Source: Mycobacterium sp. Root265 (lineage in GTDB: Bacteria; Actinomycetota; Actinomycetes; Mycobacteriales; Mycobacteriaceae). From it: a DNA stretch of 64,000 bases. Below, piece after piece: positions 1 through 64,000 of this stretch (its first letter is position 1; every line of letters starts with the position of its first letter). Made by a program: the position numbers and the translations under genes. The stretch lies in NCBI RefSeq assembly GCF_001428895.1, contig NZ_LMJA01000001.1:1150-65149 (forward strand), in the 5' to 3' direction. The notes beneath the pieces were generated by a model, which was not told the origin of the DNA, searched no databases, and saw only the letters and a program-made list of their open reading frames with translations.

Positions 1-98
1 ACGACAACCCCAAGCCCTACGTCTGGACCAAAACCGCCGACCAAATCCTGGCCAGCATCGCCAACTACTGCACCCGAATTAATGACTCAGGACACTAG
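1..98 (+). mobile_element. Right end of an IS630-family element: transposase C-terminus (partial)
   Basis: Reading from base 3, 31 codons run into a TAG at 96-98 and encode a C-terminus with the motif VWTKTADQILASI and the ending RINDSGH. I recognise both as typical of actinobacterial IS630-type transposases. The rest of the gene and the left end lie outside the window. The stop codon sits in a CTAG tetramer at 95-98 that also contains the gabT stop on the other strand. This fits an element inserted at a TA/CTAG target, so that the transposase stop is completed by target bases. The terminal inverted repeat would begin near 75-95, but it cannot be verified without the left end. Confidence 0.82.
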
Positions 99-1438
99 GC
101 CAGTTCCTTGAGCGCTGCCGCCAGCACGTCGAGTCCCTCGTTGAGCAGTTCGTCGCTGATCGCCAGCGGCGGCAGGAAGCGCAGCACGTTGCCGTAGGTG
201 CCGCAGGACAACACGATGACGCCCTGGGCATGGGCGGCCGCGCACAGCGCCTTGGTCAGATCGGCGTCGGGCTCCAGGCCACCGGGCTTGACGAGTTCGA
301 CGGCGATCATCGCGCCGCGGCCGCGCACATCGCCGATGCGGTCGTCATCGGCCTGCAGCTGATGCAGCCGACCCTTCATCAGCGTCTCGATCGCAGCCGC
401 CCGCTCCACCAGCCCGTCGGCTTCGATGGTCTCGATGGTGGCCAGCGCCGCCGCGCAGGCGACCGGGTTGCCGCCGTAGGTGCCACCCAGCCCGGACACG
501 TGCGGGGCGTCCATGATCTCGGCGCGCCCGGTGACCGCGGACAGCGGCAGCCCGCCGGCAATGCCCTTGGCGGTGACGATCAGGTCCGGCTCGATGCCCT
601 CGTGTTCGCAGGCGAACATGGCGCCGGTGCGGGCGAACCCGGTCTGCACCTCGTCGGCGATGAACACCACGTCGTTCTCCCGGCACCAGGCCAGCAAGGT
701 GGCCAGGAAGCCCTGGGCGGGAACGATGAATCCGCCTTCGCCCTGGATGGGTTCGATGATGACCGCGGCCAGGTTGTCGGCACCGACCTGCTTGTCGATC
801 ACGCTGATGGCGCGTTTGGCGGCCAGTTCACCGTCGGTGGCCAGTTCCTTGCCGAACTCCGCGTCCCGGAAGGGATAGGACAGCGGCGCCCGGTAGATCT
901 CGGGCGCGAACGGGCCGAACCCGTTCTTGTAGGGCATCGACTTCGCGGTCAGCGCCATCGTGAGGTTGGTGCGGCCGTGGTAGGCGTGGTCGAAGGCCAC
1001 CACCGCCTGCTTGCGGGTGTACGAGCGGGCGATCTTGATGGCGTTCTCGACGGCCTCGGAGCCGGTGTTGAACAGTGCCGAACGCTTCTCGCCGCCCCCG
1101 GGTGTCAGCCGGTTGAGGTGCTCGCAGACGTCGACGTACTGCTCATAGGGCGTGACCATGAAACAGGTGTGGGTGAACTCGCCCGCCTGGGCGGCGACGG
1201 CTTCGGCCACCCGGGGTGCGGCGTTGCCGATGGTGGTGACCGCGATACCGGAGCCCAGATCGATGAGCCGGTTGCCGTCGACGTCCTCGACGATGCCGCC
1301 CCCGGCGCGGGCGGCATAGACCGGCATCGTGGTACCGACCCCGCGGGACACCGCGGCGGCCTTGCGGTCGATCAGGGCCGACGACTTCGGTCCTGGGATG
1401 GCGGTGGCGAGATGGCGGGTCTGTTCGACGGCAGTCAC
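95..1438 (-). CDS. gabT: 4-aminobutyrate (GABA) aminotransferase
   Basis: Class III pyridoxal-phosphate aminotransferase of 447 residues. It is expected to move the amino group of GABA to 2-oxoglutarate, giving succinate semialdehyde, in the cytosol. Visible family marks are the GSEAVENAIKIAR segment (about 126-138), the cofactor-pyridine aspartate in ADEVQTGFARTG (D262), the PLP-binding lysine in TAKGIAGG (K291), and GGTYGGNPVAC (318-328). The GTG start at 1436-1438 is preceded by an AGGAG about 8 nt upstream. It is divergent from yajC, as gabT and yajC are in M. tuberculosis (Rv2589/Rv2588c). Its 3' end abuts an IS630-type element and its stop codon overlaps the transposase stop. Length is normal, so the insertion has not truncated it. 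Confidence 0.93.
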   Translation of the reverse strand: MTAVEQTRHLATAIPGPKSSALIDRKAAAVSRGVGTTMPVYAARAGGGIVEDVDGNRLIDLGSGIAVTTIGNAAPRVAEAVAAQAGEFTHTCFMVTPYEQYVDVCEHLNRLTPGGGEKRSALFNTGSEAVENAIKIARSYTRKQAVVAFDHAYHGRTNLTMALTAKSMPYKNGFGPFAPEIYRAPLSYPFRDAEFGKELATDGELAAKRAISVIDKQVGADNLAAVIIEPIQGEGGFIVPAQGFLATLLAWCRENDVVFIADEVQTGFARTGAMFACEHEGIEPDLIVTAKGIAGGLPLSAVTGRAEIMDAPHVSGLGGTYGGNPVACAAALATIETIEADGLVERAAAIETLMKGRLHQLQADDDRIGDVRGRGAMIAVELVKPGGLEPDADLTKALCAAAHAQGVIVLSCGTYGNVLRFLPPLAISDELLNEGLDVLAAALKELA

Positions 1439-1708
1439 GGCTGACTCCTGATGCGGGGGGTGGGGCTAAACCCTAATCCGCTGGCCGCGGATGCGGGTGA
1501 AAACCACTGCTGGTAAGGGATACACCTACGGAATGCGTGTATTGACACGTATTGTGCCACGAATTCGGTTGGCTCAGCACCCGTCGGCGGATGTGTTGCG
1601 CCGCACTGCGCCGCCCTCGGCTGCAGGGGTGAGCGGGCGGAGGGGAGCAGCGGTAATGGCACACTGGTGTGCCGTACCCGCTGAACAACCGCGAAGGACA
1701 GCAGTTTC
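1439..1708. promoter_or_regulatory. gabT-yajC divergent intergenic region with two palindromes
   Basis: This 270-bp region has no convincing gene. An imperfect inverted repeat lies at 1532-1553: arms AATGCGTGT and ACACGTATT around ATTG, with one mismatched pair. It includes a TTGACA hexamer at 1542-1547. A second one, GGCACAC-TG-GTGTGCC, lies at 1658-1673, 35 bp before the yajC start. Both are plausible operators. The first lies about 100 bp upstream of gabT and could serve it. A yajC ribosome site (GAAGGA) lies about 12 nt before the ATG. Which regulators bind is unknown. Confidence 0.4.
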
Positions 1709-2068
1709 ATGGATCTCGTCGTATTCCTGCCCCTCATCCTGATCATGGGCGCATTCATGTTCTTCGCGTCGCGTCGGCAGAAGAAGGCCATGCAGGCCAC
1801 CATCGATCTGCACGAGTCGCTGACCATCGGCGATCGCGTGCACACCACCTCGGGTCTGCAGGGCACCATCGCCGGCATCACCGATGACCACGTCGACATC
1901 GAGATCGCCCCCGGCGTCGTCACCACCTGGATGAAGCTCGCCGTGCGGGACCGCATCGAGGATGCCGACGACGACGAGTACGAAGACGACGAGACCGACA
2001 GCTACGAAGAAGAGTCCGGCGCCGTCGAGTTGACCGACAGGCCGACACCGAAGACTGACAGCAACTGA
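1709..2068 (+). CDS. yajC: Preprotein translocase accessory subunit YajC
   Basis: A 119-residue protein with one N-terminal membrane helix (about residues 3-20) followed by a small cytosolic domain containing HTTSGLQGTIAGI, the conserved YajC core. The last 40 residues are very acidic (runs of D and E). YajC partners with SecD and SecF in the accessory complex that helps SecYEG export proteins across the inner membrane, and here it sits directly ahead of secD and secF. The 101-bp gap to secD leaves room for an additional promoter. The M. tuberculosis counterpart is Rv2588c. Confidence 0.93.
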   Translation: MDLVVFLPLILIMGAFMFFASRRQKKAMQATIDLHESLTIGDRVHTTSGLQGTIAGITDDHVDIEIAPGVVTTWMKLAVRDRIEDADDDEYEDDETDSYEEESGAVELTDRPTPKTDSN

Positions 2069-2169
2069 CTCAGCTTCACCGCGTACCCTCCCGGTAGCGC
2101 TGCACAATCGTGTAGTCGAGCAGTGCTGCGTATCCCCGCCCCTGATCGTTTCAAGGAGACCCAAGAACC

Positions 2170-3963
2170 GTGGCTTCGTCTTCGGCGCCGGTCCACCCTG
2201 CCCGCTATCTGTCGCTCTTCCTGGTCCTCCTCGTCGGCGTCTACCTGCTGGTCTTCCTGACCGGGAACAAGCAGGCCGAACCGAAGCTGGGTATCGATCT
2301 GCAGGGCGGCACCCGTGTGACCCTCACCGCGCGCACACCGGACGGATCCCAGCCCAGCCGGGACTCGTTGTTGCAGGCGCAGGAGATCATCAGCTCACGC
2401 GTGGACGGGCTCGGCGTCTCGGGCTCGGAAGTCATCATCGACGGCGACAACCTGGTCATCACCGTTCCGGGCGATGACGGCTCCGAGGCGCGCAGCCTCG
2501 GACAGACCGCGCGGCTCTACATCCGACCGGTGATCCACGCCATGCCGGCGCAGGCTCCCGGCGATCCGGCCGCGCAACCACCCGGCGGGGCACCGGGTGT
2601 GCCCGGCATGCCGCCGGGCGGCGATCCCGGGATGCCGCCGCTGCTGGCGCCGGCCGAACCCGAGGCTCCCATCCGCACTCCCGGCGGGCCCGCCGCCGAG
2701 CCGGGCGCCCCCGCGCCGCCTGCGGCGCAGCCGCGGCCCTACCCGCTGGAGCCTGCGCCGTCACCGACGCCGTCGCCCGCACCGGCCCCCGCGCCCGGTC
2801 AGCCTCCGGCTCCCGGTCAGCCTCCGGCCGCCCCTGGCGCGCCGGATGAGAAGGCCGATCTGGCGCAGCGCATCGCCGATGAGAAGCAGCTGCGGCAGAG
2901 CACCGACCAGAGCATTCAGTTGTTGGCGCTCCAATTCCAGGCCACCCGCTGCAACGAAGAGGATGTGCTCGCCGGCAACGACGATCCCAACCTGCCGCTG
3001 GTCACCTGCTCGGTCGATCACAACACCGTGTATCTGCTCGACAAGTCGATCATGAGCGGTGAAGAGATCAAGACCGCCGGATCCGGACTGGACCAGCAGC
3101 GCGGCGATTACGTCGTCGACGTCGAGTTCAAGAGCGGTGGCTCCAAGACGTGGGCCGACTTCACCGCCGCGAACGTCGGCACCCAGACCGCCTTCACTCT
3201 CGACTCGCAGGTGGTCAGTGCCCCGGAGATCCAGGAGGCGATCCCCGGCGGCCGCACCCAGATCACCGGACAGTTCACCGACTCCTCGGCGCGTGAGCTG
3301 GCCAACGTCCTCAAATACGGTTCGCTGCCGCTGTCCTTCGAGTCCTCCGAAGCCGAAACCGTCTCGGCCACATTGGGTTTGACCTCGCTCAAGGCAGGTT
3401 TGATCGCCGGTGCGGTGGGCCTGGCGCTGGTGCTGCTCTATTCACTGCTCTACTACCGGGTGCTCGGACTGCTGACCGCGCTGTCGCTGATCCTGGCCGG
3501 CGCGATGGTCTACGCGCTGCTGGTGCTGTTGGGCAGATACATCAACTACACGCTCGACCTGGCAGGCATCGCGGGTCTGATCATCGGTATAGGCACGACC
3601 GCCGACTCGTTCGTGGTGTTCTTCGAGCGCATCAAGGACGAGATCCGTGAGGGCCGCTCGTACCGGTCGGCGGTGCCGCGCGGTTGGGCCCGCGCCCGCA
3701 AGACGATTCTGTCCGGTAACGCCGTCACCTTCCTGGCCGCCGCGGTGCTGTACTTCCTGGCCGTCGGCCAGGTGAAGGGCTTCGCGTTCACGCTGGGCCT
3801 GACGACGATCCTGGACGTGCTGGTGGTGTTCCTGGTGACGTGGCCGCTGGTGTACCTGTCCTCCAAGTCGGCCACGCTGGCCAAGCCGGCCTACAACGGG
3901 CTCGGTGCGGTCCAGCAGATCGCCCGCGAGCGGCGTGCCGTTCCTTCGACAGGACGGGGTTAG
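2170..3963 (+). CDS. secD: Protein translocase subunit SecD
   Basis: A 597-residue RND-type membrane protein of the Sec accessory complex, using the proton gradient to drive late export steps. An N-terminal helix (about 13-30) is followed by the conserved IDLQGG (42-47) motif, a large periplasmic domain, and five further helices near the C-terminus. The [16 protein letters not shown] segment is the SecD signature near the fourth helix. Residues about 118-225 are a Pro/Ala/Gly-rich low-complexity insertion, as in other mycobacterial SecD proteins, making the protein longer than enteric-type domains would suggest. The GTG start is chosen because AAGGAG lies about 10 nt upstream. It is followed 3 nt later by secF. 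Confidence 0.95.
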
Positions 3964-3966
3964 CCG

Positions 3967-5208
3967 ATGTCGGCCAAACATTCCTCCGGTGAGATCACCG
4001 AGTCCGGCGCCGTCGAGTCGACCGCGCCGGGACAGGTCAAGCACAGCTTCTTCGTGCGCCTCTACACCGGTACCGGTGCCTTCGAGGTCATCGGCAAGCG
4101 CAAGCTCTGGTACGGCATCAGTGGTGTGATCGTCGGTATCTCACTGCTGGCGATGCTGTTGCGCGGCTTCACCTTCGGTATCGATTTCGAGGGCGGCACC
4201 AAGGTCTCGATGCCGGTCGACGGCGCCAAGGCCCAGGCCACCACCGAACAGGTCGAGACGGTCTACAACGAGGCGCTGGGCAAGCCGCCCGAGACGGTCG
4301 TCATCGTGGGCAACGGCCCGTCGGCCACCGTGCAGATCCGCACCGAGACGCTGTCCAACGAGGACACCGAGAAGCTGCGGGTGGCGCTGTTCGACGCGTT
4401 CGCGCCCAAGGGCGCCAACGGCGAACCCAGCAAGCTCGCCATCAGTGACTCGGCGGTGTCCTCGACATGGGGCGGGCAGATCACCCAGAAGGCGCTCATC
4501 GCGCTGGTGGTGTTCCTGGTGCTCGTCTCCATCTACATCACGGTGCGCTACGAGAGATATATGGCGCTGGCCGCGCTGGCCGCCATGTTCTTCGACCTGA
4601 TAGTCACCGCCGGGGTGTACGCGCTGGTGGGCTTCGAGGTCACCCCGGCGACCGTCATCGGGCTGCTGACCATCCTCGGCTTCTCGATCTATGACACCGT
4701 CATCGTGTTCGACAAGGTGGAGGAGAACACCGACGGGTTCGAGCACACCACCCGCCGGACGTTCGCCGAACAGGCCAACCTCGCGGTGAACCAGACCTTC
4801 ATGCGCTCCATCAACACCAGCCTCATCTCGGCGCTGCCGATCATCGCGCTGATGGTCATCGCGGTCTGGCTGCTCGGCGTGGGCACCCTGCAGGACCTGG
4901 CGCTGGTGCAGCTGGTCGGCGTCCTCGTGGGTACCTACTCGTCGATCTACTTCGCCACCCCGCTGCTGGTGAGCCTGCGGGAACGCACCGATCTGGTGAG
5001 CAAGCACACCAAGCGGGTGCTGCGCCGTCGCGCGGCGGCAGCCGCCAAGACCGGCGCCGATGTCGACACCGACGACGAATCCGATGTCGACGTCGCCGAG
5101 GACACGGTGAGCGCGACCGCCGCGCCCGCGGCGCCGGCACCCGACAAGCCGGCCCCCGGCGCGCGCCCGAACCGGCCCACCCGACCGTCGGGCAAACGGC
5201 GGACGTAG
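3967..5208 (+). CDS. secF: Protein translocase subunit SecF
   Basis: A 413-residue membrane partner of SecD. Visible marks are the first helix at about 47-65, the conserved FGIDFEGGT motif just after it, and ILGFSIYDTVIVFDKVEEN, the SecF equivalent of the SecD ERI(K) region. The C-terminal 60 residues are a charged and proline-rich cytosolic tail (DVDTDDESDVDV, then repeated PAAPAP), a common actinobacterial extension. The ATG starts 3 nt after the secD stop, so the two are almost certainly translated together. Its TAG stop shares one base with the GTG of the following lipoprotein gene (TAGTG). Confidence 0.95.
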   Translation: MSAKHSSGEITESGAVESTAPGQVKHSFFVRLYTGTGAFEVIGKRKLWYGISGVIVGISLLAMLLRGFTFGIDFEGGTKVSMPVDGAKAQATTEQVETVYNEALGKPPETVVIVGNGPSATVQIRTETLSNEDTEKLRVALFDAFAPKGANGEPSKLAISDSAVSSTWGGQITQKALIALVVFLVLVSIYITVRYERYMALAALAAMFFDLIVTAGVYALVGFEVTPATVIGLLTILGFSIYDTVIVFDKVEENTDGFEHTTRRTFAEQANLAVNQTFMRSINTSLISALPIIALMVIAVWLLGVGTLQDLALVQLVGVLVGTYSSIYFATPLLVSLRERTDLVSKHTKRVLRRRAAAAAKTGADVDTDDESDVDVAEDTVSATAAPAAPAPDKPAPGARPNRPTRPSGKRRT

Positions 5209-6863
5209 TGTCCCGCCCTGTGATCCAGCGGACCGGCACGGCGGTGGCCGCGCTGTCGCTGTCGTTGGGGCTGGTGCTGGCGGGCTGCTCGTCCGGGTCC
5301 GACGATGTCATCGACTACGCCGTCGACGGATCGCTGAGCACCTACAACACCAACTCGGTGGCCGGCGCCGCATCCGGTGGCCCGCAGGCTTTCGCGCGGG
5401 TGCTCACCGGGTTCACCTACCGCGGCCCGGACGGTCAGATCGTCAGCGACCGCGACTACGGCACGGTCTCGGTGGTCGGCCGGGCGCCGCTGGTGCTCGA
5501 CTACGAGATCAACGCCAATGCCGTCTACTCCGACGGCAAACCGATCACCTGCGACGACATGGTGCTCACCTGGGCCGCGCAGTCCGGCCGGTTCCCGGCC
5601 TTCGACGCCGCGAGCACCGCCGGCTACCGCGATATCGCCACGATCGACTGTGTGCCCGGCCAGAAGAAGGCCCGGGTGTCCTTCGCCCAGGATCGCGCCG
5701 TCGTCGACTACGGCCAGCTGTTCGGGGCGACCGCGATGCTGCCGTCCCATGTGCTGGCCGATGAGCTGGCCCTCGGCGACGGCGGGGTCACCACCGCCGT
5801 GCAGACCAGTGATGTCGGCGCCCTGGAACGTATTGCGCGGGCCTGGAACTCGACCTGGGACCTGAGCACCGACACCGACGTGAAACGGCTACCGTCCTCG
5901 GGCCCCTACAAGGTCGACTCCGTCACCGAGGACGGCGCGGTCGTGCTGGTGGCCAATGACAAGTGGTGGGGCGCCAAACCGGCGGCGCCTCGGGTCACGG
6001 TGTGGGCGCGCGGCGCCGACATCCAGGACCGGATCAACTCCGGGTCCTTCGATGTCGTCGACATCTCGGCCGGATCGTCGGGGACCCTGAACCTGCCCGC
6101 GGGGTACTCCCGCACCGATACCGCCTCGGCGGGTATCGAGCAGCTGATCTACTCGGCGCAGGGGCCGATGGCCGCCCCGCCGGCGCGGCGCGCCCTGTCG
6201 CTGTGCACGCCGCGGGACACCATCGCCCGCAACGCGCAGGTGCCGATCGCGAACGCCCGGCTCAGCCCGACCACCGAGGATGCCGTGTCGGCCGCCGAAA
6301 GTGCGGGGGAGGCAGGGCAGTTCAGCGTCGCCAACATCGAGGGTGCCCGCCAGGCGCTGAACAACCAGCCGCTGACCGTGCGGATCGGCTATCAGAGCCC
6401 CAACCCGCGGCTGGCCGCCACCGTCGGCGCCATCGCCCAGGCCTGCGCCGCAGCGGGGATCACCGTCACCGAGGCCGCCGGTGATTCCGTCGGCCCGCTC
6501 AGCTTGCGCGACAACACCATCGACGTGCTCATCGCGAGCACCGGCGGCGCCCCGGGCAGCGGCTCGACGGGTTCGTCCAGCCTGGACGCCTACGACCTGC
6601 ACACCGGTAACGGCAACAACCTGTCCGGCTACAGCAATGAGCGGGTCGACGGGATCATCGACGCGCTGGTGGTGACGGCTGACCCCAAGGAGCAGGCACG
6701 TCTGCTGGGGGAGAGCGGGCCGATCCTGTGGGCCGACGTCCCGACGCTGCCGCTGTACCGTCAGCAGCGCACCCTGCTGACCTCCAAGCAGGTGACCGCC
6801 GTGAGCAGTAACCCGACCCGATGGGGAGCAGGATGGAACATGGACCGATGGTCGCTGACGTGA
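5208..6863 (+). CDS. Solute-binding lipoprotein of the ABC transporter family 5 (Rv2585c-like)
   Basis: A 551-residue exported lipoprotein. A signal peptide ends in the lipobox LAGC (lipidated Cys27). The mature part resembles the peptide/nickel-binding (OppA/DppA) extracellular family, including the [16 protein letters not shown] segment that matches the family's conserved DGxxxTADD region. No permease or ATPase genes are next to it. It instead lies in the secD-secF-apt-rel block, as its M. tuberculosis counterpart does. It overlaps secF by one base and precedes apt by 19 bp, so it is probably cotranscribed. The ligand cannot be read from the sequence. Confidence 0.85.
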
Positions 6864-6882
6864 CGCCCGTTGGCCCCCTGAC

Positions 6883-7419
6883 GTGAGCGACATCCGGCAG
6901 GAAGCCGCCGCGCTCATCAGCGCCCTGACCCGTCATGTCGCCGATTTCCCGATCCCCGGCGTCGATTTCAAGGATCTGACGCCGGTACTGGCCGACCCGC
7001 GTGGACTGGCCGTGGTCACCGACGCACTGGCCGAGGTCGCCGACGGGGTGGATCTGATCGCCGGGGTGGACGCCCGCGGATTCCTGCTGGGCGCCGCGGT
7101 CGCACTCAAGATGGGCACCGGAGTGCTCGCGGTCCGCAAGGGTGGCAAGCTGCCGCCCCCGGTGCACACCGTGCAATATGACCTGGAGTACGGGTCGGCC
7201 ACGCTGGAGATCCCCGCCGACGGTATCGATCTGGCCGGCCGCAGCGTTCTGGTGATCGACGATGTGCTGGCGACCGGCGGCACGCTGGCCGCGGCGGCGC
7301 GGCTGCTGGAAAAGGGCGGTGCCCGGGTGGCAGGCGCGGCGGTGGTGCTCGAACTGTCCGCTCTGAACGGACGCGCCGCAGTGCAACCACTACAGGTCAC
7401 CAGCCTCATCACCGACTGA
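6883..7419 (+). CDS. apt: Adenine phosphoribosyltransferase
   Basis: A 178-residue cytosolic salvage enzyme that makes AMP from adenine and PRPP. The PRPP-binding signature [13 protein letters not shown] is at about residues 122-134, and [15 protein letters not shown] near the N-terminus is typical of Apt. The GTG start follows the previous stop by 19 bp and no strong ribosome site is visible. It sits immediately upstream of rel, a pairing conserved in actinobacteria that links purine salvage with (p)ppGpp metabolism. Confidence 0.93.
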
Positions 7420-7470
7420 GGACTATTGTCGGATTTCAGGCGCAGAACTCCAACCGGCTGGGAGGTGAAC

Positions 7471-9807
7471 GTGGCGGACGATTCCGGTAGCGGACAGGTC
7501 GTCGCGCCCGCGCCTGCGGGCGAGACCACCCCGCCGGACACCTCGAAGATCAGCGCGTCGCGACGCGTGCGCGCGCGGCTGGCGCGGCGGATGACGTCGC
7601 AGCGCAGCCTGGTCAACCCGGTGCTCGAACCGCTGGTCGCGGTGCACCGGCAGTTCCACCCCAAGGCCGATCTGGCGATCCTGCAGCGCGCCTACGACGT
7701 CGCCGAGGAGCGCCACGCCGACCAGTTGCGCCGCTCCGGTGATCCCTACATCACTCATCCGCTCGCCGTGGCGAACATCCTGGCCGAGTTGGGCATGGAC
7801 ACCACCACGCTGGTCGCTGCGCTGCTGCACGACACCGTCGAGGACACCGGGTACTCGCTGGAGGCCCTCACCGACGACTTCGGCAGCGAGGTCGGCCACC
7901 TCGTCGACGGCGTGACCAAACTCGACAAGGTCGCGTTGGGCAGTGCCGCCGAGGGCGAGACCATCCGCAAGATGATCATCGCGATGGCGCGTGACCCGCG
8001 GGTGCTGGTGATCAAGGTCGCCGACCGGCTGCACAACATGCGCACCATGCGTTTCCTGCCGCCGGAGAAGCAGGCCCGCAAGGCTCGTGAAACCCTGGAA
8101 GTCATTGCGCCCCTGGCCCATCGGCTGGGGATGGCGACCGTCAAATGGGAGCTGGAGGATCTGTCGTTCGCGATCCTGCACCCCAAACGGTACGAGGAGA
8201 TCGTCCGACTGGTGGCCGATCGCGCCCCGTCGCGCGACACCTACCTGGCCCGGGTGCGGGCCGAGATCGGTTCCTCGCTGGCCGCCATGAAGATCAACGC
8301 CTCGGTGGAGGGCCGGCCCAAGCATTACTGGTCCATCTATCAGAAGATGATCGTCAAGGGCCGCGACTTCGACGATATCCATGACCTGGTCGGCGTGCGG
8401 ATCCTGTGCCACGACATGCGTGACTGCTATGCCGCCGTGGGTGTGGTGCACTCGCTGTGGCAGCCGATGGCGGGCCGTTTCAAGGATTACATCGCCCAGC
8501 CGCGTTACGGCGTATACCAGTCGCTGCACACCACGGTGATCGGCCCGGAGGGCAAACCCCTGGAAGTGCAGATCCGCACCAACGAGATGCACGACACCGC
8601 CGAGTTTGGTATCGCCGCGCACTGGCGCTACAAGGAAGCCAAGGGGCGCAACGGCTTACCGGCGGGAAGCACATCGTCCGAGATCGACGAGATGGCCTGG
8701 ATGCGCCAACTGCTGGACTGGCAGCGGGAAGCCGCGGACCCCGGCGAGTTCCTGGAATCGCTGCGTTACGACCTTGCCGTGCAGGAGATCTTCGTCTTCA
8801 CCCCCAAGGGCGACGTGGTCACCCTGCCCACCGGTTCCACGCCGGTGGACTTCGCCTACGCCGTGCACACCGAGGTGGGCCACCGCTGTATCGGAGCCCG
8901 GGTGAACCACCGGTTGGTGGCGCTGGAACGCAAACTCGAAAACGGGGACCAGGTCGAGGTTTTCACTTCCAAGGCCGCCAACGCCGGGCCGTCACGGGAC
9001 TGGCAGACCTTCGTGGTGTCACCGCGCGCCAAGGCCAAGATCCGGCAGTGGTTCGCCAAGGAGCGCCGCGAAGAGGCACTGGAAGCCGGCAAGGACGCCA
9101 TCGTCAAGGAGGTGCGCCGCGGCGGACTTCCGTTGCAGCGGTTGATGAACGGCGATTCGATGAGCGCGCTGGCGCGCGAGTTGCACTACGCCGACGTCTC
9201 CGCGCTCTACACCGCGGTCGGTGAGGGGCACACCTCGGCGCGCCACGTGGTGCAGCGGCTGCTGGCTCAACTCGGCGGTGACGAAGAGGCCGAGGACGAG
9301 ATCGCCGAACGCTCGACCCCGGCGACCATGCCGGTGCGCCAACGCACCAGCGATGACGTCGGCGTCTCGGTGCCGGGTGCGGCGGGAGTGCTGACCAAGC
9401 TGGCCAAGTGCTGTACCCCGGTACCTGGCGACGTCATCATGGGGTTCGTCACCCGCGGCGGCGGTGTCAGCGTGCACCGCACCGACTGTACGAATGCGCA
9501 GTCGCTGCAAGACCAGTCCGAGCGCATCATCGAGGTGCAGTGGGCCCCGTCGCCGTCCTCGGTGTTCCTGGTCGCAATCCAGGTGGAGGCTCTGGACCGG
9601 CATCGTCTGCTCTCCGATGTCACCCGGGTGCTCGCCGACGAGAAGGTCAACATCCTCTCGGCGTCGGTGACCACCTCCAATGACCGGGTGGCGATCAGCC
9701 GGTTCACCTTCGAGATGGGTGACCCCAAACATCTCGGGCATGTGCTGAACGTGGTGCGCAATGTCGAAGGCGTCTACGACGTGTATCGGGTCACGTCAGC
9801 GGCCTAG
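7471..9807 (+). CDS. rel: Bifunctional (p)ppGpp synthetase/hydrolase Rel
   Basis: A 778-residue stringent-response enzyme. Domains in order: HD hydrolase (HDTVEDTG near residue 119), synthetase ([13 protein letters not shown] near 280, [11 protein letters not shown] near 344), TGS (from about 438, [10 protein letters not shown]), a conserved cysteine segment (CCTPVPGD near 646) and a C-terminal ACT domain (about 700-775). Both catalytic domains look intact, so it should make and degrade (p)ppGpp. An in-frame TTG at 7426 would add 15 residues. I chose the GTG at 7471 because GGAGG lies 5 nt before it and the resulting MADDSG start resembles the M. tuberculosis protein. Confidence 0.95.
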
Positions 9808-9823
9808 GTGCAATACTGCGCGG

Positions 9824-10117
9824 ATGCGTACAGCGTTCATGATCGTTCTTGCGTCGCTGGCCCTGGTCGTCACCGGCTGCGGGTCCACCATCAAGCCCGA
9901 GGGCGCCGCGCAATCGGTGACCGACCTGGTCTCCAAGGAAACCGGCTTCACCCCGAAGGACGTCACCTGCCCGGACGGCGTCAAGGCCGAGGCGGGCACC
10001 GAGTTCGAATGCACGTTCACCGGCCCGGACGGTGATTACGTCGCCAACGTCAAGGTCACCAAGGTCGAGGGCGAGAACGTCGAGTTCTACATCCAGTCCA
10101 AGCTCGTGGACAGCTGA
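9824..10117 (+). CDS. Small DUF4333-type lipoprotein
   Basis: A 97-residue exported protein with signal peptide and lipobox VTGC (Cys19). The mature part carries a single compact domain with two cysteines (TCPDGVKAE and FECTFTG), which I recognise as the DUF4333 pattern common in actinobacterial lipoproteins. Function is unknown. The ATG at 9824 is chosen because it gives a well-formed signal peptide. An upstream extension would place unrelated residues before it. It starts 16 bp after rel and ends 10 bp from the convergent cyclophilin gene. Confidence 0.8.
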   Translation: MRTAFMIVLASLALVVTGCGSTIKPEGAAQSVTDLVSKETGFTPKDVTCPDGVKAEAGTEFECTFTGPDGDYVANVKVTKVEGENVEFYIQSKLVDS

Positions 10118-10127
10118 CGCACCACGT

Positions 10128-11111
<984 letters not shown>

Positions 11112-11115
11112 CGAC

Positions 11116-11991
11116 TCAGTCCAGCTGGATCGTCTTCACCTGGACCTTGGTGGCCGGCGGACCATCCTGGCCGCCACCCTCCACCCCGGCGCCGGCGATC
11201 TTGTCCAGGGTGGCCAGGCCGGTCTCGTCGATGGTGCCGAACACGGTGTAGTTCGGCGGCAGCTGCGAATCCTTGTAGACCAGGAAGAACTGGCTGCCGT
11301 TGGTGCCGGCGCCGGCGTTGGCCATGGCCAACGTGCCGCGCGGGTAGAGCACCGGCTGCTGCAGCGCCGGGTTGTCCGGCTGGTACTGGTTGGTCGGGTA
11401 CTCGTTGGCGAATTCGTAGCCCGGACCGCCGGTGCCCTGCCCGGTCGGGTCACCGCACTGCAGGACCGACAGGCTGTCACTGGTGGTCAGTCGGTGGCAC
11501 GGGGTGTCGTTGAAGTAGCCCTGCCCGGCCAGGCTGGCGAAGCTGTTCGAGGTGCACGGCGCCTGGGCGTTGTTGAGGATCAGGCCGATGTTGCCCTGAT
11601 CGGTGGCCATGCTGACGCTGATCTCGGCCTCGTCCATCGGGATCGCGCCGGTTCGCGGCGGGTTGACCTTCCTGCTGGCCTCGGCGGCCGCCGGGTACTG
11701 GCAGTCCTGGCCGAGACCGGCCGGTGCCACGAACGCGGGCAGCTTGCCGTCTGCGGCGGGCTGCGGGGCGCCGGGATCGACGCTGGTGGTGGTGGAGGCC
11801 GAGGCGGTGGTCGCGGAGTCCTTGTTGGTGATGATGACGGTGGCGGCCACCGCGCCGACCACCACGAGCACGCCGGTCACCGAGGCGATGATGGTGATCA
11901 GACGCTGCCTCTTGGCGCGCTGCTCCCGGCGTTCGAGTTGGCGCTCGAGCTTGCGCTTGGCCGCTGCCCGTCGCTGTTCGTTGGTCGGCAC
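11116..11991 (-). CDS. ppiB: Membrane-anchored cyclophilin-type peptidyl-prolyl isomerase
   Basis: A 291-residue protein with a basic, Arg/Lys-rich cytosolic N-terminus (1-30, likely helical), one membrane helix (about 31-54), a Ser/Thr-rich linker and a cyclophilin domain from about residue 128 (CHRLTT, LQCGD, GTLAMANAGAGTNGSQFF, YTVFGTI). It should catalyse proline isomerisation in exported proteins. It matches M. tuberculosis PpiB (Rv2582) in architecture and place. The GTG start has GAGGAGGA about 8 nt upstream. It is the first gene of a two-gene minus-strand operon with the DUF4190 paralogue. Confidence 0.9.
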   Translation of the reverse strand: MPTNEQRRAAAKRKLERQLERREQRAKRQRLITIIASVTGVLVVVGAVAATVIITNKDSATTASASTTTSVDPGAPQPAADGKLPAFVAPAGLGQDCQYPAAAEASRKVNPPRTGAIPMDEAEISVSMATDQGNIGLILNNAQAPCTSNSFASLAGQGYFNDTPCHRLTTSDSLSVLQCGDPTGQGTGGPGYEFANEYPTNQYQPDNPALQQPVLYPRGTLAMANAGAGTNGSQFFLVYKDSQLPPNYTVFGTIDETGLATLDKIAGAGVEGGGQDGPPATKVQVKTIQLD

Positions 11992-12128
11992 CGCCGCTGT
12001 CCTCCTCGGGTCTGCGCAGCGTCGGCTGCGCGTTCACATCGGCACCGAGTGTGCCAGGCGATTCTGAGTGCGGGCCGTGCGACCCGCGCGAATACCGGTC
12101 GGGAAACTGGACGTGGGAAACTTGCCCG

Positions 12129-12836
12129 GTGTTGATCACCGGATTCCCTGCGGGGGTGCTGGCGTGCAACTGCTACGTGCTGGCACCGCACGCGGGAGCC
12201 GACGCCGTCATCGTCGACCCCGGTCAGTCGGCGTTCGGCAGGCTGCGCACGATCCTGGACGAACACCGGCTCACCCCGGCGGCGGTACTGCTGACCCACG
12301 GCCACATCGATCACATGTGGTCGGCCCAGAAGGTGGCCGACACCTACGGGTGCCCGGTCTACATCCATCCCGAGGACCGCGCGATGCTCACCGATCCGAT
12401 CATGGATCTCACTGCGTCAGGCCGGGCACAGTCGCTGATGCTGGGATTCGGTAAGCGCGCGGTGTCCGCGTTCTTCTCCGAACCGCGCCAGGTCATCGAG
12501 CTGGTCGACGACGGTATGCAGCTGGACCTCGGCGATATCACCGTGACGGTGGACCACACGCCCGGTCACACGCCCGGGTCGGTGGTGTTCCGGATCGGGG
12601 GTGAGCTCGCCGACGCGGGGATCGTGCAGCATGCCTTCACCGGCGACACCTTGTTCAAGGGTGCGATCGGCCGAAGTGATCTGCTGGGCGGTAGCGGGCG
12701 TCAACTGCTGACGTCGATCGTGACAAAACTGTTGGTGCTCGACGACGACACCGTGGTACTACCGGGCCACGGCGAAAAATCCACCATCGGCATCGAACGC
12801 CGAACCAACCCGTTCCTCGAAGGTCTGACTCTGTGA
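12129..12836 (+). CDS. Metallo-beta-lactamase-fold hydrolase (glyoxalase II-like, Rv2581c-like)
   Basis: A 235-residue cytosolic hydrolase. The metal-binding THGHIDH motif (H57, H59, D61, H62), HTPGHTPGS and FTGDTLF, and the late PGHG give the full set of metal ligands for a two-metal centre. The family includes hydroxyacylglutathione hydrolases. Mycobacteria lack glutathione, so the physiological thioester is uncertain. I chose the GTG at 12129 because the product then begins MLITGFPAG as in the M. tuberculosis protein. A longer in-frame start at 12051 adds 26 unconserved residues. Its stop overlaps the hisS start (GTGA), indicating translational coupling. Confidence 0.88.
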
Positions 12837-14092
12837 CTGATTTCAAGGCTCCCAAAGGGGTGCCCGACTATCTGCCGCCCGACTCCGCGGCATTCGTGGC
12901 GGTGCGCGACGGCCTGCTGGAAGCGGCCCGGCGCGCCGGATACGGCGATGTCGAGCTGCCGATCTTCGAGGACACCGCGTTGTTCGCCCGGGGCGTCGGC
13001 GAGTCCACCGATGTGGTCAGCAAGGAGATGTACACCTTCGCCGACCGCGGGGAGCGTTCGGTGACACTGCGGCCGGAGGGCACCGCCGGTGTCATGCGCG
13101 CGGTCATCGAACACGGTTTGGACCGCGGGCAGCTGCCGGTCAAACTCTGCTACGCGGGCCCGTTCTTCCGGTACGAGCGCCCGCAGGCCGGACGCTACCG
13201 CCAGCTCCAACAGGTCGGCGTGGAGGCCATCGGCGTCGACGACCCGGCGCTGGACGCCGAGGTGATCGCGGTGGCCGACGGTGGCTTCCGGTCCCTCGGG
13301 CTGGACGGCTTCCGCCTGGAGATCACCTCACTCGGCGACGAGACCTGCCGGCCGCAGTACCGGGAGTTGTTGCAGGAGTTCCTGTTCACGCTCGACCTCG
13401 ATGAGGAGACCCGGCGCCGCGCCGAGATCAACCCGCTGCGGGTGCTCGACGACAAGCGTCCCGCGGTCCGGGAGATGACGGCCGGTGCGCCATTGATGCT
13501 CGATCACCTCTCCGATGTCGCCAAGGCGCACTTCGAGACTGTGCTGGCCCATCTGGACGCGCTCGGGGTGCCCTATGTGGTGAACCCGCGGATGGTGCGC
13601 GGGCTGGATTACTACACCAAGACGACCTTCGAATTCGTGCACGACGGGTTGGGCGCCCAATCCGGTATCGGCGGCGGCGGCCGCTACGACGGCCTGATGG
13701 GTCAGCTCGGTGGGCAGGATCTGTCCGGTATCGGGTTCGGGCTCGGCGTGGACCGCACGGTGCTGGCGCTCAAGGCCGAGGGCAAGTCCGTCGGCGCCGC
13801 CAACCGGGTGGACGTGTACGGCGTGCCGCTGGGGGAGACGGCCAAGCTCGAACTGGCGAAGCTGGCTTCAGCTCTGCGCGCCAACGGCATTCGTGTCGAT
13901 CTTGCCTATGGTGACCGCAGCCTCAAGGCCTCGATGCGCGGTGCGGACCGCTCCGGTGCCGCCATCGCACTGGTGGCCGGGGACCGCGATATCGAGGCGG
14001 GCACCATCGGGGTGAAGGACCTCGGCACCGGCGAGCAGGTCGACATCGCGATCAATGCGGTGGCCGCGGAGGTGCTGCGCCGCCTGAGTTAG
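12833..14092 (+). CDS. hisS: Histidyl-tRNA synthetase
   Basis: A 419-residue class II aminoacyl-tRNA synthetase charging tRNA-His. Visible are the N-terminal KGVPDYLP segment, motif 2 [19 protein letters not shown], the histidine-specific [11 protein letters not shown](T)FEF type segment (here [15 protein letters not shown]), the glycine-rich [11 protein letters not shown], and a C-terminal anticodon-binding domain. It begins inside the stop of the upstream hydrolase gene. Its 3' end overlaps the stop of the convergent membrane-protein gene by 4 nt (TTAG). Confidence 0.95.
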
Positions 14093-14643
14093 CGCTCCGG
14101 GCCGAAGATCGCGGTGGACAGCACCGCGTCCATACCGTGGATGCGTCCGCCGAACGGGTTCCCGCGCTTGAGCACATAGGCGCCGTGCGGTGTGACGGCC
14201 ACCAGCTTCGGTGAGCTGGAACCGATCTGCATCCGCTTCTCGAAGCGCACCTGTTCCAGGCTGCCGACGACCTGTCCCACCCCGTCCCGGTACGTGCCGT
14301 CGCTGCGGTCGAAGACGGCCACCGGCACGAAGGCACTCAACGGCGCCGACCGGATGCGGCGCAGTGAGCGGACGGTGAAGGCCAGGGCCGCCGCGGCGAG
14401 GATGCCGACCGCGAGAATCACCAGGCCCAGGACCAACGGCGGGTTGCTCTCGCCGCCACGCAGGGCCATCGACGTCGACACGATGCCGAAGCCGCCGAAC
14501 ACCAGGGTGATCACCAGCAGCACGAACGCCCCGATCTGGGTGAGGCCGCTGCCGCGGTCGATGACCAGTACGTGCGCGCCGTCCTCGGCGACCACCAGGC
14601 CGCCCTGTTCGGCAATGATGCGTGGCCCGCCCGGTGACGTCAT
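14089..14643 (-). CDS. Conserved membrane protein, two helices
   Basis: A 184-residue protein of unknown function. Two predicted membrane helices (about 36-60 and 69-92) are flanked by a short N-terminal domain and a roughly 90-residue C-terminal domain. That domain contains [24 protein letters not shown] and looks like a small beta-rich soluble module. I do not recognise a named family beyond mycobacterial conserved proteins. The 3' end overlaps the hisS stop. The start is only 22 bp from the divergent dtd start, and a TAGAGT -10 element lies 6 nt before the ATG, suggesting a leaderless message. Confidence 0.75.
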
Positions 14644-14665
14644 GGGAACACTCTAGGGTCGGTGC
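14644..14665. promoter_or_regulatory. Compact divergent promoter with overlapping -10 elements
   Basis: Only 22 bp separate the start codons of the membrane-protein gene (minus) and dtd (plus). A plus-strand TAGGGT at 14654-14659 and a minus-strand TAGAGT at 14655-14650 share the TA at 14654-14655. Each hexamer ends 6 nt before its start codon. This is the geometry expected for two leaderless transcripts initiating at the start codons from a shared, symmetric promoter. No -35 elements are obvious. Confidence 0.6.
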
Positions 14666-15097
14666 ATGCGAGTTCTGGTGCAACGCGTGACTTCGGCGCG
14701 GGTGGTGGTGGACGGCGCGACCGTCGGGCAGATCGAGCCGTCCGGTCAGGGTCTGCTCGCCCTGGTCGGCATCACCCACACCGATGACGCAGCCCTGGCC
14801 GCCAAGATGGCCGAAAAGCTATGGCGGCTGCGCGTTCTCGACGATGAGCAGGCCGCCGCGGATACCGGTGCGCCGATCCTGGTGGTCAGCCAGTTCACTC
14901 TGTACGCCAACACCGTCAAGGGCCGCCGACCGTCATGGAACGCCGCCGCACCACGCCCGGTCGCCGAACCGCTCGTCGATGCGTTCGCCGATGCCCTGCG
15001 TGCACTCGGTGCGCCGGTGCAGACCGGCGTGTTCGGGGCGCACATGAGCGTCGAACTCGTCAACGACGGGCCGGTGACGGTGCTGCTCGAGCTCTAG
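14666..15097 (+). CDS. dtd: D-aminoacyl-tRNA deacylase
   Basis: A 143-residue enzyme that removes D-amino acids (and glycine) wrongly attached to tRNA. Both catalytic signatures are intact: SQFTLY (75-80) and NDGPVT (133-138), the latter providing the Gly-cisPro pair that enforces chirality in the homodimer. Length matches the family. The start is the ATG directly downstream of a TAGGGT -10 element, so the message is probably leaderless. The stop shares a CTAG tetramer with the convergent urtE stop. Confidence 0.94.
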
Positions 15098-15786
15098 ATG
15101 GCCATGGCCGCACGCACCTCGGCCTCCGAGGCGGATCCGCCGGTACCGCTGGAGGTCACCCGGCCGGCCTCCAGGATGTAGTAGCGCTGCGCGGACTCCA
15201 GGGCGAAACCGATGTGCTGCTCGACCAGCAGCACACCGAGATCGCCGCGGGCCGTCAATGCGGTGATCGCGGCCTCGATCTCGGCCACCACCGACGGCTG
15301 GATGCCCTCGGTCGGTTCGTCGAGGATCAGGCACTTCGGCGTGGTGATCAGAGCCCGGGCGATGGCCAGTTGCTGGCGCTGACCACCGGAGAGCAGGCCG
15401 GCGCGACGGGTCAGTAGTTCCTTCAGGGCCGGGAACAGGTCGAGCTGCTCGTCGATCAGCTTCTTGCCATTCTTGCGTCCGTCGGCCACCACCTGGAGGT
15501 TCTCGGCGGTGGTCAGCTGGCCGAAGGACTGCTGACCTTGCGGCACATAGGCCAGGCCCCTGGCCACCCGGGCACTGGGCCGCAGCTTGGTGATGTCCTG
15601 ACCGTCGAAGAGCACCTTGCCCGCACTGCATTTCAGCAATCCGACCGCGGCGCGCAGCAGGGTGGTCTTGCCCGCCCCGTTGTGGCCCATCACCGCGGCC
15701 ACCCCGTCGGAGGGCACTTCGAGGGTGACCCCGTGAATGACCTCGGAGCGGCCGTAACCGGTCCTGACGTCGACGAGTTCGAGCAT
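15094..15786 (-). CDS. urtE: Urea ABC transporter ATP-binding subunit UrtE
   Basis: A 230-residue ABC ATPase of the branched-chain/urea transporter family. Walker A is GHNGAGKTT (34-42), the signature is [16 protein letters not shown], and Walker B is [18 protein letters not shown] after Walker B is characteristic of LivF/UrtE. It is the last gene of the urtABCDE operon. Its ATG overlaps the urtD stop by one base (TGATG), and its stop shares CTAG with dtd. It powers urea uptake together with UrtD at the inner face of the membrane. Confidence 0.93.
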
Positions 15787-16619
15787 CAGGACTCCTCCTT
15801 GAGTTCATCGGGAACACCCTCGGTGCCCGCCGCCGCCGTGCCGAGATAGACCTCCTGCACGCGGGGGTTGGCCTGCACCTCGGCCACCGAACCCTCGGCG
15901 ATCACCTGACCGCGGGCCAGCACCGTCACCGACGTCGCGAACGCCCGCATGAAGTCCATATCGTGCTCGACGACCACCACGGTGCGCTCACCGCCGATGC
16001 GGCGCAGCAGGTTTCCGGTTTCCTCGCGTTCCTCGTGACTCATCCCGGCGACCGGTTCGTCGAGCAGCAGCACATCGGCGTTCTGCACCAGCAGCATGCC
16101 GATCTCCAGCCACTGCTTCTGGCCGTGCGCCAGCACGCCGGCCGGCTTGTCGGCCAGGTCGGCTAATCCCGTTGTCTCCAAAGCCTCTTCGATGGAGGGC
16201 AGGATTCCCGACCGCCTGCGCAGCAGGCTCCAAGCCGAGCGTCCGGCTCCCGCCGCGATGTCCAGGTTCTGCAAGACCGTCAGCTGCTCGAAGACGCTGG
16301 CCGTCTGGAAGGTTCGCCCGACCCCGCGCCGCGCGATCTGGTGCACCTTCTTGCCGAGCAGCTCCACGCCCGACTTGCTGACCGACCCGGTGCCCGACAC
16401 CAGACCGGTGATCGCGTCGATCACGGTGGTCTTGCCGGCGCCGTTGGGTCCGATGAGGAAGCGTAGATCGCCCTGGAACAGCGTCAGGTCCACATCGGTG
16501 ACGGCCTTGAATCCGTCGAAATCGACGGTGAGCCCGCGTACTTCCAGGTACTGGGTACCCATGCCGACGTTGCCGCCGGCGGCGGGTTCGGGGTGCACTT
16601 CGGTTTCTACTGCGCTCAT
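15786..16619 (-). CDS. urtD: Urea ABC transporter ATP-binding subunit UrtD
   Basis: A 277-residue ABC ATPase, the partner of UrtE. Walker A is GPNGAGKTT (57-65). The signature is the divergent LAHGQKQWLEIGMLL rather than LSGGQ, a variant I associate with UrtD, and Walker B is VLLLDEPVAGM. The ATG at 16617-16619 overlaps the urtC stop (ATGA) and gives a protein of family length. The frame stays open upstream inside urtC, but that extension is spurious. The first 22 residues are an unconserved tail. Confidence 0.93.
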   Translation of the reverse strand: MSAVETEVHPEPAAGGNVGMGTQYLEVRGLTVDFDGFKAVTDVDLTLFQGDLRFLIGPNGAGKTTVIDAITGLVSGTGSVSKSGVELLGKKVHQIARRGVGRTFQTASVFEQLTVLQNLDIAAGAGRSAWSLLRRRSGILPSIEEALETTGLADLADKPAGVLAHGQKQWLEIGMLLVQNADVLLLDEPVAGMSHEEREETGNLLRRIGGERTVVVVEHDMDFMRAFATSVTVLARGQVIAEGSVAEVQANPRVQEVYLGTAAAGTEGVPDELKEES

Positions 16620-17734
16620 ACGTTGGCTCCGGCCTTCTCTGGTTCCGGGTCGGGATCGGGCAGGGGGACCGGTTCTGGCTCGGCATCGGGTTTGCCCTTG
16701 CGCCGGCGCCGCAGGAACACGCCAAGACCGGCCAGCCCGGCCGGGAAGAAGCCGACCACGACGATGAACAGCAGGCCCTGCGCGTAGGTCCACTCCGACG
16801 GGAAGCGTTCCGACAGCAGGGTTTGCGCCCATGCCACACCGATTGCGCCGAGCACCGGCCCGAGCAGGGTGGTGCGTCCGCCGATGGCCACCCCGATCAG
16901 GAAGGCGATCGAGGGCAGAACACCCACCTGCGACGGCGCGATGAACCCGACGATCGGCGCGAACAGTGCGCCGGCGATGCTGGCGAACAGCGCGGCGACC
17001 ACATAGGCCACCACCTTGATATTCGCCGGGTCGTAGCCCAGGAAGCGCACCCGCTCCTCGCCATCGCGCACCGCGACCAGCAGTTCCCCGTACCGGCTCT
17101 GCATGAGCTGCCGGACCACTGCCACCGACAGCAGCAGCACCGCTGCCGCGATGAAGTAGAGCATCTGCTTGTTCACCGGATCCTTGAGGGAGAACCCGAA
17201 GAAGGTGCGGAAGTTGGTCAGTCCGTTACTGCCACCCACACTGGTCTGCCCGATCAGCAAGATGGCCAGCGCGGCCGCCAGCGCCTGGGACAGGATCGCG
17301 AAATAGGCACCCTTGACCCGCCGTTTGAAGACGCCGAAGCCGAGCAGGGCGGCGATCCCGGTGGGGATCACCACAATGGCCACCAGGGTGACCACCGGTG
17401 AGGCGAACGGCTGCCAGTAGCCGGGCAGTTCCCGCACGCCGGCGATCTGCATGAAGTCCGGCACGTCCTGATCGGTCAGCGCCGCATCCGAGATCTTCAG
17501 GTGCATGCCCATGATGTAGCCACCCAGGCCGAAGAACACGCCCTGGCCCAGCACCAGCATTCCGCCACGGCCCCAAGCCAATCCGATCCCGACGGCGACG
17601 ATCGCGAAGCACAGGAACTTCGCGAACAGACCCAGCCGGAAATCGGAGAGGATGGCGGGGGCCAGACCGAACAACACGATGGCGCCGACACCGAAGCCGG
17701 CCCATGTCTGCCAACGACCGATGAGTTGTTTCAC
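16616..17734 (-). CDS. urtC: Urea ABC transporter permease UrtC
   Basis: A 372-residue membrane permease of the LivM/UrtC type with about ten predicted helices and a short charged, proline-rich C-terminal tail (PEPVPLPDPDPEPEK). The core includes GLAWGRGGMLVLGQGVFFGLGGY and TTLLGPVLGAIGVAWAQT. The start is the GTG at 17732-17734, which overlaps the urtB stop (GTGA). The longer open frame upstream is antisense-type shadow within urtB. It forms the transport channel with UrtB. Confidence 0.93.
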   Translation of the reverse strand: MKQLIGRWQTWAGFGVGAIVLFGLAPAILSDFRLGLFAKFLCFAIVAVGIGLAWGRGGMLVLGQGVFFGLGGYIMGMHLKISDAALTDQDVPDFMQIAGVRELPGYWQPFASPVVTLVAIVVIPTGIAALLGFGVFKRRVKGAYFAILSQALAAALAILLIGQTSVGGSNGLTNFRTFFGFSLKDPVNKQMLYFIAAAVLLLSVAVVRQLMQSRYGELLVAVRDGEERVRFLGYDPANIKVVAYVVAALFASIAGALFAPIVGFIAPSQVGVLPSIAFLIGVAIGGRTTLLGPVLGAIGVAWAQTLLSERFPSEWTYAQGLLFIVVVGFFPAGLAGLGVFLRRRRKGKPDAEPEPVPLPDPDPEPEKAGANV

Positions 17735-18615
17735 ACCAGACTCCTCGTTCGAACCGTGAACAGGCCCTGTGGGCGAACCTGCAGGAAGAACACGATGATC
17801 ACGAACAGAATCACCTTGGCCAGCGAGGCCGTGGTGCTGTACTCGATGAACGAATTCAGGAAACCGAGGCCCAGTGCGGCGATGACGGTGCCCTTGATCT
17901 GTCCCAGACCACCGACCACCACGACCAGGAAGGCGTCGATCAGATAGCTCTGCCCGGTGGTGGGGCTTGTCGAGCCGATCAGCGTCAACGCCACCCCGGC
18001 CACCCCGGCCAGCCCGGAACCGATGAAGAACGTGGTGATGTCGGTGCGCCGTGACGAGATGCCGCTGGTCTCCGCCAGATCCCGGTTCTGCACGACCGCC
18101 CGGATCCGCCGGCCCATCGGGCTGGCCTTCAGCGCCGTCGCCAGTGCCACGACGGCCACCGCGGCCAGCACCAGGATGAAGATGCGGGTCTTGGGTACCA
18201 CCGCGCCCAGGATCTCCACACCGCCGGAAAGCCATTCCGGTGCAACGACGTTGACCGCCGGTGCGCCGAAGATGTCGCGGGCGATCTGCTGCAGGATCAG
18301 GCCGACACCGAAGGTCACCAGCAGGGTGTCCAGGGGCCGGTCATACATCCGCTGGATCAGCGTGACTTCCAGCAGTACACCCATCGCGCCGCCGACGAGG
18401 AAGCCGACGACCAGTGAGATCAACAGTGAGGCCCCGGTGTTCGAAATGACCTGCTGTACCACATAGGCGGTGTAGCAGCCGGCCATGATGAACTCGCCGT
18501 GCGCCATGTTGATGACGCCCATCTGACCGAATGTCAGTGAGAGGCCTAGTGCAGCGAGCAACAGGATCGAGCCGAGGCTCAATCCTGTTGCCAGCTGTCC
18601 GATCAGGACATCCAT
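17731..18615 (-). CDS. urtB: Urea ABC transporter permease UrtB
   Basis: A 294-residue LivH/UrtB-type permease. The N-terminal helix leads into GQMGVINMAHGEFIMAGCYTAY, the hallmark of this permease family, and the C-terminus contains GSTSPTTGQSYLIDAFLVVVVGGLGQIKGT, also highly conserved. It is the first permease of the operon, 3 nt downstream of urtA, and couples to urtC through GTGA. Confidence 0.94.
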   Translation of the reverse strand: MDVLIGQLATGLSLGSILLLAALGLSLTFGQMGVINMAHGEFIMAGCYTAYVVQQVISNTGASLLISLVVGFLVGGAMGVLLEVTLIQRMYDRPLDTLLVTFGVGLILQQIARDIFGAPAVNVVAPEWLSGGVEILGAVVPKTRIFILVLAAVAVVALATALKASPMGRRIRAVVQNRDLAETSGISSRRTDITTFFIGSGLAGVAGVALTLIGSTSPTTGQSYLIDAFLVVVVGGLGQIKGTVIAALGLGFLNSFIEYSTTASLAKVILFVIIVFFLQVRPQGLFTVRTRSLV

Positions 18616-18618
18616 GTG

Positions 18619-19881
18619 TTAACCGGAGAGTCCGGCGGCCCACGGGTAGGACTTCAGGTACGGGTCCGGCTCGATCGGGCCGGGGGACTCCCACACCGTG
18701 TAGATGAGTCCATCGGGCTTGATCTCGCCGATACGCGCGGTCTTGGTGATGTGGTTGTTCTCGCCGTCGATGGTCACCTTGCCCTCGGGGGCGTCGAAGC
18801 TGACCCCGCCGGCATTGTCCTGAATTGCCTTGACGTCGAACGAGCCTGCCTTCTCGACGGTGTTCTTCCACAAGTACACCGAGACGTAGGCGGCTTCCAT
18901 CGGATCCGAGGTGGGCTTGTTCGCGCCGTAGGCCTTCTTGTAGGCGGCGACGAACGCGTTGTTCACCGGGGTGTCGATGGTCTGGTAGTAATTCCACGCG
19001 GTCAGCTGATCGGTGATGTTCTGCACGCCGATACCGCCGACCTCTTCTTCGGCGATCGACACCGAGACCACCGGCATCGCCTGCGGGGTCAGGCCCACGT
19101 TCTTGTACTCGCGGAAGAACGCCACGTTGGAGTCACCGTTGAGGGTGTTGAACACCGCGTCGGCGTCGGCCGTGCGGACCTTGTTGATGATGGTGGAGAA
19201 ATCGGTGGAGCCCAGCGGCGTGTAGTCCTCGCCCTTGATCTCGATACCGTTGGCCTGCGCGTACGCCTTGATGATCCGGTTGGCGGTCTGCGGGAAGACG
19301 TAGTCACTGCCCACCAGGTAGAGCGACTTGGTGCCCTTTTCCTTGAGGTAGTCCAGCGCAGGCACGATCTGCTGGTTGGTGGTCGCGCCGGTGTAGAAGA
19401 TGTTCTTGCTCGACTCCAGGCCCTCGTACTGCACCGGGTAGTAGAGCAGCGAGTTGTTGCTCTCGAACACCGGCAGCATGGCCTTGCGGCTCGACGAGGT
19501 CCAGCCACCGAAAACGGCGGCGACACAGTCACTGCTGATCAGCTTCTCGGCCTTCTCGGCGAACACGGTGGGTTCGGACGCGCCGTCCTCGCCGACGATC
19601 TGGATCTGCTTGTCCAGCACTCCGCCGGCGGCGTTGATCTCGTCGACGGCGAGCTTGATGGCATCGCGCACGGTGACCTCGGAGATGGCCATGGTGCCCG
19701 ACAGTGAGTTCAGCGAGCCGACCTTGACGGTGGAGCCCGAGGTGTCCACGCAGGAGGCAGCAGCAGCGCCCTCTTCGTCGCTGGCCTTGCTACCGCACGC
19801 GGAGAGCACCATCGAGGCGGTGACCACGACACTCCCCGCTATCAATGCTGATCTGTTGAACATCGGTCGGGGGAGTCGCAT
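18619..19881 (-). CDS. urtA: Urea ABC transporter substrate-binding lipoprotein UrtA
   Basis: A 420-residue lipoprotein with signal peptide and lipobox LSAC (Cys29), anchored outside the membrane to deliver urea to Urt[19 protein letters not shown] and [18 protein letters not shown], followed by [25 protein letters not shown], are typical of UrtA. First gene of urtABCDE. A purine-rich site (GAAGGAAAGG) lies just before the start. No urease genes are in the window, so urea would be hydrolysed by enzymes encoded elsewhere. Nitrogen control is expected from the family but not proven here. Confidence 0.95.
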
Positions 19882-20113
19882 CTAAGGCCTTTCCTTCGAT
19901 TTCACTGCATCGTCAGAACTTTCGGAACCCGAGTGGGTGTCGAATCGGCACGTTAGGACGCCTAGGTTTCTGTGAAATTTCTCTATGTGACGAACAAATT
20001 AACCTGTTGCTCAATCGGTGTTCTTCGGCGATTAACGGGTACAAGGCGCCGTCCGGACGGGGTTCGGACGGTGCCGGACCGCTTGTTGTAACGATCCGGT
20101 AGCGTCCGGCGAT
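19882..20113. promoter_or_regulatory. Divergent control region upstream of urtA
   Basis: A 232-bp gap that is AT-richer than its surroundings between about 19960 and 20030. On the minus strand it holds GTCAC and TTTCAC steps within AT-rich sequence (about 19970-19991). That resembles the general composition of nitrogen-regulator sites, but I could not fit a clean GlnR box. Near 20051 there is a perfect GTCCGGAC palindrome with further CCGGAC copies downstream. TAGCGT at 20100-20105 is a good -10 for the plus-strand secreted-protein gene. Confidence 0.4.
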
Positions 20114-20554
20114 GTGATGGGCATGCGAAAAACCACGAGCAGGGTAGGAGCAGCCGCCGGCGCGGCAGCGATGGTGGCGGGCGCGGCGCTCGCCTTCGGT
20201 ACCGCGACGGCCAGTGCCGAGCCGGACGGTCAGGTGGTGCGCTACACGCTGACCTCGGGAGCGCCCTACCAGTTCCAGGTGTTCTACGTGACGGCGCAGC
20301 CGCCGAGCAAGGACGCCTACAACGCCGATGCGTATGCATACGCCAAACGCGAGACCATCACCGTCGGTCCCGAGGCGCCGTGGGTGTTCGAGACCACGCT
20401 GGCCGATCCGCAGTGGGCCATCCTGCAGGTCAGCAGCACGACGAAGGGGTCGGTCGGCCCTCCGAACGCCCATTGTGAGGTTGCCGCGGGCGACCAGATC
20501 ATCGCCGCGCAGGACAACCCGTACAGCGTCACCTGCCAGGGCACCCAGTGGTGA
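20114..20554 (+). CDS. Secreted protein, weakly MmpS-like fold
   Basis: A 146-residue exported protein. A Sec signal peptide with a long Ala/Gly hydrophobic core ends at ASA before EPDG, giving a mature domain of about 110 residues with two cysteines (NAHCEV and VTCQGT) that could form a disulfide. The beta-rich pattern and the paired cysteines recall the extracellular domain of MmpS proteins, but the resemblance is weak and I infer no function. The GTG at 20114 is used because TAGCGT ends 8 nt before it (leaderless). ATGs at 20117 and 20123 are alternatives giving the same mature protein. Confidence 0.7.
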   Translation: MMGMRKTTSRVGAAAGAAAMVAGAALAFGTATASAEPDGQVVRYTLTSGAPYQFQVFYVTAQPPSKDAYNADAYAYAKRETITVGPEAPWVFETTLADPQWAILQVSSTTKGSVGPPNAHCEVAAGDQIIAAQDNPYSVTCQGTQW

Positions 20555-20684
20555 TCGGCGCCGCCTGACATCGGTTTGCTGCCTGCGGGACCCGCTTGCG
20601 CATTTCACCGTGGCCGCCCCCGGCGCGGAGTAAGTTCGCACTGTGCGGGCATCCGCCCGGGTGCCGCGGGCGAAGGAGCCTGTC

Positions 20685-21737
20685 ATGGCCGTCGACGAAG
20701 CCAAACTCCAGGCATTTCTGAACAAGGCGGTCGGTGATCTCGGGGCGTCGATGAGCGCCATGCTGGTGCTGATCGGCGATGAGCTCGGCCTGTATGCGGC
20801 ACTGGCCGAGGGACGCTGGACCTCGGCGGAACTGGCCGAGCGCACCGGCACGGTCGAGCGCTATGTGCGGGAGTGGCTGGCCAATCAGGCCGCCGGCGGT
20901 TACGTCGAATACGACAGCGCCACCGGGACCTACTTCCTCAACGAGGAGCAGGCGCTGTGCCTGGCCGATCCGGACGGGCCGGTGGATCTGCCCGGCGGCT
21001 ACTCGGTGGTCGAGGACCTGTTCCACGTCAAATCGCGCGCGGTGGAGAACTTCCGGACCGGCGCCGGCATGGAGTGGGGCGAGCACCACCCGTGCCTGTT
21101 CCGCGGCACGGAGCGGTTCTTCCGGGCCGGTTACCGGGCACATCTGCTGGATTCCTGGCTGCCCGCCCTCGACGGTGTGGTCGACAAACTCGCGGCCGGG
21201 GCGAAGGCGGCCGATATCGGCTGTGGGCACGGTGTCACCACAATCCTTATGGCGCAGGCCTTTCCGGACTCACAATTCGTCGGGATCGACTATCACGATG
21301 AGTCGATCGCCACCGCGCGTGAGCACGCCGCGCAGGCGGGTGTCGCCAACGCGTCCTTCGAGGTGGCCGATGCGACCGGTTACCGAGGTGGCGACTACGA
21401 CCTGATCGCCTTCTTCGACTGCCTGCACGATATGGCCGACCCGGGCGGCGCGGCGGCACATGCACGGCGGTCGCTGAAACCCGATGGTCACTGCCTGCTC
21501 GTGGAGCCGTTCGCCGGGGAGAGTCTGGCGGACAACCTCAATCCGGTGAGCCGGGTGTTCTACGGGGCGTCCTCACTGATCTGCGTGCCGGTCTCACTGG
21601 CTCAGCAGGGGCCGGCGCTCGGGGCGCAGGCCGGCGAGCGCCGCCTGGCCGAGGTGATGGTCGACGACGGCGGCTTCAGCCTGTTCCGGCGCGTCGCCGA
21701 GACCCCGTTCAACCTGGTGTTCGAAGCGCGCCCCTGA
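20685..21737 (+). CDS. SAM-dependent methyltransferase with N-terminal winged helix
   Basis: A 350-residue protein. The N-terminal part (about 25-90) is a winged-helix-like module (LGLYAALAEGRWTSAELAERTG, then YVREWLANQAAGGYVEY), commonly a dimerisation domain in O-methyltransferase-like proteins. The catalytic part carries the SAM-binding motif ADIGCGHGVTT (near 176-186) followed by an acidic VGIDYHDES. Substrate unknown. The ATG at 20685 is preceded by GAAGGAG 7 nt upstream, which decides it over an in-frame upstream GTG. The N-terminal module can cause automated pipelines to call it a regulator. Confidence 0.83.
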   Translation: MAVDEAKLQAFLNKAVGDLGASMSAMLVLIGDELGLYAALAEGRWTSAELAERTGTVERYVREWLANQAAGGYVEYDSATGTYFLNEEQALCLADPDGPVDLPGGYSVVEDLFHVKSRAVENFRTGAGMEWGEHHPCLFRGTERFFRAGYRAHLLDSWLPALDGVVDKLAAGAKAADIGCGHGVTTILMAQAFPDSQFVGIDYHDESIATAREHAAQAGVANASFEVADATGYRGGDYDLIAFFDCLHDMADPGGAAAHARRSLKPDGHCLLVEPFAGESLADNLNPVSRVFYGASSLICVPVSLAQQGPALGAQAGERRLAEVMVDDGGFSLFRRVAETPFNLVFEARP

Positions 21738-21744
21738 CCGGCGC

Positions 21745-21779
21745 TTGACAACGCCATCGAACAATTGTTCGATGAGGAC
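21745..21779 (+). promoter_or_regulatory. LexA/SOS box and promoter of the radical SAM gene
   Basis: TCGAACAATTGTTCGA at 21757-21772 is a perfect 16-bp palindrome matching the mycobacterial SOS box (TCGAAC-N4-GTTCGA). A TTGACA at 21745-21750 followed by a 17-bp spacer places the -10 hexamer (TTCGAT, 21768-21773) inside the box. Bound LexA would therefore occlude RNA polymerase. The ATG at 21780 is 6 nt after the -10, so the message is probably leaderless. DNA damage should induce the gene. Confidence 0.92.
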
Positions 21780-22796
21780 ATGCGATGGGACGGTCAGAGT
21801 GTGCGCGCCGACGACGGCGCTCTGCCGGGTCTGGCCCGGCTCGGTTTCGTCCGCAGCGTGCGCACCCCGGAGTTCGACGGGATCACCTTCCACGAGATCC
21901 TGTGCAAATCTGCGCTGAACAAGGTGCCCAATGCGGCGATGCTGCCATTCCGCTACACCGTCAACGGCTACCGCGGCTGCTCGCATGCCTGCCGGTACTG
22001 CTTTGCCCGGCCGACCCATGAGTATCTGGACTTCGACCCCGGTGCGGACTTCGACACCCAGGTCGTGGTGAAAACCAATGTGGCCGAGGTGCTTTCCCGT
22101 GAGCTGCGTCGGCCCTCGTGGACGCGCGAGACGGTGGCCCTCGGTACCAACACCGATCCCTATCAGCGGGCCGAGGGCCGGTACCGGCTGATGCCGGGCA
22201 TCCTGACCGCGCTCGCCGAATCCGGCACCTCCTACTCGATCCTGACCAAGGGCACCCTGCTGCGCCGCGATCTGCCGATGATCGCCGAGGCCGAACACGA
22301 GGGCGCGGGCGCCAGTGTGTCGATTTCGCTGGCGGTCATCGATGCAGACCTGCAGCGCGACATCGAACCCGGCACACCGTCGCCGCAGGCGCGGCTGGCG
22401 TTGATCTCCGCGATCCGCGATGCCGGCCTGAACTGCCACGTGATGGTCGCACCCGTGCTGCCCGGCCTGACCGATTCCACCGAGCATCTCGACGCGCTGC
22501 TGGCAGCGATCGCCGAGGCCGGCGCGACCGGCGCCACCGTGTTCGGGTTGCACCTGCGCGGGTCGACGCGCGGGTGGTTCATGCAGTGGCTGCAGCGTGC
22601 ACATCCCGAACTCGTCTTCCAATACCGGAGTCTGTACCGGCGCGGGGCCTATCTCCCGCCGGAGTACCGCGATGAGCTGCGCGCCCGGGTCGCGCCGCTG
22701 CTCACCCGGTACCGATTGACTGGGCGTGGGCCCATGGCGCGCGCCGGTGCCGTTTCCTCCGAAGTCACGGCACCGGCGCACCCCACCCTGTTCTAG
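21780..22796 (+). CDS. Rv2578c-family radical SAM protein, SOS-controlled
   Basis: A 338-residue radical SAM enzyme. The iron-sulfur motif CSHACRYC (C67, C71, C74) sits in YRGCSHACRYCFARPTHEYL. The fold resembles the spore-photoproduct-lyase-like/DNA-repair-associated radical SAM group, and TNTDPYQ and ILTKGTLLRRD are shared with the M. tuberculosis protein. From memory, the M. tuberculosis gene is among the LexA regulon. The ATG at 21780 gives MRWDGQ, matching that protein. A TTG at 21765 would lie inside the LexA site. A role in DNA damage is suggested by regulation; the reaction is unknown. Its stop shares CTAG with the convergent dioxygenase gene. Confidence 0.9.
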   Translation: MRWDGQSVRADDGALPGLARLGFVRSVRTPEFDGITFHEILCKSALNKVPNAAMLPFRYTVNGYRGCSHACRYCFARPTHEYLDFDPGADFDTQVVVKTNVAEVLSRELRRPSWTRETVALGTNTDPYQRAEGRYRLMPGILTALAESGTSYSILTKGTLLRRDLPMIAEAEHEGAGASVSISLAVIDADLQRDIEPGTPSPQARLALISAIRDAGLNCHVMVAPVLPGLTDSTEHLDALLAAIAEAGATGATVFGLHLRGSTRGWFMQWLQRAHPELVFQYRSLYRRGAYLPPEYRDELRARVAPLLTRYRLTGRGPMARAGAVSSEVTAPAHPTLF

Positions 22797-23560
22797 AACG
22801 CGGCGGTCCGGTCGAGGCCGTCCAGCACCGCGCGGGCCACCGGACTGGGGTGCGCGGCCTCCAGATCGAGCTCACCGGTGGGTTCCAGCGGCGGCTGCGC
22901 CATGAACCGCGGGACCGCGCCACGGTGTGCGGTCGCGGTATGCACCACGAACGGGTGGCACAGATAGACGTCGCCGATGCGTCCGGTGGCGGCCACGACC
23001 TCGCAGCCCTCGGTCGCCGGCACCACCCGCTCACACACCGACATCCACGGAGCGCCCTCGGACCCGTACTGAGCCAACACCTTCGGTACGGCGCGATGAG
23101 ACCCGATCCGGATCGCGGTGGGCGCGTCATCGGGTCCGACATCGGAGTACAGGAACAGCATCAGCAGCGCGCGGCCGCGGGACCGCAGGCTCAGCCGCGG
23201 CCCCTCGGCGTCGTAGAACGACGCCTCGACATGCCAGCCGGCCTCGCGCGGCGCTTCGGTGCTGGGAAAGCGCAAGGGGAAGGTGCCCATCCCCAGCCGG
23301 GGCCGCCAGCCGCCGGCGCCGACCAGGGCGTCGAACGCCGCGGTGAGGACCTCGGTGTTGGCCGAGGCGGTGAACTCCGGGGTCGCCATGGCGGTCACCC
23401 GGACCAGTGACTCCGTCCAGCGCGCGGGATCTGCCGGGTCCAGACCGGTGGTCCGCCACAGCTGTTCCTGGCAGCGCAGGCCGAGGTCGCGGTCAAAGGC
23501 CCCGTCGAGCTTGACGAAGCCATCGCTGATGAATCGATCGATATCGAGCATGGGACCCAT
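22793..23560 (-). CDS. Phytanoyl-CoA dioxygenase (PhyH) family protein
   Basis: A 255-residue putative Fe(II)/2-oxoglutarate-dependent oxygenase. The candidate metal ligands are in GWHVEASFYD (an H-x-E instead of the usual H-x-D) and CHPFVVHTATAH near the C-terminus, followed by an Arg in VPRFMAQ that could bind 2-oxoglutarate. SDGFVKLDGAFDRDL at the N-terminus is typical of PhyH proteins. It is the last gene of a minus-strand unit with two acyl-CoA dehydrogenases and an amidohydrolase, suggesting hydroxylation of an acyl or ring substrate. Two ATGs (23560, 23551) are possible starts. Confidence 0.78.
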   Translation of the reverse strand: MGPMLDIDRFISDGFVKLDGAFDRDLGLRCQEQLWRTTGLDPADPARWTESLVRVTAMATPEFTASANTEVLTAAFDALVGAGGWRPRLGMGTFPLRFPSTEAPREAGWHVEASFYDAEGPRLSLRSRGRALLMLFLYSDVGPDDAPTAIRIGSHRAVPKVLAQYGSEGAPWMSVCERVVPATEGCEVVAATGRIGDVYLCHPFVVHTATAHRGAVPRFMAQPPLEPTGELDLEAAHPSPVARAVLDGLDRTAAF

Positions 23561-23593
23561 GATGTTGGCGGCATCCCTGCACGGGCAAACGAT

Positions 23594-24847
23594 TTAGGTC
23601 TTGTTGCGCTTGACCTGATTGAACGGCACACCACGGTCGGCGGCGGGTTCACGCGGGAAACCGAGCACCCGCTCACTGATGACGTTGCGGGCCATCTCGG
23701 AGCTGCCGCCGCCCAGTGAGCCGGTCTGCCGGGACAGGTAGCGCACACCGATCTCCTGTAGACCGCTGCCCTCGTCGATGACGCCCGCGGTGCCGGCGAT
23801 GGCCAGCGCGGTGTCGACCTCGAGTTCGGTGGTCTCGGCATGGAACAACCGGATCAAGGTGCCGGCATTGGGCGGCAATGAGCCGTCCGCGATGCACCGG
23901 GACACGTGGTCGATGAGCTGATCTTTGACGATACGGCGCGCCAGCGCGCGACCGGCCAGGTCCTGTACCCGGGCGTCGCTGCCCTGACCGGTGGCCTCCG
24001 CCAGCCCGACGTGATCGGGCGGCATCTCGCTGGCGTTCTCCGCGCCTGTGCCACTGGCGAACTCGGATCCGCCGCCGACGGCGCGCCGCTCGTGATGCAG
24101 CTGACGTGACGCCACGGTCCAGCCGTCGTTGACCGCACCGACGACGGCATCATCGCCGAGTTCGAGACCGTCGAAGAACTCTTCGCAGAACTCCTCGTTG
24201 CCGTTGACCTCGGTGATCCGGCGCATCGTGATGCCGGGCGCGGAAAGGGGCACCAGGAACATGGTGAGGCCCTCGTGTTTGGGCACCGTCCAGTCGGTGC
24301 GGGCCAGCATCAAGCCGTAGTCGGCCGCGAATGCGCTGGTGCTCCAGGTCTTGGCGCCGTTGATGATCCACTTGTCGCCGACCCGGTCGGCCCGGGTGAT
24401 CACCCCGGCCAGATCGGATCCGCCGCTGGGCTCGGACAGCAGCTGGCACAGGATCTCTTCGCCGCGGATGGCCGCCGAGATGCGCTCGCGCTTCTGGTCC
24501 TCGCTGCCGACATCCAGGATGGTCGCCGAGCAGATGGTGAACGACGGGGTGTTCAGGATCAGCGGCATCTCGTAGGAGCGGCATTCGGCGTTGAACGCCT
24601 TCTGGTAGGCCAGATCCAGTCCGAGCCCGCCGTATTCGCGGGGAAAGCAGATGCCGGCGAAACCGCCCGCGTGCAACTTCTGCTGCAGTTCCTTGGCGCG
24701 ATCCCAGGACTGCTGGTCAGCGCGCACCATGAACGGCGGATTCTCCGGGTCGATCGGCGGCATGTTCTCCGCCAGCCACGTCCGGGCCCTGGCACTGAAA
24801 TCGGCGACGGACTCATCGGTCTGGGTGGAGATCGCGGTGTCGGTCAT
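23594..24847 (-). CDS. Acyl-CoA dehydrogenase (FadE-type)
   Basis: A 417-residue FAD enzyme of the acyl-CoA dehydrogenase superfamily. Recognisable are GGFAGICFPREYGGLGLD, the FAD/substrate region QLLSEPSGGSDLAG, WIINGAKTWSTSAFAADYGLMLART and a C-terminal GSLGGGSSEMARNVISERVLGFPREP. It would introduce an alpha-beta double bond into an acyl-CoA. Its ATG overlaps the stop of the upstream fadE gene (ATGA). Such paired dissimilar FadEs in actinobacteria often form alpha2beta2 heteromers acting on steroid or branched side chains. Substrate not determinable. Confidence 0.88.
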   Translation of the reverse strand: MTDTAISTQTDESVADFSARARTWLAENMPPIDPENPPFMVRADQQSWDRAKELQQKLHAGGFAGICFPREYGGLGLDLAYQKAFNAECRSYEMPLILNTPSFTICSATILDVGSEDQKRERISAAIRGEEILCQLLSEPSGGSDLAGVITRADRVGDKWIINGAKTWSTSAFAADYGLMLARTDWTVPKHEGLTMFLVPLSAPGITMRRITEVNGNEEFCEEFFDGLELGDDAVVGAVNDGWTVASRQLHHERRAVGGGSEFASGTGAENASEMPPDHVGLAEATGQGSDARVQDLAGRALARRIVKDQLIDHVSRCIADGSLPPNAGTLIRLFHAETTELEVDTALAIAGTAGVIDEGSGLQEIGVRYLSRQTGSLGGGSSEMARNVISERVLGFPREPAADRGVPFNQVKRNKT

Positions 24848-25974
24848 GCGGGAACCTTTCGGCTCAGTTCGAAGATGACTCGGTGGTGGTCCTCCGGCGA
24901 GCCGAACATCGCCCGGTTGAGGGCTGCCCGCCGCAGATACAGGTGCAGGTCGTGCTCCCAGGTCACGCCGATACCGCCGTGCAACTGCACGCAGTCCTGC
25001 AGCATCACCGGGGCACGTTCGCCGACGTAGGCCTTTGCGACGCTGACGAACTTACGTGCCTCCGGGGACCGTGCGCCGACGGCTTCGGCGGCACCGGCGG
25101 TGGTGGCCCGGGCGGCCTCGAACCACAGCTTCATATCCGCGAAGCGGTGCTTGAGGGCTTGATAGGAGGCCAGTGGCCTGCCGAAGCTGTGCCTGTCGAG
25201 CAGCCACTGATTGGTCATCGCCAGCACCGCATCCAGGATGCCGACGGTCTCGGCGCACTGCAGAACCAGCGCAACCTGGCGCTGGCGTTCGATCACCTCG
25301 GCGGTCTGCTCGGCCGTGCCGACCACTGCGGCGGCGTCGATCTGGACACCGTCGAAAGCGATTCGCGCGTAACGCTTCACCATGTCCACCGAGCGCTGGG
25401 TCTCCACGCTCACACCTGCCGCGTCGGCGGGCACCACGAACTGCCGCACCGCGCCGTCCAGGGTCGCGGTGACCAGCAGCACGTCGGCCGCATCGCCGGA
25501 TTCGACCCGGTCCTTGACGCCGTTGAGCCGGTAGCCACCATCGGTGGCCGTGGCCGTCAGCTCCGCCGTCAACGGAGAGAACGGCTTCCCGGGTTCATAG
25601 ACCGCCCAGCTCGCCACCGCTTCACCGGACACCAGCGACTCGATCGTCGCCTCATGGCCGTCCGGGGCCTCGACCAGTCCGGCCAGCACCACGCTGACCG
25701 GATGCAGCGGACCGGGAGCGACGGTGCGCCCGGCCTGCTCGGCGAGCAGGGTGAGGTCGGCCACGCCGTCACCGGAGACGCTGCCGCCGCCGAGTTCCTC
25801 GGGTACCAGCAGGCTCGCCCAGCCCAGTTCGGCTGCACGCTGCCACCATGTGGCGTCGAAAGAACCTCCAGCGCCCTGGATTTCGCGCACCTTGCTCAGT
25901 GACGCCTCCTTCTCCAGGAAGGCCTGCGCGGTGGAGGCGAACAGCATCTGTTCCGGATTGGCCGCAGCGGTCAT
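24844..25974 (-). CDS. Acyl-CoA dehydrogenase (FadE-type), paired subunit
   Basis: A 376-residue member of the same superfamily but clearly different from its overlapping neighbour. Marks include WASLLVPEELGGG, LNGVKDRVESGDAADVLLV, the RHSFGRPLASYQALKHRFADM segment typical of the C-terminal helical domain, and QLHGGIGVTWEHDLHLYLRRA. The two proteins probably form a mixed complex. It lies between the amidohydrolase gene (13 bp upstream) and the second fadE (4-nt overlap). Confidence 0.88.
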   Translation of the reverse strand: MTAAANPEQMLFASTAQAFLEKEASLSKVREIQGAGGSFDATWWQRAAELGWASLLVPEELGGGSVSGDGVADLTLLAEQAGRTVAPGPLHPVSVVLAGLVEAPDGHEATIESLVSGEAVASWAVYEPGKPFSPLTAELTATATDGGYRLNGVKDRVESGDAADVLLVTATLDGAVRQFVVPADAAGVSVETQRSVDMVKRYARIAFDGVQIDAAAVVGTAEQTAEVIERQRQVALVLQCAETVGILDAVLAMTNQWLLDRHSFGRPLASYQALKHRFADMKLWFEAARATTAGAAEAVGARSPEARKFVSVAKAYVGERAPVMLQDCVQLHGGIGVTWEHDLHLYLRRAALNRAMFGSPEDHHRVIFELSRKVPA

Positions 25975-25987
25975 GGTGATCTCTTCC

Positions 25988-27217
25988 TCAGGCGAACGTC
26001 ATGGCGGGCACGTCCGGCTTGTGCACGATCTGGTTGGGAACTTTGAACAGGTCGATCAAGTTGGCGCCCATCACCTTTCGCACGCCCTCTTCGTCGAGGC
26101 CATTGGCTTCCAGGTCGCTCACCAGGTTGATCGGATCGGCAAGGCCCTCCGGATGCGGCCAGTCGGAGCCGAAGATGACGCGGTCGATACCGCACAGATC
26201 GGCCATGTCCTTGAAGTTGTCCTCCCAGAACGGTGCCACGTACACGCAGCGCCGGAACGCCTGGATCGGATCCTCGGGGAAGGAGTCCGGCATCTTCGAG
26301 TAGACGTCCTTGAACTGGTAGTGCAGGTAGGGCACCCAGGAGGCGCCGTTCTCGACCGACAGGATGCGCAGGTCCGGGTTGCGGGTCAGCGCGCCGTGGC
26401 ACACCAACGCGGCCATGGTGTCCTCGATGGGGCGCTTGCCCATCGCGACCATCCGGAAAGACGTGGGGGAGAACGGCTTGAACTCGGTCGCGGGCTCCCA
26501 GTCGTTGAGGTAGTTCGAGTACCCGCTGTCGGAGGCGTGCATCGCCACCGGGATGCCGGCCTTGACGCAGGCGTCCCAGAACGGATCGAACTCCTCCACG
26601 CCCATCGAGCGGCTGCCGCGGTAACCCGGCACCGGGGCGGGCCGGACCAGGACGGTCTTGGCGCCGCGCTCCAGACACCACTCGAGTTCCTCCAGGGCGC
26701 GGTCGACGTTGCCGAGGTTGATCACCGGGGTGGAGAAGATGCGGTCCTCGTAGTTGAACTGCCACGTCTCGTACATCCACTGGTTGAGCGCGTGCACGAT
26801 GTCGAGGATCAGATCCGGGTCATCCTTGAGGCGCTCTTCGACCAGGCTGGCGAGTGTCGGGAACATCAACGTGTAGTCCAGGCCCAGGCTGTCCAACACC
26901 TCCACGCGGGCCGCCGGGTTGCGGAACGCGGGGATGGCCTTCATCGGCTTGCCCATCACCTCGCGGTAGCTCTTGCCGCCGCTGCCGTGCCGGAAGTAGT
27001 CCTCCTGGGCGCCGGGCCGGGCGACCACCTCGAAGGTCGGATTGGGAATGTAGTCGCTGACCTGGTTACGGACCATGATCTTGGTGCGGCCGCGCACCTC
27101 GATGTAGTCGATGACGCCCTTGCGGTGGTCCGGGAGGAACTGCGTCAGCGCTTCCTTGGGCTCGTAGAAGTGATTGTCGGCGTCGAACACCGGATACGAC
27201 AAAGTGCGTGAGGGCAT
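25988..27217 (-). CDS. Amidohydrolase 2-family metal-dependent hydrolase
   Basis: A 409-residue TIM-barrel hydrolase/decarboxylase of the amidohydrolase-2 type. Metal-binding candidates are FDADNHFYEP near the N-terminus (D12, D14, H16), MHASDSG in the middle and FGSDWPHPEG near the C-terminus. First gene of the unit amidohydrolase-fadE-fadE-phyH. Two ATGs lie 6 nt apart (27223 and 27217). AGGAG at 27224-27228 abuts the first but is 6 nt from the second, so the MPSRTL start is preferred. A strong operator-like palindrome lies just upstream. Substrate unknown. Confidence 0.85.
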   Translation of the reverse strand: MPSRTLSYPVFDADNHFYEPKEALTQFLPDHRKGVIDYIEVRGRTKIMVRNQVSDYIPNPTFEVVARPGAQEDYFRHGSGGKSYREVMGKPMKAIPAFRNPAARVEVLDSLGLDYTLMFPTLASLVEERLKDDPDLILDIVHALNQWMYETWQFNYEDRIFSTPVINLGNVDRALEELEWCLERGAKTVLVRPAPVPGYRGSRSMGVEEFDPFWDACVKAGIPVAMHASDSGYSNYLNDWEPATEFKPFSPTSFRMVAMGKRPIEDTMAALVCHGALTRNPDLRILSVENGASWVPYLHYQFKDVYSKMPDSFPEDPIQAFRRCVYVAPFWEDNFKDMADLCGIDRVIFGSDWPHPEGLADPINLVSDLEANGLDEEGVRKVMGANLIDLFKVPNQIVHKPDVPAMTFA

Positions 27218-27248
27218 TTCCATCTCCTGAAAGGCTGGTTTCCGTGGA

Positions 27249-27267
27249 GTGGTAATGACGTTACCAC
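27249..27267. promoter_or_regulatory. Palindromic operator, probable TetR site 1
   Basis: GTGGTAATGACGTTACCAC is a near-perfect 19-bp palindrome (7-bp arms, 5-bp centre) located between the amidohydrolase start and the tetR 3' end. On the minus strand it contains TAACGT, a TANNNT -10 hexamer that would start transcription about 30 nt before the amidohydrolase ATG. A bound repressor would block it. The 12-bp core AATGACGTTACC recurs upstream of tetR. Confidence 0.75.
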
Positions 27268-27272
27268 GATCG

Positions 27273-27914
27273 TCAGATGAGCTGGCCGGGGTCGCGCAGC
27301 AGACTTCGCACGCAGAACTCGTAGATATGGCTGCCCTCGACGGGAGCGCCGTTGAGTTCGGCGCCGAGCACCCGCAATCGCAACGCGCCGAGCACGGTCT
27401 GCATGATCAGCGCGGACGCGGTGTCGATCTCGGTGGACGAGGCTTCGCGGAACACCCCCTCGGTGATACCCGCGGCGATGATGTCCCTGATCAGCAGGTG
27501 CAAGGGAGACAGCACGCGGGCGTACTCGCGCGGCAGCGTCTCGGCGAGGTGGTCGTTGTAGAAGGTCAGACCGCGGTTGATGCTGTCCTGCTTGGTCGAC
27601 GCGGCCGGTGCGCTGATCCGGGTGACCAGGGTGCGCAACGCCGCGATCGCGTCCAGGTCCGCCACGTCGGTGCGCCAGCGGGCCGCCGACTCCGACATGA
27701 TCCTGTCGACAAGCGCCAGCAGCAGCTCATCCTTGGTGGAGTAGTGCTGGTAGAACGACCGCAACGACGTCTTGGAGCGTTCGACGACGGCCAGCACGGT
27801 GAAATCGGTACGGCCGGTCTCGCCGAGGATCTCCAGGGCCGATTTCATGAACCGGGCGGGCCGCGACTCGGCTTCCTCGGCGGTTGCCGGTGTGCGTGCC
27901 GTCGACTTGGCCAT
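27273..27914 (-). CDS. TetR-family transcriptional regulator
   Basis: A 213-residue regulator. The helix-turn-helix is in the N-terminal region (about 28-75: ALEILGETGRTDFTVLAVVERSKTS followed by SFYQHYSTKDELL). The rest is a helical ligand-binding domain. It sits between the catabolic unit and the divergent thioesterase gene. The same putative operator core occurs at its own promoter and at that of the downstream unit, so autoregulation and repression of the pathway are likely. The inducer may be an acyl-CoA. GAGGGGG lies 7 nt before the ATG. Confidence 0.88.
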   Translation of the reverse strand: MAKSTARTPATAEEAESRPARFMKSALEILGETGRTDFTVLAVVERSKTSLRSFYQHYSTKDELLLALVDRIMSESAARWRTDVADLDAIAALRTLVTRISAPAASTKQDSINRGLTFYNDHLAETLPREYARVLSPLHLLIRDIIAAGITEGVFREASSTEIDTASALIMQTVLGALRLRVLGAELNGAPVEGSHIYEFCVRSLLRDPGQLI

Positions 27915-27953
27915 CTACAGACCCCCTCTGGACCGGAACCATTGTGCAACCCG

Positions 27954-27972
27954 TGAGAATGACGTTACCGTT
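27954..27972. promoter_or_regulatory. Probable TetR site 2 between tetR and the thioesterase gene
   Basis: AATGACGTTACC at 27958-27969 exactly repeats the core of the palindrome at 27249-27267. It lies in the 84-bp divergent region. On the minus strand TAACGT within it would be the -10 for tetR. The left half is degenerate compared with site 1. Position suggests control of both tetR and the thioesterase gene. Confidence 0.65.
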
Positions 27973-27998
27973 TTTGCAGAGCCACCAGGAAGGGACGC

Positions 27999-28904
27999 AT
28001 GACGACATCGGACAAGACCACTTCGGATCTGGCGCAGGAGCAGGTGCTGTGGACGCTGGAGGGACTGCTCGAGCTCTTAGAGCCGCAGCCCGACGGCGAG
28101 AACCGCTTCATCGCGCAGACCGGCCTCGCCGGTGCCGACGATCGTCAAGTGGTGGAAGGCACCCAGGTGCTGGCCCAGGCCATCGTCGCGGTGGCGAAAC
28201 GGTTTCCGGACAAGTCGGTGCGGTCGGCATCTGCCGTCTTCGCCCGCGTCGTGCTGGTCGGCCCGCCGGTGGAACTCGAGATCGACGTCATCTCCGAGGG
28301 CCGTTCGACGGCGACCGCGGTGGTGACCGCCTCGCAGCACGGCAAGCGGTGCATCACCATCACCGTGCTGACCGATGTGCCCTCCGGTGACGTGATCCGC
28401 CACCAGCTGCCCAAGGCGGACGTGGTCGCTCCGGCCGACGCCCAGCCGGGCATCATGGCGATGAACGGTCGTCAGGTGCGGCTGGTGGACGTCGTCGACG
28501 TCAACAGCCCCGACGAGGTCGGTCCACCCGAGTTGTTCGCCTGGTTGCACTACGATCCGATTCCGGCCCGTGATGATCTGGCCAAGGCACTGATTGCGTA
28601 TTTCACCGGACACCTGGGGATTTCAACCACCATGCGCGCCCACGAAGGCATCGGCACCGCACAGGCACACCTGACGGTGTCGACCGCACCGATGGCCGTC
28701 TCGGTCAGCTTCCACGAGCCCGTGCAGTGGCAGGGCTGGCTGCTCTACGGCCATGAGAGCACCCAGGTCGGTGCCGGGATGTCCTATGTGCGCGGCACCG
28801 TGCACACCGAAGAGGGCGAGCTGCTCGCCTCGTTCAGCCAGGACGGGTTGATCCGCCCGCTCCGTACCACCGACACCGGCATCAAGGAGCAGTCCCGGCT
28901 GTAG
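27999..28904 (+). CDS. Acyl-CoA thioesterase II-like protein
   Basis: A 301-residue protein with the double-hotdog layout of TesB-type thioesterases. The first half contains VVEGTQVLAQAIVAVAKRFPDKSVRSASAVFARVV and the second half contains LFAWLHYDPIPARDDLAKALIAYFTG and SVSFHEPVQWQGWLLYGHESTQVGAG. It should hydrolyse an acyl-CoA to free acid and CoA. AGGAAGGG precedes the ATG by about 5 nt. Divergent from tetR with a shared operator core, so probably the other arm of the same regulon. Confidence 0.82.
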   Translation: MTTSDKTTSDLAQEQVLWTLEGLLELLEPQPDGENRFIAQTGLAGADDRQVVEGTQVLAQAIVAVAKRFPDKSVRSASAVFARVVLVGPPVELEIDVISEGRSTATAVVTASQHGKRCITITVLTDVPSGDVIRHQLPKADVVAPADAQPGIMAMNGRQVRLVDVVDVNSPDEVGPPELFAWLHYDPIPARDDLAKALIAYFTGHLGISTTMRAHEGIGTAQAHLTVSTAPMAVSVSFHEPVQWQGWLLYGHESTQVGAGMSYVRGTVHTEEGELLASFSQDGLIRPLRTTDTGIKEQSRL

Positions 28905-28951
28905 GTGCGCGCGACTTTCGGCAGACGCCGGAGCGTCACGGACGTAGGGTT

Positions 28952-28977
28952 CCCATCAGTTCTGTTCGGCTGATGGG
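28952..28977 (+). promoter_or_regulatory. Inverted repeat abutting the sulfatase start codon
   Basis: CCCATCAG (28952-28959) and CTGATGGG (28970-28977) are perfect 8-bp arms around a 10-nt centre, ending on the base before the sulfatase ATG at 28978. As DNA it could be an operator. If transcribed it would form a hairpin directly before the start codon and hinder initiation there. A second in-frame ATG lies 9 nt further on. Confidence 0.45.
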
Positions 28978-31329
28978 ATGGGTGATATGAGTCTGGCGCG
29001 CGAACAACTACCCATCCCGGACGCCAAGCACGTCGGGCTGACCACCTATGACGCCAAGGATCCCAACACCAAGTACCCACCCATCCGGGAGCTGCGGCCG
29101 CCGGCGGGGGCACCGAATGTGCTCATCGTGCTCATCGACGATGTCGGATTCGGCGCGTCCTCGGCATTCGGCGGCCCGTGCCACACCCCGGTGGCCGAGC
29201 GGCTGGCCGCCGGTGGGGTGAAGCTCAACCGCTTCCACACCACCGCCTTGTGCTCGCCGACGCGTCAGGCGCTGCTGACCGGACGTAACCACCACTCGGT
29301 GGGGATGGGGGCCATCACCGAGATGGCGACCTCGGCGCCGGGTAACAACAGCATCCGGCCCAAGGACAAGGCGCCGATCGCCGAAACCCTGAAACTCAAC
29401 GGGTATTCGACGGCGCAGTTCGGCAAGTGTCATGAGGTGCCCGGCTGGGAGGTGACCCCCGTCGGCCCGTTCCATCAGTGGCCTACCGGCTCGGGTTTCG
29501 AGTACTTCTACGGTTTCGTCGGCGGCGAGGCCAACCAGTACTACCCGGGACTCTACGAAGGCACCACAGCGGTCGAGCCGCCCCGCTCGCCGGAGGAGGG
29601 CTACACGCTCACCGAGGATCTCGCCGACCGCGCGATCACCTGGGTGCGGCAGCAGAAGGCGCTGCTGCCCGACAAACCGTTTTTCATGTACTTCGCACCG
29701 GGCGCCACGCATGCCCCGCACCAGGTGTCCAAGGAGTGGTCGGACAAGTACCAGGGCCAGTTCGATGACGGCTGGGATGTGCTGCGGGAGCGAATCATCG
29801 CCGAACAAAAGGAGCTAGGGGTGGTACCCGGGGATGCCGTGCTCACCGCCCGGCACGATGAGATCCCGGCCTGGGATGACATGCCCGAGGAACTGAAACC
29901 GGTGCTGGCGCGCCAGATGGAGATCTACGCCGGCTTCCTGGAGCAGACCGATCACGAGGTCGGCCGCGTCGTCGATGCCATCGAGGAACTCGGCTTCCTC
30001 GACGACACGTTGATCTACTACATCATCGGCGACAACGGGGCCTCGGCCGAAGGCACGATCAACGGTTGCTTCAACGAGATGACGACGCTCAACGGCATGC
30101 CCGGCATCGAGACACCCGAGTTCCTGCTGTCCAAGATCGACGATTTCGGCACCCCGGAGGCCTACAACCACTACGCGGTGGGCTGGGCGCACGGGCTGTG
30201 CACGCCGTACCAGTGGACCAAGCAGGTGGCCTCGCACTGGGGCGGCACCCGCAACGGCACCATCGTGCACTGGCCCAACGGGATCACCGACACCGGTCAG
30301 GTCCGTTCCCAGTTCCACCATGTGATCGATGTGGCGCCGACCATCCTGGAGGCGGCGGGCCTTCCGGCGCCGACGCAGGTGAACGGGATCGCGCAGGCGC
30401 CGCTGGAAGGTGTCAGCATGTTGGGCACGCTGCAGTCCGCCGAGGCGCCAGAGACCCACGAGGTCCAGTACTTCGAGATGATGGGTAACCGCGGCATCTA
30501 CTTCCAGGGCTGGACCGCGGTGACAAAACACCGCACACCGTGGAAGGCCGACACCCCGCCGCCGTTCGACGATGACGTGTGGGAACTCTACGCGCCCGAT
30601 GACTGGACGCAGTCGCGCGATCTCGCCGCCGAGAATCCGCAGAAACTTGCCGAACTGCAACGTCTCTGGCTCATCGAAGCGGTGAAGTACAACGTGGTAC
30701 CACTGGATGACCGGGGCTTCGAACGCATCAACCCAGATATTGCCGGCCGCCCGCAGCTGATCCGCGGCAACACCCAATTGTTGTTCCAGGGCATGCGCGT
30801 CAGCGAGTGGGCGGTGCTGACCCTGAAGAACAAGTCGTACTCGGTGACGGCCAACATCGTGGTTCCCGAGTCCGGGGCCGACGGTGTCATCATCACCCAG
30901 GGCGGCAGCGTGGGCGGCTGGTCGCTGTACGCCCATGAGGGAAAGCTCAAGTACTGCTTCAACTTCTTCGGTATCGAGCATTACATCACGACCGCCGACG
31001 AACCGATCCCGGCCGGAAAACATCAGGTGCGCATGGAGTTCACCTATGACGGCGGCGGCCTGGCCAAGGGTGGCGACGTGGCGCTGTACTACGACGGGAA
31101 GCCCGTCGGCACCGGGCGCGTCGAGCAGACCATCCCGATGGGTTATTCCGCCGATGAAGCCTGCGACGTCGGATCGGACACCGGATCGCCGGCCTCACCG
31201 GATTACGGGCCGACCGGCAACCGCTTCACCGGTCAGATCGACTGGGTGCAACTCGATATCGGCGAGGACAACCATGACCACCTCATCACCGCCGAACAGC
31301 GTTTCAACCTGGCGATGGCGCGCCAGTAG
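28978..31329 (+). CDS. Arylsulfatase, formylglycine-dependent
   Basis: A 783-residue type I sulfatase. LCSPTRQALLTGRN carries the C-x-P-x-R motif; Cys92 would be oxidised to formylglycine, the catalytic residue. Metal-binding residues are in VLIDDVGFG near the N-terminus and IIGDNGAS later on. QFGKCHEVPGW has the conserved lysine. The C-terminal 200 residues form an additional beta-rich domain, as in large mycobacterial sulfatases. No signal peptide is seen. The ATG at 28987 is an alternative start. It is convergent with the SDR gene, 3 bp apart. No formylglycine-generating enzyme or sulfate transporter is in the window. Confidence 0.92.
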   Translation: MGDMSLAREQLPIPDAKHVGLTTYDAKDPNTKYPPIRELRPPAGAPNVLIVLIDDVGFGASSAFGGPCHTPVAERLAAGGVKLNRFHTTALCSPTRQALLTGRNHHSVGMGAITEMATSAPGNNSIRPKDKAPIAETLKLNGYSTAQFGKCHEVPGWEVTPVGPFHQWPTGSGFEYFYGFVGGEANQYYPGLYEGTTAVEPPRSPEEGYTLTEDLADRAITWVRQQKALLPDKPFFMYFAPGATHAPHQVSKEWSDKYQGQFDDGWDVLRERIIAEQKELGVVPGDAVLTARHDEIPAWDDMPEELKPVLARQMEIYAGFLEQTDHEVGRVVDAIEELGFLDDTLIYYIIGDNGASAEGTINGCFNEMTTLNGMPGIETPEFLLSKIDDFGTPEAYNHYAVGWAHGLCTPYQWTKQVASHWGGTRNGTIVHWPNGITDTGQVRSQFHHVIDVAPTILEAAGLPAPTQVNGIAQAPLEGVSMLGTLQSAEAPETHEVQYFEMMGNRGIYFQGWTAVTKHRTPWKADTPPPFDDDVWELYAPDDWTQSRDLAAENPQKLAELQRLWLIEAVKYNVVPLDDRGFERINPDIAGRPQLIRGNTQLLFQGMRVSEWAVLTLKNKSYSVTANIVVPESGADGVIITQGGSVGGWSLYAHEGKLKYCFNFFGIEHYITTADEPIPAGKHQVRMEFTYDGGGLAKGGDVALYYDGKPVGTGRVEQTIPMGYSADEACDVGSDTGSPASPDYGPTGNRFTGQIDWVQLDIGEDNHDHLITAEQRFNLAMARQ

Positions 31330-31332
31330 GCC

Positions 31333-32154
31333 TCAGATCTTCAGATAGCCCTTGTCCGCCGGGATCTGGGCCGCGGTCACCAGTGACGCGCCGTCACCGG
31401 CCAGCCACAGCACGATATCGGACACCAGGTCGGGTGCGGCCAGCGAATCGGTCGGCAGTGCGCCCGGCGAGAAGCTGTGGATGTAGGTCTGGTGGTCGGC
31501 GAACATCTGGTACATCGCCACGTCATTGCCCATCGGGGTGTCGGTGCCATAGGGATGCACCGAATTCACCCGGATGCCGTACGGGCCGAGTTCGATCGCC
31601 AGCGAGTTGGTCAGCGCCACCACCCCGAACTTGGTGGCGCAGTAATGCCCGCAGCCGGGTACCGCCTTGATGCCGGCCGCCGAGCTGATGTTGATGATCG
31701 AGCCGCCGTTGCCGGCCTCGATCATCGGTGGGACGACCGCCCGGATGGTGTTCCACACTCCGGTGAGGTTGATGTCCAGGGTGTCCTGCCACTGCTGCGG
31801 CGAGATCTCCCACAGCCGGCCCCAATTCAGCACACCCGCATTGGCCACCACGATGTCGAGCCGGCCGAACTGCTCGACGGCGTCGGCCACGACCCGCTGC
31901 TGCCCGTCGGAATCGCGGACGTCGACTTCGCGAGCCAGGATCTTGCGGCCCTCGCCCTCGACCAGGGCGACGGTCTCGGCGAGATCGGCGGCGGTCGCCG
32001 GGGGATATCCATTGCCGGTCGCGACCGGCCCGCACGCGTCGATCGCGACGATGTCGGCGCCGGCCCGGGCCAGCCGGACACAGTGCGAACGGCCTTGCCC
32101 GCGCGCGGCTCCGGTGACATAGGCAACGCGTCCGGCCAGCGGCAATTCGGTCAT
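31333..32154 (-). CDS. Mycofactocin-coupled-type SDR oxidoreductase
   Basis: A 273-residue short-chain dehydrogenase. The nucleotide-binding motif is TGAARGQGRSHCVRLARAGADIVAIDA and the catalytic set is S158, Y171 and K175 (YCATK). The extended N-terminal signature and the insertion around CGPVATGNGYPPATAADLAETV are features I associate with mycofactocin-dependent SDRs, which hold NAD tightly and pass electrons to mycofactocin. No mycofactocin biosynthesis genes are in the window. Its ATG overlaps the monooxygenase stop (ATGA), placing it last in the TetR-monooxygenase-SDR operon. It could oxidise the alcohol formed by that monooxygenase. Confidence 0.85.
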   Translation of the reverse strand: MTELPLAGRVAYVTGAARGQGRSHCVRLARAGADIVAIDACGPVATGNGYPPATAADLAETVALVEGEGRKILAREVDVRDSDGQQRVVADAVEQFGRLDIVVANAGVLNWGRLWEISPQQWQDTLDINLTGVWNTIRAVVPPMIEAGNGGSIINISSAAGIKAVPGCGHYCATKFGVVALTNSLAIELGPYGIRVNSVHPYGTDTPMGNDVAMYQMFADHQTYIHSFSPGALPTDSLAAPDLVSDIVLWLAGDGASLVTAAQIPADKGYLKI

Positions 32155-33713
32155 GCGGGCTGCTCCTCGGTCAATGCCTGCGCACTGCGCCGGCTGAATC
32201 GGTAGTCGTCCAGCGGCCCGCGGCGGGCGAACCGCCGTGCCGCGGTGATGGTCTGCGGGCGGTGATAGACCGTTTCGCGGCGGGAGTTGACGAAGTAGGT
32301 GCGCAAACCCGGGTTGCAGTCGGTGAAGTACAGGTGCGCGGTCTTGCCGCGCCGGGCCATATCGGCGTTCCAGCGGGTGAACGCCTCCTGGGTGACCGCG
32401 GCGACCTGGGAGCCCTGGCTCCGGGTCTGCCCGATCACCCGCGCCGCGTGCCGGGCCATGGTCTCGACGAAATCGCACCAGGCGAAGCCGACGAACCCGT
32501 GCGGGCCGACGATCTCCCACCGGTTGGGCAGCCGGGGATGGGCGGTGCCTGCGTAGCTGGCCATCCCGTGGGTGCGGTAGTACTCGGCCAGGTCGAAACC
32601 GTCGGTGCCCAGAATCGTTCCTGGACGGTAGGTTTCGGGGTCGGTCCACAGTTCGTAACCGGTGGCCGCCACCAGCAGGTCGGCGGGCCGGTGCACCCCG
32701 TCGGCGGTCTGCACGCCGTCGCGGGTGATCCGCTCGATGGGGGTGGTGATCAACCGGGTGTTCGGGTTGTTCAGCGCGCGGAAGAACGCGCTGGAGATCA
32801 CCGGCCGTTTGGCCACGATGCCGTAGCGGGGCACCAGCGCCGCCCGGGTCGCCGGGTCACGCACGGTGCAGCGCAACAGCAGCCGGTACAGCCCCCGGCA
32901 GTAGGCGTCATACAGCGGGATCAGCCGCACCAGGATCCGGTCCGGGAGCCGGGAGAAGACGTGCACGATCGGCGCGACCATCGCGATGTCCATCAACAGA
33001 CGTCCGGCGGCGTTCACGCCCGCCAGCACGCCGGGGAGCCGCAGGATCCGCCGCAGTATCGGCGGCAGATCGAAGTCGATCTTGGGCAGCACCCATGCCG
33101 GGGTGCGCTGGTAGATGTCCAGCTGTCCGGCCTCGGCGGACAGGGCGGCTGAGATCTGCACCCCGCTGGAGCCGGTGCCGATCACCGCGATGCGTTTACC
33201 CGCGGTGACATAGGAGTCGTCCCAGGCATTGGGGCGCAGGATGGTTCCCGCGAAGTCCTCCGTGCCGTCGATGTCGACACGCTGTTTGGCGTTGACGTAA
33301 CCGCCCACCGAGCTGATCAGGAAGCGCGCGGTGAGCTCGGGCCGACCGCGGATGGTGAGGCGCCAATACCCGGCCGTGTCATCCCAGCGTTGTTGCAGGA
33401 CTTCGGCATCGGCGATCAGGTGATCGTAGAGACCGAGCCGGGTGGCGGTGTCGCGCAGGTATCGGTAGAGCTCGGGTCCGGGTGCGAAGAGGCGCGACCA
33501 GTCGGGGTTCGGTGCGAAGGACAGTTGATACCAGAGGCTGGGGATGTCGACCGCCAGACCGGGGTAGTGGTTGTCACGCCAGGTCCCGCCGAAATCTGCC
33601 CCGCGCTCGATGATGACGAAGTCATCGATGCCCTGGCGGCGCAGATAGTGCGCCGAGGCGATCCCGCCGGGGCCGGCGCCGATGATGGCCACCTCGTGAT
33701 CGGGCTCGTTCAC
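32151..33713 (-). CDS. Flavin-containing monooxygenase (BVMO-like)
   Basis: A 520-residue class B flavoprotein monooxygenase. The FAD motif is VAIIGAGPGGIASA, followed by FGGTWRDNHYPG, and the NADPH motif is VIGTGSSGVQ. The Baeyer-Villiger fingerprint region reads FAGTILRPNAWD (154-165), so the usual histidine is Arg160. It may thus be an N-/S-oxygenase or a divergent relative. The GTG at 33711-33713 overlaps the tetR stop (GTGA). The frame stays open far upstream but only within tetR. Middle gene of a three-gene operon with an SDR. Confidence 0.88.
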   Translation of the reverse strand: MNEPDHEVAIIGAGPGGIASAHYLRRQGIDDFVIIERGADFGGTWRDNHYPGLAVDIPSLWYQLSFAPNPDWSRLFAPGPELYRYLRDTATRLGLYDHLIADAEVLQQRWDDTAGYWRLTIRGRPELTARFLISSVGGYVNAKQRVDIDGTEDFAGTILRPNAWDDSYVTAGKRIAVIGTGSSGVQISAALSAEAGQLDIYQRTPAWVLPKIDFDLPPILRRILRLPGVLAGVNAAGRLLMDIAMVAPIVHVFSRLPDRILVRLIPLYDAYCRGLYRLLLRCTVRDPATRAALVPRYGIVAKRPVISSAFFRALNNPNTRLITTPIERITRDGVQTADGVHRPADLLVAATGYELWTDPETYRPGTILGTDGFDLAEYYRTHGMASYAGTAHPRLPNRWEIVGPHGFVGFAWCDFVETMARHAARVIGQTRSQGSQVAAVTQEAFTRWNADMARRGKTAHLYFTDCNPGLRTYFVNSRRETVYHRPQTITAARRFARRGPLDDYRFSRRSAQALTEEQPA

Positions 33714-34297
33714 CTGGGTCTCCCGTTCAGTCCGTCGATGATGAAGCCGGCCGCGAATGTGCGCACCGCCCGGGGGCTGTCCAGATTGACGCCCATCGGG
33801 GGAAGCAGCTCGAAACTGAAGAGCACCCGCACGATCCATTCGCCGGCGCGGGTGGGATCCACTCCGGCGCCGACCTCGCCGCAGCTCTGGGCAGCCTTGA
33901 CCCGTTGCCGCCACAGCGCCACGGCGCGGGTCACCAGGTCGTCGCCGATATTGCGCAGCAGCAGTACCAGGATGCTCTCGTTGATGCCGCTGGAGACAAT
34001 GGAATCCGAGTGCCTGCGGTGTGCGCAGATGAGTACCGCCGCGGCCGCCACCTGATCGGCCAGGTGATCGTGGCGGTCCACCTCGGTGGCCATCGCATCG
34101 ACGAAACCGGCTGCCAGGTGGTCGAGGGCGACCTTGATAGCGTGGTCGCGGCTGCCGTATGCGTTGTGCACCGTGCCGCGTGACACTCCGGCGGCCTCGG
34201 CCACGGCGGTCAGGCTGAACTGCCGGGGACCCAGCCTGCGCAGGGTGTCCGCGGTGGCGGCGAGCAGAGCCGGTGAGCGGGAACCGGGACGCGCCAT
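33710..34297 (-). CDS. TetR-family regulator of the monooxygenase operon
   Basis: A 195-residue regulator with an N-terminal helix-turn-helix (FSLTAVAEAAGVSRGTVHNAYGSRDHAIKVAL). It leads the operon and overlaps the monooxygenase gene by 4 nt, which suggests autoregulation of the whole unit. The ATG at 34297 is preferred over a GTG at 34306, because TAATGT ends 7 nt before it and a palindromic operator covers that promoter. The message is probably leaderless. Confidence 0.87.
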   Translation of the reverse strand: MARPGSRSPALLAATADTLRRLGPRQFSLTAVAEAAGVSRGTVHNAYGSRDHAIKVALDHLAAGFVDAMATEVDRHDHLADQVAAAAVLICAHRRHSDSIVSSGINESILVLLLRNIGDDLVTRAVALWRQRVKAAQSCGEVGAGVDPTRAGEWIVRVLFSFELLPPMGVNLDSPRAVRTFAAGFIIDGLNGRPR

Positions 34298-34298
34298 G

Positions 34299-34325
34299 TT
34301 GAACACATTAACCAGATGTGTGCAA
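34299..34325. promoter_or_regulatory. Palindromic operator/promoter of the tetR-monooxygenase-SDR operon
   Basis: TTGAACACAT (34299-34308) and ATGTGTGCAA (34316-34325) are inverted arms matching at 9 of 10 positions around a 7-bp centre. On the minus strand the centre and inner arm contain the -10 hexamer TAATGT (34310-34305), 7 nt from the ATG. The site begins one base before the start codon. A repressor here would block RNA polymerase directly. Confidence 0.75.
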
Positions 34326-34330
34326 CGTGG

Positions 34331-34873
34331 TCAGTGAATCAGCGAAACTGTCCCAGACACGTCCCAGGCGTGGTGGACGATATCGTGCAGGTGGTAGACC
34401 GCGATGGTGGCGACGGTGAATTCACTTCCATTGCTGCGCAATCCGCGCCGATTCCAGCCGTCATCGGGGACCCGGTCATAGCGGTCGGCGACGGTTGTCG
34501 CCGCAGCGCACAGTTCACCGGCGACGGCGCCAGGATCCTGGGACGCGTAGTCATCGGCGATCGCGGTGGCGTCCTGGTCCCAGTTCGGGAACTTCGGCTC
34601 CACTTCGGTCAACATCAACTGCACGCGGTGATCGAAGATGCGGTGCACATCCCGGATGTGGCAGCCGTACTCCAGGTGCGACCACACCCCGGGTGCCGGG
34701 CGGACCCGGACATCCGGCTGCGCCAGTCTGGTCACCCAGGCCGCGGCGTCGCGGCGGATGCGGCCGGCGACACCGGTAGGTCGCACGGTTGCGGGGTCGA
34801 AACCGCAGTCCGGGCAGGCCCGGGTCAGCACCCAGGTCCAGTCCTTGTCGTCGGGGACGATTTCCTCGGTCAC
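34331..34873 (-). CDS. DinB-like four-helix protein
   Basis: A 180-residue protein resembling the DinB/mycothiol-dependent enzyme superfamily. The histidines in SHLEYGCHIRDVHRIFDHRV and VYHLHDIVHHAWDV are candidate metal ligands. Members include metal-dependent thiol transferases, so a detoxification role is possible but unproven. The GTG at 34873 overlaps the stop of the metallopeptidase gene (GTGA). An in-frame extension upstream is less likely. The gene ends 33 bp before the next operon's start. Confidence 0.78.
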   Translation of the reverse strand: MTEEIVPDDKDWTWVLTRACPDCGFDPATVRPTGVAGRIRRDAAAWVTRLAQPDVRVRPAPGVWSHLEYGCHIRDVHRIFDHRVQLMLTEVEPKFPNWDQDATAIADDYASQDPGAVAGELCAAATTVADRYDRVPDDGWNRRGLRSNGSEFTVATIAVYHLHDIVHHAWDVSGTVSLIH

Positions 34874-35769
34874 AATGCGCCGGGGGCGAAGGTGTCGCAC
34901 TTGTTCGGGTCACCGGTCCGGTAACCCTGCGTGAACCACTTCTGCCGCTGCTCGGAGGAGCCGTGCGTCCAGGCCTCGGGATTCACCCGGCCGGTGGCCT
35001 GCTTCTGGATACGGTCATCGCCGACCGACGACGCGGCCGAGAGCGCATCGGCGATATCCTTGTCGCTCAACGGTTCCAGGAACGTCACGTCGGTGCCCTC
35101 CTGCTTGGTGATCGCCGCGTAGTGCGCCCACACCCCGGCATAGCAGTCGGCCTGCAGCTCGGTGCGCACCCCGCCGCCGGTCGGGCCCTGCGGGTCCTGC
35201 TGCGCACGCCCGAGTACCCCGAGCAGATTCTGGACGTGGTGGCCGAACTCGTGGGCGACGACGTACTCCTGGGCCAACGGGCCACCGCTGGAACCGAATT
35301 GATCTCGCAGCACATCGAAGAAGTCGGTGTCGAAATAGGCCGTGCGGTCCGCCGGGCAGTAGAACGGGCCCACCTCGCTGGTGGCCGGGCCGCAACCGGT
35401 GTCCGCCGATCCGGTGAACAATTGCACCTGCGGCCGCTGATAACCCTGTAGCTGCTGTGCCCACACGGCATCCACCGAGTTCCCGGTGGCGATCACCCGG
35501 CACTGCACGATCGCGTTGGCGTCCGCGCCGGTCTTGCACTGGCTCAGATCGAATCCCGGAGCGGAAACCCCTTCGGTGTCATAGCCCCCGCCCTGGGTCT
35601 GCGGCATCACGCTGCCCGGATCCACCCCCAGGAAGAGGGCGACCACGATGAGCAACAGTCCGCCGAGGCCGCCGCCGACGGCGATGCCACGTCCGCCTCC
35701 GCCGCGCCGCCCGCCGCCACTGCTCGACGTGGTGCTCGTGTCGATCTGCATACCTTCGTTGAAGGTCAT
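34870..35769 (-). CDS. Neutral zinc metallopeptidase, YpfJ-like (Rv2575-like), membrane anchored
   Basis: A 299-residue protein. A Ser/Gly-rich N-terminus is followed by one membrane helix (about 31-48) and an outside peptidase domain with zinc motif HEFGHHVQ (173-180) and a third-ligand region ELQADCYAGVW. Cysteines at about 78, 90, 126 and 138 could pair. The ATG at 35769 (MTFNEG) is chosen because a G-rich site (GGTGGGGA) precedes it. Longer in-frame starts exist but overlap the promoter region. It matches the place of Rv2575 in M. tuberculosis. Operon with the DinB-like gene. Confidence 0.85.
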   Translation of the reverse strand: MTFNEGMQIDTSTTSSSGGGRRGGGGRGIAVGGGLGGLLLIVVALFLGVDPGSVMPQTQGGGYDTEGVSAPGFDLSQCKTGADANAIVQCRVIATGNSVDAVWAQQLQGYQRPQVQLFTGSADTGCGPATSEVGPFYCPADRTAYFDTDFFDVLRDQFGSSGGPLAQEYVVAHEFGHHVQNLLGVLGRAQQDPQGPTGGGVRTELQADCYAGVWAHYAAITKQEGTDVTFLEPLSDKDIADALSAASSVGDDRIQKQATGRVNPEAWTHGSSEQRQKWFTQGYRTGDPNKCDTFAPGAL

Positions 35770-35834
35770 CGTCCCCACCAACCCCATCTGCGTGTCGGCA
35801 CCCGCCGCCTGGTCCGAGCCGGGCTCAGCTTTCC

Positions 35835-35844
35835 ACACTACGAT
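35835..35844. promoter_or_regulatory. Divergent promoter with overlapping -10 elements
   Basis: A minus-strand TAGTGT (35840-35835) and a plus-strand TACGAT (35839-35844) share the TA at 35839-35840. The plus element ends 6 nt before the esterase GTG (leaderless). The minus element would start a message with a leader of roughly 60 nt ahead of the metallopeptidase ATG. Confidence 0.55.
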
Positions 35845-35850
35845 TCAGGG

Positions 35851-37326
35851 GTGCCCCCTGTCGCCGAACTGACGACGATCGTGGAGACGACCCATGGACT
35901 GCTCCGAGGTGCCACCGACGGCGGGGTGGGCGTCTGGCGCGGCGTCGCTTACGCCGAACAACCCGTGGACGATCTGCGCTTCATGGCGCCCCGTCCGCTG
36001 CAGCCGTGGTCGGGGGTGCGGGACGCGATCGATCACGGCCCGCTGCCGCCGCAGGGTCGCTCCTTTGTCGGTGGTGGCCGCGACGACCCGAAGATGCGCG
36101 ACGAGGCCTGCCTGACCGTCACCATCTGGTCACCCGATGTGTCCGCATCGTTGCCCGTGATGGTGTGGATTCCCGGTGGCGCGTTCGTATACGGCGCCGG
36201 CCAACTTCAGCTCTACAACGGCTCCCGGCTGGCGGCCAACGGCAACGTCGTCGTGGTCAACGTGACCTATCGGCTCGGCGTCTTCGGCGGATTCGAGCTC
36301 GGCGATCTCGGGCCCGGTTTCGATGACAACCTGTGTCTGCGTGATCAGCTCGCGGCGCTGCGCTGGATCAGGGAGAACATCGGAGCGTTCGGCGGAGATG
36401 CCGGACAGGTGACGGTGTTCGGTGAATCGGCGGGTGCGACGTCGGTGCTCGCGTTGCTGGCCAGCCCGGCCGCCGAGGGCCTGTTCGACCGGGCCATCGC
36501 GCAGAGTCCGGCGCTCCCGCTGATCGCCGACCGGGAGAGCAGGGCCCGCCAGTCGCATGCGTTCCTCGCCGAACTCGGCGTCGGGATCGACGAGATCAAG
36601 GCGCTGCCGCAGCGCAAGCTGCGCCGCGCCGCCGGTCAGATCCAGTTGGAGAGCGCGGCCCAGACACCCACCCTGGCGTACGGACTGACCCACGGTGTCG
36701 ACCTGCTACCGCACCATCCGATCGACGCGGCGCGTTTGGGGCGGGTGGCCACAATCCCATTGATCATCGGGACCAACAGCCATGAGGCGTCGATGTTCGC
36801 CTGGGGCAAGCCCCCCATGCTGCCCACCACGGCCGCAGGCATCGACGGCTTCTTCGCGCGCCGGGCGCCGCAGGCCAGGGATCGGGTACTGGCCGCATAC
36901 CCGGGTTTCCCGCGCAGGCGGGCGCTGGTCGATTTCGGTTCCGACGCCATGTTCGGCGCGCCCACCTGGGCGTTCGCCGATGCCTACAGCGCCGATGCGC
37001 CCACCCACGTGTACCGCTTCGACCACACCACGTGGACGCTGAAGGCGCTCGGTCTCGGCGCGACCCACGGCAGTGAGATCGTGCACATCCAGCACAGCTA
37101 TAGCTCCTACCTCGGTCGCAAGCTGCATCCACTGGGTCGTCGGGTGCAACCCTCGGTGGGCAGGCGGATGCAGCGCACCTGGCTGGACTTCGCCACCGAT
37201 GGACTCAGCGAGTGGCCGCGCTATGACGCGAAGGACCGGCGCACCCTGGTGATCCGCTCGTCCCGCGATGTCACCGTCGAGGATCCCGATGCGATCCGGC
37301 GCGCGGCCTGGGACGGGGTGTACTAG
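35851..37326 (+). CDS. Type B carboxylesterase
   Basis: A 491-residue alpha/beta-hydrolase of the carboxylesterase/lipase B family. The oxyanion-hole segment is WIPGGAFVYGAG (109-112 GGAF), the nucleophile is Ser193 in FGESAGATS, and a likely catalytic His is in THGSEIVHIQHS. ENIGAFGGDAGQVTVFGESAG is the family signature. No signal peptide is apparent. The GTG start lies 6 nt downstream of a TACGAT -10. The physiological ester is unknown. The stop shares CTAG with the convergent SRPBCC gene. Confidence 0.88.
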   Translation: MPPVAELTTIVETTHGLLRGATDGGVGVWRGVAYAEQPVDDLRFMAPRPLQPWSGVRDAIDHGPLPPQGRSFVGGGRDDPKMRDEACLTVTIWSPDVSASLPVMVWIPGGAFVYGAGQLQLYNGSRLAANGNVVVVNVTYRLGVFGGFELGDLGPGFDDNLCLRDQLAALRWIRENIGAFGGDAGQVTVFGESAGATSVLALLASPAAEGLFDRAIAQSPALPLIADRESRARQSHAFLAELGVGIDEIKALPQRKLRRAAGQIQLESAAQTPTLAYGLTHGVDLLPHHPIDAARLGRVATIPLIIGTNSHEASMFAWGKPPMLPTTAAGIDGFFARRAPQARDRVLAAYPGFPRRRALVDFGSDAMFGAPTWAFADAYSADAPTHVYRFDHTTWTLKALGLGATHGSEIVHIQHSYSSYLGRKLHPLGRRVQPSVGRRMQRTWLDFATDGLSEWPRYDAKDRRTLVIRSSRDVTVEDPDAIRRAAWDGVY

Positions 37327-37823
37327 CCGTAGTGCGTGTCGGTGTATCGGCGGAGGTTGTTCAGGAACCGCTGAAACATCCACGCCATCAACGGTTTTCC
37401 CGCTGACATACCCAGCCGCGCGGCGGTGCCGTTCGGCTTCATCGCCATCACCCAGGTCAGGTGGCAACCTTCGTCGGTCGGCACGATCCAGTAATCCTCG
37501 GCGAAGGCGGCGATGCTGGTCGTCGACGCATCGTTGAAGCAAAAAGCCATGTGGCTGTAGGGCTCCCAGGCGAGAAACTCCTCGTGACCGATGATCCCGC
37601 CGCGCATCGTGACGGTGCGGGTGGTGCCGATGTCATAGGGCTGCGGACTGGTCCAGGCCACGTCGGTGATGACACTGGCCCACTGCGGCCACGACCCGGC
37701 ATCGGAGAGCACCTCGAACAGCTGCTCGGGCGTGACGGCCAGGTCGACGGTGCTGACGAAGCGGAACGGGGCATCGGAGATGAAATCCAGGTCGACGCGC
37801 TCGCACGGGTACATTTTCGCCAC
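37323..37823 (-). CDS. SRPBCC (START-like) family protein
   Basis: A 166-residue single-domain protein with the polyketide-cyclase/START-like pattern: FVSTVDLAVTPEQLFEVLSDAGSWPQWAS at the N-terminal half, then alternating strands and a C-terminal helix. These proteins bind hydrophobic ligands in a deep cavity. Ligand unknown. It ends on the shared CTAG with the esterase gene and is divergent from aspS. Confidence 0.8.
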   Translation of the reverse strand: MAKMYPCERVDLDFISDAPFRFVSTVDLAVTPEQLFEVLSDAGSWPQWASVITDVAWTSPQPYDIGTTRTVTMRGGIIGHEEFLAWEPYSHMAFCFNDASTTSIAAFAEDYWIVPTDEGCHLTWVMAMKPNGTAARLGMSAGKPLMAWMFQRFLNNLRRYTDTHYG

Positions 37824-37932
37824 CCGCTGACCCTAGCCGGGCCCGTGACCAGCCGCGGACTGCGGTCGTCGGGCGCCGCAGCCACCCCATTAGACTGAGC
37901 TGTCGTTCCACCCATCGTCATGAGGAGTTTTT

Positions 37933-39744
37933 GTGCTGCGCAGCCATGCCGCCGGATCGTTGCGGTCCACCGACGCCGGTCAGACGGTGACCCTGGCGGG
38001 CTGGGTGGCGCGCCGGCGCGACCACGGCGGTGTCATCTTCATCGACCTGCGCGACGCTGCCGGCGGGCAGGAGAGAAGCGACTCGGGGAGTTGGCAGGGG
38101 ACAGCTCAGGTCGTCTTCCGGGACGCGGCGGTGCTGGAGCAGGCGCACCGGTTGCGGGCCGAATTCTGCGTCGCGGTGACGGGCGTCGTCGAGGTGCGCC
38201 CCGAGGGCAACGCGAACACCGATATCGCCACCGGTGACATCGAGGTCAACGCCACCGAGCTGACGGTGCTAGGGGAGAGCGCACCGCTGCCGTTCCAGCT
38301 CGATGAGACCGCCGGTGAGGAAGCTCGCCTGCGCTACCGCTATCTGGATCTGCGCCGCGAGGGGCCGGGTAACGCAATCCGGTTGCGCTCCAAGGTGAAT
38401 GCCGCCGCCCGCGGCGTGCTGGCCGCGCATGACTTCGTGGAGATCGAGACCCCGACGCTCACCCGGTCGACTCCCGAAGGCGCCCGCGACTTCCTGGTGC
38501 CCGCGCGCCTGCAGCCCGGCTCGTTCTACGCGCTGCCGCAGAGCCCGCAGCTGTTCAAGCAGTTGCTGATGGTCGCGGGCATGGAGCGTTACTACCAGAT
38601 CGCGCGCTGTTACCGCGACGAGGACTTCCGGGCCGACCGCCAGCCCGAGTTCACCCAGCTCGACATGGAGCTGAGCTTCGTCGAGGCCGATGACGTCATC
38701 GCGGTCTCCGAAGAGATCCTCAAGGCGCTGTGGGCGCTGGTGGGCTACGACCTGCCGACGCCGCTGCCGCGGATCAGTTACGCCGACGCCATGCGCCGGT
38801 TCGGCTCGGACAAGCCCGATCTGCGCTTCGAGGTGGAACTCGTGGAGTGCACCGAGTACTTCAAGGACACCACCTTCCGGGTGTTCCAGGCCGACTACGT
38901 CGGCGCCGTCGTGATGGCAGGCGGGGCGTCCCAGCCGCGCCGCACCCTGGACGGCTGGCAGGAGTTCGCCAAGCAGCGCGGACACAAGGGCCTGGCCTAT
39001 GTGCTGGTCGGCGAGGACGGTGAACTGGCCGGCCCGGTCGCCAAGAACCTGACCGACGCCGAGCGCGCCGGGCTGGCGGCTCACGTCGGCGCCCGGCCGG
39101 GGGACTGCATCTTCTTCTCGGCGGGTTCGGCGAAGGCGGGCCGGGCGCTGCTCGGTGCGACCCGCATCGAGATCGCCAAGCGGCTGGATCTGATCGATCC
39201 CGCCGCCTGGGCGTTCACCTGGGTGGTGGACTGGCCGCTGTTCGAGCCCGCCGACGACGCGACGGCCTCCGGTGACGTCGCCGTCGGCTCCGGTGCCTGG
39301 ACCGCCGTGCACCACGCATTCACTGCGCCCCAGCCGCAGTACGAGGCCACCTTCGACACCGAGCCCGGCACCGCTCTGGCCAATGCCTACGACATCGTGT
39401 GCAACGGCAACGAGATCGGCGGCGGGTCGATCCGTATCCACCGCCGCGACGTCCAGGAGCGGGTCTTCGCGATGATGGGCATCGATCACGATGAAGCCCA
39501 GGACAAGTTCGGATTCCTCTTGGACGCCTTCACCTTCGGCGCGCCACCGCACGGCGGCATCGCCTTCGGCTGGGACCGCATCACCGCGCTACTGGCCGGG
39601 GTCGACTCGATTCGCGAGGTCATCGCGTTCCCGAAGTCCGGCGGTGGGGTGGACCCGCTGACCGACGCGCCCGCCCCGATCACCGCGCAGCAGCGTAAAG
39701 AAGCGGGAATAGACGCCAAGCCGGAGAAGCTGGACAAGGCATGA
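37933..39744 (+). CDS. aspS: Aspartyl-tRNA synthetase
   Basis: A 603-residue class II synthetase, the bacterial type with an N-terminal OB-fold anticodon domain and a GAD insertion. Marks are motif 2 [33 protein letters not shown] and motif 3 GGIAFGWDR. In mycobacteria it is expected to be non-discriminating (charging tRNA-Asp and tRNA-Asn). Compared with other mycobacterial sequences I remember, the OB fold has about 12 extra residues (45-56, [12 protein letters not shown]) encoded with rare codons such as AGA. The GTG start has AGGAG 5 nt upstream and TAGACT at about 37891-37896 is a -10 candidate. Confidence 0.95.
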
Positions 39745-40202
39745 CCGAACCTGAAAACGGCTTCGACAAGGAAAAGCTGATCGCCGACGCATCGGTGCTC
39801 GACGACTTCAACCGCGGCGTGGTCGAGGAGTTCCGCGCGAACGCCGGCAAGGTGGGCGGACCGTTCGAGGGCGGCACCCTGATCCTGCTGCACACCGTCG
39901 GCGCCAAGTCGGGTCAGCCCCGGCTCTCGCCGCTGGCCTACCTGGAGATCGACGGCAAGGTGCTCATCGTCGGGTCCTACGCCGGTGCCCCGAGCAACCC
40001 GGCGTGGGTGCACAACCTGCGGGCCGATCCGAAGGCGCACATCGAGATCGGCACCGACGCCTACGACGTGACCGCCCGGGAACTGCCCGACGACGAGCGC
40101 GACGCGACCTATCCCAAGATCGTCGAAAAGGCGCCGGTGTTCGCCGAGTACCAGGCCAAGACCTCGCGGGCCATCCCGCTGTTCGAGCTCGTGCGCGCCT
40201 GA
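39741..40202 (+). CDS. F420-dependent nitroreductase/quinone reductase, Ddn-like
   Basis: A 153-residue split-barrel protein of the deazaflavin-dependent nitroreductase family. [50 protein letters not shown] is the family core. It should use F420H2 to reduce quinones or xenobiotics at the membrane. The ATG overlaps the aspS stop (ATGA), so expression is coupled. Confidence 0.9.
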
Positions 40203-40365
40203 TCCGGCGCATCGGGGAGTTTGCCAAACCCTGAGTGTCCGCTGTGTAGTGCAGTACGCTCACCTGCGATATTGCTGAGCGCCGCTTGCCAGACCGCAGA
40301 CGGCCGGACTCTTTGCGGGGGCTGTTGTGCGGAACCGTCTTGCCGGGAAACCCGGCGCGCGGAAC

Positions 40366-40934
40366 ATGGTCGACTACATGGACCACGCGTCGTACATCGC
40401 GCTGCGGGCCCTGCGGCGCGGCCCCGTCGGGCAGTCCGTGTGGACACCCGCGGTAACGCGCTGAACGTCATGACCGTGGATCCGAACACCGTGGTGACCG
40501 ATCTCGGGCCGATGCGTAAGGCCGTCAAGGACGCCCTCGTCGAGATGCAGGCGACCCGGGACGCCATGATGGCGCCGCTGCCGCTGATCCCGTTCGTGCC
40601 CAAGTTCCTGATGGCACAGGTGGAAAAGGCGGTGTTGCAGGAAGGTCAGCCGATCGGCTGTTCGAATGCCGGTGACATGCCGCCCGCGTTGAGCCGGATC
40701 GACGGTACCGAGGCGGACTTCTTCATCGGTCGGATGATCGAGAACGGGGTCACCGAAACGGCTTTCGCACGCCGCGGTGGACACCTGGCACTAGGGGTCA
40801 CCATCACCAACGGCGTCGTCGCCATCAGCATCGCGTCGTGGAAGGTCGGCGGTCCGAACTCGGCGCCTGCCCTGGCGGATGCCGTCACCGCGGCATTCGG
40901 CGATTTCGGGCTGGCGCCGAAGATCGAGTGGTGA
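40366..40934 (+). pseudogene. Collapsed condensation-type acyltransferase (paralogue of 45633-46976)
   Basis: The first 26 codons from ATG 40366 (MVDYMDHASYIALRALRRGPVGQSVW) match the N-terminus of the intact gene at 45633. That frame then hits TGA at 40462-40464. One base out of frame at about 40440, sequence resumes as DTRGNALN and continues to 40934 as a close match to the last ~160 residues of the paralogue (APLPLIPFVPKFLMAQVEKAVL, NGVVAISIASWK). About 250 codons, including the HxxxD active-site motif, are missing. The junction is frameshifted, so no functional enzyme can be made. A frame open from 40221 is a chance extension of the remnant. Confidence 0.85.
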
Positions 40935-40980
40935 TCATGATCAGTCAACATCGACATCGGCGGTCGATGGCGGTGGCGCG

Positions 40981-43596
<2,616 letters not shown>

Positions 43597-43687
43597 CTCC
43601 CTGAACCCCGATCCGGTGTGTGGGCTCAGTATCGACCGGCGGGGGGCACTGGGTCAGCCGATCGCCGACATGGACTGGCGCTCGGGG

Positions 43688-44875
43688 TCAGCCGAGCCGT
43701 TCGATGATGGTGGCGTTGGCCATGCCGCCGCCCTCACACATCGTCTGCAGGCCGTAGCGGGCCCCGCGCTGCTCCAGTGCATTGACCAAGGTGGTCATGA
43801 TGCGCGCGCCGCTCGCCCCCAGCGGGTGGCCGATGGCGATGGCGCCGCCGTTGACGTTCACCTTCGCCAGATCGGCACCGGTATCGGCGGCCCAGCTCAG
43901 CACGACCGGCGCGAAGGCCTCGTTCACCTCGAACAGGTCGATATCGGCCAGCGTCAGGCCTGCACGCCGCAGCACCTTCTCGGTGGCCGGGATGACGCCG
44001 GTCAGCATGTAGAGCGGATCGGAGCCCACCACGGTGGTGGTGTGGATCCGGGCCAGCGGACGCAGACCCAGCCGTTTGGCGGTCGCGCCGCTGGTGATCA
44101 TCACCGCGGCGCTGCCGTCGGACAGCGGCGACGAGTTGCCCGGGGTGATCTCCCAGTTGATCTGCGGGAAGCGAGCCGCGTACGCCTCGTTGTAGAACGC
44201 CGGCCGCAGCCCGGCCAGGGTCTCCACGGTGGTGCCGGGACGGATGATCTCATCGGTGCTCAGCCCGGCGATCGGTGCGAGTTCGGCGTTGAACAAGCCG
44301 GCCTTGGTGGCCGCCGCCGCCTTCTCGTGGCTGCTCGCCGAGAACTCGTCGAGCTGAACGCGCGACAGGTTCCACTTGGCGGCGATCAGTTCGGCGCTGA
44401 TGCCCTGCGGTACCAGGCCGTCGGGGTAGCGGGCGGCCATGTCCAGGCCGAACGGGTCGCTGCCGGGCAGTACCGAGGAGCCCATCGGCACCCGCGACAT
44501 CGACTCGACACCCGAAGCGATCACGATGTCGTAGGCCCCGGCGAGTACACCCTGGGCCGCGAAGCTGATGGCCTGCTGGCTGCTCCCGCACTGGCGGTCC
44601 ACCGTGGTGCCCGGCACCGACTCCGGGAATCCGGCGCCCAGCAGGGCATTCCGGGCAATGTTCACCGACTGATCGCCGACCTGTGTGACCGCGCCTGCGA
44701 TGACGTCGTCGACCAGGGCCGGGTCGACGCCGGTCCGTGCGATCAGCTCGCGGAGGCTGTGGGCCAGCAGATCGGCGGGCAGCACTCCGTGCAACGCACC
44801 GTTGGCCTTCCCCTTACCGACCGGTGTCCGGACGGCACCGACGATGACCGCGTCACGATCCGAGAATCCCGACAT
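43688..44875 (-). CDS. Acetyl-CoA C-acyltransferase (thiolase)
   Basis: A 395-residue thiolase. The nucleophile is Cys96 in VDRQCGSSQQ, followed by VNVNGGAIAIGHPLGASGAR with the catalytic His, and the second cysteine in MCEGGGMANA. It should cleave 3-ketoacyl-CoA in a degradation pathway (or condense two acyl-CoAs). GAGGAGC precedes the ATG by a few bases. It is divergent from an HxlR-type regulator with a palindrome between them. Confidence 0.92.
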   Translation of the reverse strand: MSGFSDRDAVIVGAVRTPVGKGKANGALHGVLPADLLAHSLRELIARTGVDPALVDDVIAGAVTQVGDQSVNIARNALLGAGFPESVPGTTVDRQCGSSQQAISFAAQGVLAGAYDIVIASGVESMSRVPMGSSVLPGSDPFGLDMAARYPDGLVPQGISAELIAAKWNLSRVQLDEFSASSHEKAAAATKAGLFNAELAPIAGLSTDEIIRPGTTVETLAGLRPAFYNEAYAARFPQINWEITPGNSSPLSDGSAAVMITSGATAKRLGLRPLARIHTTTVVGSDPLYMLTGVIPATEKVLRRAGLTLADIDLFEVNEAFAPVVLSWAADTGADLAKVNVNGGAIAIGHPLGASGARIMTTLVNALEQRGARYGLQTMCEGGGMANATIIERLG

Positions 44876-44971
44876 TTCTGCTCCTCAATAACTCGTCGCT
44901 GAGTACTGCTCTCTATACTTAGATGTAACACCTAGGTCTAGTTACAACAACCCAGCTTCGGAGTGATCTAC
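44876..44971. promoter_or_regulatory. Divergent thiolase/HxlR promoter region with palindrome
   Basis: TGTAAC (44924-44929) and GTTACA (44941-44946) are perfect inverted arms 11 bp apart, with an inner CCTAGG at 44931-44936. The position between two divergent start codons suggests an operator for the HxlR-type protein controlling both genes. AT-rich sequence at 44911-44922 is a candidate -10 area for the thiolase. Confidence 0.6.
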
Positions 44972-45469
44972 ATGACAGTGCTGCAGGGCCCGCTGGCCGA
45001 TCGTGACGCGTGGTCGGCCATCGGGGAGTGTCCGATCGAGAAGACGATGACCGTGGCGGGCCAGAAGTCGGCGATGCTGATCATGCGGGAGGCCTATTAC
45101 GGCACAACCCGATTCGACGATTTCTCCAAGCGGGTCGGCATCACCAAAGCCGCGACCTCGGCGCGGCTGTCCGAGCTCGTGAGCGCGGGTTTGCTGGAAA
45201 AGCGGCCCTACCGGGAATCCGGGCAGCGGGAGCGCCAGGAGTATGTGCTCACCCCGGCCGGCGTCGACTTCATGCCGGTGGTCTTCTCGATGTTCGAATG
45301 GGGCCGCAGGCATCTGCCCTACAACGGCCGGCTGCAGCTGACCCACCTCGGCTGCGATGCCGAGGCCCACGTCGAGATCGTTTGCGAAAAAGGGCATTCC
45401 GTGGGTTTTGCCGAGTTGGGGATGCGCCTGGTCCGCAGGGCCGGGGCACCCGCGACGGGTCAGGTGTAG
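44972..45469 (+). CDS. HxlR-family winged-helix regulator
   Basis: A 165-residue regulator. A winged helix (about 15-105) includes ECPIEKTMTVAGQKSAMLIMREAYYGTTRFDDFSKRVGITKAATSARLSELV, and QEYVLTPAGVDFMPVV is typical of HxlR proteins. The C-terminal 50 residues hold two cysteines (LGCDAEAHVEIVCEKGH), perhaps a metal or redox site. The ATG is chosen because GGAG lies about 8 nt upstream. An in-frame GTG at 44963 is the alternative. Likely regulator of the divergent thiolase gene. Confidence 0.85.
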   Translation: MTVLQGPLADRDAWSAIGECPIEKTMTVAGQKSAMLIMREAYYGTTRFDDFSKRVGITKAATSARLSELVSAGLLEKRPYRESGQRERQEYVLTPAGVDFMPVVFSMFEWGRRHLPYNGRLQLTHLGCDAEAHVEIVCEKGHSVGFAELGMRLVRRAGAPATGQV

Positions 45470-45591
45470 CCGCCCGCCGGCGACGGTTTCGGGTTATTGT
45501 CGGCCGACTTCCAGGCATTGCCGCCCGCGATATTGACAGATTCGTTAAAATTCGTCAGCTACGTCGATCAGGTGTACGGGGGGGCCCGCAC

Positions 45592-45636
45592 ATGGCGACG
45601 GATATTTCCGTGTCAAGAGAGGCCCCGGCAATATGA
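45592..45636 (+). CDS. Possible 14-codon leader ORF upstream of the acyltransferase
   Basis: ATG 45592 opens a short frame (MATDISVSREAPAI) whose TGA overlaps the acyltransferase ATG as ATGA. A run of seven G residues lies about 6 nt before it. The exact start-stop coupling suggests that translation of the peptide could deliver ribosomes to the main gene. Coding cannot be shown from so short a frame. Confidence 0.35.
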   Translation: MATDISVSREAPAI

Positions 45637-46976
45637 CGTACCCGGCTGACAACACGCTGGCATATATGGACCAGGGTTCCTACCTGGGTTTGCGGGCGCT
45701 TCGCCGCGGGCCGGTGATCCAGTACGTGTGGATCTACGAGCGCGGCGTCGACATGGACGGGCTGCGGCGGTTCCACCGCAATCTCGCAAACGGGCTGCTC
45801 GGCAGGCGGGTCGAACGCTCGTCGCTCCCGTTCGGGCGCCACCACTGGGTGTCCTCCGGTGAGCCGGGCGGTATCGACATCTCCGCGGCCGAGCGCCGCC
45901 GCGACGAGGTCTGGGATTTCGTCAACGAGCGCGCCGACGTGCCGGTGGACCCCGAGTACGGCCCGCCGTGGCATATCGGGGTTCAGCCACTCGTGGAAGG
46001 TGGCGCTGTGGTCACCCTGGTGGTGTCGCACACCGTCGCCGACGCCGGCGCCCTGATCGAATCGATCACGCACGCCGTCAACGGCACCGGCCGGGATCTC
46101 GACTACCCCGCTCCGCGGTCGCGCACCCGCGCGCAGGCGCTGCGGCAGGACGCCCGCACCACCGTGCGGGCGCTGCGCGACGTTCCGGCCGCGGCGCTGG
46201 GAGCGGTACGGATCGCCCGTGAGCAGTCTGCGGAACTGTCCGAATCGGCGAAGGCCGTCGCGCCCGTCTCCTCGGTACGGCACCCGCAGCAGGCGGTGCA
46301 CCTGCCGACCATCTCGGTGCGCGTCGACCAGGCCGAGTGGGAGGCCCGCGCCAAGGCGCTCGGTGGGTCCAGCAATGTGCTGCTGGCCGGCATCGCCGCG
46401 CGCGTCGGCGCCATCGTCGGGCGAGTCGACGCGGACGGCAAGGCCATGCTCTCGCTGCCGGTCAGCGAACGCGTCGACGGCGACACCCGGGGCAACGCAC
46501 TCAACACCATCACGGTGATGGCCGACGGGCGACGGGCGCCGGACGATTTCAGCGAGATCCGGGCCGGCATCAAGGCCGCGCTCACCGAACTGGCCGGCAA
46601 GCGCGAGTGGCTGCTGGCCCCGCTGCCGCTGGTCCCGTACTCCCCGAAATTCCTGCTGCGCCGCCTGGAGAAGCTGGTTCTCAAGGTCGGCAAGCCCATC
46701 GGGTCCTCCAACAGCGGCCCGCTGCCCGACGAGGTCAACCGCCCGGACGGGACCCCCGCGGACCTGTTCGTCGCGGGCTCGCCGGAGCCCGGGCTCACCG
46801 CAGGTGACCTGGAGCGGATGGGTGGCCGGATGCTGGTCGCCGCGGGCACCGTCGGGGGTGCGGTATGCATCTCGGTGGCGTCCTGGGAGCCCGGCGCTCC
46901 GAATACCAAAGAGGCCCTTATGCAATCGGTCAAGGAAGCCTTCTATGATTTCGATCTGACCGCGGAGATGGAGTAG
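45633..46976 (+). CDS. Condensation-type (PapA/WS-DGAT-like) acyltransferase
   Basis: A 447-residue protein of the CoA-dependent acyltransferase superfamily. The active-site motif appears as SHTVADAG (His133, Asp137), a variant of HHxxxDG. LPVSERVDGDTRGNALNTITV is the conserved late segment that in this family shapes the channel. It probably transfers an acyl group to a lipid alcohol, but donor and acceptor are unknown. No membrane segment is evident. A closely related copy at 40366 is a pseudogene. GAGAGG lies about 10 nt before the ATG and TTGACA at 45533-45538 is a -35 candidate. Confidence 0.8.
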   Translation: MTYPADNTLAYMDQGSYLGLRALRRGPVIQYVWIYERGVDMDGLRRFHRNLANGLLGRRVERSSLPFGRHHWVSSGEPGGIDISAAERRRDEVWDFVNERADVPVDPEYGPPWHIGVQPLVEGGAVVTLVVSHTVADAGALIESITHAVNGTGRDLDYPAPRSRTRAQALRQDARTTVRALRDVPAAALGAVRIAREQSAELSESAKAVAPVSSVRHPQQAVHLPTISVRVDQAEWEARAKALGGSSNVLLAGIAARVGAIVGRVDADGKAMLSLPVSERVDGDTRGNALNTITVMADGRRAPDDFSEIRAGIKAALTELAGKREWLLAPLPLVPYSPKFLLRRLEKLVLKVGKPIGSSNSGPLPDEVNRPDGTPADLFVAGSPEPGLTAGDLERMGGRMLVAAGTVGGAVCISVASWEPGAPNTKEALMQSVKEAFYDFDLTAEME

Positions 46977-47031
46977 CGCCCGCGGCCACGCACAATGCGA
47001 TCCCGCGCTACCTGTGATGGGATCGGACGCT

Positions 47032-50000
47032 ATGGGAATCAAAGTGGCGCTGGAGCACCGGACCACCTATACCTTCGACAGGTTGGTGGACGTGCACCCG
47101 CACGTGGTGCGGCTGCGTCCGGCCCCGCACTCACGGACCCCGATCGAGGCGTACTCGCTGCAGGTCGAACCGGCCGACCATTTCGTCAACTGGCAGCAGG
47201 ACGCCTTCGGTAACTTCGTGGCCCGGCTGGTGTTCCCGAACCGCGCCCGCAGCCTCAGCATCACCGTCGGGCTGATCGCCGACCTGAAGGTGATCAACCC
47301 GTTCGACTTCTTCATCGAGGAATGGGCGGAGAAGTTCCCCTTCGAATACCCCGAGGACCTGCTCGCCGACCTGGAGCCCTTCCTGCGGCCGGTCGACGAG
47401 GACGGCGTCGGGTCCGGTCCCGGTGACCTCACCAGGTCCTGGGTGCAGCATTTCTCCACCGCGCCGGGCACCCGCACGATCGACTTCCTGGTGAAGCTCA
47501 ACGCCGCCGTCCGGGCCGACGTGGGTTACAGCGTCCGGATGGAACCCGGCGTGCAGACACCGGATTTCACGCTGCAGACCGGGATCGGCTCCTGCCGTGA
47601 CTCGGCGTGGCTGATGGTCTCCATCCTGCGCCAGCTCGGCCTGGCGGCGCGCTTCGTCTCCGGCTACCTGGTGCAGCTGACCTCGGACGTCGAGGCGCTC
47701 GACGGCCCCTCCGGGCCGGCCGCCGACTTCACCGACCTGCACGCGTGGACCGAGGTCTACATTCCCGGCGCCGGTTGGATCGGCCTGGATCCCACGTCGG
47801 CCCTGTTCGCCGGCGAAGGCCACATCCCGCTGTCGGCGACCCCGCACCCCGCGTCCGCGGCGCCCATCACCGGTGCTGTCGGGCCGTGCGAATCGACGCT
47901 CGACTTCGCCAACATCGTGACCCGTATCCACGAGGATCCTCGGGTCACGCTGCCGTACACGCCCGAAGCGTGGAAGGCCATCAACGCCCTCGGCGCGCAG
48001 ATCGACGAACGTCTGGTTGCCGGTGACGTACGCCTGACCGTCGGCGGCGAACCCACTTTCGTGTCGATCGACAACCAGACCGACCCGGAATGGCTCACCA
48101 CCGCCGATGGCCCGCACAAGCGTGAGCGCGCTTCGGTGCTGGCCGAGCGGCTTCGCAAGGTGTGGGCGCCCAACGGCCTGGTGCAGCGCAGCCAGGGCAA
48201 GTGGTACCCGGGAGAACCGTTGCCGCGCTGGCAGATCGGCCTGATCTGGCGCACCGACGGTGAGCCGCTCTGGAACGATCCGACGTTGCTGGCAGACCCC
48301 TGGGCGGAGGCGAAGGCCGATGACGCGCCCTCCGATGCCGGCGCCCGCCTGCTCGGGTTCATCGCCGATGGGCTGGGACTGCCCGCCACCCAGGTGCGGG
48401 CCGCCTACGAGGACCCGCTGGAGCGTCTGGCCGCCGCGGTGCGTCGCCCCGCCGGGGATCCCGTCGCCACCGGCGACGACCTCACCGAGGATGACACCGC
48501 GCGGCGCGCCAAGCTGCTCGCCCGGCTCGACGAATCGACCGAGGAGCCCGCCGCCTACGTCCTGCCGCTGCACCGCAGGGACGACGAGTCCGGGTGGGCG
48601 AGCGCCGACTGGCAGCTGCGCCGCGGACGAATCGTATTGCTGGCCGGTGATTCCCCGGCCGGCCTGCGGCTGCCGCTGAACTCGATCAGCTGGCGGGCGC
48701 CACGGCCGGACTTCGATGCCGATCCGACCGCGCAGCGCGCCGCACTGCGCACCGGCGCGGTCGCCGACTCGCCGGCACCCGTGGAGGACGCCGATGAGGC
48801 CCCGACCACCGCGCTGGTCGTCGAGGTGCGCGACGGGGTGCTCTACGTCTATCTGCCGCCCACCACCGATCTGGACCATTTCGTCGAACTGGTGTCCCGG
48901 ATCGAGCAGGCCGCGGCCGCCATCGCCGTGCCGGTGGTCATCGAGGGCTACGGACCGCCGCGCGACGGGCGGATCACGTCGATGAGCGTCACCCCCGACC
49001 CCGGCGTCATCGAGGTCAATGTGGCGCCCACCAGCAGCTTCGCCGAGCAGAAGGCGCAGCTGGAGACGCTCTACGAGGAGGCCCGGCAAGCCAGGCTGTC
49101 CACGGAGGCGTTCGACGTGGACGGCACCCACGGCGGTACCGGCGGTGGCAACCACATCACCCTGGGCGGTGTCACACCCGCCGATTCGCCGATGCTGCGC
49201 CGTCCCGACCTGCTGGTGTCGATGCTGACCTACTGGCAGCGCCACCCCGCACTGTCGTATCTGTTCTCCGGCCGCTTCATCGGCACCACCTCCCAGGCCC
49301 CGCGGGTGGACGAGGGTCGCGCGGAATCGTTGTACGAGTTGGAGATCGCGTTCGCCGAGATCGCCCGGCTGGCAGAGGAAGACGCCGACACCGCCTGGAT
49401 CACCGACCGGGCGCTGCGCCATCTGCTCACCGATATCACCGGCAACACCCACCGCGCCGAATTCTGCATCGACAAGCTCTACAGCCCGGACAGTCCCACC
49501 GGCCGGCTCGGCCTGCTGGAACTGCGCGGGTTCGAGATGCCGCCGCATCATCAAATGGCGATGGTGCAGTCGCTGCTGGTGCGTTCGCTGATCTCGTGGT
49601 TCTGGGACGAGCCGCTCAAGATGCCGCTGATTCGGCACGGCGACAACCTGCACGGGCGATACCTTCTGCCGCACTTCATCATTCAAGACATCGCCGATGT
49701 GGCGGCCGACCTGCGGGCGCACGGCGTGAAGTTCGATACCAGCTGGCTGGACCCGTTCACCGAGTTCCGGTTCCCGCGCATCGGTACCGCGGTGTTCGAC
49801 GGCGTCGAGATCGAACTGCGCGGTGCCATCGAACCCTGGAACGTGCTCGGTGAGGAGTCCGCCGGAACCGGGACCGCCCGCTACGTCGATTCCTCGGTGG
49901 AGCGCATCCAGGTGCGCCTCGTCGGCGCCGACCGGCACCGCTACATCGTCACCGCGAACGGTCACCCGATACCGCTGCTGGCCACCGACAAGACCGACAT

Positions 50001-50346
50001 CCAGGTCGGCGGCGTGCGGTACCGGGCCTGGCAGCCGCCCAGCGCGCTGCACCCGACCATCACCGTCGACGGTCCGCTGCGTTTCGAACTCGTCGACACC
50101 ATGACCGGCACATCGCGCGGTGGCTGCACCTATCACGTCGCGCACCCCGGGGGCCGGGCCTATGACAGCCCGCCGGTCAACGCGGTGGAGGCCGAGTCCC
50201 GGCGTGGGCGCCGCTTCGAGGCGACGGGATTCACACCCGGACGTGTGGATATGTCGGATCTGCGGGAGAAGCAGGCGCGCCAGTCGACCGACACGGGCGC
50301 GCCCGGCATCCTGGACCTGCGCCGGGTGCGTACCGTTCTGCGTTGA
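47032..50346 (+). CDS. Transglutaminase-like/DUF2126 putative amidoligase (Rv2566-like)
   Basis: A 1104-residue two-part enzyme. Residues 1-275 are a bacterial transglutaminase-like domain with its N-terminal beta domain and an intact triad (C188 in GSCRDSAW, H237 in DLHAWTE, D253 in GLDP). Residues about 320-1090 match DUF2126, a putative glutamine-synthetase-like amidoligase (VGGEPTFVSIDNQTDPEW, HRAEFCIDKLYSP, LELRGFEMPPHHQMAMVQ). It may both cleave and form amide bonds on a peptide. The ATG at 47032 (MGIKVALEH) is preferred over the GTG at 47014. The stop overlaps the next ATG by one base. First of four co-oriented genes. Confidence 0.87.
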   Translation: MGIKVALEHRTTYTFDRLVDVHPHVVRLRPAPHSRTPIEAYSLQVEPADHFVNWQQDAFGNFVARLVFPNRARSLSITVGLIADLKVINPFDFFIEEWAEKFPFEYPEDLLADLEPFLRPVDEDGVGSGPGDLTRSWVQHFSTAPGTRTIDFLVKLNAAVRADVGYSVRMEPGVQTPDFTLQTGIGSCRDSAWLMVSILRQLGLAARFVSGYLVQLTSDVEALDGPSGPAADFTDLHAWTEVYIPGAGWIGLDPTSALFAGEGHIPLSATPHPASAAPITGAVGPCESTLDFANIVTRIHEDPRVTLPYTPEAWKAINALGAQIDERLVAGDVRLTVGGEPTFVSIDNQTDPEWLTTADGPHKRERASVLAERLRKVWAPNGLVQRSQGKWYPGEPLPRWQIGLIWRTDGEPLWNDPTLLADPWAEAKADDAPSDAGARLLGFIADGLGLPATQVRAAYEDPLERLAAAVRRPAGDPVATGDDLTEDDTARRAKLLARLDESTEEPAAYVLPLHRRDDESGWASADWQLRRGRIVLLAGDSPAGLRLPLNSISWRAPRPDFDADPTAQRAALRTGAVADSPAPVEDADEAPTTALVVEVRDGVLYVYLPPTTDLDHFVELVSRIEQAAAAIAVPVVIEGYGPPRDGRITSMSVTPDPGVIEVNVAPTSSFAEQKAQLETLYEEARQARLSTEAFDVDGTHGGTGGGNHITLGGVTPADSPMLRRPDLLVSMLTYWQRHPALSYLFSGRFIGTTSQAPRVDEGRAESLYELEIAFAEIARLAEEDADTAWITDRALRHLLTDITGNTHRAEFCIDKLYSPDSPTGRLGLLELRGFEMPPHHQMAMVQSLLVRSLISWFWDEPLKMPLIRHGDNLHGRYLLPHFIIQDIADVAADLRAHGVKFDTSWLDPFTEFRFPRIGTAVFDGVEIELRGAIEPWNVLGEESAGTGTARYVDSSVERIQVRLVGADRHRYIVTANGHPIPLLATDKTDIQVGGVRYRAWQPPSALHPTITVDGPLRFELVDTMTGTSRGGCTYHVAHPGGRAYDSPPVNAVEAESRRGRRFEATGFTPGRVDMSDLREKQARQSTDTGAPGILDLRRVRTVLR

Positions 50347-52994
50347 TGGTTCTTCGCACCGGCTCGATGGAGCCCAACTCCGGGCTCTCCGGCGCGCCGC
50401 CGCGCACCGTCGACGTGCTCGCCGGCTACCGGGCCAGGCGCACCCAGCAGGCGCTGTTCGATGTCCGGGGCATGCGGGGGGCCGGGTACGACGAGTTCAT
50501 CGACGCCACCGGCACCATCCGCCCGGCGTGGCAGGAGCTCGCCGAATGCGTCGGGGACCGGGGTCCCGACGGGCTGGACCGGCTGCGCGGCACGGTCCGC
50601 AACCTCGTCGATGACGACGGCATCACCTTCGTACACGTCGATCAGGACGCACTCACCGATGACGCGGTGGCCGAGCCGTGGCGCCTCGACGGGCTGCCGC
50701 TGCTGCTGTCCTCCGCAGACTGGGACACCCTGGAAGCCGGCCTGGTGCAGCGCTCCCGGCTGCTCGACGCCGTGCTGACCGACCTCTACAGCGAACGCAA
50801 GTCGATCACCAGCGGGGCGCTGCCCGCACAGCTGCTGTTCGCCCACCCGGCCTACGTGCGTGCCGCGCACGGTATCGAGGTACCGGGGCGCCACCAGCTG
50901 TTCCTGCACGGCTGCGATGTCAGCCGGGCCTCCGACGGCACCTTCCGCGCCAACGCCGACTGGACCCAGGCGCCCTCCGGTGCCGGCTACGCCCTGGCCG
51001 GCCGGCGCGTCATCGCGCACGCCGCACCCGATCTGTACGAGCGCATCGCGCCGCGCCCGGTGTCCCCGTGGGCGCAGGCGCTGCGGCTGGCCCTCATCGA
51101 TGCCGCGCCCGAGGCTGCCGAGGAGCCGGTGGTGGTGGTGCTGAGTCCCGGCACCCAGTCCGAGACCGCGTTCGACCAGGCCTATCTGGCCAATGTGCTG
51201 GGCTTCCCGTTGGTGGAGAGCGCTGATCTGGTGGTGCGCGACGGCACCCTGTGGATGCGGTCGCTGGGCACCCTGAAGCGCGTCGATGTGGTGCTGCGCC
51301 GGGTCGACGCCGCCTACGTCGACCCCCTCGATCTGCGCGCCGACTCACGCCTTGGCGTGGTCGGACTCGTCGAGGTGCTGCGCCGCGGCGCCGTCACCGT
51401 GGTCAACACCCTGGGCAGCGGGATCCTGGAAAGCCCGGGGCTGCTTCATTTCCTGCCCCGGCTGACCGAGATGCTGGTGGGGGAGACCCCGACATTGGCG
51501 TCCCCGCAGACCTACTGGGGCGGCACCGATGTGGAGCGTTCCCATCTGCTGGCCAACCTGTCCACGCTGCTGATCAAACCGGCCACCGGTGGTCACACGA
51601 TCGTCGGTCCGACGCTCACCGTGGCCGACCGTGAACTGCTGGCCGCCCGGATCAGTGCCCATCCGTGGCGGTGGGTGGGCCAGGAACTCCCGCAATTCTC
51701 CTCGGCGCCAACCGATTACTATCCCGGCGGGGTGTCGGCAGCCGATGTCGGCATCCGGCTGTTCACCGTCGCCCAGCGCGGCGGTTACGCGCCGCTGATC
51801 GGCGGGCTGGGGTTCCTGCCCGCCCCCGGGAACGCCGCCTACACCCTGGATACCGTTGCCGCCAAGGATGTCTGGGTGCGCACCCCGGACCGGGCCAAGG
51901 CGATCCCGACCCCGGCGGTCGACCTGCCGGTCATGACGCCGAGCCCGACCCGTGCCGTGAGCTCGCCGCGTGTGCTGTCCGATCTGTTCTGGCTGGGCCG
52001 CTACGCCGAGCGTGCCGAGCACATGGCCCGACTGCTCACCGTCACCCGCGAGCGCTACCACGAATACCGGTACCGCCAGGACATGGAGGAGAGCCAGTGC
52101 GTGCCGGTGCTGTTGGGTGCCATCGGCTCGATCACCGGAACCGATACCGGCGCGAGCGATGACGACCACGAGGCGATCGCGGTGGCGCCCAGCACACTCT
52201 GGGCGCTGACCGCCGACCGGCGCCGTCCCGGCTCGCTGGCGCAATCGGTGGAACGGCTGGGTCTGGCGGCCAGGGGTGTCCGCGACCAAATGTCCAACGA
52301 CACCTGGATGGTGCTGGCCGCCGTGGAACGCGCCGTCGTCCAGCGGTACGGCGCCCCACCGGAATCGCAGGCGGCCGGGGACGCCTACCTGCTGACCGCG
52401 CAGTCCCAGACGCTGGCCGGGATGTTGGCGCTGTCGGGGATGGCCGCCGAGTCGATGGTGCAGGACATCGGCTGGACCATGATGGACGTCGGCAAGCGGA
52501 TCGAGCGTGGACTCGGGCTGACCGCACTGCTGCGGGCCACGCTGACCACGGTGCGACGGCCAGGAGCCGAACAGACCGTCACCGAGTCCATGCTGGTGGC
52601 CTGTGAATCCTCGGTGATCTACCGGCGCCGCACGCTGGGCAAGGTCAGCGTGTCGGCGATCGCGGACCTGGTGCTCTTCGACGAGGAGAACCCCAGATCG
52701 CTGGTGTTCCAACTGGAACGGCTGCGGGCGAACCTGAAACGGCTGCCGTCGTCGTCGGGTTCCTCACGGCCGGAACGCTGGGCCGACGAGATCGCCGCCA
52801 CCTTACGCCGCGTCGACCCGGCCGATCTGGAAACCGTCGGATCCGACGGCCGCCGAACCGAACTCGTGGAACTGCTCGATCGTCTGCACGCCGACCTGCG
52901 GGAGCTGTCCAACCTGATCACCGCCGCCCACCTGTCCCTGCCGACCGGCATCCAGCCGCTGTGGGGCCCCGATGAGCGCAGGCTGCTGCCGTGA
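50346..52994 (+). CDS. Circularly permuted ATP-grasp plus alpha-E domain protein (Rv2567-like)
   Basis: An 882-residue protein. The N-terminal part (about 35-500) is a circularly permuted ATP-grasp domain (LLDAVLTDLYSERKSITSGALPAQL, RVDVVLRRVDAAYVDPLDLR, TLLIKPATGGHTIVGPTL). The C-terminal part from about 537 is an alpha-E domain (LSDLFWLGRYAERAEHMARLL). ATP-grasp enzymes activate a carboxylate by phosphorylation and join it to an amine. It begins at TGATG with the preceding gene and ends at GTGA with the next, so the three are tightly coupled. Confidence 0.87.
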   Translation: MVLRTGSMEPNSGLSGAPPRTVDVLAGYRARRTQQALFDVRGMRGAGYDEFIDATGTIRPAWQELAECVGDRGPDGLDRLRGTVRNLVDDDGITFVHVDQDALTDDAVAEPWRLDGLPLLLSSADWDTLEAGLVQRSRLLDAVLTDLYSERKSITSGALPAQLLFAHPAYVRAAHGIEVPGRHQLFLHGCDVSRASDGTFRANADWTQAPSGAGYALAGRRVIAHAAPDLYERIAPRPVSPWAQALRLALIDAAPEAAEEPVVVVLSPGTQSETAFDQAYLANVLGFPLVESADLVVRDGTLWMRSLGTLKRVDVVLRRVDAAYVDPLDLRADSRLGVVGLVEVLRRGAVTVVNTLGSGILESPGLLHFLPRLTEMLVGETPTLASPQTYWGGTDVERSHLLANLSTLLIKPATGGHTIVGPTLTVADRELLAARISAHPWRWVGQELPQFSSAPTDYYPGGVSAADVGIRLFTVAQRGGYAPLIGGLGFLPAPGNAAYTLDTVAAKDVWVRTPDRAKAIPTPAVDLPVMTPSPTRAVSSPRVLSDLFWLGRYAERAEHMARLLTVTRERYHEYRYRQDMEESQCVPVLLGAIGSITGTDTGASDDDHEAIAVAPSTLWALTADRRRPGSLAQSVERLGLAARGVRDQMSNDTWMVLAAVERAVVQRYGAPPESQAAGDAYLLTAQSQTLAGMLALSGMAAESMVQDIGWTMMDVGKRIERGLGLTALLRATLTTVRRPGAEQTVTESMLVACESSVIYRRRTLGKVSVSAIADLVLFDEENPRSLVFQLERLRANLKRLPSSSGSSRPERWADEIAATLRRVDPADLETVGSDGRRTELVELLDRLHADLRELSNLITAAHLSLPTGIQPLWGPDERRLLP

Positions 52995-53893
52995 CACGTA
53001 CCTACGAGATCACCCACCGCACCACCTACCGGTACTCCGACGATGTCACCAGCTCCTACGGCCGGGGCTTCCTGACGCCGCGGGAAACCGACACCCAACG
53101 CTGCCTGTCCCACGAACTGGTGATCGACCCGGACACCACGGACAGCACCACCAGCCGCGACGTCTACGGAAATCTCAGCTCCTACTTCCACGTCACCGAG
53201 CGGCACCGCACGCTGATCGTCACCAGCCGGTCGATCGTCGAGGTCGACCCGCCGGCCCCCGAGCTCTACGGCGGCGGTTCGGCACGCGCCCCGTGGGAGA
53301 TCGCCCGGCCGGTGGGAGCGGACGGCGCGCTGGCCACCGAGTTCACCCTCGACCTGGCGTCCGCGGAGATCACCGACGCGGTACGCGACTATGCGGCACC
53401 GAGTTTCACCCCGGAGCGGCCGCTGATCGAGGTGCTGCGCGATCTGAACTCCCGCATCAACAACGACTTCACCTACCGCTCCGGGTCGACCACGGTGTCC
53501 ACCCGGGTGTCCGAGGTGCTGGCCGCCCGGGAGGGTGTCTGCCAGGACTTCGCCCGGCTGGCGATCGCCTGCCTGCGTGCCAATGGACTCGCCGCCAGCT
53601 ATGTGTCGGGCTACCTGGCCACCGACCCGCCGCCCGGACGGGAGCGGATGGTCGGGGTGGACGCCACCCACGCCTGGGCCTCGGTGTGGACCCCGCAGAA
53701 CCAGTGGCTGGGGCTGGATCCCACCAACGACCAGATGGTCGACGAACGCTATATCGTGGTCGGTTTCGGCCGCGACTACGCCGACGTCCCGCCGCTGCGC
53801 GGCATCATCTATACAGACTCGGAGAGTAGCGTGATCGAGGTCTCCGTCGACGTCGCGCCGTATGTGACCGGCCCGCCGTCCAGCGTGGTTTAG
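52991..53893 (+). CDS. Transglutaminase-like protein (Rv2569c-like)
   Basis: A 300-residue protein with the N-terminal beta domain (TYEITHRTTYRYSDDVTSSYGRGFLTPRE) and a transglutaminase/peptidase core whose triad is intact: C184 in GVCQDFARLA, H227 in ATHAWASVW, D243 in LGLDPTND. It is likely an amide-cleaving or amide-transferring partner of the two ligases upstream. The GTG start overlaps the ATP-grasp stop. No signal peptide or membrane helix, so it acts in the cytosol. Confidence 0.88.
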   Translation: MTRTYEITHRTTYRYSDDVTSSYGRGFLTPRETDTQRCLSHELVIDPDTTDSTTSRDVYGNLSSYFHVTERHRTLIVTSRSIVEVDPPAPELYGGGSARAPWEIARPVGADGALATEFTLDLASAEITDAVRDYAAPSFTPERPLIEVLRDLNSRINNDFTYRSGSTTVSTRVSEVLAAREGVCQDFARLAIACLRANGLAASYVSGYLATDPPPGRERMVGVDATHAWASVWTPQNQWLGLDPTNDQMVDERYIVVGFGRDYADVPPLRGIIYTDSESSVIEVSVDVAPYVTGPPSSVV

Positions 53894-53960
53894 CCGCGAG
53901 CCGCACGGGGCACGTTCAAGCGGTCGCGGATCTGGCCGCGTTATAGGGGAAGAGACGGAC

Positions 53961-55016
53961 ATGCGGGATTTCAACTGCCCAAATTGCGGACAGCGGTTGG
54001 CGTTCGAGAATTCGAAGTGCCTGTCGTGCGGTTCCAGGCTGGGTTTCTCGCTCGACGATATGGCCCTGCTGGTGATCGCGCCCGAGGAGGAGAGCGAGCA
54101 CGCGGGTGCGGTCGATGAGCAGCAGTACCGGCTGTGCGCGAATCTCCATCTGGCCGAATGCAACTGGTTGGTGGAGAAGGGGCCCATCGTCAAGCTGTGC
54201 GCATCGTGCGCGCTGACCCGTACCCGGCCGCACGACAACGACAGAGATGCGTTGGCCAAGTTCGCCAGTGCGGAGAAAGCCAAGCGCCGGGTGATCGCCG
54301 AGCTGCACGAGCTGAAGCTGCCGATCATCGGCCGGGATGAGGACCCACAGTTCGGGCTGGCCTTCGACCTGCTGAGCAGTGTGCAGGAGAAGGTCTTCAC
54401 CGGGCACGCCGACGGTGTGATCACACTCGACCTCGCCGAAGGCGATGACGTGCACCGCGAGCAGCTGCGCGTCGCGATGGAGGAGCCCTACCGCACCCTG
54501 CTGGGGCACTTCCGCCACGAGCTGGGGCACTACTACTTCTACCGGCTGGTCAGCCCGTCGCAGGACTACCTCACGCGCTTCAACGAGCTGTTCGGCGATC
54601 CCGACCTCGATTACCAGGCCGCGCTGGACCGGCATTACACCGAGGGTGCACCGGCGGGCTGGAAGAGCGATTTCGTCTCCTCCTACGCGACCATGCACCC
54701 CGCCGAGGACTGGGCCGAGACCTTCGCGCACTATCTGCACATCCGCGACACGCTGGACACCGCAGCCGCCTTCAGCCTCGCCCCGGCCGGCGCCACCTTC
54801 GACCGGCGGGCGCTGGGCCCCAGCGGATTCGACACCATCATCGAGATGTGGTTGCCGTTGTCCTGGGCGTTGAACATGGTGAACCGTTCGATGGGCCGCG
54901 ATGACCTGTACCCGTTCGTGCTGCCCGCGGCGGTGCTGGAGAAGATGCGCTTCATCCACACCGTCATCGACGAGATCACCTCGTCGCCGACGAAGCTGGC
55001 CGCGGTCAGCGGCTGA
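53961..55016 (+). CDS. Zinc-ribbon metallopeptidase (Rv2568c-like)
   Basis: A 351-residue putative zinc peptidase. It begins with a rubredoxin-like zinc ribbon (C6, C9, C20, C23), a second Cys set (C59, C67, C80, C83), and a peptidase centre HFRHELGHYYF (HELGH at 186-190) with a downstream acidic EDWAETFAHYLH that can supply a third ligand. It follows the transglutaminase gene by 67 bp with its own ribosome site (GGAAGAG) and a possible TATAGG -10, so it may have an internal promoter. It completes the peptide-modification group. Its 3' end overlaps the convergent reductase by 11 nt. Confidence 0.85.
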   Translation: MRDFNCPNCGQRLAFENSKCLSCGSRLGFSLDDMALLVIAPEEESEHAGAVDEQQYRLCANLHLAECNWLVEKGPIVKLCASCALTRTRPHDNDRDALAKFASAEKAKRRVIAELHELKLPIIGRDEDPQFGLAFDLLSSVQEKVFTGHADGVITLDLAEGDDVHREQLRVAMEEPYRTLLGHFRHELGHYYFYRLVSPSQDYLTRFNELFGDPDLDYQAALDRHYTEGAPAGWKSDFVSSYATMHPAEDWAETFAHYLHIRDTLDTAAAFSLAPAGATFDRRALGPSGFDTIIEMWLPLSWALNMVNRSMGRDDLYPFVLPAAVLEKMRFIHTVIDEITSSPTKLAAVSG

Positions 55017-56025
55017 GCAGGCTCGCCGCGGTGGCGGTCACCGCATCGGCTGCCGGACGCGGACGCCAGCCGAGTTGCTCGACGGCCTTGGCGGCCGACA
55101 CCTGTTTGGGTGGCCCGAGCAGACCGGCGAACACCTCCAGCTCCGGCCGCTCGGCGGCGGCGGCCCGGATCTCGTCGTCGGAGGCCTCGGCGACCGGTAC
55201 CTGCGCGGCGGCGTCACCGAGGCGCTCGCGCAGGGTGGCCGCGATCTCGGGCAGCGTCATCGCCGCACCGGCAGCGGCCAGATAGCGCTGCCCGGCCGCC
55301 ACCGGCGAGGTCATGGCCCGGATATGCAGGTCGGCCACATCGCGGACGTCGACGACCGCGAACGAGGCGCGCGGCAGCGGTGAGGGTCGGCCCGACAGCA
55401 GCATCGCGATGATGCCGACCGAACTCGACAGGTTCGATCCGAGCGCGGGGCCGAACACCCCTACGGGGTTGATGACCGTCAGCTCGGGGGCACCGGGGTG
55501 CTCGGCCGCGAACTCCCACGCCGCCCGCTCGGCGAGCGTCTTCGACAGCACGTAGGGGCTGTTGTCCTGGGCCGGGTCGGTCCAATCCGATTCGTCGTAG
55601 GGCAGTCCGGACGGTTTCGGGCTGTAGCCGATCGCGGCGAACGACGACGTCAGGACCACCCTGCGCACCCCGTGCCGGGCCGCGGCGCGCAGCACCCGCA
55701 GCGTGCCGTCCCGCGCAGGTCCGATGAGTTCCCCCGCATCCTCGGGTTGCTTCGGCGGGAAGGGCGAGGCCATGTGCAGCACGTACTCGGCGCCGGACAC
55801 CGCGTCGTCCCAGCCGTCGTCGGCCGTCAGATCGGCGATCGCGAAGCTCAGCGCGGAGACATCGGCACCGGCCCCGACCAGTGCCTCGGTGAGCTCATCG
55901 CGCCGGCCTGCCGACCGCACCGTGGTGCGTACCCGCTGACCCGACCCGAGAAGCTGCAGAATCGTGTGCGCGGCAAGGAATCCGGACCCTCCGGTGACAA
56001 GAATGGGGGAAGTGTCATCGGCCAT
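55006..56025 (-). CDS. NAD(P)-dependent epimerase/dihydroflavonol-reductase-like SDR
   Basis: A 339-residue extended SDR. The nucleotide motif is ILVTGGSGFLAAHTILQLL, and the catalytic YVLSKTLAE gives Tyr-x-x-x-Lys, with LTSSFAAIGY before it. It should reduce a carbonyl or similar group. It starts within the last 11 nt of the MerR gene, so the two are coupled, suggesting the MerR protein controls it. Confidence 0.87.
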   Translation of the reverse strand: MADDTSPILVTGGSGFLAAHTILQLLGSGQRVRTTVRSAGRRDELTEALVGAGADVSALSFAIADLTADDGWDDAVSGAEYVLHMASPFPPKQPEDAGELIGPARDGTLRVLRAAARHGVRRVVLTSSFAAIGYSPKPSGLPYDESDWTDPAQDNSPYVLSKTLAERAAWEFAAEHPGAPELTVINPVGVFGPALGSNLSSSVGIIAMLLSGRPSPLPRASFAVVDVRDVADLHIRAMTSPVAAGQRYLAAAGAAMTLPEIAATLRERLGDAAAQVPVAEASDDEIRAAAAERPELEVFAGLLGPPKQVSAAKAVEQLGWRPRPAADAVTATAASLLSR

Positions 56026-56491
56026 CGGTGGCCTCCTGGTTCAGTAGTCGGTTGCCCAACTCGACGATGGTCGGGATGAGGCGTTGTTCTTCGGCGTCGT
56101 CGCCGTCGCACCGGGCCTGCCACAGCGCGGCCTTGGCCGCGACATAGCGCCGCCGCACCTGCAGCCGGGCGATCTCGTCGCCCAGCCGCTGCGCGTGGTC
56201 GGCGAAAAGGCGCTGCTGCGCATCCACCGCATCGCCGTCCCGCATGTTGGCCACATAGGACCGCATGTCCTGCACCGACATTCCGGTGCCGCGCAGGCAG
56301 GCCAGAGATTCCACGGTGGCCACCAGGTCCGGTGGGAACCGGCGATGGCCGCTGCTGTCATCGCGGGGCACCGGGGCGATCAGCCCGATGCGCTCGTAGT
56401 AGCGCAACGCGGATTCGCTCAGCCCGGTGCGCCGGGCCACCTGCTGGATGGTGAGATCGGCGGTCACCGGTTCGGACAGGTTGATGGCCAT
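56015..56491 (-). CDS. MerR-family regulator
   Basis: A 158-residue regulator with the N-terminal MerR helix-turn-helix (TIQQVARRTGLSESALRYYERIGLIAPVPRD) and a coiled-coil dimerisation helix (about 85-125). No cysteine metal-binding pattern is visible in the effector region; the only C-terminal Cys is in QARCDGDD. It is the first gene of a two-gene unit with the reductase. Its own promoter has the classical MerR layout and an operator palindrome. Confidence 0.88.
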   Translation of the reverse strand: MAINLSEPVTADLTIQQVARRTGLSESALRYYERIGLIAPVPRDDSSGHRRFPPDLVATVESLACLRGTGMSVQDMRSYVANMRDGDAVDAQQRLFADHAQRLGDEIARLQVRRRYVAAKAALWQARCDGDDAEEQRLIPTIVELGNRLLNQEATDGR

Positions 56492-56497
56492 GGCACC

Positions 56498-56528
56498 ACT
56501 CTGCCGAACCTGAAGCGCTTCAAGTCAA
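56498..56528 (-). promoter_or_regulatory. MerR-type promoter and operator
   Basis: On the minus strand TTGACT (56528-56523) and CAGAGT (56503-56498) are separated by 19 bp, the long spacer typical of MerR-controlled promoters. ACCTGAAGCGCTTCAAGT at 56508-56525 is an 18-bp near-perfect palindrome (one mismatched pair) within the spacer. The -10 ends 6 nt before the merR ATG, so the transcript is probably leaderless. Confidence 0.75.
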
Positions 56529-56616
56529 GCCTCGCCGGGCAACGGGGCGATCACGATGGCGCGCCGGGGCATGTCGCAACGCCGATTCCGGCGCCGCTGT
56601 TTCTAGGATCGCCCGC

Positions 56617-57450
56617 GTGACTGATCGCTACGGCTCCGACATCCTGGCCACGAACCCGCACGCGCGTACGCGCGTGCGCTCGGTCGAACATCCGGCCGAC
56701 AAGGGACTGGTCGTCGAGGACCCGTCCAGTGGTTTCGTCGGCGCGGTGGTGCGTATCGAGAGCGGCCGGGTGGACCTGGAAGACCGCAACCGCCGGGTCC
56801 GGTCCTTCCCATTGGGGCCCGGCTTCCTGGTCGAGGGCAAACCGGTCATCCTGGTCAAGCCGAAGGTGGTGGCCGCGACGGCCCGCACGGCCTCGGGTTC
56901 GGTGGCGGTGTCCGGCGCCAAGGCCAGGGTCGCACTGGCCAGCCGCATCTACGTGGAGGGCCGCCACGATGCCGAGCTGGTCGAACAGGTGTGGGGCGCG
57001 GATCTGCGCATCGAGGGTGTCGTCGTCGAATACCTGGGCGGGGTCGACGACCTGAGCGCCATCGTGGCCGAGTTCCAGCCCGGTCCCGGCCGCCGGCTCG
57101 GGGTGCTGGTCGACCACCTGGTCACCGGCTCCAAGGAATCCAAGATCGCCGACGCCGTCCGGCGCGGACCCGGCGGGGAGAACACCCTGGTGGTCGGCCA
57201 TCCCTACATCGATATCTGGCAGGCGGTCAAACCGGCGCGGCTGGGATTGAAGCAGTGGCCGGTGATCCCGCGCGGGATCGACTGGAAGCACGGCATCTGC
57301 GAGGCGCTGGGCTGGCCGCACGCCACCCAGGCCGACATCGCGGGCGCCTGGCAGCGGATCAGGGGCCGGGTGCGGGACTGGAACGACCTGGAGCCCGCGC
57401 TGATCGGCCGGGTCGAGGAGCTCATCGACTTCGTTACGGCACCAGCCTGA
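56617..57450 (+). CDS. DUF3097 family protein, possible Toprim-like fold
   Basis: A 277-residue protein that I recognise as the actinobacterial DUF3097 family. Residues about 110-150 (RIYVEGRHDAELVEQVWG, then VVVEYLGGVDDLSA) resemble a Toprim-type acidic centre, with conserved Glu and Asp, and VLVDHLVTGSKESK follows. That would suit a nucleic-acid enzyme, but this is a structural guess. TAGGAT (56604-56609) ends 7 nt before the GTG start. It precedes rarA by 56 bp. Confidence 0.75.
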   Translation: MTDRYGSDILATNPHARTRVRSVEHPADKGLVVEDPSSGFVGAVVRIESGRVDLEDRNRRVRSFPLGPGFLVEGKPVILVKPKVVAATARTASGSVAVSGAKARVALASRIYVEGRHDAELVEQVWGADLRIEGVVVEYLGGVDDLSAIVAEFQPGPGRRLGVLVDHLVTGSKESKIADAVRRGPGGENTLVVGHPYIDIWQAVKPARLGLKQWPVIPRGIDWKHGICEALGWPHATQADIAGAWQRIRGRVRDWNDLEPALIGRVEELIDFVTAPA

Positions 57451-57506
57451 TCGATTACGGCACCGGCCTGACAGAGTCCGTCGTCTCGGCGTGGTAAGCA
57501 GAACTC

Positions 57507-58844
57507 GTGTCAGACAGTTTGTTCGACATGCCGGGCGATGCGCCGGCCGCTGCCGATATGCCGACGGGCGCCAGCCCGCTGGCCGTGCGCATGCGCCCGG
57601 CCAGCCTCGACGACGTCGTCGGCCAGCAGCATCTGCTCAAACCCGGCTCACCGCTGCGCCGCCTCGTGGAGGGCTCCGGCGCGGCCAGCGTCATCCTGTA
57701 CGGGCCGCCCGGCACCGGTAAGACCACACTGGCCTCGCTGATCTCCGGTGCCACCGGGCGCCGGTTCGAGGCGCTGTCGGCCCTGAGCGCCGGGGTCAAG
57801 GAAGTCCGGGCGGTGATCGAGACGGCGCGCCACGCGGCCATCCGGGGCCAGCAGACCGTGCTGTTCATCGACGAGGTGCACCGGTTCTCCAAGACCCAGC
57901 AGGACGCGCTGCTGGCGGCCGTGGAGAACCGGATCGTGCTGCTGGTCGCGGCGACCACGGAGAACCCGTCGTTCTCGGTGGTGGCCCCCCTGCTCAGCCG
58001 GTCACTGATCCTGCAGCTGCAGCCGTTGGGCGCCGATGACATCCGCGCCGTGCTGCAGCGGGCCGCCGCCGATGAGCGTGGTCTCGCCGGCAAGGTCGCC
58101 ATCGACGACGATGCGCTGGAGCTGCTGGTCAAACTGTCGGCCGGGGATGCCCGCCGCGCGCTGACCGCGCTGGAGGTCGCCGCCGAAACCTCCGGCGGCG
58201 CGGGCGGCACGGTCACCGTCGAGGTGGTGGAGCAGTCGCTGGATCAGGCGGCGGTGCGCTATGACCGCGACGGCGATCAGCACTACGACGTCATCAGCGC
58301 CTTCATCAAGTCGGTGCGCGGCTCGGATGTGGATGCCGCGCTGCACTACCTGGCCCGGATGCTGACCGCGGGGGAGGATCCGCGCTTCCTGGCCCGCCGG
58401 CTGGTGATCCTGGCCAGCGAGGACATCGGGATGGCCGATCCGATGGCGCTGCAGACCGCGGTCGCCGCGGCGCAGACAGTGGCGCTGATCGGGATGCCGG
58501 AGGCGCAGCTGACGCTGGCGCACGCGACGGTGCATCTGGCGACCGCGCCGAAGTCGAACGCAGTGACGACCGCCCTCGGCGCGGCGATGGCGGATATCCG
58601 GGCGGGCAAGGCCGGCCTGGTGCCTGCGCACCTGCGTGACGGGCACTATTCGGGGGCTCAGAAGCTGGGCAACGCGGTCGGCTACAAATATGCCCATGAC
58701 GCGCCGGGTGGTGTTGCCGCCCAACAGTATCCGCCCGATGAGCTGGTGGGTGTCGACTACTATCAGCCCACCAGCTACGGCGCCGAGCGGGAGATCGCGA
58801 GCCGGTTGGAGAAGTTGCGGGCCATCATCCGGCGCAAGCGCTAG
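57507..58844 (+). CDS. rarA: Replication-associated recombination ATPase RarA (MgsA-type)
   Basis: A 445-residue AAA+ protein. Walker A is [11 protein letters not shown], Walker B is [19 protein letters not shown], sensor 1 is [12 protein letters not shown], and the C-terminal tetramerisation region includes [25 protein letters not shown]. It acts at stalled replication forks with the clamp-loader-like fold. The GTG start has TAAGCA 6 nt upstream as an imperfect -10. M. tuberculosis counterpart: Rv2559c. Confidence 0.92.
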
Positions 58845-58944
58845 GTCGAGTGTGAGCGCTGTGTACATCTGAACGCGAGTGTGCGTACATAGCCCCCACA
58901 TTCGCGGCACGACGACGTCCCTTGACCCCGTTGGCGCCGTCGCC

Positions 58945-58976
58945 TATCGTTGTAATCAACTAATTGGTTGCACAAC
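58945..58976. promoter_or_regulatory. Promoter and nested repeats before the ArsR gene
   Basis: TATCGT at 58945-58950 fits a -10 element. Directly downstream are nested inverted repeats: GTTGT (58949-58953) with ACAAC (58972-58976), and CAAC (58957-58960) with GTTG (58967-58970). They are not exactly concentric. Position at the expected transcription start suits an ArsR-type repressor. Confidence 0.45.
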
Positions 58977-58990
58977 CGAAAGATTGACTA

Positions 58991-59338
58991 ATGGGCATGC
59001 TGGACGACGACCTGGACCGCGCGTTCCTGGCGCTGGCCGATCCGGTCCGGCGTGCCATGGTGGCGCGACTGGCCAGGGGACCGGCCACGGTCAACGAACT
59101 GGCCGCGCCGTTCGACATCACCAAACAGGCGGTGTCCAAGCACATTCAGGTGCTGGAGCGGGCCGGACTGGTCACCCGCAGCCGGGAGGCGCAGCGTCGG
59201 CCGGTGCACCTGGATGCCGCCGCGCTGGAACGGCTCACCGAATGGATCGACAGGTACCGGCTGGACGCCGAACGCACCTACCGCCGGCTGGACGGCCTGC
59301 TGGCGACGCTCACCGAAGAACCACCCACCGAAAGCTAG
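58991..59338 (+). CDS. ArsR-family winged-helix repressor
   Basis: A 115-residue regulator. LALADPVRRAMVARLARGPATVNELAAPFDITKQAVSKHIQVLERAGLVTRSREAQ is the whole winged-helix domain. The metal-binding cysteines of classical ArsR are absent (no Cys at all), so it probably senses something else. It forms a conserved pair with a downstream SRPBCC gene 8 bp away; in this arrangement the repressor usually controls the pair. Starts at 58991 or 58997 are both possible. Confidence 0.88.
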   Translation: MGMLDDDLDRAFLALADPVRRAMVARLARGPATVNELAAPFDITKQAVSKHIQVLERAGLVTRSREAQRRPVHLDAAALERLTEWIDRYRLDAERTYRRLDGLLATLTEEPPTES

Positions 59339-59346
59339 GAGACGCC

Positions 59347-59820
59347 ATGACCAACGCACTCGACCTGACCGCGCCGGTGGACACGCTGGCGATGGAGTTC
59401 AGCCGCGATTTCGACGCGCCGGTGCACGCCCTGTTCCGGGCGCACAGCGACCCCGAGTTGGTCAAGCAGTGGCTCGGCCCGCACGGTCTGCAGATGGAGA
59501 TCACCGAATGGGACTTCAAAAACCATGGTGGATACCGCTATTCACACTCCGATGGCAGCGGGACCTACGGTTTCAACGGTACCTTCCACACCGTCCGGGA
59601 CAATGAATTCATCCTGCAGACCTTCGAGTTCGACGGTGCCCCGGACATGGTCAACATCGAGTACCTGTGGTTCGAGGACCTCGGTGGCGGCCGGTCGCGG
59701 CTGCGGGGCCGCTCGATCTGTCCCAACACCGAGGCCCGTGACGCGCTGCTGTCCTCCGGCATGGAGGGCGGTATGACCGAGGGCTACGTGAAACTGGACG
59801 CCCTGCTCAGCACCCTCTGA
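59347..59820 (+). CDS. SRPBCC (AHSA1-like) family protein
   Basis: A 157-residue START-like protein: MEFSRDFDAPVHALFRAHSDPELVKQWLGPHGLQMEITEWDFKNHGGYRYSHSDGSGTYGFNGTFHTV is the typical AHSA1/activator-of-Hsp90-type pattern. TAGGAGACGCC before the ATG gives a good ribosome site. It is cotranscribed with the ArsR regulator. The ligand is unknown. It ends one base before the convergent gene. Confidence 0.85.
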   Translation: MTNALDLTAPVDTLAMEFSRDFDAPVHALFRAHSDPELVKQWLGPHGLQMEITEWDFKNHGGYRYSHSDGSGTYGFNGTFHTVRDNEFILQTFEFDGAPDMVNIEYLWFEDLGGGRSRLRGRSICPNTEARDALLSSGMEGGMTEGYVKLDALLSTL

Positions 59821-59821
59821 G

Positions 59822-60442
59822 TCAGACCAGCTCCGGTGCCCGCAGGTGGGCGATGACGAGTTCGAACTCGCCCTCGTCCACTGCACTGGCACCTGCCGCC
59901 CGGATCGACTCGGCCTTCAGCGTCGAGGCGTAGTCGCGGTTGTGCTCCATCACTTCCTGGCTGACGAACGACACCGAGGACACCGCCCGCCCGGACGTGG
60001 TGTCGACGAGGAGGCTGGCGCTGCGGAATCCGGGTAGGTGCTCGATCTGGGGGAGTACCGCGCTGCGGTAATACTCGACACCCGCCTCGGTGAGCTCCGG
60101 CGGCACCGTCACCCAGGTGGCCCGCACCCAGGCACCCGGATCGGAGCTGTGCTCGCGGTGCAGCACCGCGATCTCCCAATCCTCCGCGGTGGCCGGTCCG
60201 CCGAATCGCTCACCGGCCTGCGCGCGCAGCCGGCCGGCCGCATCGGCGCTCTCGGCCATCGCATCCGCGTTGTCCCAGGCGCTGGTGGCGATGCACCGGC
60301 CGGTCTGCCGGTCGACCATCAGCGACAGACCGATGCAACCGGCGAGTTCCAGAAGTGCCGGCATGACCTCGTCGCGGACATAGGCGATGCCGTCGTCGAC
60401 CGATTCGGGGCGCGCCATCACTGTGGTAGATCGTGCGAACAC
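59822..60442 (-). CDS. Protein with two ABM/dimeric alpha-beta-barrel domains
   Basis: A 206-residue protein whose halves look like repeats: residues about 1-95 ([57 protein letters not shown]) and 105-200 ([50 protein letters not shown]). Each resembles an antibiotic-biosynthesis-monooxygenase-type ferredoxin-like domain, so a single chain may form the barrel normally built by a dimer. Substrate unknown. AGGAGG a few bases before the GTG start is an excellent ribosome site. Confidence 0.75.
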
Positions 60443-60548
60443 GGTCCACCTCCTTCGCTAGAGGGCAGCGCCCCGCCGGCGCCACCGGTCACGTCAACTG
60501 TCCTCCCGGCGGCCGCGCCGCACAATGGTTTTGCCCGCGCAAAGAGAT

Positions 60549-60579
60549 GATCCCGGCCGGCCGAGGGCCGACCGGGATC
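60549..60579 (-). terminator. Stem-loop, probable terminator of the GlsB-like gene
   Basis: GATCCCGG (60549-60556) pairs with CCGGGATC (60572-60579), then after a 2x2 internal loop GGCC (60559-60562) pairs with GGCC (60566-60569) around a 3-nt loop. It lies about 22 bp beyond the stop of the minus-strand GlsB-like gene. A TCTCTTT stretch follows on that strand, which is a weak U-tract. Confidence 0.6.
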
Positions 60580-60600
60580 ACCGGGGTGGGAACTGGGGGA

Positions 60601-60912
60601 TCAGCGGAAGATGCCGGACGTCCGGCGGCTGCCGAGCAGACCGGTCTTGCGGCGGCCCATCAGCGCGGCGAGCAGAGCCACGCCCGCCGCCGCGACGAGG
60701 ACCTGGACGAGCAGTTCGAGCCAGTCGATTCCGCCGGTTGCCGTCGGGATGCCGATGGCACGGGCCAGGGCGGTGCCGACGAGCGCGGACACGATGCCGA
60801 CCAGGATGGTCAACAGCATGCCGATCGGTTGCTTGCCGGGAAGCAGCAGGCGGCCGAGGACGCCGACCACGATGCCGATCAGGATTGCGGTGAAGATGCC
60901 GGTGACGGTCAT
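60601..60912 (-). CDS. GlsB/YeaQ/YmgE-family small membrane protein
   Basis: A 103-residue protein with three predicted helices: about 4-24, 30-55 and 63-86. The N-terminal GIFTAILIGIVVGVLGRLLLPGKQPIG is the family signature. Members are called transglycosylase-associated or general-stress proteins, without an established activity. GGAGGAA before the ATG is a strong ribosome site. A stem-loop terminator follows. Confidence 0.87.
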   Translation of the reverse strand: MTVTGIFTAILIGIVVGVLGRLLLPGKQPIGMLLTILVGIVSALVGTALARAIGIPTATGGIDWLELLVQVLVAAAGVALLAALMGRRKTGLLGSRRTSGIFR

Positions 60913-61011
60913 GAGTTCCTCCGTGTGGGGTTCGGTTGCCGCACAAGTACCCTGGCCCGCCGCTCAATAAACGCCTACGTCAATTCAGGTGTGGCCTCGT
61001 AGGCTGGAAAC

Positions 61012-61413
61012 GTGAACACCGAAGTGCTCGAACTGGACACCTCGCGCCGCCGGATCGTCGACCTGACCTCGGAGGTGCGCGAATTCTGCGCGGCCAAGGG
61101 CGACGGGCTGTGCAATGTCTTCGTGCCGCACGCGACCGCCGGCGTCGCCGTCATCGAGACCGGGGCAGGCTCGGATGACGACCTGCTGGACGCGCTGGAG
61201 CGACTGCTGCCGCGCGACGACCGGTACCGGCACGCGCACGGCTCACCCGGCCACGGCGCCGATCACGTGCTGCCGGGGCTGGTATCCCCGTCGGTGACGG
61301 TCCCGGTCGGCGCCGGAGAGCCCTTGCTGGGCACCTGGCAGAGCATCGTGCTGGTGGACCTGAACAGGGACAACCCCCGACGATCGGTGCGCCTGAGCTT
61401 CGTGTCGGGCTGA
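61012..61413 (+). CDS. YjbQ-family (UPF0047) protein, Rv2556c-like
   Basis: A 133-residue protein with the family signature [14 protein letters not shown] and [32 protein letters not shown]. The conserved histidines suggest a metal site, and [15 protein letters not shown] is the conserved C-terminal block. Some members show weak thiamine-phosphate synthase activity, but the true role is unclear. TAGGCT (61000-61005) ends 6 nt before the GTG, so the message is probably leaderless. It lies 74 bp upstream of alaS, as in M. tuberculosis. Confidence 0.9.
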
Positions 61414-61487
61414 AGATTCCGACCGGTAACCAAACGGTACTGTGGTGCGGTCAAAGTATTCGCAGGTTGACCAAAGGACAGCAGCAC

Positions 61488-64000
61488 GTGCAGACACACG
61501 AGATCAGGAAACGCTTCCTCGATCATTTCGTGAAGGCGGGACACACGGAGGTGCCCAGCGCCTCGGTGATCCTCGACGACCCGAACCTGCTGTTCGTCAA
61601 CGCCGGCATGGTGCAGTTCGTACCCTTCTTCCTCGGCGCGCGCACACCGCCCTACGACAAAGCCGTCAGCGTGCAGAAGTGCATCCGCACCCCCGACATC
61701 GAAGAAGTCGGTATCACCACCCGGCACAACACCTTCTTCCAGATGGCCGGCAACTTCAGCTTCGGCGACTACTTCAAGAAGCAGGCCATCGAGCTGGCCT
61801 GGACCTTGCTGACCAACCCGCAGGACCAGGGCGGCTACGGCTTCGATCCGGAAAGGCTATGGGCCACCGTCTATCTCGATGACGATGACGCCATCGCGCT
61901 GTGGCAGGAGGTGGCCGGCCTGCCGCTGGAGCGCATCCAGCGCCGCGGGATGGCCGACAACTACTGGTCGATGGGCATCCCCGGCCCGTGCGGTCCGTGC
62001 TCGGAGATCTACTACGACCGCGGCCCGGAATACGGCATCGAAGGCGGCCCGGAGGCCAACGAGGACCGCTACATCGAGATCTGGAATCTCGTCTTCATGC
62101 AGAACGAGCGCGGGGAAGGCACCTCGAAGGACAACTTCGAGATCCTCGGTCCGCTGCCGCGCAAGAACATCGACACCGGCATGGGTGTCGAGCGCATCGC
62201 CTGTCTGCTGCAGGACGTGGACAACGTCTACGAGACCGATCTGGTGCGCCCGGTCATCGACCTGGTCGCCGGGATCGCGCCGCGCGGCTACGGGCAGGGC
62301 AACCACACCGACGATGTGCGCTACCGCATCATCGGCGATCACAGCCGCACCGCGGCGATCATCATCGGCGACGGGGTCACCCCCGGTAACGAGGGCCGCG
62401 GCTACGTGCTGCGCCGGTTGCTGCGCCGGATCATCCGCGCGGCCCGCCTGCTCGGCGTGGAACGGCCCATCATGGCCGAGCTGATGACGACGGTGCGCGA
62501 CGAGATGGGGCCTTCCTACCCGGAACTGGTCACCGATTTCGACCGGATCAGCCGCATCGCGGTGGCCGAGGAGACCGCGTTCAACCGCACTCTGCTCTCG
62601 GGTTCACGGCTGTTCGAGGATGCTGCCGACGCGACCCGCACCGCCGGAAAGTCCACGCTGTCCGGCAATGACGCGTTCACGCTGCACGACACCTACGGGT
62701 TCCCGATCGATCTGACCCTGGAAATGGCCGCCGAGGCCGGCCTGACCGTCGACGAAGAGGGCTTCCGCGGTCTGATGGCCGAACAGCGCCAGCGCGCCAA
62801 GGCCGACGCCGCCGCCCGCAAGCAGGCCCACACGGATCTGTCCGCGTACCGGGAGCTCGTCGACGGCGGACCCACCGAGTTCACCGGCTTCGACGAGTTG
62901 AGTTCGCAGGCACGCATTCTGGGCATCTTCGTCGACGGTAAACGGGTTCCCGTTGTGTCCCATGAGGGCACCCAGGGTCAGCAGGTCGAGTTGATCCTGG
63001 ACCGCACACCGTTCTACGCCGAATCCGGCGGCCAGATCGCGGATGAGGGTTCCATCACCGGTACCGGTGCCTCGGAGACCGCCAAGGCCGCGGTGACCGA
63101 TGTCCAGAAGATCGCGAAAACCGTGTGGGCGCATCGTGTCTCGGTGGAGTCCGGGGAGTTCGTCGAGGGCGACACCATCACCGCCACGGTCGACGACAAG
63201 TGGCGCCACGGCGCGACCCAGGGGCATTCCGGTACCCACATGGTGCACGCCGCGTTGCGGGAAGTGCTGGGTCCCAACGCGGTTCAGGCAGGCTCGCTGA
63301 ACCGGCCGGGCTACCTGCGCTTCGACTTCAACTGGCAGGGTTCGCTGTCGGACGAGCAGCGCGCACAGATCGAAGAGGTCGCCAACGAAGCGGTGCAGGC
63401 CGACTTCGCGGTGAACACCTTCAACACCGGACTGGATCAGGCCAAAGCCATGGGCGCGATGGCGCTGTTCGGCGAGAACTACCCCGACGAGGTCCGGGTG
63501 GTCGAGATCGGCGGACCGTTCTCCCTGGAGCTGTGCGGCGGTACGCACGTGCGCAGCTCGGCGCAGATCGGACCGGTCACCGTGCTGGGCGAGTCCTCGG
63601 TGGGCTCCGGTGTGCGCCGCGTCGAGGCCTACGTCGGGCTGGAATCGTTCCGGCACCTGTCCAAGGAACGCGCGCTGATGGCGGGCCTGGCGTCGTCGCT
63701 GAAGGTGCCCTCGGAAGAGGTGCCGGCACGGGTGGCCAACCTGGTGGAACGGCTGCGGGCCGCGGAAAAGGAACTGGACAAGGCGCGGCTGGCAAACGCG
63801 CGCGCCGCGGCCGCAAATGCGGCTGCCGGCGCGCAGCTTGTAGGTAAAGTTCGTTTTGTGGCTCAGCGCATGGCCGGGGGAATCACCGCGGGGGATCTGC
63901 GCAGCCTGGTCGGTGACATCAAGGGCAAGCTCGGATCCGATCCGGCCGTGGTGGCCCTGATCGCCGAAGGTGAGGATGACGCGGTGCCGTTCGTGGTCGC
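61488..64000 (+). CDS. alaS: Alanyl-tRNA synthetase (3' end beyond the window)
   Basis: The first 837 codons are in the window; other mycobacterial AlaS proteins are about 900 residues, so roughly 65 are missing. Class II core: [40 protein letters not shown], then [19 protein letters not shown] and GMGVERIA. The editing domain has [11 protein letters not shown] (HxxxH) and CGGTH. The C-terminal part begins with a coiled helix ([29 protein letters not shown]). It charges tRNA-Ala and removes Ser/Gly errors. The GTG start has AAAGGA about 9 nt upstream. Confidence 0.95.

Follow-up and report, generated by a model that had tools for sequence, protein, structure and literature searches.

What do four co-oriented genes do that combine putative ligase, transglutaminase and peptidase domains, and do they act by themselves? 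The question is raised by positions 47,032–55,016 on the forward (+) strand of the window, the 64,000-nucleotide stretch of Mycobacterium sp. Root265 DNA analyzed here. A sequence-only reading had proposed a four-gene system, with two ATP-using ligase folds, for the synthesis and cleavage of amide bonds. The ORF positions and Pfam domains bear out its coordinates and gene orientation, identifying a transglutaminase-DUF2126 protein (ORF1, 47,032–50,346, +), an ATP-grasp-AlphaE protein (ORF2, 50,346–52,994, +), a second transglutaminase (ORF3, 52,991–53,893, +), and a zinc-ribbon metallopeptidase (ORF4, 53,961–55,016, +). The coupling of three genes by overlaps of 1–4 nt also holds, provided that ORF2 starts at ATG 50,346 (overlap with ORF1, 1 nt) and not at TTG 50,343; ORF2 and ORF3 overlap by 4 nt, and 67 nt lie between ORF3 and ORF4. 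All characteristic domains of the predicted ATP-grasp/Alpha-E/transglutaminase/DUF2126 system are encoded together in the window, in overlapping genes. ORF1 starts at ATG 47,032, with an open GTG at 47,014 further upstream, and is preceded by a conserved element, TGTGATGGGAT (47,013–47,023, +), that ends 8 nt before the ATG. The pattern TG[TG]G.TG[AG]GAT was matched upstream of ORF1 in 60 of the 63 named mycobacterial loci with DUF2126, and the three others (L088, L094, and L109) each contain a partial ORF1 only. The element may represent the -10 region of a leaderless promoter.

The active sites of both transglutaminase domains and of the metallopeptidase are well preserved. ORF1 carries a transglutaminase-like domain (47,047–47,793, +; Pfam Bact_transglu_N and Transglut_core), ORF3 is a stand-alone transglutaminase-like protein with the same two Pfam domains and with PDB relatives 6g49 and 3isr, and ORF4 consists of Zn_ribbon_DZR_6 and Peptidase_Mx (339.2 bits) with a HELGH zinc site at 54,516–54,530 (+). 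Counted on the single best match per locus, with paralogues included, the ORF1 triad Cys194/His243/Asp259 (P0001 numbering) is present in 127, 124, and 123 of 127 loci, the missing residues being gapped or unaligned; the ORF3 triad Cys184-His227-Asp243, intact in the window, in 131, 130, and 129 of 131 loci; and both the HExxH motif and the checked zinc-ribbon cysteines of the ORF4 family in all 92 loci. The second transglutaminase with an intact Cys-His-Asp triad and the zinc-ribbon HELGH peptidase, both read earlier from the letters, are confirmed by these counts. In line with the sequence-only reading, we take Rv2569c as the putative counterpart of ORF3. The Rv2569c protein has been published as a cell-wall serine protease (PMC11081392, in the portion of the text available), which appears to sit badly with the invariant Cys-His-Asp of the ORF3 family.

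The remainder of ORF1 is DUF2126, a putative GS-like amidoligase (47,884–50,322, +; Pfam, 1164.8 bits). The superfamily name comes from PMC2588565, which, as far as the available part of that paper goes, groups DUF2126 with the Pup-ligase superfamily. In hhalign comparisons, DUF2126 gave no similarity signal against the GCS2 and Pup_ligase profiles, the profiles being shallow (Neff 2.5), nor against the ATP-grasp profile, and PDB and Pfam scans for its fold returned nothing. The GS-like fold is a prediction from the literature, with no confirmation from profile, PDB, or Pfam comparison.

ORF2 encodes a circularly permuted ATP-grasp (50,697–51,809, +; Pfam CP_ATPgrasp_1/2, 395.5/405.6 bits) fused to Alpha-E (51,966–52,931, +; 230.3 bits). 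Its membership in the circularly permuted ATP-grasps is established by a sequence match to the solved structure 3n6x (E 7.3e-63). The structural search proposed earlier had a mixed yield: Foldseek with the ORF2 model returned only 3n6x below E 0.001 (E 7.4e-11; poor model, mean pLDDT 49.5), and the PDB scan of DUF2126 was empty. Both AlphaFold models are poor (mean pLDDT 47.5 for DUF2126) because only shallow mycobacterial alignments were used, and therefore lend no three-dimensional support to the readings. In sequence, the ExN metal motif of ORF2 has been lost: residues 204–207 of P0002 read N-A-D-W (codons at 50,952–50,963, +), as against L-E-D-N in intact relatives. Also missing are the glycine-rich loop and the Asp that is otherwise invariant in HVDLRPF. 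When ATP-grasp copies were sorted by whether AlphaE lies in the same frame, a criterion independent of the motif, ExN was found in 0 of 107 distinct AlphaE-fused copies vs. 98 of 100 whose AlphaE is encoded separately; the two of these lacking it are unreadable fragments, and eight further fused copies, cut by the locus edge, likewise lack it. Column comparison of an aligned subset with intact relatives showed that Glu158, Asn160, and Asp425 were lost in all 55 fused rows. The ORF2 ATP-grasp is therefore probably a pseudoenzyme, predicted from these columns to be catalytically dead. The sequence-only reading had itself named loss of conserved nucleotide-binding residues as evidence against it, and the sequence columns reveal such loss in ORF2, one of the four proteins. 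Its claim of two ATP-using ligase folds is thus about half right: that of DUF2126 is a literature prediction, and the ATP-grasp has lost ExN, the glycine loop, and the HVDLRPF Asp.

ORF2 could instead have rebuilt its metal site and still work as a ligase, making the cluster self-sufficient as thought earlier. Fused copies show conservation of the residues that stand in for ExN, and most of them retain Asp145, Arg148, Lys465, and Asp466; of the 27 fused rows from outside mycobacteria, 8 retain Arg446 and 10 the loop Lys; and the window ORF2 keeps Asp192, Arg195, Lys508, Asp509, and the PSG turn, so that its activity may possibly have been changed rather than lost. However, mycobacterial fused copies lose ExN, the glycine loop, the HVDLRPF Asp, and the GGLTR Arg jointly, and 15 of their 28 rows have Arg in place of the loop Lys, which makes an active ORF2 improbable.

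An intact ATP-grasp is found elsewhere in the same genome, on contig G000:C27, beside its own Alpha-E and transglutaminase. Intact ATP-grasps align to 3n6x over the full length. Among 101 genomes of the family, the window-type ATP-grasp (the 29–36% identity class) occurs in 54, and the intact paralogue accompanies it in 54 of 54 but is found in only 9 of the 47 genomes without it, a nesting counted by eye and uncorrected for shared descent. Both halves lie in a single cluster on an Enterobacter plasmid (L133), in Burkholderia (L135), in Halomonas (L137), and in f31 genomes (L378–L380). Four loci count against the split: at L134, DUF2126 stands alongside an intact ATP-grasp and a fused copy was not seen, while at L136, L138, and L139 an intact ATP-grasp was not seen within about 20 kb. 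DUF2126 occurs in 12 of 296 genomes of the phylum, and all 12 have at least two Alpha-E matches. The co-occurrence and the joint clusters suggest that the window cluster is one half of a two-locus system, and they do not bear out the earlier treatment of the four genes as complete.

We tentatively favor the explanation, held with somewhat less than even confidence, that the window cluster supplies the accessory half of a system split over two loci, which forms and removes amide bonds (probably isopeptide bonds) on peptides or proteins, with ORF2 as a pseudoenzyme. ATP-dependent ligation is predicted for DUF2126 and for the intact ATP-grasp of G000:C27, which would likely act one after the other; the window ATP-grasp would be kept with Alpha-E for binding or regulation; the transglutaminase-like domains may deamidate, transamidate, or hydrolyze glutamine or isopeptide bonds; and trimming of the product may fall to the metallopeptidase. 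A related ATP-grasp of Yersinia frees phosphate from ATP (PMC6376114, in the part available). We infer that both loci share a substrate, and likewise in which direction and order the reactions run and that glutamine tails (below) are used as substrate or scaffold. The earlier idea of amide-bond synthesis and cleavage thus keeps its domains, its operon structure, and its fit with the published prediction, and probably loses ORF2 as a ligase.

The conservation of the group in mycobacteria claimed earlier is evident in the best 80 of 185 relatives, the named loci kept by the search with ORF2: the second transglutaminase is present in 80 loci, the metallopeptidase in 79 (the single exception being cut by the contig edge), and the DUF2126 gene in 63. 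Gene order varies, the transglutaminase/peptidase pair being inverted in L117 and L124, and in L094, which ends at a contig edge, DUF2126 is split into two pieces over two contigs. The DUF2126 gene is absent from 16 loci with full flank, and the one further locus without a match lies at a contig edge; whole-genome searches of 12 of these 16 genomes (L072, L073, L102, and L112 lay outside the search) found no DUF2126. That 16 of 80 mycobacterial loci have retained the other genes but no DUF2126 is a point against the two-locus explanation.

A third class of ATP-grasp in the same family bears on what kind of product is made. In this class, GCS2, of the glutamate-cysteine ligase family, is fused to the ATP-grasp (6 of 6 scanned), and ExN is present in 12 of 18 fetched. 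The class was considered as an exception to the rule that fused copies are degenerate and rejected as such, its partner being GCS2 and not AlphaE. The fusion suggests a GS-superfamily ligase and an ATP-grasp as two ligases acting in sequence. Glutathione-type synthesis uses two ligases, a GCS-family ligase and an ATP-grasp, and the fusions likewise make a GS-superfamily ligase and a circularly permuted ATP-grasp a natural pair; unlike in that pathway, DUF2126 has no detectable GCS2 similarity, and transglutaminases and a peptidase are added. The finding of these fusions raises the weight of a small-molecule route, in which a gamma-glutamyl-type peptide is built, or an acid joined to an amine, and then released, perhaps for nitrogen scavenging. 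Such a route is also favored by the system's NtrC dependence in Burkholderia, where urea and nitrate genes lie beside it, by the association of the system with urea-metabolism domains in marine metagenomes, by an Acidithiobacillus plasmid stretch with glnL-ntrC, a permease, and an aliphatic amidase, and by sigma54-like sites that precede the intact ATP-grasp in the four fetched proteobacterial loci having one. However, neither a transporter nor an oxidase that would point plainly to an amine pathway was found among the scanned immediate neighbors, no counterpart of the Burkholderia-type nitrogen control was found in mycobacteria (a gap that also weighs against the two-locus explanation), and the C-terminal glutamine tails on proteins are unexpected for a purely small-molecule pathway, which we consider possible but rather doubtful. 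GlnR control of the window cluster was dropped as a candidate: within 251 bases upstream of ORF1 there is one loose AC-n9-A[CT] match, located inside the preceding gene, and no match to the fuller form. Neither of the two M. smegmatis nitrogen papers searched uses the word "transglutaminase" in its main text.

Within Actinomycetota, several components of the system end in runs of glutamine. These were found on the intact ATP-grasp of Mycobacteriaceae-type genomes, in 61 of 64 family copies, on the transglutaminase of another actinobacterial family in 16 of 19, and, as QQQQ(Q), on a few mycobacterial ORF4 orthologues, the window ORF4 having no such end; 290 control genes had none. A tail on some component in every lineage was rejected, since the visible ends in genera g8 and g62 and in loci of families f7 and f53 carry no tail. 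Slippage of CAG repeats as the origin is disfavored in the family sample, where CAA makes up 205 of 673 tail Gln codons; the CAA share is about 10% elsewhere, and in family f16 it is 7 of 85, so slippage is not disfavored there. The tails are candidate acyl donors for the transglutaminases. It is conceivable, if unlikely, that the system brings along an acyl donor of its own in the form of a polyglutamine tail at the C-terminus, on differing components by lineage, whose glutamines would be deamidated or transamidated by the transglutaminases and built upon by the ligases, so that the tail would be an encoded scaffold or self-tag and the degenerate ATP-grasp a regulatory partner.

Pup has a C-terminal Gln, which the glutamine tails recall, and pupylation (PafA/Dop with Pup) also resembles the system in its predicted GS-superfamily ligase; its accessory enzymes differ, and similarity to Pup_ligase was missing from the shallow profiles. 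Protein tagging for degradation parallel to pupylation, with the metallopeptidase replacing Anbu, would agree with the placement of DUF2126 with the Pup-ligase superfamily (PMC2588565) and with the proteasome-like Anbu of sister operons (PMC5666114; PMC6376114). We regard it as improbable: according to the available text of PMC2588565, the neighborhoods lack a small conserved Pup-like ORF, Yersinia Anbu had no activity or specific complex seen (PMC6376114, in part), and no tag was found in the window analysis. As described in the accessible parts of both Anbu papers, the Anbu operon shares ATP-grasp, Alpha-E, and transglutaminase and is like the intact half on G000:C27 (PMC5666114; PMC6376114). 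The window cluster differs in having Peptidase_Mx and DUF2126 and in fusing Alpha-E to a degenerate ATP-grasp; a Pfam scan of 12 window proteins between 40,981 and 58,844 detected no Anbu domain.

In E. coli Gss, the motifs R316-x-D318 and E330-x-N332 contain three residues, D318, E330, and N332, that we take to bind Mg. The motif order D...ExN then K-P-x-x-G (by eye) and the ligase and amidase logic are alike; hhalign of the ATP-grasp against Gss gave no significant profile match, and unlike Gss, the window ORF2 has no ExN. Iyer and colleagues reportedly predicted ATP-grasp/Alpha-E/transglutaminase/GS-like peptide-synthesis systems in 2009. Within the available part of its text, PMC2588565 (Iyer et al., 2008) names Rv2566 as a transglutaminase-ligase fusion and gives the same domains and the same general prediction, in line with the earlier claim that comparative genomics had predicted peptide modification for such clusters. 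The Pseudomonas aeruginosa Rlo operon also unites ATP-grasp, transglutaminase-like, and peptidase genes, but its ATP-grasp is likened to RimK, its transglutaminase is inactive and membrane-bound, and its peptidase is a secreted aspartic one (PMC12239564, in the portion available). Across the loci examined, the system is spread over several bacterial phyla. The literature search found no established substrate for it.

The peptide-making and trimming role in outline was already predicted in publications of 2008–2009 and is not new. The present analysis adds ORF2 as a probable pseudoenzyme, the likely two-locus split, and the recurrent C-terminal glutamine runs; a degenerate ATP-grasp, the split, and the tails are not mentioned in the part of PMC2588565 that was available. 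Knowing which ATP-grasp is likely alive indicates which operon to assay, and if the window ATP-grasp is assayed by itself, the way it is built may be why no activity is seen. The C-terminal glutamine tails are a place to seek the product by mass spectrometry.

Gene calls over the window bore out the four genes at 47032–55016 as genuine, in the same orientation and closely packed, and Pfam assigned to them the domains named in the sequence-only reading: a transglutaminase-DUF2126 fusion (ORF1), an ATP-grasp fused to Alpha-E (ORF2), a second transglutaminase (ORF3), and a zinc-ribbon metallopeptidase (ORF4). The window genome is 6.67 Mb, and among 80 named loci kept out of 185 ORF2 relatives, the nearest are those of Mycolicibacterium sp. 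P9-22 (96% identity) and M. frederiksbergense (95%), which makes a Mycolicibacterium from the environment the likeliest source. The second transglutaminase was detected in all 80 loci, the metallopeptidase in 79, and the DUF2126 gene in 63; the constant core at these loci is thus ATP-grasp-AlphaE, transglutaminase, and metallopeptidase. The DUF2126 gene is missing despite a full flank in 16/80 loci that keep the other genes, and no DUF2126 was found anywhere in the 12 whole genomes searched from these 16, indicating a detachable module. In Mycolicibacterium litorale F4 (L092), the DUF2126 frame is merely 493 aa, reflecting a frameshift or an assembly error. Elsewhere in the window, 40981–43596 on the minus strand encodes a protein of 871 aa that begins with a flavin monooxygenase-like part and finishes with an alpha/beta hydrolase.

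Cys-His-Asp is retained in both transglutaminase domains, that of ORF1 and that of ORF3 (the presumed counterpart of M. tuberculosis Rv2569c), and the metallopeptidase retains HExxH and the zinc-ribbon cysteines checked. PMC11081392 describes Rv2569c as a serine protease that neither E-64 nor N-ethylmaleimide inhibits. The Cys-His-Asp triad is invariant in the ORF3 family, and the serine protease assignment deserves a second look. Of the claim of two ATP-using ligases, the domain assignments stood, but the ATP-grasp does not look intact. When ATP-grasps were sorted by Alpha-E in the same frame or not, independent of the metal motif, ExN occurred in none of 107 distinct fused copies (81 of the loci being close mycobacterial relatives) and in 98/100 copies with Alpha-E out of frame, the other two being fragments (L114, L137); eight copies cut by a locus edge also lack ExN. 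The columns of three sets were compared: 32 intact copies, whose selection by the motif fixes their ExN score in advance; 28 fused rows from mycobacteria, made up of the window and every third of the named loci; and another 27 fused rows, six from the same genus with one genome represented twice and the others from different genera and phyla. The Glu158 column holds Ala in 28/28 mycobacterial and Ala/Gly/Ser in 27/27 further fused rows, the Asn160 column Trp in 28/28 and Arg/Trp/Tyr/Lys/His in 27/27, and the Asp425 column Gly in 28/28 and Asp in 0/27. Two of the loop glycines are gapped in 28/28 mycobacterial rows and in 22/27 and 21/27 further rows, and the Arg446 column is Tyr/Phe in 28/28, with Arg retained in 8/27; Asp145, Arg148, Lys465, and Asp466 are mostly retained. 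The ATP-grasp motif agrees in spacing, to within one residue, with the run R316-x-D318 ... E330-x-N332 of E. coli Gss, whose residues presumably bind magnesium. Judged from its residues, the window ATP-grasp is probably a pseudoenzyme. Neither hhalign on shallow profiles against GCS2 and Pup_ligase nor PDB and Pfam scans confirmed that DUF2126 is GS-like.

A second Alpha-E locus in the window genome carries an intact ATP-grasp, Alpha-E, and a transglutaminase together (locus L113:5420–9062, genome coordinates G000:C27:281419–285061), the gene set of Anbu operons except for Anbu itself. Among 101 genomes of the same bacterial family, with classes set by identity and the fused state directly checked in fetched loci, the intact ATP-grasp (at least 75% identity) occurs in 63 and the window type (29–36%) in 54; the former is present in 54/54 genomes with the latter versus 9/47 others, in raw counts by eye that ignore shared ancestry. 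Window cluster and intact operon share a single cluster in Enterobacter (plasmid locus L133), Burkholderia cenocepacia (L135), and Halomonas (L137, divergent), and in three genomes of the actinobacterial family f31 (L378–L380), with the intact ATP-grasp of L378 ~1.4 kb from the remainder. Counting against this two-halves view, within the ~20 kb seen no intact ATP-grasp was found in L136, L138, and L139 and no fused one in L134. The Enterobacter roggenkampii cluster (L133) is carried by a 90-kb plasmid and is flanked within ~5 kb on either side by IS6-family transposase genes. In M. tuberculosis, the intact ATP-grasp presumably corresponds to Rv2411c. Table 6 of PMC3854130 lists Rv2411c as over-represented for transposon insertions, a growth advantage.

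The intact ATP-grasp of the window genome has a glutamine-rich C-terminal tail (polyglutamine), and a run of at least four glutamines (up to 17) occurs in 61/64 copies from 63 family genomes, the exceptions being G007, G037, and the second copy of G008. CAA makes up 30% (205/673) of tail Gln codons and is commoner there than in the gene body (43/446, 30 of these loci) or window genes (57/602), a difference that favours selection acting at the protein level. In approximate control counts from a simple codon-position script, QQQQ was found in 0/290 gene calls over 400 kb of the window genome and in 5/1028 over the window and the 80 named loci, all five at the C-terminus of the cluster metallopeptidase; ORF4 orthologues close with QQQQ or QQQQQ followed by a single last residue in 7/94 rows (L061, L082, L083, L088, L106, L118, L128). 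In another family of the phylum, f16 (L305–L324, best 20 of 30 loci, one copy incomplete), no such tail was found on the intact ATP-grasp copies seen, and the operon transglutaminase has at least two glutamines at its extreme C-terminus in 16/19 complete copies, the other three all belonging to genus g62. The f16 controls gave QQ within the last six residues in 2/258 genes, one being the operon transglutaminase, and QQQ anywhere in 10/258. Because the protein ends seen carry no tail in some lineages, the system as such does not require one.

Some family genomes hold a further ATP-grasp class at 38–46% identity (L364–L377, L381–L383; 18 proteins fetched), in which GCS2, of the glutamate-cysteine ligase family, is fused to a circularly permuted ATP-grasp without Alpha-E in 6/6 domain-scanned proteins; ExN occurs in 12/18 and GxH in one, the motif being unreadable in five. 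This joining of a GS-superfamily ligase to an intact circularly permuted ATP-grasp suggests sequential action for DUF2126 and the intact ATP-grasp too. Its occurrence in the same bacterial family also strengthens the alternative that the ligases build a small gamma-glutamyl-type peptide or acid-amine amide and not a protein tag.

An element, TGTGnTGGGAT, lies just upstream of ORF1 (window 47013–47023) and is strongly conserved (60/63 loci). The Burkholderia cenocepacia cluster depends on NtrC (PMC5491218), and these domains are associated with urea metabolism in marine metagenomes (PMC3597751). Among seven plasmid-collection loci, a sigma54-like site (one mismatch or none; 0.41 expected per 20-kb strand from mononucleotide shuffles) lies upstream of the intact ATP-grasp in 4/4 loci having one: ~350 bp in L133, ~50 bp in L134, ~90 bp in L137, and in L135 ~50 bp if counted from one of several candidate starts and inside the gene if counted from another; L134 and L136 hold additional sites elsewhere. 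No nitrogen link in mycobacteria was found in the 251 bases upstream of ORF1 or in the main text of two M. smegmatis nitrogen papers.

Both the set of domains and a proposed role in peptide synthesis or tagging have been published before, in PMC2588565 and in Iyer (2009) as cited in PMC5666114 and PMC6376114. No mention of the degenerate ATP-grasp, two-locus split, or glutamine tails was found in the literature as partly accessible, Iyer (2009), subscription journals, and supplements aside. Priority for these three is uncertain.

The chemistry ascribed to each domain is that of its family, and we infer the reaction order and substrate. Most likely, DUF2126 and the distant intact ATP-grasp would perform the ligation, with the degenerate ATP-grasp-AlphaE serving binding or regulation, the transglutaminase domains would deamidate or transamidate glutamine or cleave an isopeptide, and the metallopeptidase would trim.
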